Of a stretch of DNA of 44,838 nucleotides, positions 1 to 44,838 are shown piece by piece. Source of the DNA: Rhodospirillales bacterium (GTDB lineage Bacteria > Pseudomonadota > Gammaproteobacteria > Burkholderiales > Burkholderiaceae_D); assembly GCA_903970305.1 (NCBI GenBank), contig CAJCID010000238.1:1-44838 (forward strand), read 5' to 3'. Position 1 is the stretch's first letter; every line of letters begins with the position of its first letter. The notes beneath the pieces were generated by a model. The model ran no database searches. It was not told where the DNA came from and was given only the letters and a program-made list of their open reading frames with translations. Both the position numbers and the translations under genes were made by a program.

Positions 1-1
1 C

Positions 2-331
2 ACGCCGGGCTATGATCCGGTCTCGGCCACGGGTCAGGTCGCTGGTGGGGCGAACCTCATCTGTTTCACGACCGGTCGAGGATCCGTCTACGGTTGCAAG
101 CCTTCGCCCTCGCTGAAGCTGGCCACCAACTCCACCATGTACCGCAACATGAGCGAGGACATGGATATCAACTGCGGCGAGATCCTCGATGGGACCGCGG
201 ACATCGCAGCGCTTGGACAGAGTATCTTCGAGCGCATCATCGCGACCGCTTCGGGCGCACGCACGAAAAGCGAAGTGTCCGGCTTTGGGGAAGACGAGTT
301 TGCACCCTGGATTCTCGGCCCAACGATGTAG
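2..331 (+). CDS. UxaA-family sugar-acid dehydratase, C-terminal part (5' end outside window)
   Basis: Only the last 109 residues are present; the reading frame is open to the left edge. The visible part carries the conserved C-terminal signature of the altronate/galactarate dehydratase family (UxaA/GarD): a TTGRGS stretch followed by GCKPSPSLKLATN, then MDINCGEILDG, and a C-terminal tail ending PWILGPTM. Family members are Fe2+-dependent enzymes that dehydrate hexonates or hexarates to 2-keto-3-deoxy acids. The stop lies 46 bp before the next dehydratase gene in the same orientation, so the two are probably co-transcribed. The family assignment is firm. The substrate (altronate, galactarate or another sugar acid) cannot be told from this fragment. 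Confidence 0.85.
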   Translation, partial: TPGYDPVSATGQVAGGANLICFTTGRGSVYGCKPSPSLKLATNSTMYRNMSEDMDINCGEILDGTADIAALGQSIFERIIATASGARTKSEVSGFGEDEFAPWILGPTM

Positions 332-377
332 TGCGGGGCCGTCCCCGTCGTCAAGATTATAAGGAAGGAGACTCGCC

Positions 378-2096
378 GTGGGTTCACCGCTGCGCCGCAG
401 CCGGGCCTGGTTTGGTCGTCTTGACCGCGACGGGTTCATCTACCGATCGTGGCTGAAGAATCGGGGTATACCCGATGACCAGTTCGACGGCCGTCCGGTC
501 ATCGGCATCTGCAACACCTTCTCGGAACTCACGCCCTGTAATGCACACTTCCGCACGCTGGCCGAGCAGGTCAAGATCGGAGTCTGGGAATCGGGTGGCT
601 TTCCTCTCGAGTTCCCCGTCATGTCTCTCGGCGAGACGATGCTCAGGCCGACGGCCATGCTTTTTCGCAATCTCGTGAGCATGGATGTCGAGGAATCGAT
701 CCGCGGCAATCCGATCGATGGCGTCGTCCTGCTGATGGGCTGCGACAAGACGACTCCCGCATTGCTGATGGGAGCAGCCAGCTGCGATCTGCCCACGATC
801 GGTGTCTCCGGCGGCCCCATGCTCTCGGGAAAGTTCCGGGGCAGCGACATCGGTTCGGGGACAGGGGTCTGGCAGATGTCCGAGGCCGTGCGCGCGGGCA
901 CGCTACCGATCGAGGAATTCCGCGAAGCGGAAAGTTGTATGCACCGCTCCGCTGGTCACTGCATGACCATGGGCACGGCTTCGACGATGGCATCGATGGT
1001 CGAAGCACTGGGCGTCGGGCTGCCAGGTAATGCCGCCTATCCTGCGGTGGATGCGCGGCGCAATCTGCTCGCGCGCATGGCCGGCCGGCGCATCGTCGCG
1101 ATGGTCGAGAAGGATCTGAGGCTCTCGCAGATTCTCACCCGTCCCGCCTTCGAGAATGCGATCCGCGTCAATGCCGCCATCGGGGGCTCCACCAATGCAG
1201 TGATCCATCTGCTGGCACTCGCCGGGCGAGTGGGGGTGGAATTGACCCTGTCTGACTGGGACCGGCTCGGCCATGACCTGCCCTGCCTGGTGGATCTGCA
1301 ACCTTCGGGCCAGTACCTGATGGAGGACTTCTGTTACGCAGGAGGTCTGCCCGCAGTGATCCGCGAACTGGGGGAAGTCCTGCACAAGGACGCGCTCACC
1401 GTCAACGGTCAGACCCTCTGGGAAAACAACCGCGATGCGCCCAATTACAACCCGGCGGTGATCCATCCCTTCGCCACACCTTTTAAGGAGAATGCCGGGA
1501 TTGCCGTGCTGAAGGGTAACCTGTGCCCGAACGGAGCGGTCATCAAGCCCTCAGCTGCAACTCCGGCGCTCCTCACGCATCGTGGACGTGCGGTGGTTTT
1601 CGAGAACAGCGATGAGATGCACGCCCAGGTCAACGATGACAGCCTTGAGGTGGATGAAACCTGCATCCTGGTCTTGAAGAACTGCGGTCCGAAGGGCTAT
1701 CCTGGGATGGCCGAGGTCGGCAACATGCCGCTGCCGGCCAAGTTGCTGCGGCGCGGGATCACGGACATGGTACGCATTTCGGACGGGCGCATGAGCGGGA
1801 CTGCATACGGGACGGTGGTCTTGCATGTCTCGCCCGAGGCGGCCGCGGGGGGCCCCCTCGCGCTCGTCCGTACCGGAGATATGATCGAGCTCGATGTCGC
1901 TGAACGCCGGCTCCATCTGGATGTGAGTCCTGCCGAGCTTGCGGCGCGAGCCGCCCGCTGGCAGGCGCCTGCACCGCCCATGGAGCGAGGCTACACGCGC
2001 CTCTACTATGACCATGTCCTGCAGGCCGATTCGGGGGCCGACCTCGACTTCCTGGTGGGGCATAGCGGAGCTGCTGTCCCGAAGGATAACCACTGA
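378..2096 (+). CDS. IlvD/Edd-family dehydratase, L-arabinonate dehydratase-like
   Basis: 572 residues, the normal size for sugar-acid dehydratases of this family. The start is a GTG with a strong ribosome binding site (AAGGAAGGAG at 361-370). Three cysteines that would bind the [2Fe-2S] cluster are visible at Cys54 (TPCN), Cys122 (MGCDKTT) and Cys195 (GHCMTMGTAST). The Lys124 region and the RMSGTAYG motif with catalytic Ser473 are also present. The order and context of these motifs, and the C-terminal GADLDFL, match the characterised L-arabinonate dehydratase type better than true dihydroxyacid dehydratase (IlvD). Expected reaction: dehydration of a pentonate or hexonate (L-arabinonate, D-fuconate or D-galactonate are known substrates of relatives) to the 2-keto-3-deoxy acid. 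It sits between a UxaA-family gene and a dehydrogenase gene, ahead of a sugar ABC importer, which supports a catabolic rather than a branched-chain amino acid role. Confidence 0.88.
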   Translation: MGSPLRRSRAWFGRLDRDGFIYRSWLKNRGIPDDQFDGRPVIGICNTFSELTPCNAHFRTLAEQVKIGVWESGGFPLEFPVMSLGETMLRPTAMLFRNLVSMDVEESIRGNPIDGVVLLMGCDKTTPALLMGAASCDLPTIGVSGGPMLSGKFRGSDIGSGTGVWQMSEAVRAGTLPIEEFREAESCMHRSAGHCMTMGTASTMASMVEALGVGLPGNAAYPAVDARRNLLARMAGRRIVAMVEKDLRLSQILTRPAFENAIRVNAAIGGSTNAVIHLLALAGRVGVELTLSDWDRLGHDLPCLVDLQPSGQYLMEDFCYAGGLPAVIRELGEVLHKDALTVNGQTLWENNRDAPNYNPAVIHPFATPFKENAGIAVLKGNLCPNGAVIKPSAATPALLTHRGRAVVFENSDEMHAQVNDDSLEVDETCILVLKNCGPKGYPGMAEVGNMPLPAKLLRRGITDMVRISDGRMSGTAYGTVVLHVSPEAAAGGPLALVRTGDMIELDVAERRLHLDVSPAELAARAARWQAPAPPMERGYTRLYYDHVLQADSGADLDFLVGHSGAAVPKDNH

Positions 2097-2134
2097 ACCA
2101 GTGCCCCAAGGGCCTGGACGAGGCGGCGTGACGC

Positions 2135-3118
2135 ATGCGCATACTGATCACCGACTATGACTTTCCCGACGTCGCCTTGGAGGAGGAGATCTACCGGGCC
2201 GCAGGCATCGAATGCAAGACCGCCCAATGTCGGTCTGAGGACGACGTCATCCAGGCTGCCCAGGGATGCAGTGGGCTCCTGGTCCAATATGCGCCGATCA
2301 ATGCACGCGTGTTTGCCGCGCGGCCCGAGATCAGGATCGTGAGCCGCTACGGCGCCGGGTTCGACACGATCCACATCGACGACGCGATTCGCTTTGGGGT
2401 CTGGGTCGCCAACTCACCCGACTACGGGGTGGGCGAGGTCGCAACCCATGCACTCGGCCTGACGCTATCTCTGCTGCGCCACCTGCATCTCTACAGCCGC
2501 GATGTCCGTGCCGGCACCTGGCATTATCTGTCTGCCGGCCGGCTGCAGCGCGTGGGCAACCTCACCTTGGGTATCCTCGGACTGGGCCGAATCGGCAAAC
2601 GGATGGCCCACCTCGCGCGCAATTCTTTTGCGCGGATCGTCGCCTGCGATCCGTATATCATCGATGGCGACTTTCCGAGCTACGTCCAGCGCTGCTCCCT
2701 CGAGGAACTTTTCGAGGTATCCAACGCCCTGTCGCTGCACGTGCCGCTCAATGACGAGACGCGCGGGATGGTCAACGCCTCGCTCCTCGCGCGCATGCCA
2801 GAAGGCAGTGTGCTCGTGAATACCGCTCGCGGCGCACTGGTGAACACGAGCGACCTCGTGCGTGCTCTCGATGACGGTCCCCTCGATGGGGCGGGGCTGG
2901 ATGTGCTCCCGCAAGAGCCCCCGGCGCCCGATGACCCGGTGGTTGCGCATCCGCGGATCCTCTGTACCCCGCATGCTGCGTTCTACTCGGTGGAAGCCGA
3001 ACGTGAACTGCGTCGCAAGGCCGCGCAGAACCTGGTTCAATGGGCCGAGCGGGGCCGGCCGGCCTATGTGGTCGCGGCGGGCGCGAGCAGGGCGGCATCG
3101 GCCGCACCCCGGAGCTAA
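2135..3118 (+). CDS. D-isomer-specific 2-hydroxyacid dehydrogenase, CtBP/PGDH-like
   Basis: 327 residues with the two-domain 2-hydroxyacid dehydrogenase layout. A Rossmann motif GLGRIG follows the conserved [12 protein letters not shown] helix. The catalytic residues are Arg232 (NTARGALV), Glu261 (LPQEPP) and His280 (CTPHAAF). Such enzymes interconvert 2-keto and 2-hydroxy acids with NAD(P)H; the CtBP-like subgroup often sits in sugar-acid catabolic clusters. The ATG at 2135 is 38 bp after the dehydratase stop and has only a weak upstream purine stretch (AGGCGG). The next gene begins 7 bp after the stop, so an operon is likely. The substrate is unknown; by context it is a sugar-derived hydroxy or keto acid. 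Confidence 0.85.
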
Positions 3119-3125
3119 GGCGCCC

Positions 3126-4205
3126 ATGGCTGCGGTGAAGGTTCGCAATGTGGAGAAGTACTTCGGCGCCACGCACGTGATCCGCGGGGTCGATATCGAT
3201 ATCGAGGACGGCCAGTTCACCGTCCTGGTGGGTCCCTCCGGATGCGGCAAGTCCACGCTGCTGCGAATGATTGCAGGCCTCGAGGAGATCAGCGAAGGTG
3301 AGATCTCGATCGGCGCACGGATCGTCAACCAGGTTCCGCCGAAGGAACGCGACATTGCAATGGTCTTCCAGAACTACGCCCTGTACCCGCACATGACGGT
3401 GTTCGATAATATGGCCTTTAGCCTGAAGCTTGCGCGGGCACCCAGGGCCGAGCTGGAAGAGCGCGTGAACAAGGCTGCGCAGATCCTGGGACTCGGCCAG
3501 CTCCTCGAGCGCTATCCGCGTCAGCTCTCCGGGGGGCAACGACAGCGCGTGGCCATGGGGCGTGCGATCGTGCGGGATCCTCAGGTCTTTCTGTTCGACG
3601 AACCCTTGTCGAATCTGGATGCGAAGCTGCGCGTTCAGATGCGCAGCGAGATCAAGGAACTCCATCAGCGCCTGCGTACGACCTCGATCTACGTCACCCA
3701 CGACCAGATCGAGGCCATGACGCTTGCCGACCGGATCGTGGTGATGCACGACGGGGTCGTCGAGCAGACCGGCGCGCCGCTCGACCTCTATGACCACCCC
3801 GCGAACGTCTTTGTGGCCGGTTTCATCGGCTCGCCCGCGATGAATTTCCTCCCGGGTGTGCTGCGTCGCCAGGCTGCCGGCGACGAGATCGAATTTCCCG
3901 ATGGGACGCGCCTGCCCAGGCCTGATCAAGCGCTCGGAGAAGAGGGCCAGGAGGTGATCTACGGTGTGCGTCCTGAGCACCTCGTGCTGTGCGAGCCGGG
4001 GCGAGGATTGCCGTGCTCTGTCGTCGTGGTCGAGCCCACCGGGGCCGACACGCAGATCCTGGCTCAGTTCGGCTCGGTCGAGTTGACCGCCGTGTTTCGC
4101 GAGCGTCACGATCTGGCTCCGAGCTCACGGGTGGATCTGCTTCCGGAGGCGGGCCGGGCACACTTGTTCGATGCCGCATCCGGGCGCGTGCTGCGCGCGG
4201 CCTAG
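3126..4205 (+). CDS. CUT1-type sugar ABC transporter ATP-binding protein (UgpC/MalK family)
   Basis: 359 residues, a full-length MalK/UgpC-type ATPase. The N-terminal ATPase domain has Walker A (GPSGCGKST), Q-loop ([13 protein letters not shown]), signature (LSGGQRQR), Walker B (VFLFDEP) and H-loop (YVTHDQ). A C-terminal OB-type regulatory domain follows, with the typical NFLPG and YGVRPEH elements. The frame is open further upstream, but the ATG at 3126 is chosen because a GGAG lies inside the stop region of the preceding gene and because homologues start at this point. The protein would energise import through the two permeases encoded downstream. The order ATPase, binding protein, permease, permease is complete for a CUT1 importer. 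Confidence 0.93.
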
Positions 4206-4308
4206 GCAACTCGGCGCCGGCAGGCCATGACGAATGCGATGGCAGCGCGGTCAAGTATGGGAGCAGCAGCGACAAGAGACTCACCTAATACCAAGAGGAG
4301 CTGGAGAC

Positions 4309-5628
4309 ATGAAGAGACTGACTAGGCGGAAATTTTTGATGACCTCGGCCGGCGTCGCCGCAGCATCCGCGCTCGGGCACCCGGTGCGCGCGGCCACGGC
4401 AGGGACCCCGTTGCGCTATCCACCCGAGACCGGAGCGAAGCTTAGGGTGTTGCGCTGGAAACGCTTCGTCCAAGGTGACGAGGACCTGTGGCTTGCCAAC
4501 ACGAAGAAATTCACGGACCAGACCGGTATCGAGGTCCGCATCGACAATGAGGGTTGGGAGGACGTGCGGCCCAAGGCCGCCGTCGCGGCCAACGTAGGCA
4601 GTGGCCCTGACATCATCCTGGGCTGGTTTGACGATCCGCACCAATACCCCGACAAACTGGTCGATCTGACGGACCTGGCCGATTACCTGGGCAGCAAGTA
4701 CGGGGGCTGGTACGACGTGTGCCGCAACTACGGCACGCGCCAGGGACGCTGGATCGCGATACCCCTGGGCATCATCGGCAACGCCCTGGTCTATCGGGAC
4801 AGCCAGCTGAAAGCAGCCGGATTCGAGACGATGCCGCGCGACACGGGAGGGTTCCTCAAGCTCTGCCAGGCTTTGCAGGCCAAGGGAACCCCCGCGGGCT
4901 TCGCTCTGGGCAAGGCCGTCGGTGATGCGAATAACTGGGCCCATTGGCTCGTCTGGTCTCATGGGGGCAAGATGGTCGATGACCAGGGGAGTGTGGTGAT
5001 CAATTCCCCCGAGACCTGGGCCGCGCTGGAGTATGCGAAACAACTCTACGCGACGTTCATTCCGGGGACCCTTTCGTGGCAGGACCCCTCGAACAACAAG
5101 GCCTTTCTCGACGGGCAGATCAGCCTGACTGCGAACGGCATCTCGATCTACTACGCCGCGAAGAACTCGCCCGAAGCGGCCTTGCAGGACATGGCCCGCG
5201 ACATCCAGCATGCGCGCTTTCCGATCGGGCCCGTGGGCAAGCCTACCGAGCTCATGCAGATCACGCAGATGATGCTCTTTAAGTACAGCAAGTATCCCAA
5301 CGCGGCGAAGTCCTACATCCAGTTCATGATGGAGGCAGGGCAGTACAACCCTTGGATGGAAGCGGCGATTGGCTACGTCAGTCAGCCTTTGAAGGCCTAT
5401 GAGGCCAATCCGGTGTGGACAGCCGATCCGAAGGCCACGCCGTACCGCGATGGCGGCAGCATCATGCTCGAACATGGCTATTCGGGACCGCTCGGCTATT
5501 CCTCTGCGGCGGTCATGGCCGACTACGTGATGGTGGACATGGTGGCTGAGGCCGCGACGGGTGCCAAGACCCCCAAAGAGGCTGCGCAGCGGGCGGCGCA
5601 GCGGGCCGAGCGCTACTACAAGGTATAA
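4309..5628 (+). CDS. Tat-exported extracellular sugar-binding protein of the ABC importer
   Basis: 439 residues from the ATG at 4309, which has a good ribosome binding site (AGAGGAG, 4294-4300). The N-terminus shows a twin-arginine signal (TRRKFLM at residues 5-11), a hydrophobic stretch and a likely AxA-type cleavage site near residues 25-30. There is no lipobox cysteine, so a soluble periplasmic protein is expected. The mature part is a family 1 solute-binding protein (GPDIILGW, IPLGIIGNALVYRD, and the AFLDGQISLTANG core). Its ligand is probably a sugar or sugar acid matching the upstream catabolic genes. It is followed by a GC hairpin (5644-5666) before the first permease. The frame extends to 4234, but that start lacks support. 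Confidence 0.9.
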   Translation: MKRLTRRKFLMTSAGVAAASALGHPVRAATAGTPLRYPPETGAKLRVLRWKRFVQGDEDLWLANTKKFTDQTGIEVRIDNEGWEDVRPKAAVAANVGSGPDIILGWFDDPHQYPDKLVDLTDLADYLGSKYGGWYDVCRNYGTRQGRWIAIPLGIIGNALVYRDSQLKAAGFETMPRDTGGFLKLCQALQAKGTPAGFALGKAVGDANNWAHWLVWSHGGKMVDDQGSVVINSPETWAALEYAKQLYATFIPGTLSWQDPSNNKAFLDGQISLTANGISIYYAAKNSPEAALQDMARDIQHARFPIGPVGKPTELMQITQMMLFKYSKYPNAAKSYIQFMMEAGQYNPWMEAAIGYVSQPLKAYEANPVWTADPKATPYRDGGSIMLEHGYSGPLGYSSAAVMADYVMVDMVAEAATGAKTPKEAAQRAAQRAERYYKV

Positions 5629-5643
5629 GCGCCCACGACGCGA

Positions 5644-5666
5644 CCGGCCCCAAAAAAGGGGGCCGG
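5644..5666 (+). repeat. GC-rich stem-loop between binding protein and permease genes
   Basis: An 8-bp perfect stem, CCGGCCCC (5644-5651) with GGGGCCGG (5659-5666), closes a loop of AAAAAAG. It lies 16 nt after the binding-protein stop and about 57 nt before the permease start. No T-run follows, so it is more likely an mRNA-stabilising or partial-termination element, as is known for binding-protein/permease junctions such as malE-malF, than a full terminator. Confidence 0.55.
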
Positions 5667-5722
5667 GCAGGGGTAGACCTTCGGGCCGCCAGCGCGGTCC
5701 GGTCAACCGAACGAGGTGCAGG

Positions 5723-6622
5723 GTGCTGTCTCGCTGGCTGAACAATCGCAACGTGCTGGGCCTGATCTTCATGCTTCCGGCCGCGGCGCTGCTCCTGACC
5801 TTTCTGACCTATCCGCTCGGTCTGGGGGTCTGGCTTGGCTTTACCGATGCGAAGATCGGGAGGGCAGGTCATTGGATCGGCCTTGAGAACTACCAGTTTC
5901 TCGCGACCGATCCGGTTGCGCTCCTGTCGCTGTTCAACACGGTCTTCTATACGGTCGTGGCGAGCGTCTTCAAGTTCGCATTGGGCTTGTGGCTGGCGAT
6001 CCTGCTCAACGAGAAACTGCCTTTCAAGGCGGTATTGCGAGCCGTGGTATTACTGCCTTGGATCGTGCCCACGGCCCTGTCCGCGCTCGCCTTCTGGTGG
6101 ATGTACGACGCGCAGTTTTCGGTGATCAGCTGGGTGCTGGTGCGTTTCGGCCTGATCCATCGGTACATCGACTTTTTGGGGGATCCGTGGCTCGCACGCG
6201 GCTCGACGATCGTCGCCAACATCTGGCGCGGCGTACCGTTCGTTGCGATCTCGCTCTTGGCGGGACTGCAGACCATCTCCCCTTCGCTCTATGAGGCGGC
6301 CGCGATCGACGGCGCCACAGCACTGCAGCGCTTTCGCTATATCACCCTGCCACTCTTGACTCCGATCATCGCAGTCGTGATGACCTTTTCGGTGCTGTTC
6401 ACCTTCACCGACTTCCAGTTGATCTACGTGCTCACGCGAGGGGGGCCCCTGAACGCGACACACCTGATGGCGACCTTGGCCTATCAGCGGGCCATTCCTG
6501 GCGGCTCCCTCGGAGAGGGTGCCGCATTGTCGACGGCGATGGTCCCCTTCCTCTTGGCGGCGATCCTATTTTCCTACTTCGGCCTGCAAAGGCGTGGTTG
6601 GCAGCAAGGCGGGGACAAGTGA
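5723..6622 (+). CDS. Sugar ABC transporter permease 1 (MalF/UgpA type)
   Basis: 299 residues from a GTG at 5723, preceded by GAGGT at 5713-5717. The frame is open to 5561 inside the previous gene, but that would add an unlikely Arg/Pro-rich extension, and MalF/UgpA-type permeases usually start just before the first helix. About six transmembrane helices are visible, the first starting at NVLGLIFMLPAAALLL. The cytoplasmic EAA loop that contacts the ATPase is EAAAIDGATALQRFRYITLP. The stop overlaps the next start (GTGA at 6619-6622), indicating translational coupling with the second permease. Confidence 0.92.
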   Translation: MLSRWLNNRNVLGLIFMLPAAALLLTFLTYPLGLGVWLGFTDAKIGRAGHWIGLENYQFLATDPVALLSLFNTVFYTVVASVFKFALGLWLAILLNEKLPFKAVLRAVVLLPWIVPTALSALAFWWMYDAQFSVISWVLVRFGLIHRYIDFLGDPWLARGSTIVANIWRGVPFVAISLLAGLQTISPSLYEAAAIDGATALQRFRYITLPLLTPIIAVVMTFSVLFTFTDFQLIYVLTRGGPLNATHLMATLAYQRAIPGGSLGEGAALSTAMVPFLLAAILFSYFGLQRRGWQQGGDK

Positions 6623-7488
6623 AACACCAGGACGACCAGGCGGGCATGGCGTATCTGGAGAGCCTGCCCCGTCGCTGGGTGACGATTTATGTGCCGCTGG
6701 GCGTGTTCCTGTTCGTGCTGCTTTTTCCGTTCTACTGGATGTGCGCGACGGCGCTCAAGCCCAACGACGAACTGCTCTCGCACGCCTCTAATCCGTTTTG
6801 GGTCAAGGCTCCCACTCTGGCGCATTTCAAACATCTGCTCTTCGAGACGCCCTATCCGGACTGGATGCTCAACACCATCCTGGTGTCGACCGCGGCCACG
6901 TTCACCTCCCTTTTTGCGGCGGTGCTGGCGGCCTACTCGATCGAGAGGCTGCGCTTTCAGGGTTCGCGCCAGGTCGGTATGGGGATCTTTCTTGCCTACC
7001 TCATCCCTCCCTCGATTCTCTTCATCCCGCTGGCCGCGATCGTGTTCCGGCTCGGCCTGTTCGATACGCGCTGGGCGCTGATCCTCACCTATCCGACGTT
7101 TCTGATCCCGTTTTGCACGTGGCTGCTGATGGGTTACTTCCGGTCCATTCCCTATGAACTCGAAGAGTGCGCGCTGATCGACGGTGCGACGCGACTGCAG
7201 ATTCTCGTGAAGATCATCCTGCCCCTTTCGGTACCGGGCCTGATCTCAGCCGGGATTTTCGCATTTACCCTGTCCTGGAACGAGTTCATCTATGCGCTGA
7301 CCTTCATTTCGTCCTCGGAGATCAAGACCGTCCCGGTCGGTGTGGTGACCGAGCTTGTCGAGGGCGATGTTTACCACTGGGGTGCGCTGATGGCGGGGGC
7401 GCTTCTCGGGTCTTTGCCCGTGGCGGTGATCTACTCGTTCTTCGTCGAATACTACGTGTCGGGTATGACCGGAGCGATCAAGGAGTAG
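6619..7488 (+). CDS. Sugar ABC transporter permease 2 (MalG/UgpE type)
   Basis: 289 residues. The GTG start overlaps the preceding stop (GTGA), with an AAGGCGGGG ribosome binding site at 6606-6614. Six transmembrane helices are expected (for example VTIYVPLGVFLFVLLFPFYWM). The EAA loop reads EECALIDGATRLQILVKIILP, so the second position of the EAA triad is changed but the distal GxxxxxxxxxxLP pattern is intact. It completes the CUT1 importer. Its last 11 bp overlap the 3' end of the convergent alpha/beta hydrolase gene, leaving no room for a dedicated terminator. Confidence 0.92.
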   Translation: MKHQDDQAGMAYLESLPRRWVTIYVPLGVFLFVLLFPFYWMCATALKPNDELLSHASNPFWVKAPTLAHFKHLLFETPYPDWMLNTILVSTAATFTSLFAAVLAAYSIERLRFQGSRQVGMGIFLAYLIPPSILFIPLAAIVFRLGLFDTRWALILTYPTFLIPFCTWLLMGYFRSIPYELEECALIDGATRLQILVKIILPLSVPGLISAGIFAFTLSWNEFIYALTFISSSEIKTVPVGVVTELVEGDVYHWGALMAGALLGSLPVAVIYSFFVEYYVSGMTGAIKE

Positions 7489-8635
7489 CGCCGGCGGCCA
7501 GGAAAGGTACCAGGGCGGCCTCGAAAGCGTCGGGCGCCTCGAGATGGGGGATGTGGCCGACATCAGCTACTTCGACCACGCGCACGTGGGCGATCGCCGC
7601 AGCGGCGGCCCGTGCCAGCCTCGGAAAATCGCCCAGGGTCTCGGCCCGGCCCGGGCGGGCGGCTGACTTGCCCGGGGCCGTGCGATCGCGCGCTCCATAG
7701 ATGAGCAGCACGGGCATCTGGAGCTCATCGAGCTCGTACACCACGGGTTCCTGGTAAATCATCTGTGAGGTCAGCGCCTGGGCGCGGGCGAAGCGGGGAT
7801 ACTCCCCGCTGCCCATCAGTCTCACGTACGGCTCCACCAGCTCATGCTCGAACTCTTCAGACCAATGGACGAAGTACCCCTGGACGTAGCGCCGATAGGA
7901 TTCCGCCGTGACCGAAAGCTGTTGCTGAACGAGGCTCTCTGTGCTTTGCGGAGGGATCGAGCGCCGATAGTCTTCCAGTCCGATGGGATCCTCGAGCACG
8001 AGTCGCTCGACATGCTCTGGATAGCTCAGCGCGAATCGGATCGCAAGCATTCCGCCAGTCGAGTGCCCCACAACCAGGGCACGCGCGATGTGGAGGTGAT
8101 CGAACAAGGTCAAGGTGTTCTGGGCAAGGAGATCGAAGCTGTAGGCGAGATCGGGTTTGGACGACTTGCCAAAGCCGATCTGGTCGGGCACCACGACCCG
8201 ATAGCCCGCGTTGATGAGCGTGCGTACGGTTCTGTCCCAATAGAAGCCCGCGAAGTTCTTGCCGTGAAGCAGGACCACCGTGTGCCCGTTGGCCGCGCCC
8301 GTGGGCGGGATGTCCATGTAGGCCATGCGCACGCTCTGGCCGTCGTTGACGAGTTCCAGAAAGTGCACCGGGAAAGGGTAGGTCCATGCCTCAAGTCCGA
8401 TGCCAAGGGCGACCGGATAGCGCGGCTCTTCGGTCGCGGACCCTGCTGCGAGTGCCCCGCGTGGTCCAGACACTTCGCCCAGCGCGAGCAGACAAACCAC
8501 CAACCCGATCATTGCAATCTTGCGCTGCGTTGTGGCGTGTGGTGAATGAGACGCAGGGGCTTCGATTCGGTGCAAAATGCGGCGAAGCAGAGGTATCCTG
8601 AGCATAAACAGACCCAACCTTTTGCGAGGAAGCAT
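7478..8635 (-). CDS. Exported alpha/beta hydrolase
   Basis: 385 residues if started at 8635. The catalytic triad of an alpha/beta-hydrolase fold is visible: Ser192 (GHSTGG), Asp317 (GARDRTAPG) and His361 (VGHIPHLEAP), with the oxyanion-hole HG in VVLLHGKNF. An N-terminal hydrophobic segment (IAMIGLVVCLLALG) ending near an ALAAG site suggests export. The start is uncertain. ATG at 8635 leaves only 33 bp to the divergent kinase start; ATG at 8605 would shorten the long N-region; neither has a clear ribosome binding site. The ester, amide or lactone substrate is unknown. The - strand frame is open far upstream to 10033, but that part is antisense to the kinase and not credible as coding. Confidence 0.8.
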   Translation of the reverse strand: MLPRKRLGLFMLRIPLLRRILHRIEAPASHSPHATTQRKIAMIGLVVCLLALGEVSGPRGALAAGSATEEPRYPVALGIGLEAWTYPFPVHFLELVNDGQSVRMAYMDIPPTGAANGHTVVLLHGKNFAGFYWDRTVRTLINAGYRVVVPDQIGFGKSSKPDLAYSFDLLAQNTLTLFDHLHIARALVVGHSTGGMLAIRFALSYPEHVERLVLEDPIGLEDYRRSIPPQSTESLVQQQLSVTAESYRRYVQGYFVHWSEEFEHELVEPYVRLMGSGEYPRFARAQALTSQMIYQEPVVYELDELQMPVLLIYGARDRTAPGKSAARPGRAETLGDFPRLARAAAAAIAHVRVVEVADVGHIPHLEAPDAFEAALVPFLAAGATP

Positions 8636-8668
8636 GATAGCGCCAGTTGCCACAGGGCGGCGAGCGGG

Positions 8669-11641
8669 ATGGATCTGGGCAGCCGGATTGCCCCAGAAGA
8701 GCCGTCGCCTCTCGGGCGCTGGGACGTCTCGGTGAGCCCAACCCTCGCCGGCCCGATGTCGATTCAGAGGCGCGTCCTGATGGCTTTGGGGGTTGCGCTG
8801 GCCTGTCTTGTGGCGCTCGCATGGGTGGCCGCCCAGCGCTACACGGAACAGCTCGAAGCGCAGGAATGGACACTCCACACCTATCAGATCCTGGCAGAAC
8901 TCAATCTGCTCGAAGCCCAGCTTGATCGCGACCGCGGGAGTGCCTACTGTGCCTTGTCGGGTAGTCGCGCCTTTCTCTATCACGACCGCGCAGGGAGCGA
9001 CTATGAAAGTCACTACCGCCAGTTGTTGACTCTCACGCACGACAATCCCAACCAGATTCGCCTTCTTGCCGCGCTCGATGAGGACTGGATGCGTTGGAAT
9101 AACCAGTATCGTATTCCGCTCCAGGCGGCCTGCGACCTGGGCCCGGGCCTTGCGCGACCCAGTCAGGCCGAACTCGATCGCTTGGGCGCCCAGGGAGAGG
9201 TCCTCAGACGGGCGATCCTGGCTCGATTGGGTGCCATGACGCAGATCGAACGCGAACTGGCCTCGCAGCGCCATGCGCGCCAGGAACATCTTGGGCAGCA
9301 GACCCAGGACTGGCTCATCGCTCTGGGGATTCTCTCGGTCCTCTTGGCCTTTCTGACCGGCTCCTCGCTGCTGCGCGCAGCCAACTTTCAGGATGCGGCA
9401 CAACGCTCCCTTGAAGGTGAGATCGAACAACGCCGTATCATCGAGAAGCGCCTGAAGGATTCCGAGAGCCGCGTGCGTTCGGTGCTCGACAATGTGCCCG
9501 ATGGCATCATCACGATCGACGAGGAAGGAATCATCGAATCCTTCAATCCTTCGGCCGAGGCGATCTTTGGTTATCTGGCGGAGGACGTCATCGGTCGCAG
9601 CGTGAACATGCTGATGCCCGATCCCTACCGCTCCGCCCACGGCGGCTTTATGGAACGCTACGCGAAGACCGGTGAGACGCGCATCATGGGCAAGCGGCGC
9701 GAACTGGCCGGCCAGCGAGCTGACGGGACGCGCTTCGACCTGGACCTTGCGGTGACCGAGATGAGTCTGGATGGAGAGCGGCTCTTCACCGGGATCGTGC
9801 GCGACGTTTCCGAGAAAAAGCGCCAGAGCACCGAGATCCAGCGTTTCAAGACCACGCTGGACAACACCCTTGACATCATCTTTATGTGTGACCCGGTCAG
9901 CCTGAAGTTTGTCTATGTCAATCGCGGTGCCAAGCAGGCGCTGGGCTACAGCGAGGAGGAATTGCTCCAGATGCGCGCCAGCGATCTGACCCCGGCGCTT
10001 CCTGAACACGTGTTCCGCTCCCATGTCGCGCAATTACTCTCCGGCGAGAGGCACTGGTTAAGCTATGAGACCGTGCAGCGCCGCAGCGACGGATCAGAAC
10101 TGCCCACCGAGGTCTTCCTCCAGCTGGTCCAGGACAATCCGAGCGATCAGGGCTTGTTCATCGGCATCGCGAGGGATCTGACCGAGCGCCGCCGCGTCGA
10201 CCGCTTGAAGAGTGAATTTATCTCCGTGGTCAGCCATGAGCTCAGGACCCCTCTGACGAGCATTCGCGGCTCGCTTGGACTTCTGGTCGGCGGTGCGGCG
10301 GGAGACCTTCCCGAGCGTTCGCGCCGGATGGTCGAGATCGCCCACCACAACAGCGAGCGCCTGGTCCGGCTCATCAACGACATGCTCGACATGGAGAAGA
10401 TCGAGTCGGGCAAGATGCGCTTTGATCTGCGTCCCCTCGAGGTCAGCCACCTGGTGCAGCATGCCCTCGAGGTGAACCGCGGCTATGGCACCGAGTACCA
10501 GATCGAGTTCGTGGCCGAGCCAGGCAGCGCCAACGAACGGGTCTATGGCGACTTCGACCGCTTGATTCAGGTGATGAGCAACCTCTTGTCGAATGCGGCC
10601 AAGTTCTCGCCACCGGGCGGGCAGGTCCGGGTGGCCGTGACGCGCCGCGACGATCTGGTCCGGATCGCCGTGGCCGATCATGGTCCGGGGATCGCCGACG
10701 AATTCAGGCGCCATCTGTTCAAGCGCTTTTCTCAAGCCGATACCTCGGATGCGCGCCAGAAGGGCGGCACCGGGCTGGGCCTGTCCATCTGCAAGGCGAT
10801 CATCGAGCGTCACGATGGGGTGATCGGCTTCGAGACGGAGGTGGGGATCGGTTCGACCTTCTGGTTTGATCTTCCCGTCTGGCAGAGCCCTGCACGCATG
10901 AACCATGACCTCGATGGAGAGGCGCCCCGCATCCTCGTGTGCGATGACGATCCCGACGTCGCCCTGGTCCTGACGGGGATGCTGCATGAAGCAGGCTACG
11001 AGACCGACGTGGCCTACTCCGCAGAGGAGGCTCGTCGGCTGCTCTCTTCCCATCGCTACGCATTGATGACGCTGGACATCCGACTTCCCGGGCAGGACGG
11101 GATCTCGCTGATTCGGGAGCTAAGCCGCCCCGACGTGGTCTGGATGAAGCTGCCGATCATCGTGGTCAGCGGGCATGATAGTGGCCATGGTCATGAGTTT
11201 GCCAGCGGCCATGCTGTACTGGACTGGCTTGCCAAACCGATCGATCGGGATCGACTGATCGCCGCGACCCGCCGGGCCGTGCGGGGTGCGCACTCAAAGG
11301 TGCGCATTCTGCACGTCGAAGACGATGCCGACGTGCGCAAGGTGCTGGCCACTCTGGTGGGCAACGAGGTCGAGGTAACCGGGGCCGAAAGTGTCGCGCA
11401 GGCAACGAGTCTTCTCGGGCGCTCGACCTTCGATCTGGTGGTGCTCGATGTCGGGCTGCCCGACGCGTCGGGTCTGGCCCTCTTGCCCCGCATGCAAGGG
11501 CTCAACGCGCATACCCCGGTCCTGGTGTTCTCCGCCCACGATCCGTCTCCCGAACTCGCCGAACGCGTCGCGGCCGCCCTGGTGAAGTCGCGCACGTCCA
11601 ACCACCAGTTGCTCGATATGGTGCGTCGGCTGGTCGCCTGA
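8669..11641 (+). CDS. Membrane hybrid histidine kinase: CHASE3-like, FixL-like PAS, PAS, HisKA-HATPase, two receivers
   Basis: 990 residues from ATG 8669 (AGGGCGG at 8654-8660); ATG 8756 is an alternative. Layout: TM1 about 35-55; a periplasmic CHASE3-like helical domain about 58-210 (conserved LTHDNPNQIRLL); TM2 215-235; PAS1 about 265-380; PAS2 393-510; HisKA with His523 (SHELRTPL); HATPase with NLLSNAAKFSPP and GGTGLGLSI; receiver 1 with Asp803; receiver 2 with Asp927. PAS1 closely follows the heme PAS of FixL (SVNMLMPDPYRSAHGGF, then RADGT and a FTGIVRD end). It keeps the proximal heme His (His324) and the equivalents of Bradyrhizobium FixL Arg206 and Arg220 (Arg330, Arg344); His214 is replaced by Arg338. 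Oxygen or redox sensing is inferred, not shown. It leads a run of relay genes. Confidence 0.9.
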   Translation: MDLGSRIAPEEPSPLGRWDVSVSPTLAGPMSIQRRVLMALGVALACLVALAWVAAQRYTEQLEAQEWTLHTYQILAELNLLEAQLDRDRGSAYCALSGSRAFLYHDRAGSDYESHYRQLLTLTHDNPNQIRLLAALDEDWMRWNNQYRIPLQAACDLGPGLARPSQAELDRLGAQGEVLRRAILARLGAMTQIERELASQRHARQEHLGQQTQDWLIALGILSVLLAFLTGSSLLRAANFQDAAQRSLEGEIEQRRIIEKRLKDSESRVRSVLDNVPDGIITIDEEGIIESFNPSAEAIFGYLAEDVIGRSVNMLMPDPYRSAHGGFMERYAKTGETRIMGKRRELAGQRADGTRFDLDLAVTEMSLDGERLFTGIVRDVSEKKRQSTEIQRFKTTLDNTLDIIFMCDPVSLKFVYVNRGAKQALGYSEEELLQMRASDLTPALPEHVFRSHVAQLLSGERHWLSYETVQRRSDGSELPTEVFLQLVQDNPSDQGLFIGIARDLTERRRVDRLKSEFISVVSHELRTPLTSIRGSLGLLVGGAAGDLPERSRRMVEIAHHNSERLVRLINDMLDMEKIESGKMRFDLRPLEVSHLVQHALEVNRGYGTEYQIEFVAEPGSANERVYGDFDRLIQVMSNLLSNAAKFSPPGGQVRVAVTRRDDLVRIAVADHGPGIADEFRRHLFKRFSQADTSDARQKGGTGLGLSICKAIIERHDGVIGFETEVGIGSTFWFDLPVWQSPARMNHDLDGEAPRILVCDDDPDVALVLTGMLHEAGYETDVAYSAEEARRLLSSHRYALMTLDIRLPGQDGISLIRELSRPDVVWMKLPIIVVSGHDSGHGHEFASGHAVLDWLAKPIDRDRLIAATRRAVRGAHSKVRILHVEDDADVRKVLATLVGNEVEVTGAESVAQATSLLGRSTFDLVVLDVGLPDASGLALLPRMQGLNAHTPVLVFSAHDPSPELAERVAAALVKSRTSNHQLLDMVRRLVA

Positions 11642-11670
11642 ACCCTGCGCCCCCCGCTTCCTACTCGCCC

Positions 11671-12093
11671 ATGCAACTCCGACGCATTCTGTATGTCGAA
11701 GACGACACCGATATCCGCGACGTCGTCGCGTTGGCGCTGGAAGTCGTGGGTGGACTGGAGGTGTGTCTGTGCGCCTGCGGTAAGGATGCGCTTCAGGCCG
11801 CAATCGACTTCCTTCCTGACCTGGTGGTGCTGGATGTGATGATGCCCGACATGGACGGTCCGGCAACCCTGGTGGCGCTGCGCCGCTTGCCTGAACTCGC
11901 CCAGGTGCCGGTGGTGTTCATGACCGCCAAGGTCCAGCCGAGCGAAGTGGCCGAGTTCCTGAGCCTGGGCGCAGTGGACGTCGTCGCCAAGCCTTTTGAT
12001 CCGATGACGCTGGCCGATTCGCTGCGCCAGATCTGGCGGCGGCTCGAGAGTGAGAGACGGGACCAGAAACCTGGCTTTCCAGAGGATAATTGA
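11671..12093 (+). CDS. Stand-alone receiver-domain protein (CheY-like response regulator)
   Basis: 140 residues forming one receiver domain and a short charged tail. The acidic pair is EDD at residues 10-12, the phospho-acceptor is Asp55 (LVVLDVMMPD), the conserved Thr lies in FMTAK and the conserved Lys in VVAKPFD. There is no output domain, so it should act as a phosphate relay or sink, or by protein contact. It begins 29 bp after the kinase stop without an obvious ribosome binding site. Its TGA overlaps the ATG of the HPt gene by one base (TGATG at 12091-12095). Confidence 0.92.
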   Translation: MQLRRILYVEDDTDIRDVVALALEVVGGLEVCLCACGKDALQAAIDFLPDLVVLDVMMPDMDGPATLVALRRLPELAQVPVVFMTAKVQPSEVAEFLSLGAVDVVAKPFDPMTLADSLRQIWRRLESERRDQKPGFPEDN

Positions 12094-12452
12094 TGGTCGA
12101 TGGATTCGACTTCGACGACAAATGGCGCCTCTTGCGGCAACGCTTCATCGCGCGCCTGCGGGAGAGGGAGCGCAACATCCGAAGCGCGTGGGAGCAGGTC
12201 CAGTCCGGGCGCGACGGTGACGGGGCTGCCCGCAACCTGCTGTTCCATCAGATCCACAGCCTTTCCGGCTCGGGGGCGACCTTTGGATGCGACGAACTCA
12301 GTGACGCAGCGCGTCGGATCGAGCCCATGATCGACCCGGAGCAGATCCCGCTTGCGCACCCGCTGGATCGAGAGGCGCTCCAGACGGTCGAAACCGCGCT
12401 GGAAGACCTCGTCCAGGAACTGCGCCGGATCTCGGCTGAGTCGGGACACTAA
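12093..12452 (+). CDS. Hpt (histidine phosphotransfer) domain protein
   Basis: 119 residues. The core HQIHSLSGSGATFG places the expected phospho-histidine at His55 (His52 is the upstream partner of the HxxH pattern), followed by the usual DELSDAARRIE helix. Hpt proteins shuttle phosphate between receiver domains. Here it could link the receivers of the hybrid kinase to the downstream FixJ-type regulator. The ATG overlaps the previous stop by one base, with AGAGGA at 12081-12086 as ribosome binding site; a TTG one codon earlier is possible. The family match is good, although the usual Lys after HSL is Ser. Confidence 0.85.
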   Translation: MVDGFDFDDKWRLLRQRFIARLRERERNIRSAWEQVQSGRDGDGAARNLLFHQIHSLSGSGATFGCDELSDAARRIEPMIDPEQIPLAHPLDREALQTVETALEDLVQELRRISAESGH

Positions 12453-12574
12453 GTATGCTGACCAGACCGTGCTCCAGAATGCTCTCTCGGGGAGGCGCCT
12501 TAGGCCAGGCCTTCGCGCAAGTGGTACATTCACCCATGCTGCGATGCCAAGGCTCCGACTCACTCCAAAGAGCC

Positions 12575-12604
12575 GTGACGCTGCGTGGCGCGTTGAGCTA
12601 TGCT
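12575..12604 (+). promoter_or_regulatory. Possible promoter for the FixJ-type regulator gene
   Basis: GTGACG (12575-12580) and TATGCT (12599-12604), separated by 18 bp, resemble a sigma70 promoter (4 of 6 positions match in each box). It lies in the 219-bp gap after the HPt gene and would allow expression apart from the kinase operon. Proposed from sequence only. Confidence 0.3.
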
Positions 12605-12622
12605 TGAGCCCAGTGTCGTTCC

Positions 12623-12671
12623 GGGAGGACGCTGTATGAACGAGGCCAGACCATGAGTTCTCCTCATTAGC
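12623..12671 (+). promoter_or_regulatory. Chained mini-ORF leader with possible masked Shine-Dalgarno, upstream of fixJ-type gene
   Basis: A strong GGGAGGA (12623-12629) sits 6 nt before an ATG at 12636 that encodes only six residues (MNEARP, stop at 12656). That stop overlaps the ATG (12653) of a second mini-ORF of five residues (MSSPH, stop TAG 12668-12670). The regulator ATG at 12672 follows after one base and has no ribosome binding site of its own. TCCTC at 12661-12665 could pair with GAGGA at 12625-12629 and hide the only Shine-Dalgarno. The arrangement suggests translation of the regulator by re-initiation or coupling. Confidence 0.4.
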
Positions 12672-13301
12672 ATGCCCCAACCCTACGCCATCCCGGTTCC
12701 TCCCGTCGTCTACGTCGTCGACGATGACGAGGCCATCCGCGAACTGGTGACCGAGATCGCCCGCTCGCTGCATGCCAACGCGCGTTCCTATGCGCGTGCC
12801 GCCGAGTTCCTGGAGGTGTATCGGCCGGAACCCATTGAGTGCCTTGTCGTCGACATCCGCATGCCGGAGATGAGTGGTCTGGACGTGCAAAAGAATCTGC
12901 TCGAACGCGGCATGTCGATTCCCACCCTTTTCATCACCGGCTACGGAGACGTCGGTACCGCCGTCGAGGCCATGCGGGCCGGGGCCCTCGACTATATCCA
13001 GAAGCCCTTTTTGCCGGAGGACCTGGCCGCCAAGATTCGCGCGGGCCTGGACCGATCGCGAACCCACTATCTCGCCTCGCTCGAACAAGACACGATCAAT
13101 GCCCGCTATTCGTTGCTCACGGTAAAGGAGCGCGAGGTCGCCCTTCGGGTCGTTGCGGGCAAGTCGAGCCGTGAGATCGCCGACGAGTTTGGCTTGAGCG
13201 TCAGAACCATCGAGAATCATCGGGCCCGCATCATGGACAAGCTGCACGCCGATTCGGTCGTCGAGTTAGTCCATCTTTTGACCACCCGCGTCAACGCTTA
13301 G
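12672..13301 (+). CDS. FixJ/TodT-type response regulator with LuxR-type DNA-binding domain
   Basis: 209 residues. The N-terminal receiver has the acidic pair in VDDDEAIRE, phospho-acceptor Asp61 (VVDIRMPEMSG), the ITGYGDV switch segment and a conserved Lys in YIQKPF. The FixJ-specific layout is very clear. The C-terminal LuxR-type helix-turn-helix is LTVKEREVALRVVAG, then EIADEFGLSVRTIENHRARIMDKL. It should be the transcriptional output of the phosphorelay encoded upstream. ATG 12672 is the only reasonable start, and it lacks a Shine-Dalgarno (see the mini-ORF leader). The nearest downstream + strand gene is the HiPIP, 201 bp away. Confidence 0.93.
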   Translation: MPQPYAIPVPPVVYVVDDDEAIRELVTEIARSLHANARSYARAAEFLEVYRPEPIECLVVDIRMPEMSGLDVQKNLLERGMSIPTLFITGYGDVGTAVEAMRAGALDYIQKPFLPEDLAAKIRAGLDRSRTHYLASLEQDTINARYSLLTVKEREVALRVVAGKSSREIADEFGLSVRTIENHRARIMDKLHADSVVELVHLLTTRVNA

Positions 13302-13316
13302 GAACGCCAAGCGTTC
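13302..13316 (+). terminator. Short inverted repeat directly after the FixJ-type gene
   Basis: GAACGC (13302-13307) and GCGTTC (13311-13316) form a 6-bp stem with a CAA loop immediately after the stop codon. The following TCTCTG is only weakly T-rich, so this is a weak terminator or an mRNA 3'-end hairpin at best. Confidence 0.3.
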
Positions 13317-13355
13317 TCTGTGGGCGGCCTCCATCGGGGCAACGCCCGACAACGG

Positions 13356-13361
13356 TATACT
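13356..13361 (+). promoter_or_regulatory. Possible -10 box upstream of the HiPIP gene
   Basis: TATACT (13356-13361) matches the sigma70 -10 consensus at five of six positions. I see no convincing -35 box at 16-18 bp upstream, so a regulator may be needed, or the site may be chance. The implied 5' leader is about 135 nt. Confidence 0.22.
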
Positions 13362-13502
13362 CTTGTCAGTCCGTGAAGTTATCGCCGATCATGGCTTCCA
13401 GCGAGCATCCGGGGCACCGTGCCGTTGGGCTGGCAACGAGAGACCGATCGCGTCCGGGCTCAGAATCTGAATCGGAATTGTTCAACACTACGGAGAGATG
13501 CA

Positions 13503-13814
13503 ATGAAGAGTTCGCGCCGCATGTTCATTCTGCAGACTGCTGGAGTCGCCACGGCCCTGGGCCTGTCTCGAGCGGCCCTGGCCGACACACCCACGCTGGC
13601 TGAGTCGGATCCGACAGCGCAAGCTCTTGGATACAAGTCCGACGCAACCCAGGTCGACAAGGCCAAGTATCCCAAGTACGCGGCAGGTCAGATGTGCGCG
13701 AACTGCGTTCTGTATCAGGGCAAACCCGGCGACGCGTCTGGGCCCTGTCCGATCTATGCAGGCAAGGCGGTATCCTCCAAGGGATGGTGTTCCTCGTACG
13801 CCAAGAAGGCTTGA
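13503..13814 (+). CDS. hip: High-potential iron-sulfur protein (HiPIP), Tat-exported
   Basis: 103 residues from ATG 13503 with GGAG at 13492-13495. A twin-arginine signal (SSRRMFIL) and hydrophobic stretch end at an ALA site, giving cleavage after Ala27 and a mature protein of about 76 residues. Four cysteines in HiPIP spacing would hold the [4Fe-4S] cluster: Cys65, Cys68, Cys82 and Cys96, with the conserved LGY (Tyr44) and GWCSSY end. HiPIPs are periplasmic one-electron carriers feeding terminal oxidases or photosynthetic reaction centres. It stands alone between the sensory cluster and dacB. The frame is open upstream to 13419, but the Tat signal fixes the start. Confidence 0.95.
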   Translation: MKSSRRMFILQTAGVATALGLSRAALADTPTLAESDPTAQALGYKSDATQVDKAKYPKYAAGQMCANCVLYQGKPGDASGPCPIYAGKAVSSKGWCSSYAKKA

Positions 13815-13821
13815 CCGGGGC

Positions 13822-15294
13822 GTGACGAGGATCGTCGTTCGGGTCCCGTCGCAACGCTCCCCAGGGCGCTTCGCGCGCCCTGGCCTTTGCAACACCGCTG
13901 CCTTGGCCCTCAGCCTTGCGTCACTTCTGGCGCCTCTGGAGGGTCGGGCAGCCGCCATCCCCGAATCCGTGGCCGCCCCGCTGGCGCGCTCGGCCATCCC
14001 CGAGTCCGCCGTCAGCTTTTACGTTGAGTCGACCGACGGTGCTGGCGTTCTCCTGGAGGTGAATGCGGCCCGGGCGATGAATCCCGCTTCGACGATGAAG
14101 TTGGTCACGACTTATACGGCGCTCGAAGTTCTGGGATCGGCCTTCACCTGGCGCACACCCGTGAGCCTCGTGTCCCCCCCCAAGGCGGGTGTGCTCGAAG
14201 GGAATCTCTATATCAAGGGTGCCGGCGATCCGGACCTGGTCCTCGAGAGGTTCTGGCTGCTCCTGGGTCAACTGCGCGCGCGGGGCATACGCGAGATCCA
14301 TGGCGATGTCATTATTGATCGCACGCTTTTCGATTCCCGCGATGCCGATCCGGCCCAGTTCGACGGGGAACCTTACAGGCCGTACAACGTCTCGCCCGAT
14401 CCGTTTCTGCTCAATTTCAAATCGATCGACCTCGGATTTCTGCCTGACGAGGAGCGCCACCAGGTACGCGTTCTGGCCGAGCCAGCGATCGGCGGCCAGG
14501 AAATCGGCTCTGTGCGTTACCTCGAAGGCAGCTGCGGGGATTGGAAGGCCAAACTGAATCCGGACTTCAGCAATCCCGAGCGATTGACCTTCGTTGGCGG
14601 TTTTCCGGGTTCGTGCGGCGAACGTCATCTCCCAGTTAGCGTGTACTCGCACTCGGGCTATGCTTCGGCCCTGTTCAAGACATTGTGGACCCAACTTGGA
14701 GGCACGCTCGAGGGCAGCGTCAAAGACGGAGTCGCACCAGCGCAAGCCACGCTGTTCTACGAGTATGAGTCCCCTTCCCTCGCGGAAGTCATCCGCGAGA
14801 TCAACAAGTACTCGAACAACGTGATGGCCAAGGAGCTCTATCTGGACCTCTCGGCCGAAGTTCTCAAGCTGCCGGGAAGTGCCGAGCGTTCGCAGCGCGT
14901 CATCGCGAGCTTCCTTGCGGCCCGGGGCCTGAAGATTCCGGAACTCGTGACCGAGAACGGTTCGGGTCTGTCCCGGATCGAGCGCATCAGCGCACAGGGC
15001 ATGGGGCGGATCCTCGAGGACGCGTGGGCATCGAGCTCGATGCCCGAGTTTGTCGCCTCGCTTCCCCTCGTGGGTGTGGACGGCACCATGCGCCATCGGC
15101 TGACCACCGAGCGTATCGCCGGGCAGGCCCACATCAAGACGGGCACGCTCGCCGATGCGCGCGCGGTCGCCGGCTACTTGCGCGCGGCTTCGGGCAAGTC
15201 CTACGTCGTGGTCTCTTTCATCAACCATCCGAACGCGGGTGCGGCGCAGGCGGTGCAGGATGCGTTCCTGCAATGGGTCTACGAGCACGGCTAG
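13822..15294 (+). CDS. dacB: D-alanyl-D-alanine carboxypeptidase/endopeptidase (PBP4, DacB)
   Basis: 490 residues from GTG 13822, the only sensible start ahead of the signal peptide (TAALALSLASLLAPLEGRAAA). All three active-site motifs of class C-type PBP4 are present: Ser90-x-x-Lys93 (PASTMK), Ser331-x-Asn333 (YSNN) and Lys439-Thr-Gly (IKTGTL). The large insert between the first and second motifs, typical of PBP4, is intact. It trims or cleaves peptidoglycan peptides in the periplasm. It begins 8 bp after the HiPIP stop, so the two may be co-transcribed, although the functions are unrelated. The frame is open into the HiPIP gene; that extension has no support. Confidence 0.92.
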   Translation: MTRIVVRVPSQRSPGRFARPGLCNTAALALSLASLLAPLEGRAAAIPESVAAPLARSAIPESAVSFYVESTDGAGVLLEVNAARAMNPASTMKLVTTYTALEVLGSAFTWRTPVSLVSPPKAGVLEGNLYIKGAGDPDLVLERFWLLLGQLRARGIREIHGDVIIDRTLFDSRDADPAQFDGEPYRPYNVSPDPFLLNFKSIDLGFLPDEERHQVRVLAEPAIGGQEIGSVRYLEGSCGDWKAKLNPDFSNPERLTFVGGFPGSCGERHLPVSVYSHSGYASALFKTLWTQLGGTLEGSVKDGVAPAQATLFYEYESPSLAEVIREINKYSNNVMAKELYLDLSAEVLKLPGSAERSQRVIASFLAARGLKIPELVTENGSGLSRIERISAQGMGRILEDAWASSSMPEFVASLPLVGVDGTMRHRLTTERIAGQAHIKTGTLADARAVAGYLRAASGKSYVVVSFINHPNAGAAQAVQDAFLQWVYEHG

Positions 15295-15404
15295 TTCAGC
15301 CCGAGACGGCCGCCGGGCCCTGTGGTGCTGATATGCTTTACACTGTCTCGCGACGCCTCCGCTCTCGGCGGCCCTGGATGAGACGACTTTTCGAAAGGTA
15401 GAAC

Positions 15405-15722
15405 ATGGATCAAGTCGAGTTGGATACGGTCAGCAAGGACAAACTGATCAGCGATCTGAAGGTCGTGCTTTCTGACGCCGAGGAACTGCTGCGTGCGGCG
15501 GCGGCGGCGACCGGTGAGCGCGCTGCCGAGTTGCGCGAGAAGGCCGCGACCACCCTGAAGCGCGCCTCCGAAAAGATCGTCGATATTCAAGACGTGGTGA
15601 TCCAGCGCAGCAAGGCTGCCGCGCGGGCCACGGACGATCTCGTCCATGACAACCCGTGGCGGGCCGTGGGTATCGCTGCAGGCGTGGGCTTCCTGTTGGG
15701 TTTGCTCGTGAACCGCAGATAG
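15405..15722 (+). CDS. ElaB/YqjD-family (DUF883) membrane-anchored protein
   Basis: 105 residues: a long charged amphipathic helix (KDKLISDLKVVLSDAEELLRAAA onward) followed by one C-terminal membrane helix (WRAVGIAAGVGFLLGLLV) and a short basic tail. This is the ElaB/YqjD layout. In E. coli such proteins bind ribosomes at the inner membrane in stationary phase. An AAGGT before ATG 15405 serves as ribosome binding site. It is followed by YqjE-like and YqjK-like genes, the order known from E. coli yqjD-yqjE-yqjK. Confidence 0.9.
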   Translation: MDQVELDTVSKDKLISDLKVVLSDAEELLRAAAAATGERAAELREKAATTLKRASEKIVDIQDVVIQRSKAAARATDDLVHDNPWRAVGIAAGVGFLLGLLVNRR

Positions 15723-15772
15723 CATTGGTCTTAGAGCGCCGGATTGGCCAGGCGCAGGTCCCCTAGGCCGCT

Positions 15773-16210
15773 ATGGCAGAACGCGAAAAGGCTTCCGGCC
15801 CTCCCTTGTTACAGTCGGTACGGCAACTTGCGGCCACTGCTCTGGGGATGGCGCATACGCGGCTGTCTCTGGCCGGGGTTGAACTCGAGGAGGAACTGCA
15901 GCGCCTCGTCGTCCTCCTCGTGATGACACTCACCGCGCTGCTTTTTTTCGCGCTAGCCCTCCTCGTGTTGACCTTCCTCGTGGTCTTCGCTCTCGATGCC
16001 GAGCGGCGCGTGGTCGCTCTGGGGATCTTCGGATGCGTCTATCTGGGATTGGCCGTCCTGTTTGGATGGCGCGTCAATCTCGCCGTGTCGCAGCGGCCGC
16101 CACTCTTTTCGGCAACTCTTACGGAACTCGAGAAGGACCGGGCCGCCCTGAACTCCCGGTCGGGAGCTGGGACCGTGCACTCCCCTCGGGCGGACGAGGA
16201 GGGGGGATGA
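15773..16210 (+). CDS. YqjE-family membrane protein (phage-holin-like superfamily)
   Basis: 145 residues. Two long transmembrane helices (LVVLLVMTLTALLFFALALLVL and VALGIFGCVYLGLAVLFGW) follow an N-terminal amphipathic helix that begins with SVRQLAATAL and carries the ELEEELQR stretch. This is the YqjE pattern, and the second-gene position in the trio agrees. Its stop overlaps the next ATG (ATGA at 16207-16210). The molecular function is not known; a link to membrane stress or stationary phase is inferred from the partners. Confidence 0.85.
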   Translation: MAEREKASGPPLLQSVRQLAATALGMAHTRLSLAGVELEEELQRLVVLLVMTLTALLFFALALLVLTFLVVFALDAERRVVALGIFGCVYLGLAVLFGWRVNLAVSQRPPLFSATLTELEKDRAALNSRSGAGTVHSPRADEEGG

Positions 16211-16575
16211 GCGATCGCGGTTCCACGGCACTGCGCAAGCATTTGCTGATCCTGCGGGCCACCGTTGAGCGAGCCGAGCTTGCCGAATCGGTCGGCGAGG
16301 TACGCCACGCCCTGCGCTGGACGTCGCTCTTCAAAAGTGCCTTGCCGGGCTTTGCCGCGGTCGAAGGCTTGCCGCTCCTGGTCGGGCTTTTGCGGAAGTA
16401 TCCGGTTGTCGGGGCAGCTGCCTCGTTGTTCACCGCGCGCATCAAGCCCCGAACCACTCTTCGAGGCGTACTGCGCGTCGTGGTCGTGGTCGCGCTGCTC
16501 TGGCAGGGATGGCAGTTGAGCCGAAGGCTAAGGTCTCCCCGAGCGACAGGCAGTCGCGCCCGCCCGAAGTCCTGA
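16207..16575 (+). CDS. YqjK-like small protein
   Basis: 122 residues from ATG 16207, which overlaps the preceding stop and has a purine-rich GAGGAGGGGGG immediately upstream. The N-terminal half is a charged helix, the middle is hydrophobic (LPGFAAVEGLPLLVGLLRKYPVVGAAASL), and a C-terminal membrane segment (GVLRVVVVVALLWQGWQL) ends in a basic tail. I assign it by position and general shape as the third gene of the yqjD-yqjE-yqjK group; sequence recognition is weaker than for its neighbours. It converges with ubiD, with 14 bp between the stops. Confidence 0.75.
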   Translation: MSDRGSTALRKHLLILRATVERAELAESVGEVRHALRWTSLFKSALPGFAAVEGLPLLVGLLRKYPVVGAAASLFTARIKPRTTLRGVLRVVVVVALLWQGWQLSRRLRSPRATGSRARPKS

Positions 16576-16589
16576 ACCTGCCAACCGAC

Positions 16590-18104
16590 TCAACCCAGGC
16601 CCAGCTGCGGCCAAAGCCTGTCGACGGCGGCTCTTGTGGCCGCATCCATTTCAATGGTCCGGCCCCATTCGCGGTCGGTCTCACCAGGCCACTTGGAGGT
16701 TGCGTCGATCGCCATCTTCGAGCCCAATCCTGACTTCGGCGATGCAAAATCGAGATAGTCGATCGGCGTATTGTCGATCAGGGTCGTGTCGCGCAGGGCG
16801 TCCACGCGCGTCGTGAGGGCCCATATGACCTCCTTCCAATCGCGCACGTTAATATCATGATCGACGACGATAATGAATTTTGTGTACATAAACTGTCTCA
16901 GAAAGCTCCAGATCCCGAATGCCACCCGCTTCGGGTGGCCTGCGTAGGCCTTCTGAATCGAGACCACCGCAAGGCGGTAGCTGCATCCTTCTGGCGGCAG
17001 GTAGAAGTCGAGAATTTCAGGGAACTGCCTTTGCAGGAGGGGCACGAACACCTCATTTAGCGCGATCCCGAGGATCGCCGGTTCGTCGGGTGGCTTGCCG
17101 GTGTAGGTCGAGTGATAGATCGGATCGCGCCGCATCGTGATCCGATCGATGGTCACCACCGGGAACCACTCCTGCTCGTTGTAATAGCCGGTGTGATCGC
17201 CAAACGGTCCTTCCAGCGCGTGCTCGTATCCCGAAACCAAACCGTGGACCGCCGCGGGATCGGGGAGGATATGGCCTTCCAGGACGATTTCGGCGCTGGC
17301 TGGCACCTGCAGGTCAGAACCGATGCAGCCGGTCACTTCGGTCTTGGCGCCCCGCAGCAGGCCTGCAAACTGATACTCCGAGAGCGCGTCTGGAACCGGA
17401 GTGACCGCGCCAAGGATCGTGGCCGGGTCCGCCCCGAGAGCGACCGCAATCGGAAAGGGCTCACCCGGGTGGGCGCGGGCGAACTCCCGGAAATCCAAAG
17501 CCCCACCGCGATGCGCGAGCCAACGCATGATGACCTTGTTTGGGCCGATTACCTGCTGGCGGTAAATCCCCAGATTCTGGCGCTTCCGCGGATTCGGCCC
17601 GCTCTGCGGGCCTCGGGTGACGACAAGGCCCCAGGTGATGAGGGGGCCCGCATCCAACGGCCAGCAGGTTTGGACCGGGAGCCGGCCGAGATCAACAGCG
17701 GAGCCCTCCCAGACGACTTCCTGGCAGGCTGCGCCCTTGACCGTGCGCGGCGCCATGTCCCACACGGCCTTCACGAGCGAGCCAAGACGCGCCGCGTCTT
17801 TCAAGCCCCGTGGAGGTTCCGGCTCGCGCAGGGCGGCGAGGGTACGACCAATATTCCTTAGGTCCTCAAGGGAATCGGCACCCATGCCCAAGGCGACGCG
17901 CTCGGTGGTCCCAAAAAGGTTGCCCAAGACGGGAATCGCAAATCCCGCGGGCGACTCGAACAGCACGGCCGGTCCTCCCGCCTTTAGCAGACGCTGACAA
18001 ATTTCTGTCATCTCTAGAGCAGGTGAAACGGGAACTTGGATCCGTACCAGCGCTCCAACTCCTTCGAGTTTCCCTATAAAATCCCTTAAGTCTTTGTATT
18101 TCAT
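16590..18104 (-). CDS. ubiD: UbiD, 4-hydroxy-3-polyprenylbenzoate decarboxylase
   Basis: 504 residues, the usual size for UbiD. The start [10 protein letters not shown] and motifs such as [26 protein letters not shown], the EIVLEGHI loop and the [22 protein letters not shown] region are characteristic. It decarboxylates the prenylated benzoate ring in ubiquinone synthesis using prenylated FMN made by UbiX, which is not in this window. ATG 18104 is clear from homology. The bases before it (TTTTCTCC) contain no Shine-Dalgarno, which is odd. It is transcribed away from the long divergent region 18105-18605. Confidence 0.95.
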
Positions 18105-18605
18105 GGAGAAAATATTCTGCGAAGCGAAGAGTTCCAGCGCCCGGACGAGACGACCCCAGGGTCCATCGGAGCCCGATGATAAGGCATCGGAACCTGGGTT
18201 ATGCCGAGAACTGTAAAATCCTGGAGTTTGTAGGGGCAGACCAGAAGGCGTAACAACAGCTCGCGAATTAATCGCTTTCAGGTTGACCTGCGAAAGACTC
18301 CTCCCTAAACTGCGGCATCATTTTGAGGTGGAGGTCGGCAGATTTCTTGCCCAAATTTGCTTCAACTCAATTCACGGGCCCTCGGGCGCCCACCAACCCA
18401 TGCAGTAATGGAGCTTTGGCTCCTGCCCGAATGAATGGTACGCACCTCTGCCGGATCGTCCGGCATGTGTTCGGGGCGTACCCCCGACTGCCGACAGATG
18501 GCCCATCCCCGGGTTACGACAGTCGATCCAAGTGAGTCGCGAAGGCGCTGAAAAGATTTCCGATTCGGATTCGAAATAAGCCGTCGTGCAGTGCGAGGAG
18601 GTTCA
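18105..18605. other. 501-bp divergent intergenic region between ubiD and the transglycosylase gene
   Basis: This is the longest non-coding stretch in the window. It holds a good + strand promoter (18283-18311), an upstream GCGA-N5-TCGC inverted repeat (18263-18275), a second possible + strand -10 (TAAAAT, 18214-18219) and a small hairpin GGAGC/GCTCC (18410-18423). On the - strand, TATCAT (complement of 18176-18181) could be a ubiD -10. A 70-codon frame at 18323-18535 starts with TTG, lacks a ribosome binding site and looks non-coding. It could hold a long leader or a small RNA; I cannot identify one. Confidence 0.6.
18283..18311 (+). promoter_or_regulatory. Sigma70-type promoter for the lytic transglycosylase gene
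   Basis: TTGACC (18283-18288) and TAAACT (18306-18311) are separated by exactly 17 bp, the best promoter match I found in the window. Transcription would start near 18318 and give a 5' leader of about 290 nt before the ATG at 18606. An inverted repeat GCGA-N5-TCGC lies just upstream of the -35 box and could be an operator. Confidence 0.5.
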
Positions 18606-19520
18606 ATGAAAAAGCATTTGATGCGCAAAACCCTGCGCCATAAGGTACCGGTGTACGTGGCATTCATGCGCAATAGTTTGGCCCTGATCGGTCTGACGAC
18701 CTTGCTGGTGACAGTCACATTGATGACGCGCGGCCCCTTCCGGGTTCCGGAAGAGAGCCCGCTCTCACCCACTCTTCCCGGCAATGAAGGCGGCTTTGTG
18801 ACTGGATTGATCGGCTTGGGTTCGACGAGCGAATCGGCCGTCGTCCCGCGCGAGGCACAGGCCGAGGCCGTGCTCTCGGATAACGAGGGTCGCAGGGAGT
18901 CTGCCAATACCTCGGTGGTCCTGACCCCGGCGGCGCAGGCCGGCATCTCCCGCTATCTGGCGCGCAAATACCACGTCAGCGCCGACGCGATCGCGCTCAT
19001 GGTTCAGGAGGCGTACCTGACCGGGCGGGAGGTCGGACTCGACCCGAGCCTGCTGCTCGCGGTGATCGGCGTTGAGTCCGGGTTTAATCCCTTCGCCGAA
19101 AGCGGGGTGGGTGCCCAGGGCCTGATGCAGGTCATGTCGAAAGTGCATAGCGCCAAGTTTGAGGGCTTCGGGGGCACCCGTGCCGCGCTCGACCCGGTCG
19201 CCAACATCCGGATTGGCGCCTTCATCCTGAAGGACTGCATCCGTCGTGGCGGCTCAGTGCGCGATGGTCTCAGGCTCTATGTGGGATCGACGACCGAGGA
19301 GGATGGCGGCTATGGCCTGAGAGTCATGCAGGAAAAAGACCGCATCCAACTCGCTGCCCACGGGGGCAATCCCCCCATCCTGCCCGTGGTCGCACCCGCA
19401 CCGGCTAAGAGCCTGCCGCTGGCCGGCCCCCCGGCCAAGAACGCCCTCGCGCGCAATCCGCTGCCCCCCCGGGCCGATGCGTCGAGCGCGCGGCCGGGCG
19501 AGAAGCTCGCCGCCCTCTAG
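18606..19520 (+). CDS. Membrane-anchored lytic transglycosylase (SLT-domain)
   Basis: 304 residues from ATG 18606 with an excellent ribosome binding site (GAGGAGG, 18595-18601). One N-terminal membrane helix (SLALIGLTTLLVTVTLM) is followed by a linker and an SLT domain at about 125-245. Catalytic Glu157 lies in VIGVESGFNPFAES, followed by GAQGLMQVM, NIRIGAFIL and a C-terminal YGLRVM element. The Pro/Ala-rich tail looks unstructured. It should cleave peptidoglycan glycan strands from the periplasmic face of the inner membrane. Its TAG stop lies within the same CTAG (19517-19520) that supplies the stop of the convergent aminotransferase gene. Confidence 0.9.
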   Translation: MKKHLMRKTLRHKVPVYVAFMRNSLALIGLTTLLVTVTLMTRGPFRVPEESPLSPTLPGNEGGFVTGLIGLGSTSESAVVPREAQAEAVLSDNEGRRESANTSVVLTPAAQAGISRYLARKYHVSADAIALMVQEAYLTGREVGLDPSLLLAVIGVESGFNPFAESGVGAQGLMQVMSKVHSAKFEGFGGTRAALDPVANIRIGAFILKDCIRRGGSVRDGLRLYVGSTTEEDGGYGLRVMQEKDRIQLAAHGGNPPILPVVAPAPAKSLPLAGPPAKNALARNPLPPRADASSARPGEKLAAL

Positions 19521-20740
19521 TCGCCCGCCGGGCTGGCGGCGACCGGCCGGGCTCTGGGCCAGTCGGCCAAAAGTCGGGCCAGCCGCCTTACGGCCTCTTC
19601 TAGTTTGGCAAAGCTTGTGGCGTAGGAGACGCGCAACCAGCGCTCGGGCTGGTTCAGGCCGAAATCGTGGCCGGGAACGACGGCCACGCCCGCTTTCTCG
19701 AGCAGCATGTCGGCGAAGGCCGAACTGTCCTCGCTAAACCGGCTGCAGTCTAGATAGATATAGAACGCGCCGTCGGGCTCGACCGGGATGCCGAATCCCA
19801 GATCGCGAAGAGCCGGGACGAGGAAGTCGCGACGACGTCTGAATTCAGCCTTACGCTCCTCGTAGATCGCCAGGGCCGGCTCGCCAAAGCAGGCCAGCGC
19901 CGCATTTTGGGCCAGTGTCGAGGGACAGATGAAAAGGTTCTGGGCGAGTTTCTCGAAGACCGGAACGAGCGCACCTGGCGCGACGAGCCAGCCAAGCCGC
20001 CAACCCGTCATATTGAAATACTTCGAGAAGCTGTTGATGACGATGATGTCCTGGCCTGAGGCCTCAGCCAGTTCCAGGGCGCTCCGGGGCGCGCCCTCGT
20101 AGGACAGGAGCTGGTAGATCTCGTCGACGATCGTGATCCCGCCCCGCTCCCGGACCACTTCGACGATCCGGCGCAACTCGTCGAAGGCAATCGAGGTTCC
20201 GGTGGGATTCGAAGGTGATGCGACGAGCACCCCGCGCGTCGCGGCGGTCCAGTTGTCGCGCACGACCGCCGCAGAGAGCTGAAAGCGCTCGCCAGGTCCG
20301 GCCGGGATCAGCCGGGCGGAACCTTCGAACGCGCTCACGAAATGGCGGTTGCATGGGTAGCAGGGATCGGGCATCAGGATTTCCTGGCCGGGATTGACCA
20401 GCGCTGCAATGGTCAGCAACAGTGCACCCGAGGCGCCAGCCGTGATCACAATGCGCTCCGGAGCGACCGTAACACCCATGCGGCTCGCATAGAAGTCCGC
20501 TATCGCGTGACGGAGCGCGGGCAATCCGAGGGCGGCCGTGTACTGGGAGCGTTGCTCGCGCATCGCCTGGGCCAGGGCCTCGACTACGGGAGGGGGTGCG
20601 GTGAAGTCAGGCTCGCCGATGGTCATATGAATGATCGAGCGACCCGCCTTCTCGAGGGCATATGCGCGCTTTTGGAGCTCCATCACGTGGAACGGTTCAA
20701 TCCGTCGGGTCCGGTCGGCAAGCTCCAGCGCAGAGTTCAT
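19517..20740 (-). CDS. PLP-dependent class I/II aminotransferase
   Basis: 407 residues. Fold-type I features are clear: IGEPDF near the N-terminus, SPSNPTGTSI, VDEIYQ, and the PLP-binding Lys240 in SFSKYFNMTGWRLGW; the C-terminal LRVSYATS carries the carboxylate-binding Arg. It is close to aspartate/alanine-type aminotransferases of subgroup I. The amino donor cannot be fixed from sequence. ATG 20740 is chosen by homology; the frame is open to 20893, but that N-terminal addition is not family-like. No good ribosome binding site is visible. It converges with the transglycosylase gene and shares its stop tetranucleotide CTAG. Confidence 0.9.
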   Translation of the reverse strand: MNSALELADRTRRIEPFHVMELQKRAYALEKAGRSIIHMTIGEPDFTAPPPVVEALAQAMREQRSQYTAALGLPALRHAIADFYASRMGVTVAPERIVITAGASGALLLTIAALVNPGQEILMPDPCYPCNRHFVSAFEGSARLIPAGPGERFQLSAAVVRDNWTAATRGVLVASPSNPTGTSIAFDELRRIVEVVRERGGITIVDEIYQLLSYEGAPRSALELAEASGQDIIVINSFSKYFNMTGWRLGWLVAPGALVPVFEKLAQNLFICPSTLAQNAALACFGEPALAIYEERKAEFRRRRDFLVPALRDLGFGIPVEPDGAFYIYLDCSRFSEDSSAFADMLLEKAGVAVVPGHDFGLNQPERWLRVSYATSFAKLEEAVRRLARLLADWPRARPVAASPAGD

Positions 20741-20839
20741 GATTGAGGTCGTGGCGAACAGGTCGATGAAAGTCCCAGTGTAGCTCACCAAGCCCGCGGG
20801 TTTTGGAAGAGCAACCCCCCAAGCTTTTCGAGGGTGGTC

Positions 20840-20848
20840 TGATAGAAT
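20840..20848 (+). promoter_or_regulatory. Extended -10 promoter candidate for maeB
   Basis: TG-A-TAGAAT (20840-20848) forms an extended -10 element in the 180-bp divergent region before maeB; no good -35 box is present, as is common with extended -10 promoters. The implied leader is about 65 nt, and the ATG at 20921 has GAGGAAG as ribosome binding site. Confidence 0.35.
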
Positions 20849-20920
20849 CCTTGCGAACTCCGATGGCGTCCCAGCCGATCTGGGATAGCCCACCGCGGAT
20901 CAACACCGAGGAAGACAATC

Positions 20921-23203
20921 ATGTCCGACCGCCTGCGCCAAGCGGCGCTCGAGTATCACGAGTTCCCTCGTCCGGGGAAAATCTCGGTCACCCCCACCAA
21001 GCAGCTGGTCAATCAGAGCGACCTCGCGCTCGCCTATTCGCCCGGGGTGGCCGCAGCGTGCGAAGAGATCGTGGCCGATCCGGCCAATGCCTTTCGCTAC
21101 ACGGCGCGGGGCAATTTGGTGGGCGTCATCACCAATGGAACGGCTGTTCTCGGTCTGGGTGCGATCGGGCCCCTTGCAGGCAAGCCGGTCATGGAGGGCA
21201 AGGCGGTGCTCTTCAAGAAGTTCGCTGGCATCGATGTGTTCGACATCGAGATCAACGAGCGTGACCCGGACCGGTTGTGCGACATCATCGCCTCGCTCGA
21301 GCCGACCTTCGGCGGCGTGAATCTCGAGGACATCAAGGCGCCGGAGTGCTTCTACGTGGAGCGCCAGTTACGCGCGCGCATGAAGATTCCCGTGTTCCAC
21401 GACGACCAGCACGGCACGGCAATCATCGTCGGTGCGGCCGTGACCAACGGCCTAAAGGTTGTGGGCAAGGACATCAAGGAGGTGAAACTCGTCGTCTCCG
21501 GTGCGGGCGCCGCGGCGCTCGCGTGCGTCGATCTCCTTGTCGACCTGGGACTGCCGATCCGCAATATCTGGCTGACGGATCTGGCCGGTGTGGTCTATAC
21601 GGGCCGGACCGAACTGATGGATCCAGACAAGGAGCGCTTCGCGCAACGCACGTCGCTACGGAGCTTGGCCGAGGTGATCGTCGGGGCGGACTTGTTTCTT
21701 GGTCTGTCCGCAGGCGGAGTGCTGACGCAGGACATGGTCAAGTCGATGGGGGACAAGCCGATCATTCTGGCGCTCGCCAATCCGACTCCGGAAATCATGC
21801 CTGAACTGGTACGCGAAGTGCGTCCGGATGCGATCATCGCGACCGGTCGCACCGACTACCCGAACCAGGTCAACAACGTCCTGTGTTTCCCCTTCATCTT
21901 CCGCGGGGCCCTCGATTCGGGGGCGACGACGATCACGCGAGCGATGGAGATCGCAACGGTCAACGCGATCGCTGAGCTTGCGCGTCAGGAGCAAAGCGAC
22001 GTGGTGGCCACCGCCTATGGCGTGCACGATCTGGCGTTCGGGCCGGAGTACCTCATTCCCAAACCCTTTGATCCGCGGCTGATCGTCAAGATCGCACCTG
22101 CCGTCGCGCGCGCGGCGATGGAGTCGGGAGTCGCCTCAAGACCGATCGCCGATATGGAGGCCTATACCGAGCAGCTGCAACAGTTCGTCTATCACAGCGG
22201 CAGCCTGATGAAACCGCTCTTCGCGCTCGCCCGCAAGGCCGACCCCCAAAAGAAGCGCATCGTTTATGCCGAGGGCGAGGAGGAGCGCATTCTGCGCGCC
22301 GTCCAGGTGATCGTCGACGAGCAACTCGCCAGTCCCATCCTCGTGGGCCGACCCGAGGTGATCGCGCAACGGATCGCGCGCTATGGGCTGCGCCTAAAGC
22401 CCGGTCAGGACTTCACGGTCGTCAATACCGAGCACGACCAGCGCTACCGCGACTACTGGCAGGCCTATCATCGCATGCGGGCTCGCCACGGCGTCACAGC
22501 CCAGTATGCGCGCCTCGAGATCCGCCGCCGCAACACCCTGATCGGCGCAATGCTGATGCATTTCGGCGAGGCCGACGGCATGATCTGTGGCACGATCAGC
22601 CAGACGAACGTGCATCTGTCCTACATCGACCAGGTTCTGGGCAAGCGATCGGGTGTGAACACCTACGGTGCCATGAACGGTCTCATCCTGCCGGGACGCC
22701 AGGTTTTCATCGTCGACACTCATGTCAACGATAATCCGACCGCAGCGCAGCTCGCCGAGATCACCGAGATGGCTGCAGAGGAACTGCGCCGCTACGGGAT
22801 CATCCCGAAAGTCGCGCTCTTGTCCCATTCGAATTTCGGCACCAGCGACAATCCCTCGGCGCTCAAGATGCGCGAAGTGCTTGCACTGCTGCGCGAGCGC
22901 GAACCGGGGCTCGAGGTCGACGGCGAGATGCACGGCGACTGCGCGCTCGACGAGGCGTTGCGTCGCTCCATCCTGCCTGATACGACACTCACGGGTGAGG
23001 CGAATCTGCTCGTGATGCCCAACATTGAGGCGGCCAACATCTCCTACAATTTGCTCAAGACTGCCGCGGGCAACGGTATCGCCATCGGACCAATCTTGCT
23101 CGGTTGCGCCGCGCCCGTGACGATCCTGACCCCTTCGGCGACGGTACGGCGTATCGTCAACGTGACGGCGCTGATCGTCGTCGACGCGAGCGCGGTGCGC
23201 TAG
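20921..23203 (+). CDS. maeB: NADP-dependent malic enzyme with C-terminal phosphotransacetylase-like domain (MaeB)
   Basis: 760 residues, full length for the MaeB fusion type. The N-terminal malic enzyme part (about 1-430) shows [45 protein letters not shown] and the nucleotide-binding [12 protein letters not shown]. The C-terminal part (about 430-760) is a phosphotransacetylase-like domain ([48 protein letters not shown]), which is regulatory in studied relatives. It converts malate to pyruvate and CO2 with NADP and so feeds gluconeogenic or NADPH needs. It is a stand-alone gene between divergent and convergent neighbours. Confidence 0.96.
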
Positions 23204-23208
23204 CACGG

Positions 23209-23221
23209 CTCGGGCGCCGAG
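23209..23221. terminator. Short hairpin in the maeB convergent gap
   Basis: CTCGG (23209-23213) and CCGAG (23217-23221) form a 5-bp stem with a GCG loop in the 19-bp gap between two convergent stops. There is no T-run. It may act as a weak bidirectional end signal. Confidence 0.25.
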
Positions 23222-23222
23222 A

Positions 23223-24443
23223 TCAGGAGGCGCGCGCGCGGCCCTGCCAGGCCATGCGCAGGCCCGGTCCCAAAACCTCGGGCTTTAGGTACGTTGACAG
23301 TCTGGTGCGTCCGAAGAGCCCATCGACCAGGGCTCTCTTCAATGCCGGGGAGGACTCCACCAAATTCAGGAATTCCGCTGTGTTCGCACACGTGAGGCAA
23401 TGCTGCTGGATCCAGCGGTAGATTCGAAAGCGCAGCGCAAAGCGCCGCGCGAGGCGGCGCCGGTAATCCTCGACGACAGGCTCCATCCGAGGAGCGCGCC
23501 GATCCCAGTGGGCGGTCACGGCTTCCACGAGGAACTGCGCCGACTCGAGCGCGTAGTCGATACCTTCTCCCGTGATCGGATTGACGAGTCCTGCCGCTTC
23601 TCCGATACACACTCGCGGCGCTCGCCCAGCATGGGCTGGTCTGAAATCGGTTCGTAGCGGATAGGTGCGGATCGCCTCGGTCTGGCGTGCCGTGGCGAGC
23701 ATGGGGGCCAGAAGGGGGTGTTCTTTGACAAGTTGGGCGAGACGCCTGGCCTGGCGAGTGCCCCCTTGATCGAACACCCCGCAGCCGATATTGGCCGAGC
23801 GCGGGCCGGTCGGAAAGATCCATCCGTAGCCCGGCATGTCGACGCCGTCGAAAAAGAGCGTCACATTCTCATCCAATCCCTCGACATCGTCGAAGTAGGT
23901 GCGCGCGGCATGTTCGATGAGTGGCTTCTCATCGAGCAATCCGGCCGAACGGAGCAACTGCGATTGCGCGCCGGTCGCCAGCACCGCGAGGTGCGCCTCG
24001 GCCACCACGCCCGTCCCGTCCTCGATCAGGCACGACCCGGATTGGGCCACGCGCACCTGGGTGACCTTGATCCCTGGCATGAAACCAGCGCCCGAGCGGA
24101 CGGCGTGTTCGACGAGCAGATTATCAAGAATCAGCCGGGGAATCACCAGGAGCTCCGAGGGCTGGCTGAAGTCGCGCTCGAACGGGATGGTAAAGCTCTT
24201 TGCGGCTCCGCCGCGAATCGTGACGCCGCGATGGGCTTGAGCCTTCGCGAGCACCTCGGGCAAGACGCCCAGGCGCGCCAGCGCCCTGGCCCCTCGGGGC
24301 GTGATGCCATCGCCGCAGACTTTGTCGCGCGGAAATTGGCAGCGGTCGATCAGCGCGACCTTGTGACCTCTTTGCGCGAGCAGGGCCGCGCAGCTCGATC
24401 CGGCAGGTCCGGCGCCCACGATGGCAATGTCGAAGTCAGGCAT
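23223..24443 (-). CDS. Geranylgeranyl-reductase-family FAD-dependent oxidoreductase
   Basis: 406 residues from ATG 24443 (ATG 24455 is an alternative). An N-terminal dinucleotide-binding motif (VGAGPAGSSCAALLAQRG), DKVCGDGITPRG after the first beta unit, and a second FAD motif GEAAGLVNPITGEGIDYALESA define the geranylgeranyl reductase/ChlP-like group of flavoproteins. Members saturate isoprenoid chains or oxidise or halogenate other substrates. The frame is open to 24560, but the part before MPDFDIAIVGAG is not family-like. No photosynthesis or carotenoid gene lies nearby, so I do not propose bacteriochlorophyll side-chain reduction. The substrate is unknown. Confidence 0.85.
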   Translation of the reverse strand: MPDFDIAIVGAGPAGSSCAALLAQRGHKVALIDRCQFPRDKVCGDGITPRGARALARLGVLPEVLAKAQAHRGVTIRGGAAKSFTIPFERDFSQPSELLVIPRLILDNLLVEHAVRSGAGFMPGIKVTQVRVAQSGSCLIEDGTGVVAEAHLAVLATGAQSQLLRSAGLLDEKPLIEHAARTYFDDVEGLDENVTLFFDGVDMPGYGWIFPTGPRSANIGCGVFDQGGTRQARRLAQLVKEHPLLAPMLATARQTEAIRTYPLRTDFRPAHAGRAPRVCIGEAAGLVNPITGEGIDYALESAQFLVEAVTAHWDRRAPRMEPVVEDYRRRLARRFALRFRIYRWIQQHCLTCANTAEFLNLVESSPALKRALVDGLFGRTRLSTYLKPEVLGPGLRMAWQGRARAS

Positions 24444-24554
24444 GGGCGCGATCATACCGGCTCTTGCTGGGTCTCGGTTTCTCGCGCCGGTACAATACCA
24501 AAGATTCCTTCCGACTCCATGCGCCAGACCGTCGCGCAGAATGCGTTCTTGCCC

Positions 24555-26294
24555 ATGCACCGATTCACCGACCTAAAGCGTCGCCTGGCTTTGCTCGCCG
24601 TCTTGGCGCTGGCTGTTCTGTGCGCCAATCTCTATTGGTGGCTGATGAGCCGGCCGGTCGAACTGGCCGATGCGCCGAGCGCGCGCATCGCCTGTGTCTC
24701 GTACGCCCCCTATCGCAAGGCCGGAGAGACGCCCTTCGATCCGGGCGCGGTCGTCTCCCCCGAGCGGATCGAGGAGGACCTCACGGCGCTGGCGCGGCGC
24801 TTCGACTGTGTGCGCACCTACTCGGTCGGCGCAGGCCTGGATCAGGTTCCCGCGATCGCGCGTCGCCACGGCATGAAGGTGCTGCTCGGGATCTGGCTCT
24901 CGCGCACCGCTCTGGACAACGAGCGCGAGCTTTCCCGCGGCATCGCAGTGGCCCGGGAGAATCGTGACGTGGTGCGGGCCGTCGTGGTGGGAAACGAAGT
25001 GCTCTTGCGCGGCGAGTTGCCGCAGACCACGCTGGCTACGCTCGTAGGCCGCGTGCGCGATGCGACGGGGCTGCCGGTCACCTATGCGGATGTCTGGGAG
25101 TTCTGGCTCAAGTATCCCGAGGTGGGCAAGGCGGTCTCGTTCATCACCATTCACATCCTGCCGTACTGGGAAGACGAGCCCGTCGGCGTGGCCGACGCGC
25201 TCGTGCATGTGCGCGAGGTGCGCGCGCGCATGCAGGCCGCCTTTCCTGATCGCGACATCCTGATCGGGGAGACGGGATGGCCAAGCGCCGGACGCGAGCG
25301 GCGCGAGGCCGTTCCGAGCCGGGTCAACCAGGCGCGCTATGTACGCGAGTTCCTGACTTGGGCTGAGGCCTCGGGCGTGCGTTACAACCTGATCGAGGCA
25401 TTCGATCAGCCCTGGAAGCGCCGGCTCGAAGGCACCGTTGGAGGCTATTGGGGCCTCTACGACGACGGCCTGGAAGAGAAGTTTCCACTCCAGGGGCCGG
25501 TCGTGGAGGAGCCGCACTGGCGCAGAGGAATCCTTGCGGGCCTGGCGCTGGGCGGCGTCTTTCTGGTGGCGGGCGGGCTCTATCTGCGGGCCTCGGTCTG
25601 GGCCCTCATGGTGCTCTGGCTTTCCGGCGACGCCCTGGGTGCGACGCTTTATGCCGAACTGCGCCACATGGGTTTCGCCAACCGCGATCTGTGGGAGACC
25701 GCCCTGACGGCCTCCTTCTCCCTCTGGGCTCTGGGGTCTGCGACGCTCATCACCTTGGTCCTCGCCCGTTGGGTCGATCGAGCCTCGGACCGAACCCTTC
25801 CCCTGCCACTGGCGCTTGTGGCCTGGCGGTCGAGCTTTCGGCAAAGCACCGACCGGCTGGCTCTGGCGCTGGGCGTCGTGCGCTTCGGATGGCTATTTGC
25901 GGTGGCGGTGATGGATCTGCTCCTGGTCTTCGATGCACGCTATCGCGATTTCCCGACCTTGGTGTTCATCGCACCGGGGATCGGACTGGGCCTTTGCGCA
26001 CTCGCCGGTGAAAAGGGCGGTGTGCCGGTCGTCCGGGCACTCGAAGAACGTTTGTGCGCGCTCTGGATCTTGGCGGCTTCGCTGCTGGTTGTCGTGCTCG
26101 AGCGGCCGAGCAACACCAGTGCCGACCTGTGGGCCATTCTCGGCATCGGTCTGGCCTGGCTCGCGCTAGACCAGACGCACGCCTCGGGTCGCGCGATCGT
26201 GTTGGCTGCGGGCCAGTACCAGGGCGCCGATGCCGATCGCCAGCGCGCCCGGCTCGTAGCAGTACAGGACCAGGGCAGCGCCCCCAACGGCTAG
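24555..26294 (+). CDS. Glycoside hydrolase family 17 protein with C-terminal membrane domain
   Basis: 579 residues from ATG 24555; ATG 24519, 12 codons upstream, is possible, and neither has a clear ribosome binding site. One N-terminal membrane helix (LALLAVLALAVLCANLYWWL) is followed by a GH17-like barrel (about 40-320). The proton donor is Glu148 (VVGNEVLLRGE), the nucleophile Glu239 (IGETGWPS), and the family motif NLIEAFDQPWKR follows. About seven membrane helices come after residue 325. GH17 enzymes act on beta-1,3-glucans; membrane-fused bacterial forms are linked to glucan remodelling or transglycosylation. The frame is open far upstream (to 23718), which is antisense to the flavoprotein. 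The last 129 bp overlap the convergent small membrane protein gene. Confidence 0.88.
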   Translation: MHRFTDLKRRLALLAVLALAVLCANLYWWLMSRPVELADAPSARIACVSYAPYRKAGETPFDPGAVVSPERIEEDLTALARRFDCVRTYSVGAGLDQVPAIARRHGMKVLLGIWLSRTALDNERELSRGIAVARENRDVVRAVVVGNEVLLRGELPQTTLATLVGRVRDATGLPVTYADVWEFWLKYPEVGKAVSFITIHILPYWEDEPVGVADALVHVREVRARMQAAFPDRDILIGETGWPSAGRERREAVPSRVNQARYVREFLTWAEASGVRYNLIEAFDQPWKRRLEGTVGGYWGLYDDGLEEKFPLQGPVVEEPHWRRGILAGLALGGVFLVAGGLYLRASVWALMVLWLSGDALGATLYAELRHMGFANRDLWETALTASFSLWALGSATLITLVLARWVDRASDRTLPLPLALVAWRSSFRQSTDRLALALGVVRFGWLFAVAVMDLLLVFDARYRDFPTLVFIAPGIGLGLCALAGEKGGVPVVRALEERLCALWILAASLLVVVLERPSNTSADLWAILGIGLAWLALDQTHASGRAIVLAAGQYQGADADRQRARLVAVQDQGSAPNG

Positions 26295-26540
26295 AGCGCA
26301 AGCTCCCCAGAGTGCGCGCGGACGCCAGAGGGCCACCATGCCGAGCAGCGCGCTGGCATAGCCCAGCCCATACCAGGCATAGGTCATGATGACGCCGCTG
26401 CGTACCGCGCACCACCAGGGCCCGCCACCCTGGTCGCATTGGTGCGCAACTTCGGGTGGTTGGATCATCAAGTAGCGCGCGAGCATCGCCAAGAGCGTGA
26501 CGCACAGTGCGATAAGCCATGGCGAGAGAATCCGTTTCAT
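26166..26540 (-). CDS. Small conserved-looking membrane protein, overlapping the GH17 gene 3' end
   Basis: 124 residues with about four hydrophobic segments (LIALCVTLLAMLARYLMI, VIMTYAWYGLGYASALLGMVAL, ALWGACALAVGGAALVLY, ALAIGIGALVL). From memory, similar 120-residue proteins with the LARY and LYxYEPGA motifs occur in other betaproteobacteria, so I regard it as real, function unknown. The final 43 codons lie antisense to the end of the GH17 gene (26166-26294). It is divergent from the patatin gene by 75 bp. A mainly hydrophobic protein at such a position could also be chance, but the clean start after MKR and the helix pattern argue otherwise. Confidence 0.65.
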   Translation of the reverse strand: MKRILSPWLIALCVTLLAMLARYLMIQPPEVAHQCDQGGGPWWCAVRSGVIMTYAWYGLGYASALLGMVALWRPRALWGACALAVGGAALVLYCYEPGALAIGIGALVLARSQHDRATRGVRLV

Positions 26541-26615
26541 GCCCGCATTATCGCACCGAGCAGGGTCTTGCCCTGCAAGGACACCCAGCCCGCGGCCGTG
26601 CTAACCTCGCGCACG

Positions 26616-27872
26616 ATGCCCAACGATGCGATCCCACGTGCGACTTCCTGCGCCTGCCCGAAACAGACCGGGCTGCTCCTCTCCGGAGGGGGCGCGCGTG
26701 CGGCGTACCAGGTCGGGGTGCTCAAGGCGATTGCAGCGCTGCAGACCGAACGCGCGCAAGCGGCCGGGCTTCCCGAGCTTGGGCGCGCAAATCCGTTCCC
26801 CATCGTCGTTGGGACCTCGGCAGGAGCGATCAATGCCACGGCGTTCGCCTCCGCAGCGGATCATTTCCAGGAGGCGGTGGCGCGTATCGTCGAGGTCTGG
26901 GAGAATTTTCGGGCCGAGCAGGTCTACCGGTCCGACTCATTCGGGGTGGTAAAGACCGGGGCGCGCTGGCTGACGGCGCTCTCAATCGGCTGGACGGTGC
27001 GTAAATGGACGCGCGCCCGACCCAAATCGCTCTTTGACAACGCGCCTCTGTCCGAACTGCTCACGAAGATGATCGACCCTGAGCGTATCGCCGGACTGCT
27101 CAAGACACCGGCGCTGCGTGCGCTCGCTGTGACCGTGTCGAGCTACACCTCAGGGCAGCATGTGACGTTCTATCAGTCTTCGCAGCCCATCGAGCCCTGG
27201 ACGCGCTCGCAGCGTGTTGCGATCCCCGAGCACATCGCGATCGATCACCTGCTGGCTTCCTCGGCGATTCCGTTCGTCTTTCCGGCCAAGGCACTCTCGC
27301 TCGGAGGACATCCGGAGTATTTTGGAGACGGCTCGATGCGGCAGCTTGCGCCCATCAGTCCGGCGATCCACCTCGGTGCCGAGCGGATCCTCGTCATCGG
27401 TGCGGGCCGCATGCAGGAGCCCGGGGGCATTGTGCCCAAGGGCGAGCCTGCCTACCCGAGTCTGGCCCAGATCGCCGGTCACGCGCTCTCGAGCATCTTT
27501 CTGGACAGTCTTTCGGCCGACATCGAACGGCTCCTGCGCATCAACCGCACGCTCGGCCTGCTCTCGGCATCCGAGCGGCGCGAGACCTCGCTGCGACCGA
27601 TTGAAGTGCTCGTCATCTCCCCCTCACAAAGGCTCGACGAGATCGCCTCGCGTCATGTCGGGAGTCTGCCGCTGCCGGTGCGTGCCCTGCTGCGCGGGGT
27701 CGGTGCGACCGATGCACGGGGTGCTGCGCTTGCGAGCTATCTCCTGTTCGAATCCAGCTACACCCGTGAACTGATCGATCTGGGGGTGGCCGACACCATG
27801 GCTCGCAAAGCGGAGGTCATCGGCTTCCTGGCGGGTTTGTCACCCAACCCTGTGGCCCATCCGGCCGGCTAA
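26616..27872 (+). CDS. Patatin-like phospholipase
   Basis: 418 residues from ATG 26616. The patatin catalytic dyad is complete: Ser68 in GTSAG and Asp238 in GDGSMRQ, with the oxyanion-hole loop SGGGARAAYQVG near residue 25. The C-terminal half is an extension typical of bacterial patatin proteins of this size. There is no signal peptide, so it is probably a cytoplasmic or membrane-associated lipid acyl hydrolase. The frame is open to 26439, but that part overlaps the divergent small membrane protein gene. Its stop overlaps the rsmE stop by 4 bp (27869-27872). Confidence 0.92.
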   Translation: MPNDAIPRATSCACPKQTGLLLSGGGARAAYQVGVLKAIAALQTERAQAAGLPELGRANPFPIVVGTSAGAINATAFASAADHFQEAVARIVEVWENFRAEQVYRSDSFGVVKTGARWLTALSIGWTVRKWTRARPKSLFDNAPLSELLTKMIDPERIAGLLKTPALRALAVTVSSYTSGQHVTFYQSSQPIEPWTRSQRVAIPEHIAIDHLLASSAIPFVFPAKALSLGGHPEYFGDGSMRQLAPISPAIHLGAERILVIGAGRMQEPGGIVPKGEPAYPSLAQIAGHALSSIFLDSLSADIERLLRINRTLGLLSASERRETSLRPIEVLVISPSQRLDEIASRHVGSLPLPVRALLRGVGATDARGAALASYLLFESSYTRELIDLGVADTMARKAEVIGFLAGLSPNPVAHPAG

Positions 27873-28603
27873 GACTGGGCCGCCGCGCCCCAGACGGCGC
27901 TGAGCATGGCGAGCGCGGCAAGCGCTGCCGTCTCGGTGCGCAAGATCCGGTCGCCCAACGAGACGGCTTGGAATGCCGCGGCACGAAGCGCCGCCTCTTC
28001 GGCGTCCGACAGGCCCGCTTCAGGCCCGATCACGAGGTGCACGGGCGCCTCGGGCGCGGCCAGCGCGGAGAGGAACTGGCTTGCGCGTGGCGAGGCCCAG
28101 AGCCTCACTCCTCCTCTGGGCAGGCTGGCGAGCCAGACCTCGAGGGTGGCCAGTTCATGGATCGGCGGGACGCGATTCCGTCCGCACTGCTCGGCCGCCG
28201 CTTGCGCGATGGCCTGCCAGTGGCCGCGTCGGCGCGTTGCGCGCTCGCCAGCCAAGCGAACCACCGAGCGTGTCGTGGCCAGCGGTTGGAGCGCCGCCGC
28301 GCCGAGCTCGACTGCCTTCTCCACGACCCAATCCATCTTGTCGGCGGCAGGCAGCCCCTGAGCGATCGTCACGCGGAAGGGGAGTTCGGCCTCGCGCGCG
28401 TCGAACCCTAAGGTCTCTGCACGCGCGCTCTTGACCGAACAATCGAGAAGGCGCGCCGGATACTCCCCACCACGACCGTCAAAGAGCGTCACGGCGTCGC
28501 CTTGACGCAGGCGCAAGACCGATACCGCATGGTGTGCGACGCCTGCTGGCAAGTCGAACGTCTCCTTTGGGGCGAGGGGCAGATCAACGTAGAAGCGCGG
28601 CAT
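27869..28603 (-). CDS. rsmE: RsmE, 16S rRNA m3U1498 methyltransferase
   Basis: 244 residues, the normal RsmE length. It begins MPRFYVDLPL. An N-terminal PUA-like part (HHAVSVLRLRQGDAVTLFDGRGGEY) is followed by a SPOUT methyltransferase core with KMDWVVEKAVELG, the AAAEQCGRNRVP element, IGPEAGLSDAEE and the SAM-knot LGDRILRTETA. It methylates U1498 of 16S rRNA on the assembled 30S subunit. The frame is open to 28726, but the family start is at 28603. It is divergent from tkt across a 271-bp gap. Confidence 0.95.
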   Translation of the reverse strand: MPRFYVDLPLAPKETFDLPAGVAHHAVSVLRLRQGDAVTLFDGRGGEYPARLLDCSVKSARAETLGFDAREAELPFRVTIAQGLPAADKMDWVVEKAVELGAAALQPLATTRSVVRLAGERATRRRGHWQAIAQAAAEQCGRNRVPPIHELATLEVWLASLPRGGVRLWASPRASQFLSALAAPEAPVHLVIGPEAGLSDAEEAALRAAAFQAVSLGDRILRTETAALAALAMLSAVWGAAAQS

Positions 28604-28874
28604 GAAATCCGGAACAAAGAGGGGCTCTGGCAGGCAGACGGTGGGTAACAATCCCCCGAGGCGCCCGTGCCCGGGCGATTCTCCGCTGCCTTGACGATCC
28701 TGGCAATTCTTGATCCGTCTCGTCACTGTGGTGCTGGTGCGCCCTGCTATGGCGCGTGCCCACCTATGGGGCGTAAGGGGGCGGGTCTGTTAAAATCTCA
28801 CCATACCTGCCGTGTCCGGTCCCATCCCGTCGGGGTGGCATGCCCGTTCTCTGCTCACCTTGGCGAATCCCACT
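28604..28874. other. 271-bp divergent region between rsmE and tkt
   Basis: It contains a 6-bp inverted repeat (CGCCCG 28662-28667 with CGGGCG 28672-28677, loop TGCC) and a TAAAAT (28791-28796) that could be the -10 for tkt, in a GTTAAAATC context. A GTG at 28812 in frame with tkt would add 21 residues. I see no other gene. Confidence 0.5.
28791..28796 (+). promoter_or_regulatory. Possible -10 box for the tkt operon
   Basis: TAAAAT matches the -10 consensus at five of six positions. No recognisable -35 box lies 16-18 bp upstream. The same GTTAAAAT string recurs before purE (38008-38015), which makes a shared promoter type plausible. Confidence 0.3.
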
Positions 28875-30875
28875 ATGACGCCTGCTTCGACCTCCCGCAT
28901 GGCCAATGCATTGCGCGCTTTGGCGATGGATGCCGTCCAGAAAGCCAACTCCGGACACCCTGGGATGCCGATGGGCATGGCCGAGATTGCGGTGGCCCTC
29001 TGGAAAGACCATCTGCGCTTTAATCCGGCGCATCCCGAGTGGCTCGACCGGGACCGCTTCATTTTGTCCAATGGCCATGGCTCGATGCTGCAATACGCCC
29101 TGTTACACCTGACAGGCTACGATCTGCCGATGTCTGAGCTGGAGAACTTTCGCCAGCTGCATTCCAAGACACCCGGTCACCCAGAGCGCGGCATCACCCC
29201 CGGAGTCGAGACGACCACGGGCCCCCTCGGACAGGGATTGGCCAACGGCGTGGGTATGGCTTTGGCCGAGCGCCTGCTCGCGGCCGAGTTCAATCGGCCG
29301 GGTCTGCCGATTGTCGATCACAGGACCTACGTGTTCGCAGGGGACGGCTGCATGATGGAGGGCATCTCCCACGAGGCCGCGTCGCTGGCGGGCAAGCTGC
29401 GCCTGTCCAAGCTGATCGTGCTCTATGACGACAATGGGATCTCAATTGATGGCGAGGTCGTCGATTGGTTTGCGGACGATACCCCGCGCCGCTTTGAAGC
29501 CTACGGATGGGAGGTCATCGGACCGGTCGTGGGCCGTGACGTCGCCGCGGTCAGCGCGGCGATCGCGCGCGCGCGCGACGCCCTGCGGCCGACATTGATC
29601 GTCTGCAAGACCGTGATCGGCGCGGGCTCGCCCCATCTTGCCGGCACAGAGAAGGCGCACGGATCAGCGCTGGGCACGGCCGAGGTCGCGGCGACCCGGA
29701 AGGCGCTGGGGTGGGAGGCACCACCCTTCCAGATCCCAGACGATGTCTATGCGGCCTGGGACTCCAGGGCGCGCGGCGCGGCACTCGAAAACGGCTGGAA
29801 GGACCTGTTGGCTCAATATCAGAAGCGCTTTCCAGCCGAGGCGGCCGAGTTCGAGCGCCGCAACCGGGGGGACCTGCCCGAAGACTTTGCGACGGCGGCC
29901 GCCCTGCTCGTTGCCGGCACGCTCGAAAAGAAGGAGTCCGTGGCGAGCCGCAAGGCGTCGCTCCTCGCCCTGAACGCGCTGGCTCCGAGACTGCCTGAGC
30001 TCTTGGGCGGTTCGGCCGATCTGACCGGCAGCAATCTGACCCAGTGGGAGGGGGCCGTACCGTTGCGCGTGGACGAGGCGCACTTCCAGGCCGGGCACTA
30101 TGTGAATTACGGCGTACGTGAATTCGGCATGAGCGCGATCATGAATGGCGTGGCCTGCCACGGGGGGCTCATCCCCTTTGGCGGGACCTTCCTGACTTTC
30201 TCCGACTACAGCCGCAGCGCCCTGCGCATGGCCGCTCTGATGAAGCTGCGCTCGATCTTCGTTTTCACGCACGATTCGATCGGCCTGGGCGAAGACGGCC
30301 CGACTCACCAATCCATCGAGCACGCGTCCAGCTTGCGCCTCATCCCGCATCTGGATGTATGGCGTCCGGCCGACACGACCGAATCCGCGGTGGCCTGGAT
30401 CGCCGCGCTGCAACGAGTCGATGGCCCGAGCGCCCTATTGTTCTCGCGCCAGAACCTCCCGTATCTTGAGAAGACGGCCGGTCAGGCCCAGGCGATCTCG
30501 AAGGGAGCCTATGTGCTTCTCGAGTCCAAAGCAGCGCGCGCGGTCCTGATCGCGACCGGCTCAGAAGTCGGACTCGCCTTGAGGGCCGCCGAGGCGCTCG
30601 CCCAGCAGGGAATTGCCGTGCGCGTCGTCTCGATGCCGTCTTCGAGCGTTTTCGACCGGCAGCCCCAGGGCTACAAATCAGAGGTTCTGCCTCCGCACCT
30701 GCCGCGTGTGGCCATCGAGGCCGGGGTGACCGATTTCTGGTGGAAGTACGTGCGCGGCACGGGCGCAGTGATCGGCATCGACAGCTACGGCGAGTCGGCT
30801 CCGGCCGAGGTGCTCTTCAAGCATTTTCACTTCACGGTCGAGAACGTCGTGGCGACGGTAAAGCACGTCCTGTAG
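28875..30875 (+). CDS. tkt: Transketolase
   Basis: 666 residues from ATG 28875, close to the 663 of E. coli TktA; a GTG at 28812 is less likely. Motifs: [35 protein letters not shown], thiamine-diphosphate motif [18 protein letters not shown] with [10 protein letters not shown], and the catalytic Glu region [12 protein letters not shown]. It transfers two-carbon units in the pentose phosphate and Calvin pathways. It heads the tkt-gap-pgk-pyk-fba run. A terminator-like hairpin lies between it and gap. Confidence 0.96.
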
Positions 30876-30882
30876 GGGAAAG

Positions 30883-30918
30883 GCCGCGCTGACGGGTTCC
30901 ACCGCGGCAAGATTTTTT
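30883..30918 (+). terminator. Terminator-like hairpin with T6 run between tkt and gap
   Basis: GCCGCG (30883-30888) and CGCGGC (30903-30908) form a 6-bp GC stem with a 14-nt loop, followed after 4 nt by TTTTTT (30913-30918). It sits 8 nt after the tkt stop and just before the gap ribosome binding site. It could reduce readthrough from tkt into gap or mark the end of a tkt-only transcript. Confidence 0.5.
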
Positions 30919-30929
30919 GGGAGATTGGA

Positions 30930-31940
30930 ATGACCATTCGAGTTGGCATTAACGGATTCGGCCGCATCGGCCGCAATATTCTGAGGGCCCACTATGAGGG
31001 GGGTAAGAAGCACGATTTGCAGATCGTCGCGATCAATGACCTCGGGGATCCGAAGACCAACGCTCATCTGACCCAGTACGACACCGTGCACGGCCGGTTC
31101 CCCGGCACGGTCGCGGTCGAGGGCGATTCGATCGTCGTCAACGGTGATGCCATCAAGGTATTGGCGCAGCGCAACCCGGCAGAGCTTCCCTGGGGCAGTC
31201 TCGGAGTCGACGTCGTGCTCGAGTGCACGGGCCTCTTTACGAGCAAGGAGAAGGCACTCGCACACGTGCGCGGTGGGGCGAAGAAGGTGGTGATCTCCGC
31301 TCCCGGAGGCAAGGATGTCGACGCCACGGTGGTCTACGGAGTCAATCACAAAGTACTCAAAGCCTCGGATACCGTCATCTCGAACGCGAGCTGTACGACC
31401 AACTGTCTGGCGCCTCTGGTCATGCCCTTGCATCAGAAGATCGGCGTGGTCAACGGTCTCATGACGACGATCCATTCCTACACCAACGACCAGGTTCTGA
31501 CCGACGTCTATCACGAGGACCTGCGCCGCGCGCGCTCGGCGACGATGTCCATGATCCCGACCAAGACCGGCGCGGCTGCCGCCATAGGCCTCGTCATGCC
31601 CGAACTTCACGGCAAGCTCGATGGCTACGCCATCCGCGTGCCCACGATCAATGTCTCTCTGGTCGATCTGTCTTTCATCGCCGCCCGGCCCACCACGGTC
31701 GATGAGATCAACCTCATCATGAAGGAGGCCTCCGAAGGCGCCTTGAAGGGTATTCTCGACTACACCAGCGTCCCCCTGGTCTCGGTCGACTTCAATCACA
31801 ACCCGGCCTCCTCGACTTTTGATTCCACCTTGACCAAGGTCTCGGGCTCGCTCGTGAAGGTGGCGAGCTGGTACGACAACGAATGGGGATTTAGCTGCCG
31901 CATGCTCGATACGACCGTTGCCCTCATGCAGGCACGCTAA
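30930..31940 (+). CDS. gap: Glyceraldehyde-3-phosphate dehydrogenase
   Basis: 336 residues. It has the N-terminal NAD-binding motif [15 protein letters not shown], the catalytic Cys155 in [13 protein letters not shown], the conserved His in IHSYTNDQ, and a C-terminal [15 protein letters not shown]. It oxidises glyceraldehyde-3-phosphate to 1,3-bisphosphoglycerate, or the reverse in carbon fixation. The start at 30930 has GGGAG about 8 nt upstream. It is followed by pgk after 61 bp. Confidence 0.97.
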
Positions 31941-32001
31941 GCCTCGGAACGGCCGCAAGGCTCGCCTGCTCCTCAACTGTCATTGGCATGATGTTTCCGA
32001 C

Positions 32002-33180
32002 ATGAAATTTCTCCGCATGACCGACCTCGATCTGAAGGGTAAGCGGGTCTTCATCCGCGCCGATCTGAACGTTCCGCAGGACGAGAGCGGAGGCATCACC
32101 GACGACACGCGCATTCGCGCGTCGCTCCCTGCATTCGAGGCGGCCCTGGCGGCCGGTGCGGCGTTGATGGTCGCCACGCACCTGGGTCGGCCGGTCGAAG
32201 GGAAGCCGACCCCACTGGATTCGCTCGCCCCCGTGGCCGAGCGCTTGTCGAGGCTGCTCGGTCGGACCGTGCCGCTCATCACCGACTGGGTCGATGGCGT
32301 GCACGTCGCCCCGGGGGAGATCGTGCTCCTGGAGAATTGCCGGATCAATCCGGGCGAGAAGAAGAACGACGATGCGCTTGCCCGCAAGATGGCGGCCCTG
32401 TGCGACATCTATGTCAATGACGCTTTCGGCGCAGCTCATCGGACCGAGGCGACGACCGTGGGGATGGCCCACTATGCACCGATCGCGTGCGCCGGACCGC
32501 TGCTCGCGGCGGAGCTCGATGCGCTCGGTCGGGCGCTATCGAATCCGCGCCGGCCGCTGCTGGCCATCGTCGCGGGCTCCAAGGTCTCGACCAAGCTGAC
32601 GATCCTGCGCTCCCTGGCGGCCTCGGTGGATCAGTTGATCGTCGGCGGCGGCATTGCCAACACCTTCATGCTGGCCGCAGGATCGCCCGTGGGCCAATCG
32701 CTCGCCGAGCCGGGCCTCGTGGGTGAGGCGCGGGCGGTCATGGACCTGATGCATAGCCGCGCAGCCACCGTCCCTTTGCCCACCGATGTCGTCGTCGCCA
32801 CGGAGTTGAGCGCCAGCGCCCGGGCGCACGCTGTCAAGGCGAGCGAGGTCGCCCCGGGCGAGATGATCCTTGACATCGGAGCCGATACCGCGCGCACGCT
32901 GGCCGAGCTCATCGAGGCGGCTGGGACCATCGTCTGGAACGGGCCCATGGGGGTGTTCGAATACGAACAGTTTGCAGAAGGCACGCGGGCGATCGCACAG
33001 GCCATCGCCCGCTCGAAGGCATTCTCGATCGCCGGTGGTGGGGATACACTGGCGGCGATCACCAAATTTGGAATCGCTGAGCAAGTCAGCTATATCTCGA
33101 CCGGGGGCGGTGCGTTTCTGGAATTCCTCGAAGGTCGCCCGCTACCCGCGGTGGCGGCCCTCCAAGCCCGCGCCGGGTGA
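32002..33180 (+). CDS. pgk: Phosphoglycerate kinase
   Basis: 392 residues from ATG 32002. Motifs: [12 protein letters not shown] near the start, DTRIRASLP, the GRP substrate-binding element, [29 protein letters not shown] and the nucleotide-binding GGGDTLAAI. It makes ATP and 3-phosphoglycerate from 1,3-bisphosphoglycerate. The frame is open upstream to 31918, inside gap. No Shine-Dalgarno precedes the ATG, and the MTDL five codons later is an alternative start. Confidence 0.95.
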
Positions 33181-33219
33181 CCCTCGCGGGTCCGCATCAA
33201 AGCAGTGATTGGAGCAGCA

Positions 33220-34656
33220 ATGACACGCGCCACCAAGATCGTCGCCACAGTCGGACCTGCCTCGAGCGAGTTTGAGGTTCTGCAGCAGATGGTGCGTGCG
33301 GGGGTCGATGTGTTCCGTCTGAACTTCTCCCACGGCACGGCCGCAGACCATCTGGCACGCTCTGAATTGATCCGTCGTGTGGCGCGCACGGCCGGGCGCG
33401 AGGTGGCGATCATGGCCGATCTGCAGGGTCCGAAGATCCGCATCGGCAAGTTCGAAACAGGCCGCGTCGAATTGGAGAAGGGTGCGGAGTTCACTCTCGA
33501 CGCGGCCCTGGAGAGTCCCGGCAATGTCGGACAAGTGGGCCTCGACTATAAAGAGCTGCCCCGCGACGTGCGGCCCGGCGACATCCTATTGCTCAACGAC
33601 GGACTGATTGTCCTGAAGGTCGAGCGGGTCGAGGGCGAGAAGATCGTCACGACCGTGCGTATTGGTGGTGAATTGTCCAACAACAAGGGCATCAACCGCC
33701 AGGGCGGGGGCCTGACGGCTCCGGCGCTCACCGCCAAGGATATGGAGGATATCCGTACCGCCATGGCATTGAAGGCCGACTTCGTCGCCGTGTCGTTCCC
33801 GAAGAACTCCACCGACATGACGATGGCGCGCCAGCTGGCCAACATCGCCGGGGCCAGCGCCAAGCACCGGCCGATGATGATCGCCAAGATCGAGCGTGCC
33901 GAGGCGATCCCGGAGCTCGCTGCGATCCTGGAAGCCAGCGACGGGATCATGGTCGCACGCGGCGATCTGGCCGTCGAGGTCGGCAATGCCGCGGTCCCGG
34001 CCCTGCAAAAGCGCATGATCAAGATGGCCCGCGAGGCGAACAAACTCACGATCACGGCCACGCAGATGATGGAATCCATGATCGTCAACGCGGTGCCGAC
34101 CCGTGCTGAGGTGTCGGACGTGGCCAACGCGGTCCTCGATGGCACCGACGCGGTCATGCTCTCGGCCGAGACGGCCACAGGTCGTTACCCGGTCGAGGTG
34201 GTCGAGGCGATGTCGGCGATCTGTCTGGAGGCTGAAAAATCCTACGAAGTGGCGATCGACAAGGATTTTCTGAACCGCACCTTCACCCGTGTGGACCAGT
34301 CGATCGCCAATGGCGCCCTGTTTACAGCCTGGCATCTGCGCGCCAAGGCAATCGCCTCCCTGACCGACTCCGGCTCGACCGCGCTTTGGATGAGCCGGCA
34401 CAACATCGACCTACCGATCTATGCCCTCACGCCCAACGTGGCCACCCTGCGCCGCCTGGCCTTATTCCGTAACGTGCAGCCGTTCGAACTCGAGCAGCGC
34501 GATAACCGCGACAAGGTGCTGAACGCGGCTGAGGATCTGCTGCTCGAACGCGGCGTCGTGCAAAAAGGTGATCTGATCGTGCTGACCGTGGGCGAACCGA
34601 TGGGACAGCCGGGTGGCACCAATACGCTGAAAATCGTCAAGGTCGGCGAGCGATGA
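33220..34656 (+). CDS. pyk: Pyruvate kinase
   Basis: 478 residues from ATG 33220 with GGAG at 33211-33214. It begins TRATKIVATVGPASS, has the LNFSHG and DLQGPKIRIG motifs, the active-site MIAKIERAEA followed by IMVARGDLAVEVG, and ITATQMMESMI. The C-terminal regulatory domain is of the typical type II (PykA-like) size. It forms pyruvate and ATP from phosphoenolpyruvate. It lies between pgk and fba as part of one lower-glycolysis transcription unit. Confidence 0.96.
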   Translation: MTRATKIVATVGPASSEFEVLQQMVRAGVDVFRLNFSHGTAADHLARSELIRRVARTAGREVAIMADLQGPKIRIGKFETGRVELEKGAEFTLDAALESPGNVGQVGLDYKELPRDVRPGDILLLNDGLIVLKVERVEGEKIVTTVRIGGELSNNKGINRQGGGLTAPALTAKDMEDIRTAMALKADFVAVSFPKNSTDMTMARQLANIAGASAKHRPMMIAKIERAEAIPELAAILEASDGIMVARGDLAVEVGNAAVPALQKRMIKMAREANKLTITATQMMESMIVNAVPTRAEVSDVANAVLDGTDAVMLSAETATGRYPVEVVEAMSAICLEAEKSYEVAIDKDFLNRTFTRVDQSIANGALFTAWHLRAKAIASLTDSGSTALWMSRHNIDLPIYALTPNVATLRRLALFRNVQPFELEQRDNRDKVLNAAEDLLLERGVVQKGDLIVLTVGEPMGQPGGTNTLKIVKVGER

Positions 34657-34760
34657 GGCACGACTGCTCGTTGTCGTCTCGGGCAGGACCGAGCCGAAGC
34701 TTGGCCTTGTGCCGTGGCTGTGCACCGCATCGAACCGAATCGATCACCTAGGAGAACCAG

Positions 34761-35825
34761 ATGGCACTCGTATCCATGCGCCAATTGTTGGACCACGCGG
34801 CCGAGCACGGCTATGGCCTGCCGGCGTTCAATGTCAACAATCTCGAGCAGGTCCAGGCCATCATGGCCGCCGCCGCCGAGATGGACAGTCCCGTCATCAT
34901 GCAGGCCTCCGCCGGGGCCAGGAAGTATGCAGGTGAAGCGTTCCTTCGACACCTTATCGAAGCGGCCGTCGAGACCTATCCTGATATCCCCGTGGTCATG
35001 CATCAGGATCATGGTCAGTCGCCGGCAGTCTGTGTGCAGGCGATGCGTCTGGGGTTCTCCAGCGTGATGATGGACGGCTCGTTGATGGAGGATGGCAAGA
35101 GTATCGCCGAGTATGAGTACAACATCGGTGTGACGCGCAAGGTCGTCGACATCGCACACGCCATCGGCGTGACCGTTGAAGGTGAGCTCGGCTGCCTCGG
35201 CTCTCTGGAGACGATGCAAGGCGACAAGGAGGACGGCCATGGTGCAGACGGGGCGATGACGCGTGATCAGCTCTTGACCGACCCGGACCAGGCAGCCGAT
35301 TTTGTCAAGAACACCCAGGTCGATGCGCTGGCGATCGCGATCGGAACGAGTCATGGGGCCTACAAGTTCACACGCAAGCCGACCGGGGACATCCTCGCCA
35401 TCGATCGGATCAAGGCGATTCACGCGCGGATCCCGAATACGCACCTGGTCATGCACGGCTCGTCCTCGGTACCGCAGGATCTGCTTGAGACGATTCGCGC
35501 CCACGGCGGCGCGATGAAGGAGACCTATGGTGTGCCCGTGGAGGAAATCCAGGAGGGCATCAAGTATGGGGTGCGCAAGATCAATATCGATACCGACATC
35601 CGACTGGCCATGACTGCAGCGGTACGCAAATACCTGCACGAGAACCCTGAGAAATTCGATCCGCGCGATTTTCTGAAGCCCGCGATGGCCGCGGCCAGGG
35701 CCATCTGCAAGGAGCGCTACGAACAGTTCGGCTGTGCCGGACAGGCCTCGCGCATCAAGCCCCAGAGCCTTAGCCGGATCGCCGAGCGCTACAAGAAGGG
35801 AGAGCTCTCCCAGACCGTGCAATGA
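34761..35825 (+). CDS. fba: Class II fructose-bisphosphate aldolase, Calvin subtype
   Basis: 354 residues. The Zn-binding HQDHGQ, the [12 protein letters not shown] element, [17 protein letters not shown] and [18 protein letters not shown] are diagnostic of class II aldolases of the Calvin/CbbA subtype. AGGAG lies just before the ATG. It interconverts fructose-1,6-bisphosphate with the triose phosphates. No Rubisco or phosphoribulokinase gene is in this window, so autotrophy cannot be claimed. It is followed by a GC hairpin and then purC. Confidence 0.96.
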
Positions 35826-35856
35826 GCCCGACGTACCGGATCCCCTGAAGCCTTCT

Positions 35857-35875
35857 GCCCGGCGCTGTGCCGGGC
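35857..35875 (+). repeat. GC-rich stem-loop between fba and purC
   Basis: GCCCGGC (35857-35863) and GCCGGGC (35869-35875) form a perfect 7-bp stem with the loop GCTGT, 32 nt after the fba stop and 17 nt before the purC start. No T-run follows. It may be an mRNA processing or protecting hairpin that uncouples purC levels from glycolysis genes. Confidence 0.45.
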
Positions 35876-35891
35876 CCCGTCCCTTCCTGCC

Positions 35892-36773
35892 ATGACCTCC
35901 ACCCTGTTCGAGTCGTCCCTGCATTCCCTGCCGCTCATCGGGCGCGGCAAAGTCCGCGAGAACTATGCGCTCGGACTCGACCGCATGCTGATCGTCACCA
36001 GCGACAGGCTGTCCGCCTTTGATGTGATCATGCAGGAGCCGATACCGGGTAAGGGTGTGGTGCTGAACGCCATGGCGAATTTCTGGTTCGCAAGGCTCGC
36101 CCACGTCGTCCCCAATCATCTGACGGATGTGAACCCGGAATCGGTCGTCGCCTCCGATGAGATCGAGCAGGTGCGCGGTCGCGCCGTCGTGGTGAAAAAG
36201 CTCCGGCCGATCCCGATCGAGGCGGTGGTACGGGGCTATCTTGCGGGTTCGGGATGGAAGGACTACCAGGCGCAGGGCGCGATCTGCGGCGTAACCCTGC
36301 CCGCGGGTCTGCGCAACGCCGAAAAGCTTCCCCAACCCATCTTCACGCCTGCGACCAAGGCCGAGATGGGCCATCATGACGAGAACATCACCTGGGACCA
36401 GATGGCGCACGCAATCGGAGCAGAGTTGGCACGACAGGTCCGCGAAGTCAGCCTCGAGTTATACCGGCAGGCGAGCGAGTATGCCGCCACGCGCGGCATC
36501 CTGATTGCTGACACCAAGTTTGAGTTCGGTCAGGACGACAGCGGCAGGCTCGTCTTGATGGACGAAGTGCTCACCGCCGATTCGTCGCGCTTCTGGCCAG
36601 CCGAGGAGTACACTCCGGGCAGCAATCCCCCCTCGTTCGACAAGCAGTTCGTGCGGGATTATCTCGAATCGATCAACTGGAACAAGACTGCGCCGGCGCC
36701 GCACCTGCCCGAAGAGATTGTTGAGCGCACCGCCGCGAAGTATCGCGAGGCACTGAGCCGCCTGACCGGATAG
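35892..36773 (+). CDS. purC: PurC, SAICAR synthase (phosphoribosylaminoimidazole-succinocarboxamide synthase)
   Basis: 293 residues. It has the N-terminal nucleotide-binding region [50 protein letters not shown], and the C-terminal DTKFEFG and [12 protein letters not shown]. It is the longer form (about 290-300 residues) usual in proteobacteria and yeast-like types. It joins aspartate to CAIR in purine synthesis. It stands after fba and is separated from purE-purK by a FimV-like gene. Confidence 0.96.
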
Positions 36774-37050
36774 GGTGCTCACGGGCTTTGGGCCCCGCTG
36801 CAGCTCAGGCGTGGGGCGCGAGGGTGTCGCGTTGACAAGACCGTGGTTATCCCGAATCATTCGGGTCTTGGCGAGTCCGGACCCGGCGCCTCCTTAGTAC
36901 CCTTATAAATTGATCCCAGGATGAGAGGCCTGCCTTACCCCAACGTGTGCGCCCTTGCCGAATTTTCCGGCTGTACCGCCCTCCACCGAGATCAGATGCA
37001 ATGGGTAGAAGCGATCCCGTCGGACCAGGATCACCGGCCCTGAGTCGACG
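36774..37050. other. 277-bp gap between purC and the FimV-like gene
   Basis: It contains a TTGACA (36832-36837) with AATCAT 17 bp downstream (36855-36860), which could be a promoter, overlapped by a small inverted repeat CCCGAA/TTCGGG (36851-36856 and 36860-36865). TATAAA occurs at 36904-36909 without a -35. I see no coding sequence here. Confidence 0.45.
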
Positions 37051-37971
37051 ATGAGTTCCCAGTCTCTTTCCATGGGCGCCATCATCGGCATCATCGCCGG
37101 AGTTGTTCTGGTGCTGCTCTTTCTGGCCGTCTTGCTCGTCATCGTACGCCGCGAGTCGAGCCGGGCCAAAGAACGCGCGCTCGAACGCGCCCGAGCCAGT
37201 GCAACGCGGCGCCAGGCGTCGGGGCGCTCTGCCTCTGCATGGGAGGGGGCCGATGCGGCACGGGGCGCACGAGATGCACCCCGGCCGCGCGTGGTCGAAG
37301 CCGAATTGCCACCGATCACGATGAATACGACCGACTGGGGCACGGGGACGGCCGAGCCGGGCGATACCCAATCGGCACTGATCGCCTCGCAAACCGGCGC
37401 CGGCGGAGATGCGGCCGGCGTCTATCGGACGGGCTTTAATCCCTTCTACAAGAGCACCAGCCATATCCAGGTCGAGGAGGTCGCCGACCTCGTCCAGCAG
37501 GCCGAGCTGATGGTGACTCTCGAGAACTACCCGGTCGCCATCAGTATGTTGACGCGCCACATTCGCGAGACCGAGAAACCGGTACCGAAGGCGTGGCTGC
37601 TCCTTTTCGAGCTCTATCTGAAGACCGGAAGGCGCGATCAGTACGAGAATCTGGCCAAGGGGTTCCGGGCGCTCTTTAACGCGCGCGTTCCGCCCTGGGA
37701 TACTCAGCTGAGCGACGATGCGCGAGGCCTGGAGTCGTACACCGCGGTCATGGGCAAGCTGCAGCGCCTTTGGGGACTGCCCAGCTGCCGGGATTTCCTC
37801 GAATCGCTGCTCTATGACGACCGGGGGGGTGCCCGGGAAGGTTTCACCCTGTCGGCGTATTCAGAGATCCTGTTCCTGGTCGAGATCATCCAGACAGCAG
37901 CCTTGCTTGACGAGGAAGAACAAGAGCGCCGCAAGATCGAACTGAAACTGCAGTCGGACCGTCCGCTCTGA
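37051..37971 (+). CDS. Membrane-anchored protein with FimV/TPR-like C-terminal helical region
   Basis: 306 residues. A single N-terminal membrane helix (GAIIGIIAGVVLVLLFLAVLLVIV) is followed by a basic, Ala/Arg-rich linker to about residue 115 with a conserved-looking TTDWGTG. The helical region of about 130-290 begins VEEVADLVQQAELMVTLENYPVAISML and continues with WLLLFELYLKTGRRDQYENLAKGFRALFNARVP. This resembles the tetratricopeptide-like repeat region of FimV-type proteins in betaproteobacteria. No specific function can be assigned; a scaffold for protein contacts at the inner membrane is likely. ATG 37051 or 37072 could be the start. It is unusual to find it between purC and purE. Confidence 0.75.
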   Translation: MSSQSLSMGAIIGIIAGVVLVLLFLAVLLVIVRRESSRAKERALERARASATRRQASGRSASAWEGADAARGARDAPRPRVVEAELPPITMNTTDWGTGTAEPGDTQSALIASQTGAGGDAAGVYRTGFNPFYKSTSHIQVEEVADLVQQAELMVTLENYPVAISMLTRHIRETEKPVPKAWLLLFELYLKTGRRDQYENLAKGFRALFNARVPPWDTQLSDDARGLESYTAVMGKLQRLWGLPSCRDFLESLLYDDRGGAREGFTLSAYSEILFLVEIIQTAALLDEEEQERRKIELKLQSDRPL

Positions 37972-38009
37972 AACGACCTGGGCCCTCCCGATGGGGACCA
38001 AGGCTCAGT

Positions 38010-38015
38010 TAAAAT
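38010..38015 (+). promoter_or_regulatory. Possible -10 box for purE-purK
   Basis: TAAAAT in the string GTTAAAATGG, 25 nt before the purE ATG, resembles the one ahead of tkt. No -35 box is recognisable, so confidence is low. Confidence 0.28.
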
Positions 38016-38039
38016 GGACGCTTTAGCGAGTAGAGCCCA

Positions 38040-38558
38040 ATGTCCGACGCATCCAAGATGCACCAGAGTGAGCGCGATCCCGTCGTCGGCGTGGTCATGG
38101 GTAGTGCAAGCGACTGGGAAGTCATGCGCCATGCAGTCGAGACCTTGCGTGAGTTCGATGTGCCCTGCGAGGCCAGGGTCATTTCTGCGCATCGCATGCC
38201 CGAAGACATGCTGGCCTATGCCGCTGCCGCCAGACAGCGGGGCCTTGCGGCGATCATCGCCGGGGCGGGTGGCGCCGCCCACCTGCCCGGTATGGTGGCC
38301 TCGATGACCCAGATTCCCGTCCTGGGCGTACCGGTCCCCTCGAAGTACCTGCGCGGCGAAGACTCATTGCTCTCGATCGTCCAGATGCCCAAGGGCGTGC
38401 CGGTGGCGACGTTTGCCATCGGCGAAGCCGGCGCTGTCAATGCCGCACTGCACGCGGTGGCGATCCTGTCCCGCCATGATCGCGAACTGTGCGAGCGCCT
38501 CGCTGCATTTCGCGCGGAACAGACCGCTGCGGCACGCTCGGCCAAGCTTCCCGAATGA
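38040..38558 (+). CDS. purE: PurE, N5-carboxyaminoimidazole ribonucleotide mutase
   Basis: 172 residues. It has the PurE signature [12 protein letters not shown], the [10 protein letters not shown] active-site segment with its histidine, [13 protein letters not shown] and [28 protein letters not shown]. It converts N5-CAIR to CAIR. Its stop overlaps the ATG of purK (ATGA at 38555-38558), so the two are translationally coupled. Confidence 0.97.
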
Positions 38559-39760
38559 TCCGGCAGGTGCCGTCCGCCTCGCCGATCAACCCCATGTTGC
38601 CTTCCCCGATACTTCCCGGCGCCTGGCTCGGTCTTCTGGGCGGTGGCCAGCTGGGCCGCATGTTCGCCATGGCCGCGCAAAGCCTGGGCTATCGAGTCGC
38701 CGTCCTCGAGCCTGAACCGGATGCGCCCGCAGCGGCGGTCGCGGATCTGCAGATCACCGCGGACTATGACGATCCACGAGGGCTCGAGAGACTGGGCGCC
38801 TTGTGCGCTGCAGTCACGACCGAGTTCGAGAACGTCCCTGCGGCGAGCCTCATGTGGCTTGCCGAGCACATCGAGGTCAGTCCGACTGCCGCCAGCGTGG
38901 CTGTGGCCCAGGATCGGGGTGAGGAGAAGCGCTTCATAGAGGGCAGCGGCCTTCCGGTCACGCCCTATGCGCTCATCAATCAGGAAAGCGACCTGTCTGG
39001 GCTCACCGAATCGATCTGGCCGGGCATTCTGAAGGCGCGCCGCTTCGGCTACGACGGCAAGGGGCAGGCCAGGGTTGAAGGCGAAGAGAGCGCCCGGCGC
39101 GCCTTCCGGGAGCTTGGCGGCGTGCCGTGCGTGCTCGAGAAGCGCCTTGATCTCGACTTCGAGATCTCGGTCGTGGTCGCGCGCAGCGCCGATGGCAGTA
39201 CCGAGTCCTATCCGATCTCCCAGAACACGCATGTGAACGGGATCCTCTCTGTCTCGGCCGTGCCCGGGCCACGCGTGGACCCGGAACTGGCCAAGAAGGC
39301 GCGCGCTGCCGCCTTGCACCTGGCAATGCGCCTCGAGTACGTCGGGGTTCTCTGTGTGGAGTTCTTCGTGGAGAGGAACGGAACCCTGCTGGTCAACGAG
39401 ATTGCGCCCAGACCGCACAACAGCGGTCATTACAGCATCGATGCCTGCGCCTCCAGTCAGTTCGAGCAGCAGGTCCGTACGCTCGCTGGACTGCCCCTGG
39501 GTAGCACGCGCCAGCATAGTGCCGCGGTGATGCTGAATCTCTTGGGCGATCTCTGGTTCGACCGCGAGGGAAAGGGCCCAAGCGAGCCGGACTGGGCGGC
39601 CGTACTCCGCTATCCCGGCGCGAGGCTCCATCTGTACGGTAAGCGGGAAGCGCGACCGGCCCGCAAGATGGGCCATCTGACCGTCGTCGCCGAAGATCCG
39701 GCAAAGGCCAGGGAGGAGGCACTCTCGATCGCTGCCCTCTTGGGCATTGCTCCCTGGTAG
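38555..39760 (+). CDS. purK: PurK, N5-carboxyaminoimidazole ribonucleotide synthase
   Basis: 401 residues from ATG 38555 overlapping the purE stop; ATG 38594 (388 residues) is a possible alternative just before the family core [23 protein letters not shown]-grasp features follow: [59 protein letters not shown]. It uses ATP and bicarbonate to carboxylate AIR for PurE. It is followed after 12 bp by the Sua5-type gene. Confidence 0.96.
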
Positions 39761-39772
39761 GGCTCGCGCCGC

Positions 39773-40774
39773 ATGCGCAGCGAAGCTCCAGCCGCGCCGA
39801 CCCCGTCGGCTGCCGAAATAGAGAGGGCCGTCGCGCGCCTCAAAGAGGGGGGACTCGTCGCCTTTCCCACCGAAACAGTCTACGGTCTGGGTGCGGACGC
39901 GCGCAATCCGGCCGCGGTTTCACGCATCTTTGCGAAGAAGGACCGACCCCGCAATCACCCCTTGATCGTGCATCTGGCAGGGCCTTCTGGCCTTGGCTAC
40001 TGGGCCGAGAGCGTGCCCCAGGTCGCAGAGCGGTTGATCGCAGAGTATTGGCCCGGACCCTTGACCCTGGTCCTAGGACGCCGAGCCGATGTGCCACTGG
40101 AGGTGACCGGTGGGCAGGACACGGTCGCGCTGCGTTGTCCCGCGCATCCCGTCGCGCGCCTGCTCCTGGCCGGATTTGAGCAGGGCCAGCCCGGTGCGGG
40201 TCTTGCCGCACCTTCTGCGAACCGCTTCGGACGGATCAGTCCGACGACCGCCGCCCACGTCCGGGAGGAGTTTGGCGAGTCGGTGATGATCCTCGACGGC
40301 GGTCCGGCCGAGGTGGGGATCGAATCCACGATTCTCGATTTGTCCAGGCTCGATTCCGTAGGTCCGGTGCTTCTGCGGCCTGGCGCGATCAGCCTCGACG
40401 AGATTGCCTGCTGCCTGGGCGCCGCGGTCGGCCATGCCAGTGAGCACGCCCACGGGCCGCGCGTGTCGGGTGGCCTTCTCGCCCACTACGCGCCACGGGC
40501 AAGGCTCCGCCTCGTGGCTGCAGGCGATCTGGCCCGAGCCTCCGCAGATGTCGCCGTCTGGTCTTATTCGTTGCCCCAAAAGCAAGCTCACCCGGCGTGG
40601 CTCGCGGCGCCTCACGATCCGTTGGGTTATGCGCGCGAACTCTACGCGGTCCTGCGCCAGTTCGACGCGGCCCGGACAGCCGAGATCTGGCTGGAAGCCC
40701 CGCCCAAAGGCCCGGCTTGGGAGGCGATCTGGGACCGTCTGGAGCGCGCGGTAGCCGGCTCCGGTCAAGGCTGA
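39773..40774 (+). CDS. sua5: L-threonylcarbamoyladenylate synthase, Sua5-type (long form)
   Basis: 333 residues: an N-terminal YrdC domain (FPTETVYGLGADARN, KDRPRNHPLIVH, YWPGPLTLVL, APSANRFGRISPTTAAHV) of about 200 residues plus a C-terminal Sua5 domain starting near SGGLLAHYAPRARLRL. The fused form distinguishes Sua5 from the shorter TsaC. It makes the threonylcarbamoyl-AMP used for t6A in tRNA. It probably shares the purE-purK transcript. It converges with chrA, with 11 bp between the stops. Confidence 0.93.
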   Translation: MRSEAPAAPTPSAAEIERAVARLKEGGLVAFPTETVYGLGADARNPAAVSRIFAKKDRPRNHPLIVHLAGPSGLGYWAESVPQVAERLIAEYWPGPLTLVLGRRADVPLEVTGGQDTVALRCPAHPVARLLLAGFEQGQPGAGLAAPSANRFGRISPTTAAHVREEFGESVMILDGGPAEVGIESTILDLSRLDSVGPVLLRPGAISLDEIACCLGAAVGHASEHAHGPRVSGGLLAHYAPRARLRLVAAGDLARASADVAVWSYSLPQKQAHPAWLAAPHDPLGYARELYAVLRQFDAARTAEIWLEAPPKGPAWEAIWDRLERAVAGSGQG

Positions 40775-40785
40775 ACTCGTCGAGG

Positions 40786-42021
40786 CTAAGCGAGAAGCGC
40801 GCCCCGTGCGAGGCAGACCGCGACGACGAGGACGACGATTGCCAGCGGCGGCCACCTCCCGCCGATCAGGGCGAGCGCGCCACACAGGGCGACGACGCCA
40901 TCCCAGGGCTGCCCGATCGACTGCACCAGTAACGGATTGATCCAAGTGGCCAGGAGCAGGCCAACGACTCCCGCGTTCAATCCGGCGAGCGCCCGATGCA
41001 TGCCTCTTGCGCGTTGCAGGAAGTCCCAGAGTGGGGGTGCCGCAAGGACCAGCAAGAACGACGGCGCAAATATGGCGAGGACGGCGATGAGCCCTCCCCA
41101 GACCCCGTTCGGCGGCTCATGAGCGGCGCTGCCGAGATAGCCGGCGATCGTGAAGAGGGGGCCAGGGAGCGCCTGCGCAGCCCCATAACCGGCCAGCAAT
41201 GTGCCATCCGACACCAGTCCCGCATGGACGATCGAGGACTGCAACAGCGCAAGGACGACGTGCCCCCCACCAAAGACCAAGGCCCCGATCCGGAAGTAGG
41301 TGTTGAATTCGCGCAGCTCCGCTTCAGGCCAGCTCGCTGCCGCAATGGGCAGCACGACGAGAAGCAGAACGAGCAATCCGATCGCCCACAGGCCCGCTTT
41401 CGCCCGACCGGTTGGTCGTGGGTCGGTTTGCGGGGCGCGCTCACGCGCAATAACGAGAAAGCCCAGTCCCCCTGAAAGGAGCATCAGGCCAAGCTCGGCG
41501 ACGGGGCTCGTCCAGAACAGGGCCGCGCTCGCCACCGCCAGAGCAATGAGGCGGCGCGGCGCATCCGGGCACAGGCTCGTCGCCATTCCAAGGAGGGCCT
41601 GGGCCACGATCACGACGGCGACCAAGGAGAAGCCATGGATGAGGTCGGCGTTCAGGCTGTGCCGCGCCTGCCCCGTCCAGCATCCCAGGCTGATCATGAT
41701 GAAGGCCGAAGGCAGGGTAAACGCAATCCAGGCCACGAGGCATCCTGCCCATCCTGCCCGGCGCAGTCCAAGCGTCATGCCCACCTGGGTGCTCGTCGGG
41801 CCGGGAAGGGTGTGGCACATCGCGACGATCGCCGCATAGCTTGCCTCCCCGAGCCAGTGACGTCTGACGACGAACTCGTGACGAAAATACCCCAAGTGCG
41901 CGATCGGTCCGCCAAAGGACGTCAAGCCCAGCTTCAGAAAGACGAGGAAGATCTCGAGAAGGACGAGCGGACCGGCGGCTGCGGATCGGTCCGCTTGGGC
42001 TCGCGCCGGGTCGGCTGCCAT
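40786..42021 (-). CDS. chrA: ChrA-family chromate efflux transporter (two CHR domains)
   Basis: 411 residues with about ten to twelve membrane helices in two homologous halves. The N-terminal half has SFGGPIAHLGYFRHEFVVRRHWL and CHTLPGPTSTQVGM; the C-terminal half has VFGGGHVVLALLQ and GYGAAQALPGPLFTIAGYLG. Both halves carry the CHR family signature, so it is the long-chain form, which in studied cases exports chromate. No chrB or other metal-resistance gene is nearby, so the in vivo substrate is not certain. It lies downstream of gcdH, separated by 86 bp containing a stem-loop. Confidence 0.93.
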   Translation of the reverse strand: MAADPARAQADRSAAAGPLVLLEIFLVFLKLGLTSFGGPIAHLGYFRHEFVVRRHWLGEASYAAIVAMCHTLPGPTSTQVGMTLGLRRAGWAGCLVAWIAFTLPSAFIMISLGCWTGQARHSLNADLIHGFSLVAVVIVAQALLGMATSLCPDAPRRLIALAVASAALFWTSPVAELGLMLLSGGLGFLVIARERAPQTDPRPTGRAKAGLWAIGLLVLLLVVLPIAAASWPEAELREFNTYFRIGALVFGGGHVVLALLQSSIVHAGLVSDGTLLAGYGAAQALPGPLFTIAGYLGSAAHEPPNGVWGGLIAVLAIFAPSFLLVLAAPPLWDFLQRARGMHRALAGLNAGVVGLLLATWINPLLVQSIGQPWDGVVALCGALALIGGRWPPLAIVVLVVAVCLARGALLA

Positions 42022-42049
42022 GCGCGCTGCGGTGCCTGCCTAGTCCCGA

Positions 42050-42077
42050 GTCAGCCAAGAGGGCCTCGTCGGCTGAC
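42050..42077. repeat. Stem-loop between gcdH and chrA
   Basis: GTCAGCC (42050-42056) and GGCTGAC (42071-42077) form a perfect 7-bp stem around a 14-nt loop that itself contains GAG/CTC complementarity. It lies 31 bp past the gcdH stop and 29 bp before the chrA start (both - strand). No T-run is present in either direction; a weak terminator, processing site or operator are all possible. Confidence 0.4.
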
Positions 42078-42107
42078 GCGCGCTCGCGCCAAGGCGGGAC
42101 CTCTTGG

Positions 42108-43310
42108 TCACTGGAACGCCTGGATTCCCGTCTGCGCGCGCCCGAGAATGAGCGCGTGGATGTCGTGCGTGCCTTCATAGGTGTTGACCACCTCGAGATT
42201 CACGAGGTGACGGATCACGCCGAACTCGTCGGAGATGCCGTTGCCACCCAGCATGTCGCGCGCCAAGCGCGCCACGTCAAGCGACTTGCCGCAGGAGTTG
42301 CGCTTCATGAGCGAGGTGATCTCAGGTGCTGCGCTCCCCTCATCTTTCATGCGGCCCAGACGCAGGCAGCCCGCCAGCCCGAGCGTGATCTCGGTCTGCA
42401 TATCGGCGAGCTTCTTTTGAATCAGCTGGTTGGCCGCCAGGGGGCGACCAAACTGTTTGCGATCGAGCACGTACTGGCGTGCGGTGTGCCAGCAGAACTC
42501 GGCCGCACCCAGGGCACCCCAGGCGATCCCGTAGCGCGCCGAATTCAGACAGGTGAAGGGACCCTTTAGACCGCGAACCTCGGGAAAGGCGTTCTCCTCC
42601 GGACAGAAGACGTTGTCCATCACGATCTCGCCGGTGATGGACGAGCGCAGGCCCACCTTGCCATGCACGGCCGGTGCCGACAGCCCCTTCATACCCTTCT
42701 CGAGAATGAAACCGCGAATCGCTCCCTCGTCATCCTTGGCCCAGATGACGAAGACATCGGCCACTGGCGAGTTCGTGATCCACATCTTCGCGCCCGAGAG
42801 CGAATAGCCGCCCGGGACTTTCCTGGCGCGCGTGATCATCGAGCCTGGATCGGAGCCATGATTGGGTTCGGTCAAGCCAAAGCAGCCAATCCACCGGCCT
42901 GCAGCCAGCTTGGGAAGAAATTTCTGACGCTGCGCCTCGGTACCGAACTCGAAGATGGGGACCATGACCAATGACGACTGCACGCTCATCATCGACCGGT
43001 AGCCGGAGTCGACATATTCGACTTCGCGGGCGATGAGACCATAGGCGACGTAGTTCAGTCCCGGTCCTCCATATTCCGTGGGGATGGTCGGACCCAGAAG
43101 ACCGATCTCGCCCATCTCCGGAAAGATGGCCAGGTCGGTCTTTTCGTGGCGGAACGCCTCGAGGATGCGCGGTGCAAGGCGATCTTTCGCGTAGGCCTGG
43201 GCCGCATCGCGCACCATGCGTTCGTCCTCGCTCAATTGCTGGTCGAGCAACAGCGGATCGTCCCACTTGAAGCGGGCCTTCAGTGCGGCAGATTGATCGG
43301 GAGCGTTCAT
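42108..43310 (-). CDS. gcdH: Glutaryl-CoA dehydrogenase
   Basis: 400 residues, the length expected for GcdH. Acyl-CoA dehydrogenase features: [33 protein letters not shown], the [17 protein letters not shown] segment typical of glutaryl-CoA dehydrogenases, [19 protein letters not shown] and catalytic Glu379 in [20 protein letters not shown]. It oxidises and decarboxylates glutaryl-CoA to crotonyl-CoA using FAD. The frame is open to 43394, but the family start is MNAPDQ at 43310. It follows the kynurenine genes on the same strand with a 107-bp gap. Confidence 0.95.
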
Positions 43311-43417
43311 GGCTTTGGGACCGTTTGGAAAGGCGGCTGGCTCGCGAGAGCGAGATCCGTAGATTGTGCGCTGTGCCAGGCAGGAGCGCGACATTGCTAC
43401 TCTTGTGAATCCTTATT

Positions 43418-43810
43418 CTAGTCCGGAACGACCGCGGTTGCTTCGATCTCGAGACGGGCCCGGTCTTCGATCAGGGCGCTGACCTGGACTGCCGTCATCG
43501 CCGGATAGTGCCGGCCGATGATCTCGCGATAGAGCAGCCCCAACTCCGGTCCAAGCGCGAGGTATTCCCGCTTATCGAGCACATACCAGGTCAAGCGGGC
43601 GATATGGCGCGGCTTGGCCCCTGCCTCCTCGAGCACCAGAACGATATTCGTGAGCGCCTGGCGCGCCTGATCGAGAAAGCGATCGCTCTCGAACTCCTGG
43701 GCCGCGTTCCAGCCGATCTGGCCGGCAACGCAGACGATCGTGCCGCGGGCGGCGATGCCGTTGGCATAGCCGCGTGGTTTGGCCCAATGGGCCGGTTGGA
43801 GGGTTTTCAC
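43418..43810 (-). CDS. RidA-family (YjgF/Rid) protein
   Basis: 130 residues from a GTG at 43810 whose GTGA overlaps the kynA stop (43807-43810), so it is translationally coupled to kynA. Rid-family elements: [54 protein letters not shown], and a C-terminal [26 protein letters not shown]. The family includes enamine/imine deaminases and 2-aminomuconate deaminase. Being embedded after kynA suggests a role in tryptophan catabolism; which reaction is an open question. The catalytic Arg of classical RidA corresponds here to the Arg of [10 protein letters not shown], as far as I can align by eye. Confidence 0.88.
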
Positions 43811-44631
43811 AGGTCGGTCCGCACCTTCCAGAGTTCGGGAAACAGCACCACATCGAGCATCTTGCGCAGATAGGACACCCCGCCTGTTCCGCCTGTGCCG
43901 CGCTTGAACCCGATGATGCGCTCGACGGTGGTCACGTGGCGAAAGCGCCACTGCCGAAATGCATCCTCGAGGTCGATCAACTCCTCGGCGAGCTCATAGA
44001 GGGCCCAGTACCGATCCGGGTCGCGGTAGACGCAAAGCCAGGCCGCCTCGACCTGTTCGCTAAAGGCGTACGGCTCGGACCAGTCACGTTCACAGCGGTC
44101 GAGCACAAAGCCGCGCCGGGCGAGGAGGCGCAAGGCCTCATCGTAGAGCGAGGGCGATTCAAAGGCATCCTTTAAGTACACGGTGAGTTCGGGCCGGTGC
44201 GCGTGGGGCTTGAGCATTGCGGCATTCTTGTTGCCCAGCAGGAACTCCACCTCCCGATACTGCCAGGACTGGAAGCCCGAGGACGATCCGAGATAGGGGC
44301 GCATCTTGCTGTACTCGGGTGGAGTGAGCGTGGACAGGACGTCCCAGCTGTGCACCAACTGTTCCATGATGCGTGACACCCGTGCGAGCATCTTGAAGGC
44401 GGGGGACAGATCGTCGGTGGCGATGGCCCCGCGCGCGGCCCTTAGTTCATGCAGCATGAGTTTCATCCAGAGCTCGCTCGTCTGATGCTGGATGATGAAG
44501 AGCATCTCGTTGTGATCGCCCGAGCGCAGATGCTGGGCATCGAGCACGCGCTCCAGATCCAGATAGTCGCCGTAGTCCATCTGATCGGTGAAGTCGGTCT
44601 TCGCGCCTTCCTTTGCCGGGTCGGTGCTCAT
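43807..44631 (-). CDS. kynA: KynA, tryptophan 2,3-dioxygenase
   Basis: 274 residues from ATG 44631. It carries the TDO signatures [59 protein letters not shown], the heme-ligand His region [28 protein letters not shown], and a C-terminal [12 protein letters not shown]. It opens the indole ring of tryptophan to N-formylkynurenine. The ATG overlaps the kynU stop (ATGA, 44628-44631) and its own stop overlaps the RidA-family start. The frame is open to 44670, but MSTDP is the family-like start. Confidence 0.97.
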
Positions 44632-44838
44632 GTGACCGCTGCCTTCTCGTGATACTCGATCCGATCCCACGCCCGCGTCTCGAGAAGTTCAAAGAGGATC
44701 TGGACGGCGTCCCAGACATCGGCAAAGCGCGTGTAGAGCGGGGTGAATCCAAAGCGCAACAGATTGGGTGCGCGAAAATCGCCGATGACTCCGCGAGCGA
44801 TGAGCGCGCGCATCAACGCGTAGCCACCGGCGAGCTCG
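44628..44838 (-). CDS. kynU: KynU, kynureninase, C-terminal part (5' end outside window)
   Basis: The last 69 residues are present and the frame is open to the right edge. The visible part ([35 protein letters not shown], written here in two halves: [17 protein letters not shown] and [18 protein letters not shown]) is the well-conserved C-terminus of PLP-dependent kynureninase. It hydrolyses kynurenine to anthranilate (or 3-hydroxykynurenine to 3-hydroxyanthranilate) and alanine. It overlaps kynA by four bases, so kynU, kynA and the RidA-family gene form one coupled unit. Confidence 0.93.

Follow-up and report, generated by a model that had tools for sequence, protein, structure and literature searches.

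We propose that the kinase locus in the window (the whole 44.8 kb stretch of DNA analysed here) encodes a multistep phosphorelay, namely a widespread proteobacterial module of kinase, free receiver, and HPt that carries a FixJ-type output in one small clade; judging from the sequences, we give this reading a probability of roughly 60%. Coordinates and Pfam matches (Table 1) agree with an earlier note, in which the relay parts were a hybrid kinase that contains two receivers, single receiver and HPt proteins, and a regulator of the FixJ type. Pfam resolves the kinase into two PAS domains, HisKA, HATPase, and two receivers, and a sequence check found histidine kinase, intermediate receiver, HPt histidine, and output receiver all to be present with their catalytic residues. 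The kinase may start at Met30 (position 8756) instead of 8669, with a candidate Met beside the same place in the homologues at loci L030 and L031, both of which also have further Met codons upstream of it. The HPt ATG at 12093 overlaps the TGA of the lone receiver. The FixJ-type gene follows after a gap of 219 nt; it could have a transcript of its own, and its product a phosphate source of its own.

Table 1. Features of the relay locus and the adjoining HiPIP gene (positions within the window).
Feature	Coordinates	Strand	Details
Hybrid histidine kinase	8669..11641	+	990 aa (start as first noted); ORF open from 8546
CHASE3-like sensor domain of kinase	8858..9277	+	Residues 64-203; PF05227
PAS1 of kinase, FixL-like	9440..9838	+	His324, Arg330, Arg344; Lys342
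PAS2 of kinase	9842..10177	+	PF00989 match
HisKA and HATPase core of kinase	10208..10879	+	Residues 514-737
Fused receiver 1 of kinase	10931..11269	+	PF00072, residues 755-867; acidic, Asp, Ser, and Lys columns filled
Fused receiver 2 of kinase	11297..11638	+	Second PF00072 stretch; acidic residue and Asp present
Lone receiver	11671..12093	+	140 aa; Asp55; all four key columns filled
Lone HPt	12093..12452 (ORF from 12090)	+	PF01627, 41.7 bits
FixJ-type REC-LuxR regulator	12672..13301	+	209 aa; Response_reg and GerE
HiPIP gene	13503..13814	+	PF01355, 94.6 bits

The likely phosphate route emerges from a comparison of the window with 35 named HPt loci, each read on its plus strand only, in which a kinase core was counted above 150 bits on the HPt strand and a lone receiver at 110 bits or more. 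In all 20 loci where a related kinase core lies on the same strand as the HPt (the window and 19 of the 35 named loci), a lone receiver is present. An assembly gap interrupts that of L052; in the 19 readable cases, the key residues are all intact. In 6 of these 20 loci, the kinase lacks fused receivers (L056, L057, L058, L069, and L080) or has them in degenerate form (L053), and L080 has lone receiver and HPt merged in a single ORF of 275 aa. When both strands are counted, which brings in L070 with its kinase core and two receivers on the opposite strand (266 bits) and no lone receiver of at least 110 bits, the lone receiver is found in 20 of 21 loci. At L059, L078, L079, and L083, a lone receiver stands beside the HPt and no kinase core exceeds 150 bits within the stretch examined.

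From this comparison, we infer a route from the kinase via the lone receiver and the HPt to the FixJ-type regulator. Signals reaching the PAS domains and the periplasmic CHASE3-like domain would set the autophosphorylation of the kinase histidine, which would pass its phosphoryl group to Asp55 of the lone receiver; from there it would move to the HPt histidine (in FHQIHSLSGSG) and on to the receiver domain of the FixJ-type output protein, which would then bind DNA. The two kinase-fused receivers would be accessory, serving as a sink or brake. A route from the kinase through a fused receiver to the HPt is also possible because in the window, L052, and L054 the kinase-fused receivers retain their Asp. 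In the second fused receiver of the window, the Lys column is occupied by Ser, perhaps reflecting a one-residue alignment shift, with a Lys adjoining.

The view that FixLJ itself was expanded into a multistep relay, as the earlier note had it, is not supported: its kinase core, lone receiver, and HPt are similar to those of a module that elsewhere carries a GG[DE]EF motif on the HPt ORF, and both curated cut-offs are missed, with the kinase at 208.3 bits against the FixL model NF041777 (cut-off 850) and the regulator at 177.4 bits against the FixJ model PRK09390 (cut-off 255), which is still its best NCBIfam model. We likewise reject simple FixLJ ancestry, given the resemblance of HPt, receiver, and kinase core to a module of the HPt-REC-GGDEF type. 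Because 19 of the 35 named HPt loci join the HPt to a GGDEF output (the GG[DE]EF motif lying on the HPt ORF), FixJ looks like a swapped output of the module rather than part of an expanded FixLJ. Among the matches listed from the open-access literature, no title or opening of an abstract concerns this kinase/lone receiver/HPt module, and HPt-REC-GGDEF in its various spellings matches no paper there.

Among 49 PAS stretches from its own genome, PAS1 is the most FixL-like (129.9 bits versus 40.3 for the next), and the thirteen top structures in a fold comparison of its AlphaFold2 model are all FixL. The model overlays BjFixL with Z 20.6 and rmsd 0.9 over 113 (model 21-133 on chain 154-266, with the same offset at both ends), placing H324, R330, and R344 on FixL H200, R206, and R220, so that the numbering proposed previously is correct. 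The broader statement that PAS1 keeps the heme-pocket residues of FixL stands for the His, both Arg, and, among the distal residues, which we take to be Ile215, Ile218, Leu236, and Ile238, for I215 and L236, but not for I238 (Val) and I218 (Lys342). This Ile218 position, equivalent to Met95 of EcDOS, holds Lys in the window and Arg in two relatives, so that three of the four clade members have one of these residues there; the proximal His is kept in three of four, being missing in L054, the fourth member. His and Arg220 are both found in 29 of 34 FixL-like PAS domains scored from other genomes of the class. With a pattern this common, Lys/Arg at Ile218, and the His lost in the fourth member, the His/Arg pattern is weak evidence for oxygen sensing, and heme-based oxygen sensing by the kinase is best described as possible.

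The CHASE3-like outer sensor suggested earlier is supported by a near-full-length Pfam match (positions 1-137 of 138 in the model), though its 23.0 bits lie under the 28-bit cut-off. A model of kinase residues 30-268 is all-helical (pLDDT 85.9; transmembrane helices assigned by eye), and the best PDB match of the sensor model, 3va9 (Z 13.9, rmsd 2.7 over 122), is about at the level that helical bundles reach by their common arrangement. Cys94 and Cys155 of the sensor are invariant in an alignment of the four clade sequences, and the other members' sensors are 31-64% identical to that of the window. The aligned places hold no Cys in five more distant proteins among the matches listed. On these alignments, the Cys pair is clade-specific.

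What the kinase senses can be read in several ways. Oxygen sensing by a heme in PAS1, as part of an expanded FixLJ in which phosphate would go from the fused receivers to HPt and FixJ, would fit the likeness of PAS1 to FixL, by far the highest among the PAS stretches of its genome, its fold matches, and the retention of H324, R330, R344, and the FixL I215 equivalent; but the basic residue at Ile218 in three members, the His lost in the fourth, the frequency of the His/Arg220 pair in other genomes, and the missed FixL and FixJ equivalog cut-offs speak against it, and we consider it unlikely. We hold tentatively the possibility that the main input of the kinase is a redox or small-molecule signal from the periplasm, read via its CHASE3-like domain, with PAS1 as a cofactor-free structural relay and Cys94/Cys155 as a disulfide switch or brace. 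This would be in line with two invariant Cys in otherwise divergent sensors, their restriction to the clade among the proteins compared, and a PAS1 without His in L054, but it draws on four sequences only, three of which keep that His. It concerns the signal and is compatible with a multistep relay. Highly speculative is a two-compartment redox sensor in which the CHASE3-like dithiol pair and a heme PAS with distal Lys/Arg would jointly drive the relay, the FixJ-type output would control the neighbouring electron carrier HiPIP, and one sister lineage would have dropped the heme arm and kept the relay. The Lys/Arg could then be a sixth ligand or charge gate, by which the heme PAS would respond to redox, NO, or CO in place of O2.

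Doubt could also fall on the output. The regulator exceeds the cut-offs for PF00072 and PF00196 (receiver and LuxR-type HTH), and its orthologues (74-89% identity) were found only in genomes with the relay (4 of the 294 searched in the family, including that of the window), the fifth match having 45% identity and nothing in the other 290 being higher at 1e-50. That this regulator stands outside the relay, served by another kinase while the real output lies elsewhere, would be in line with the gap in front of it, an HPt without fused output, and 54 PAS matches in the genome that suggest many sensor proteins. Its conservation beside the relay in three other clade genomes and the low identity of all matches elsewhere in the family make this improbable. 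A second FixJ-like gene (41%) lies at the start of a contig, C256, with its upstream neighbour falling outside that contig. Plasmid searches returned no match for the HPt and 4633 records for the regulator, all below 60% identity.

The order kinase-receiver-HPt-FixJ is conserved in three genomes besides that of the window and extends to HiPIP and dacB in all four clade genomes (the window and three other bog genomes, a sample in many contigs); adjacency alone supports a link weakly because the downstream block is syntenic too. HiPIP adjoins the regulator in 4 of 4 (including L053, L054, and ORF 2852-3211 of L010, from a same-genus genome), and only this position ties it to the relay. The anaerobox TTGAT-N4-ATCAA has no site in the 44.8 kb at zero or one mismatch and 11 places at two mismatches (raw count), of which a single one falls within the relay genes, in the kinase gene. 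No common operator was seen by eye in intergenic alignments of the four clade genomes.

If the relay module with a swapped output is the right reading, the kinase/free receiver/HPt cassette seems to accept exchangeable outputs (GGDEF, FixJ/LuxR, and others), and its naturally occurring variants without fused receivers offer a way to test which of the receivers a hybrid-kinase relay needs as its intermediate. A FixL-like PAS with Lys where EcDOS has Met95, and a sister protein without the proximal His, are a warning that the His/Arg pattern by itself should not be taken as a sign of oxygen sensing.

To our knowledge, the classical FixL-FixJ pair comes without HPt, lone receiver, or fused receivers. 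The window shares with FixL-FixJ of Bradyrhizobium, Sinorhizobium, and Burkholderia dolosa (PMC5234846) a PAS fold of the FixL type, the proximal His, both Arg, and the REC-LuxR output, but its kinase has Lys at Ile218, and kinase and regulator fall under both curated cut-offs. The hFixL of the rhizobial hybrid FixL (hFixL)-FxkR system is also a FixL variant called hybrid; FxkR is reported not to be a FixJ homologue, and HPt does not occur in that paper (PMC7888657). NmpRSTU of Myxococcus xanthus is similarly an oxygen-linked relay of several components, among them a receiver-only protein, but has a globin sensor and an NtrC-like output, and the paper describing it contains no occurrence of HPt (PMC11841059). 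The kinase/lone REC/HPt-REC-GGDEF loci of Dyella, Nitrospirillum, Sulfuricella, and others share kinase core (45-62%), lone receiver (50-63%), HPt, and gene order with the window; unlike there, their HPt ORF also has one or more receivers and a GG[DE]EF motif and is therefore likely a diguanylate cyclase, not a DNA-binding output. In Bacillus, phosphate passes from the free receiver Spo0F to the phosphotransferase Spo0B and the transcription regulator Spo0A. The relay proposed for the window would follow the same series, with the lone receiver in the place of Spo0F, a single-domain intermediate (PMC9981736), but its kinase also has fused receivers, its HPt is a Pfam Hpt, and its output is of the FixJ/LuxR type.

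The locus lies on contig C238 of a 4.33 Mb genome in 329 contigs, and its relay genes (see table) are followed on the 3' side by a HiPIP gene (94.6 bits) and then by genes for an S13 D-Ala-D-Ala carboxypeptidase and a DUF883 protein. An alternative kinase start at position 8756 (Met30) is possible because the L030 and L031 homologues have a candidate Met adjoining the window's Met30. The earlier note had proposed a search for conserved gene order, and the series from kinase, receiver, HPt and regulator to HiPIP, carboxypeptidase and DUF883 is indeed common to all three relatives (G001, G020 and G035) that form a clade with the window genome.

Coordinates of features in the window and in compared loci
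Feature	Position	Strand	Remarks
ABC transporter genes	4234-7488		5' of relay; solute-binding protein, two permeases
Alpha/beta hydrolase	7478-8422	-	adjoins kinase
Hybrid kinase	8669-11641	+	Pfam: two PAS, HisKA, HATPase, two receivers
Lone receiver	11671-12093	+	Pfam: Response_reg
Lone HPt	ATG at 12093	+	Pfam: Hpt
REC-LuxR regulator	12672-13301	+	Pfam: Response_reg, GerE
HiPIP, window	13503-13814
HiPIP, L010	L010:2852-3211
HiPIP, L053	L053:9250-9558
HiPIP, L054	L054:9243-9569
Lone receiver, same-genus MAG	L052:4204-4497 and just before 4533		broken by unread bases (X in translation)
Second FixJ-like regulator (41%), own genome	L174:1-582		start of contig C256; any kinase of its own cut off
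Lone receiver and HPt in a single ORF, betaproteobacterial MAG	L080:7301-8125
Related kinase with two receivers	L070:9726-11189	-	opposite HPt

Searches with the HPt delimit this clade: 16 of 60 relatives matched at 0.001, with values below 1e-20 solely in the window's own genome and the three relatives, and 10 of 392 family genomes matched at 1e-6, the strong matches being the same four. Among 399 genomes drawn from the order, 23 matched at 1e-6, the best apart from the own genome at 2.3e-10, with none of the three relatives among the matches of this draw. The regulator is 89, 75 and 74% identical to its orthologues in the relatives, and its only match at 1e-50 outside the clade (294 family genomes) has 45% identity. 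The HiPIP gene lies directly 3' of the FixJ-type gene in 4/4 clade genomes, within a longer syntenic block. The contig of L053 is titled Mycobacteriaceae and is syntenic here with one titled Burkholderiales bacterium; its title looks wrong.

Scanning the four-HPt alignment against one genome per species gave 35 loci, including the three clade relatives. In 19 of them and in the window, a kinase core above 150 bits is encoded on the same strand as the HPt, and a lone receiver accompanies it in all 20 cases. In L070 the kinase lies opposite the HPt and the stretch examined shows no lone receiver reaching 110 bits, which makes this 20 of 21 over both strands. The lone receiver lies at most 100 nt upstream of the HPt, or is fused to it as in L080, in 19/35 loci and the window, while in four Polaromonas loci the HPt precedes the other genes and the lone receiver is found after the kinase. 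The kinases of L056, L057, L058, L069 and L080 have no receiver at all. In the L053 kinase, the first fused receiver lacks an Asp in the acceptor column and the second (5 bits) has Gly there as judged by eye, so that both look degenerate, yet the locus has an intact lone receiver, HPt and regulator. Four loci (L059, L078, L079 and L083) have a lone receiver with no kinase core at the 150-bit threshold, and of the remaining HPt loci some show neither at these thresholds, L072 and L074 carry a lone receiver at another place in the stretch, and others are short stretches. From these gene arrangements we infer that the lone receiver would be the usual intermediate and the fused receivers accessory. 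The outputs of the relay look exchangeable, because a different REC protein comes after the HPt in a family relative (L169). On the basis of motif and receiver matches, the HPt ORF contains GG[DE]EF and one or more receivers in 19/35 loci. In L056-L058, L060-L063, L066, L069, L082 and L086 a kinase is followed by a lone REC and then by an HPt ORF that also has receivers and GG[DE]EF, an arrangement for which no paper was found in the open-access literature searched.

The kinase's PAS1 is FixL-like, and the residue numbers previously assigned to it (H324, R330 and R344) are correct. With a profile built from two FixL PAS domains it scores 129.9 bits, compared to 40.3 for the next best of 48 other PAS stretches in the genome (49 of 54 PAS matches fetched, omitting five below the Pfam cut-off), and FixL is its top match among PDB sequences (5e-33), followed by DosP. 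Its AlphaFold2 model (pLDDT 85.3) aligns well with FixL structure 1dp6 (Z 20.6, rmsd 0.9 over 113 residues), but FixL structures will have been in AlphaFold2 training and the model is therefore not independent. The equivalent of Bj I215, which by numbering we take to be Ile209 of SmFixL, is kept in PAS1. This conserved distal-pocket Ile209 matters for O2 binding (PMC10765370). In the alignment with EcDOS 1vb6 the numbering differs by 10 at either end, which would place H324 on H77, K342 on M95 and R344 on R97; in EcDOS, H77 is the proximal heme ligand and M95 coordinates Fe(II) heme (PMC4263535).

At FixL position 218 the window has K and the L029 and L030 homologues have R, and L031, on the same contig as L054, misses five PAS1 columns including the His. 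PAS domains matching at E 1e-20 or better occur in 82/229 class genomes, own included, many of them with several. Among 34 FixL-like domains in 29 loci, a non-random sample comprising the best match from each of the 29 top-scoring other genomes, position 200 is His in 32 and position 220 is Arg in 29, the two occurring together in 29; Arg stands at 206 in 9, and position 218 holds I/V/L/A in 26 domains and K/R in 3. The pair of His and Arg220 thus marks a large PAS subfamily. We judge heme binding by PAS1 to have somewhat less than an even chance, and regard oxygen sensing by the kinase as possible.

The CHASE3 assignment of the kinase's sensor scores 23.0 bits, below the Pfam cut-off of 28, and its flanking TM helices were assigned by eye. 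Residues 30-268 are modeled as all helix (pLDDT 85.9), and their best match is 3va9, the sensor domain of R. palustris HK9, at a Z of 13.9 that is near background for helical bundles. The sensor matched in 10/321 class genomes, own included. Cys94 and Cys155 are invariant in 4/4 clade members, and five distant sensor proteins among the matches listed have Cys at neither place.

A FixL-like hybrid kinase combined with a free receiver, a free HPt and a FixJ-type output did not turn up in the open-access literature searched. The single elements of this combination have precedents, namely a hybrid FixL with FxkR (PMC7888657), Burkholderia FixLJ (PMC5234846), Spo0F as a single-domain intermediate (PMC9981736), NmpRSTU (PMC11841059) and HmrABCX (PMC11481889).
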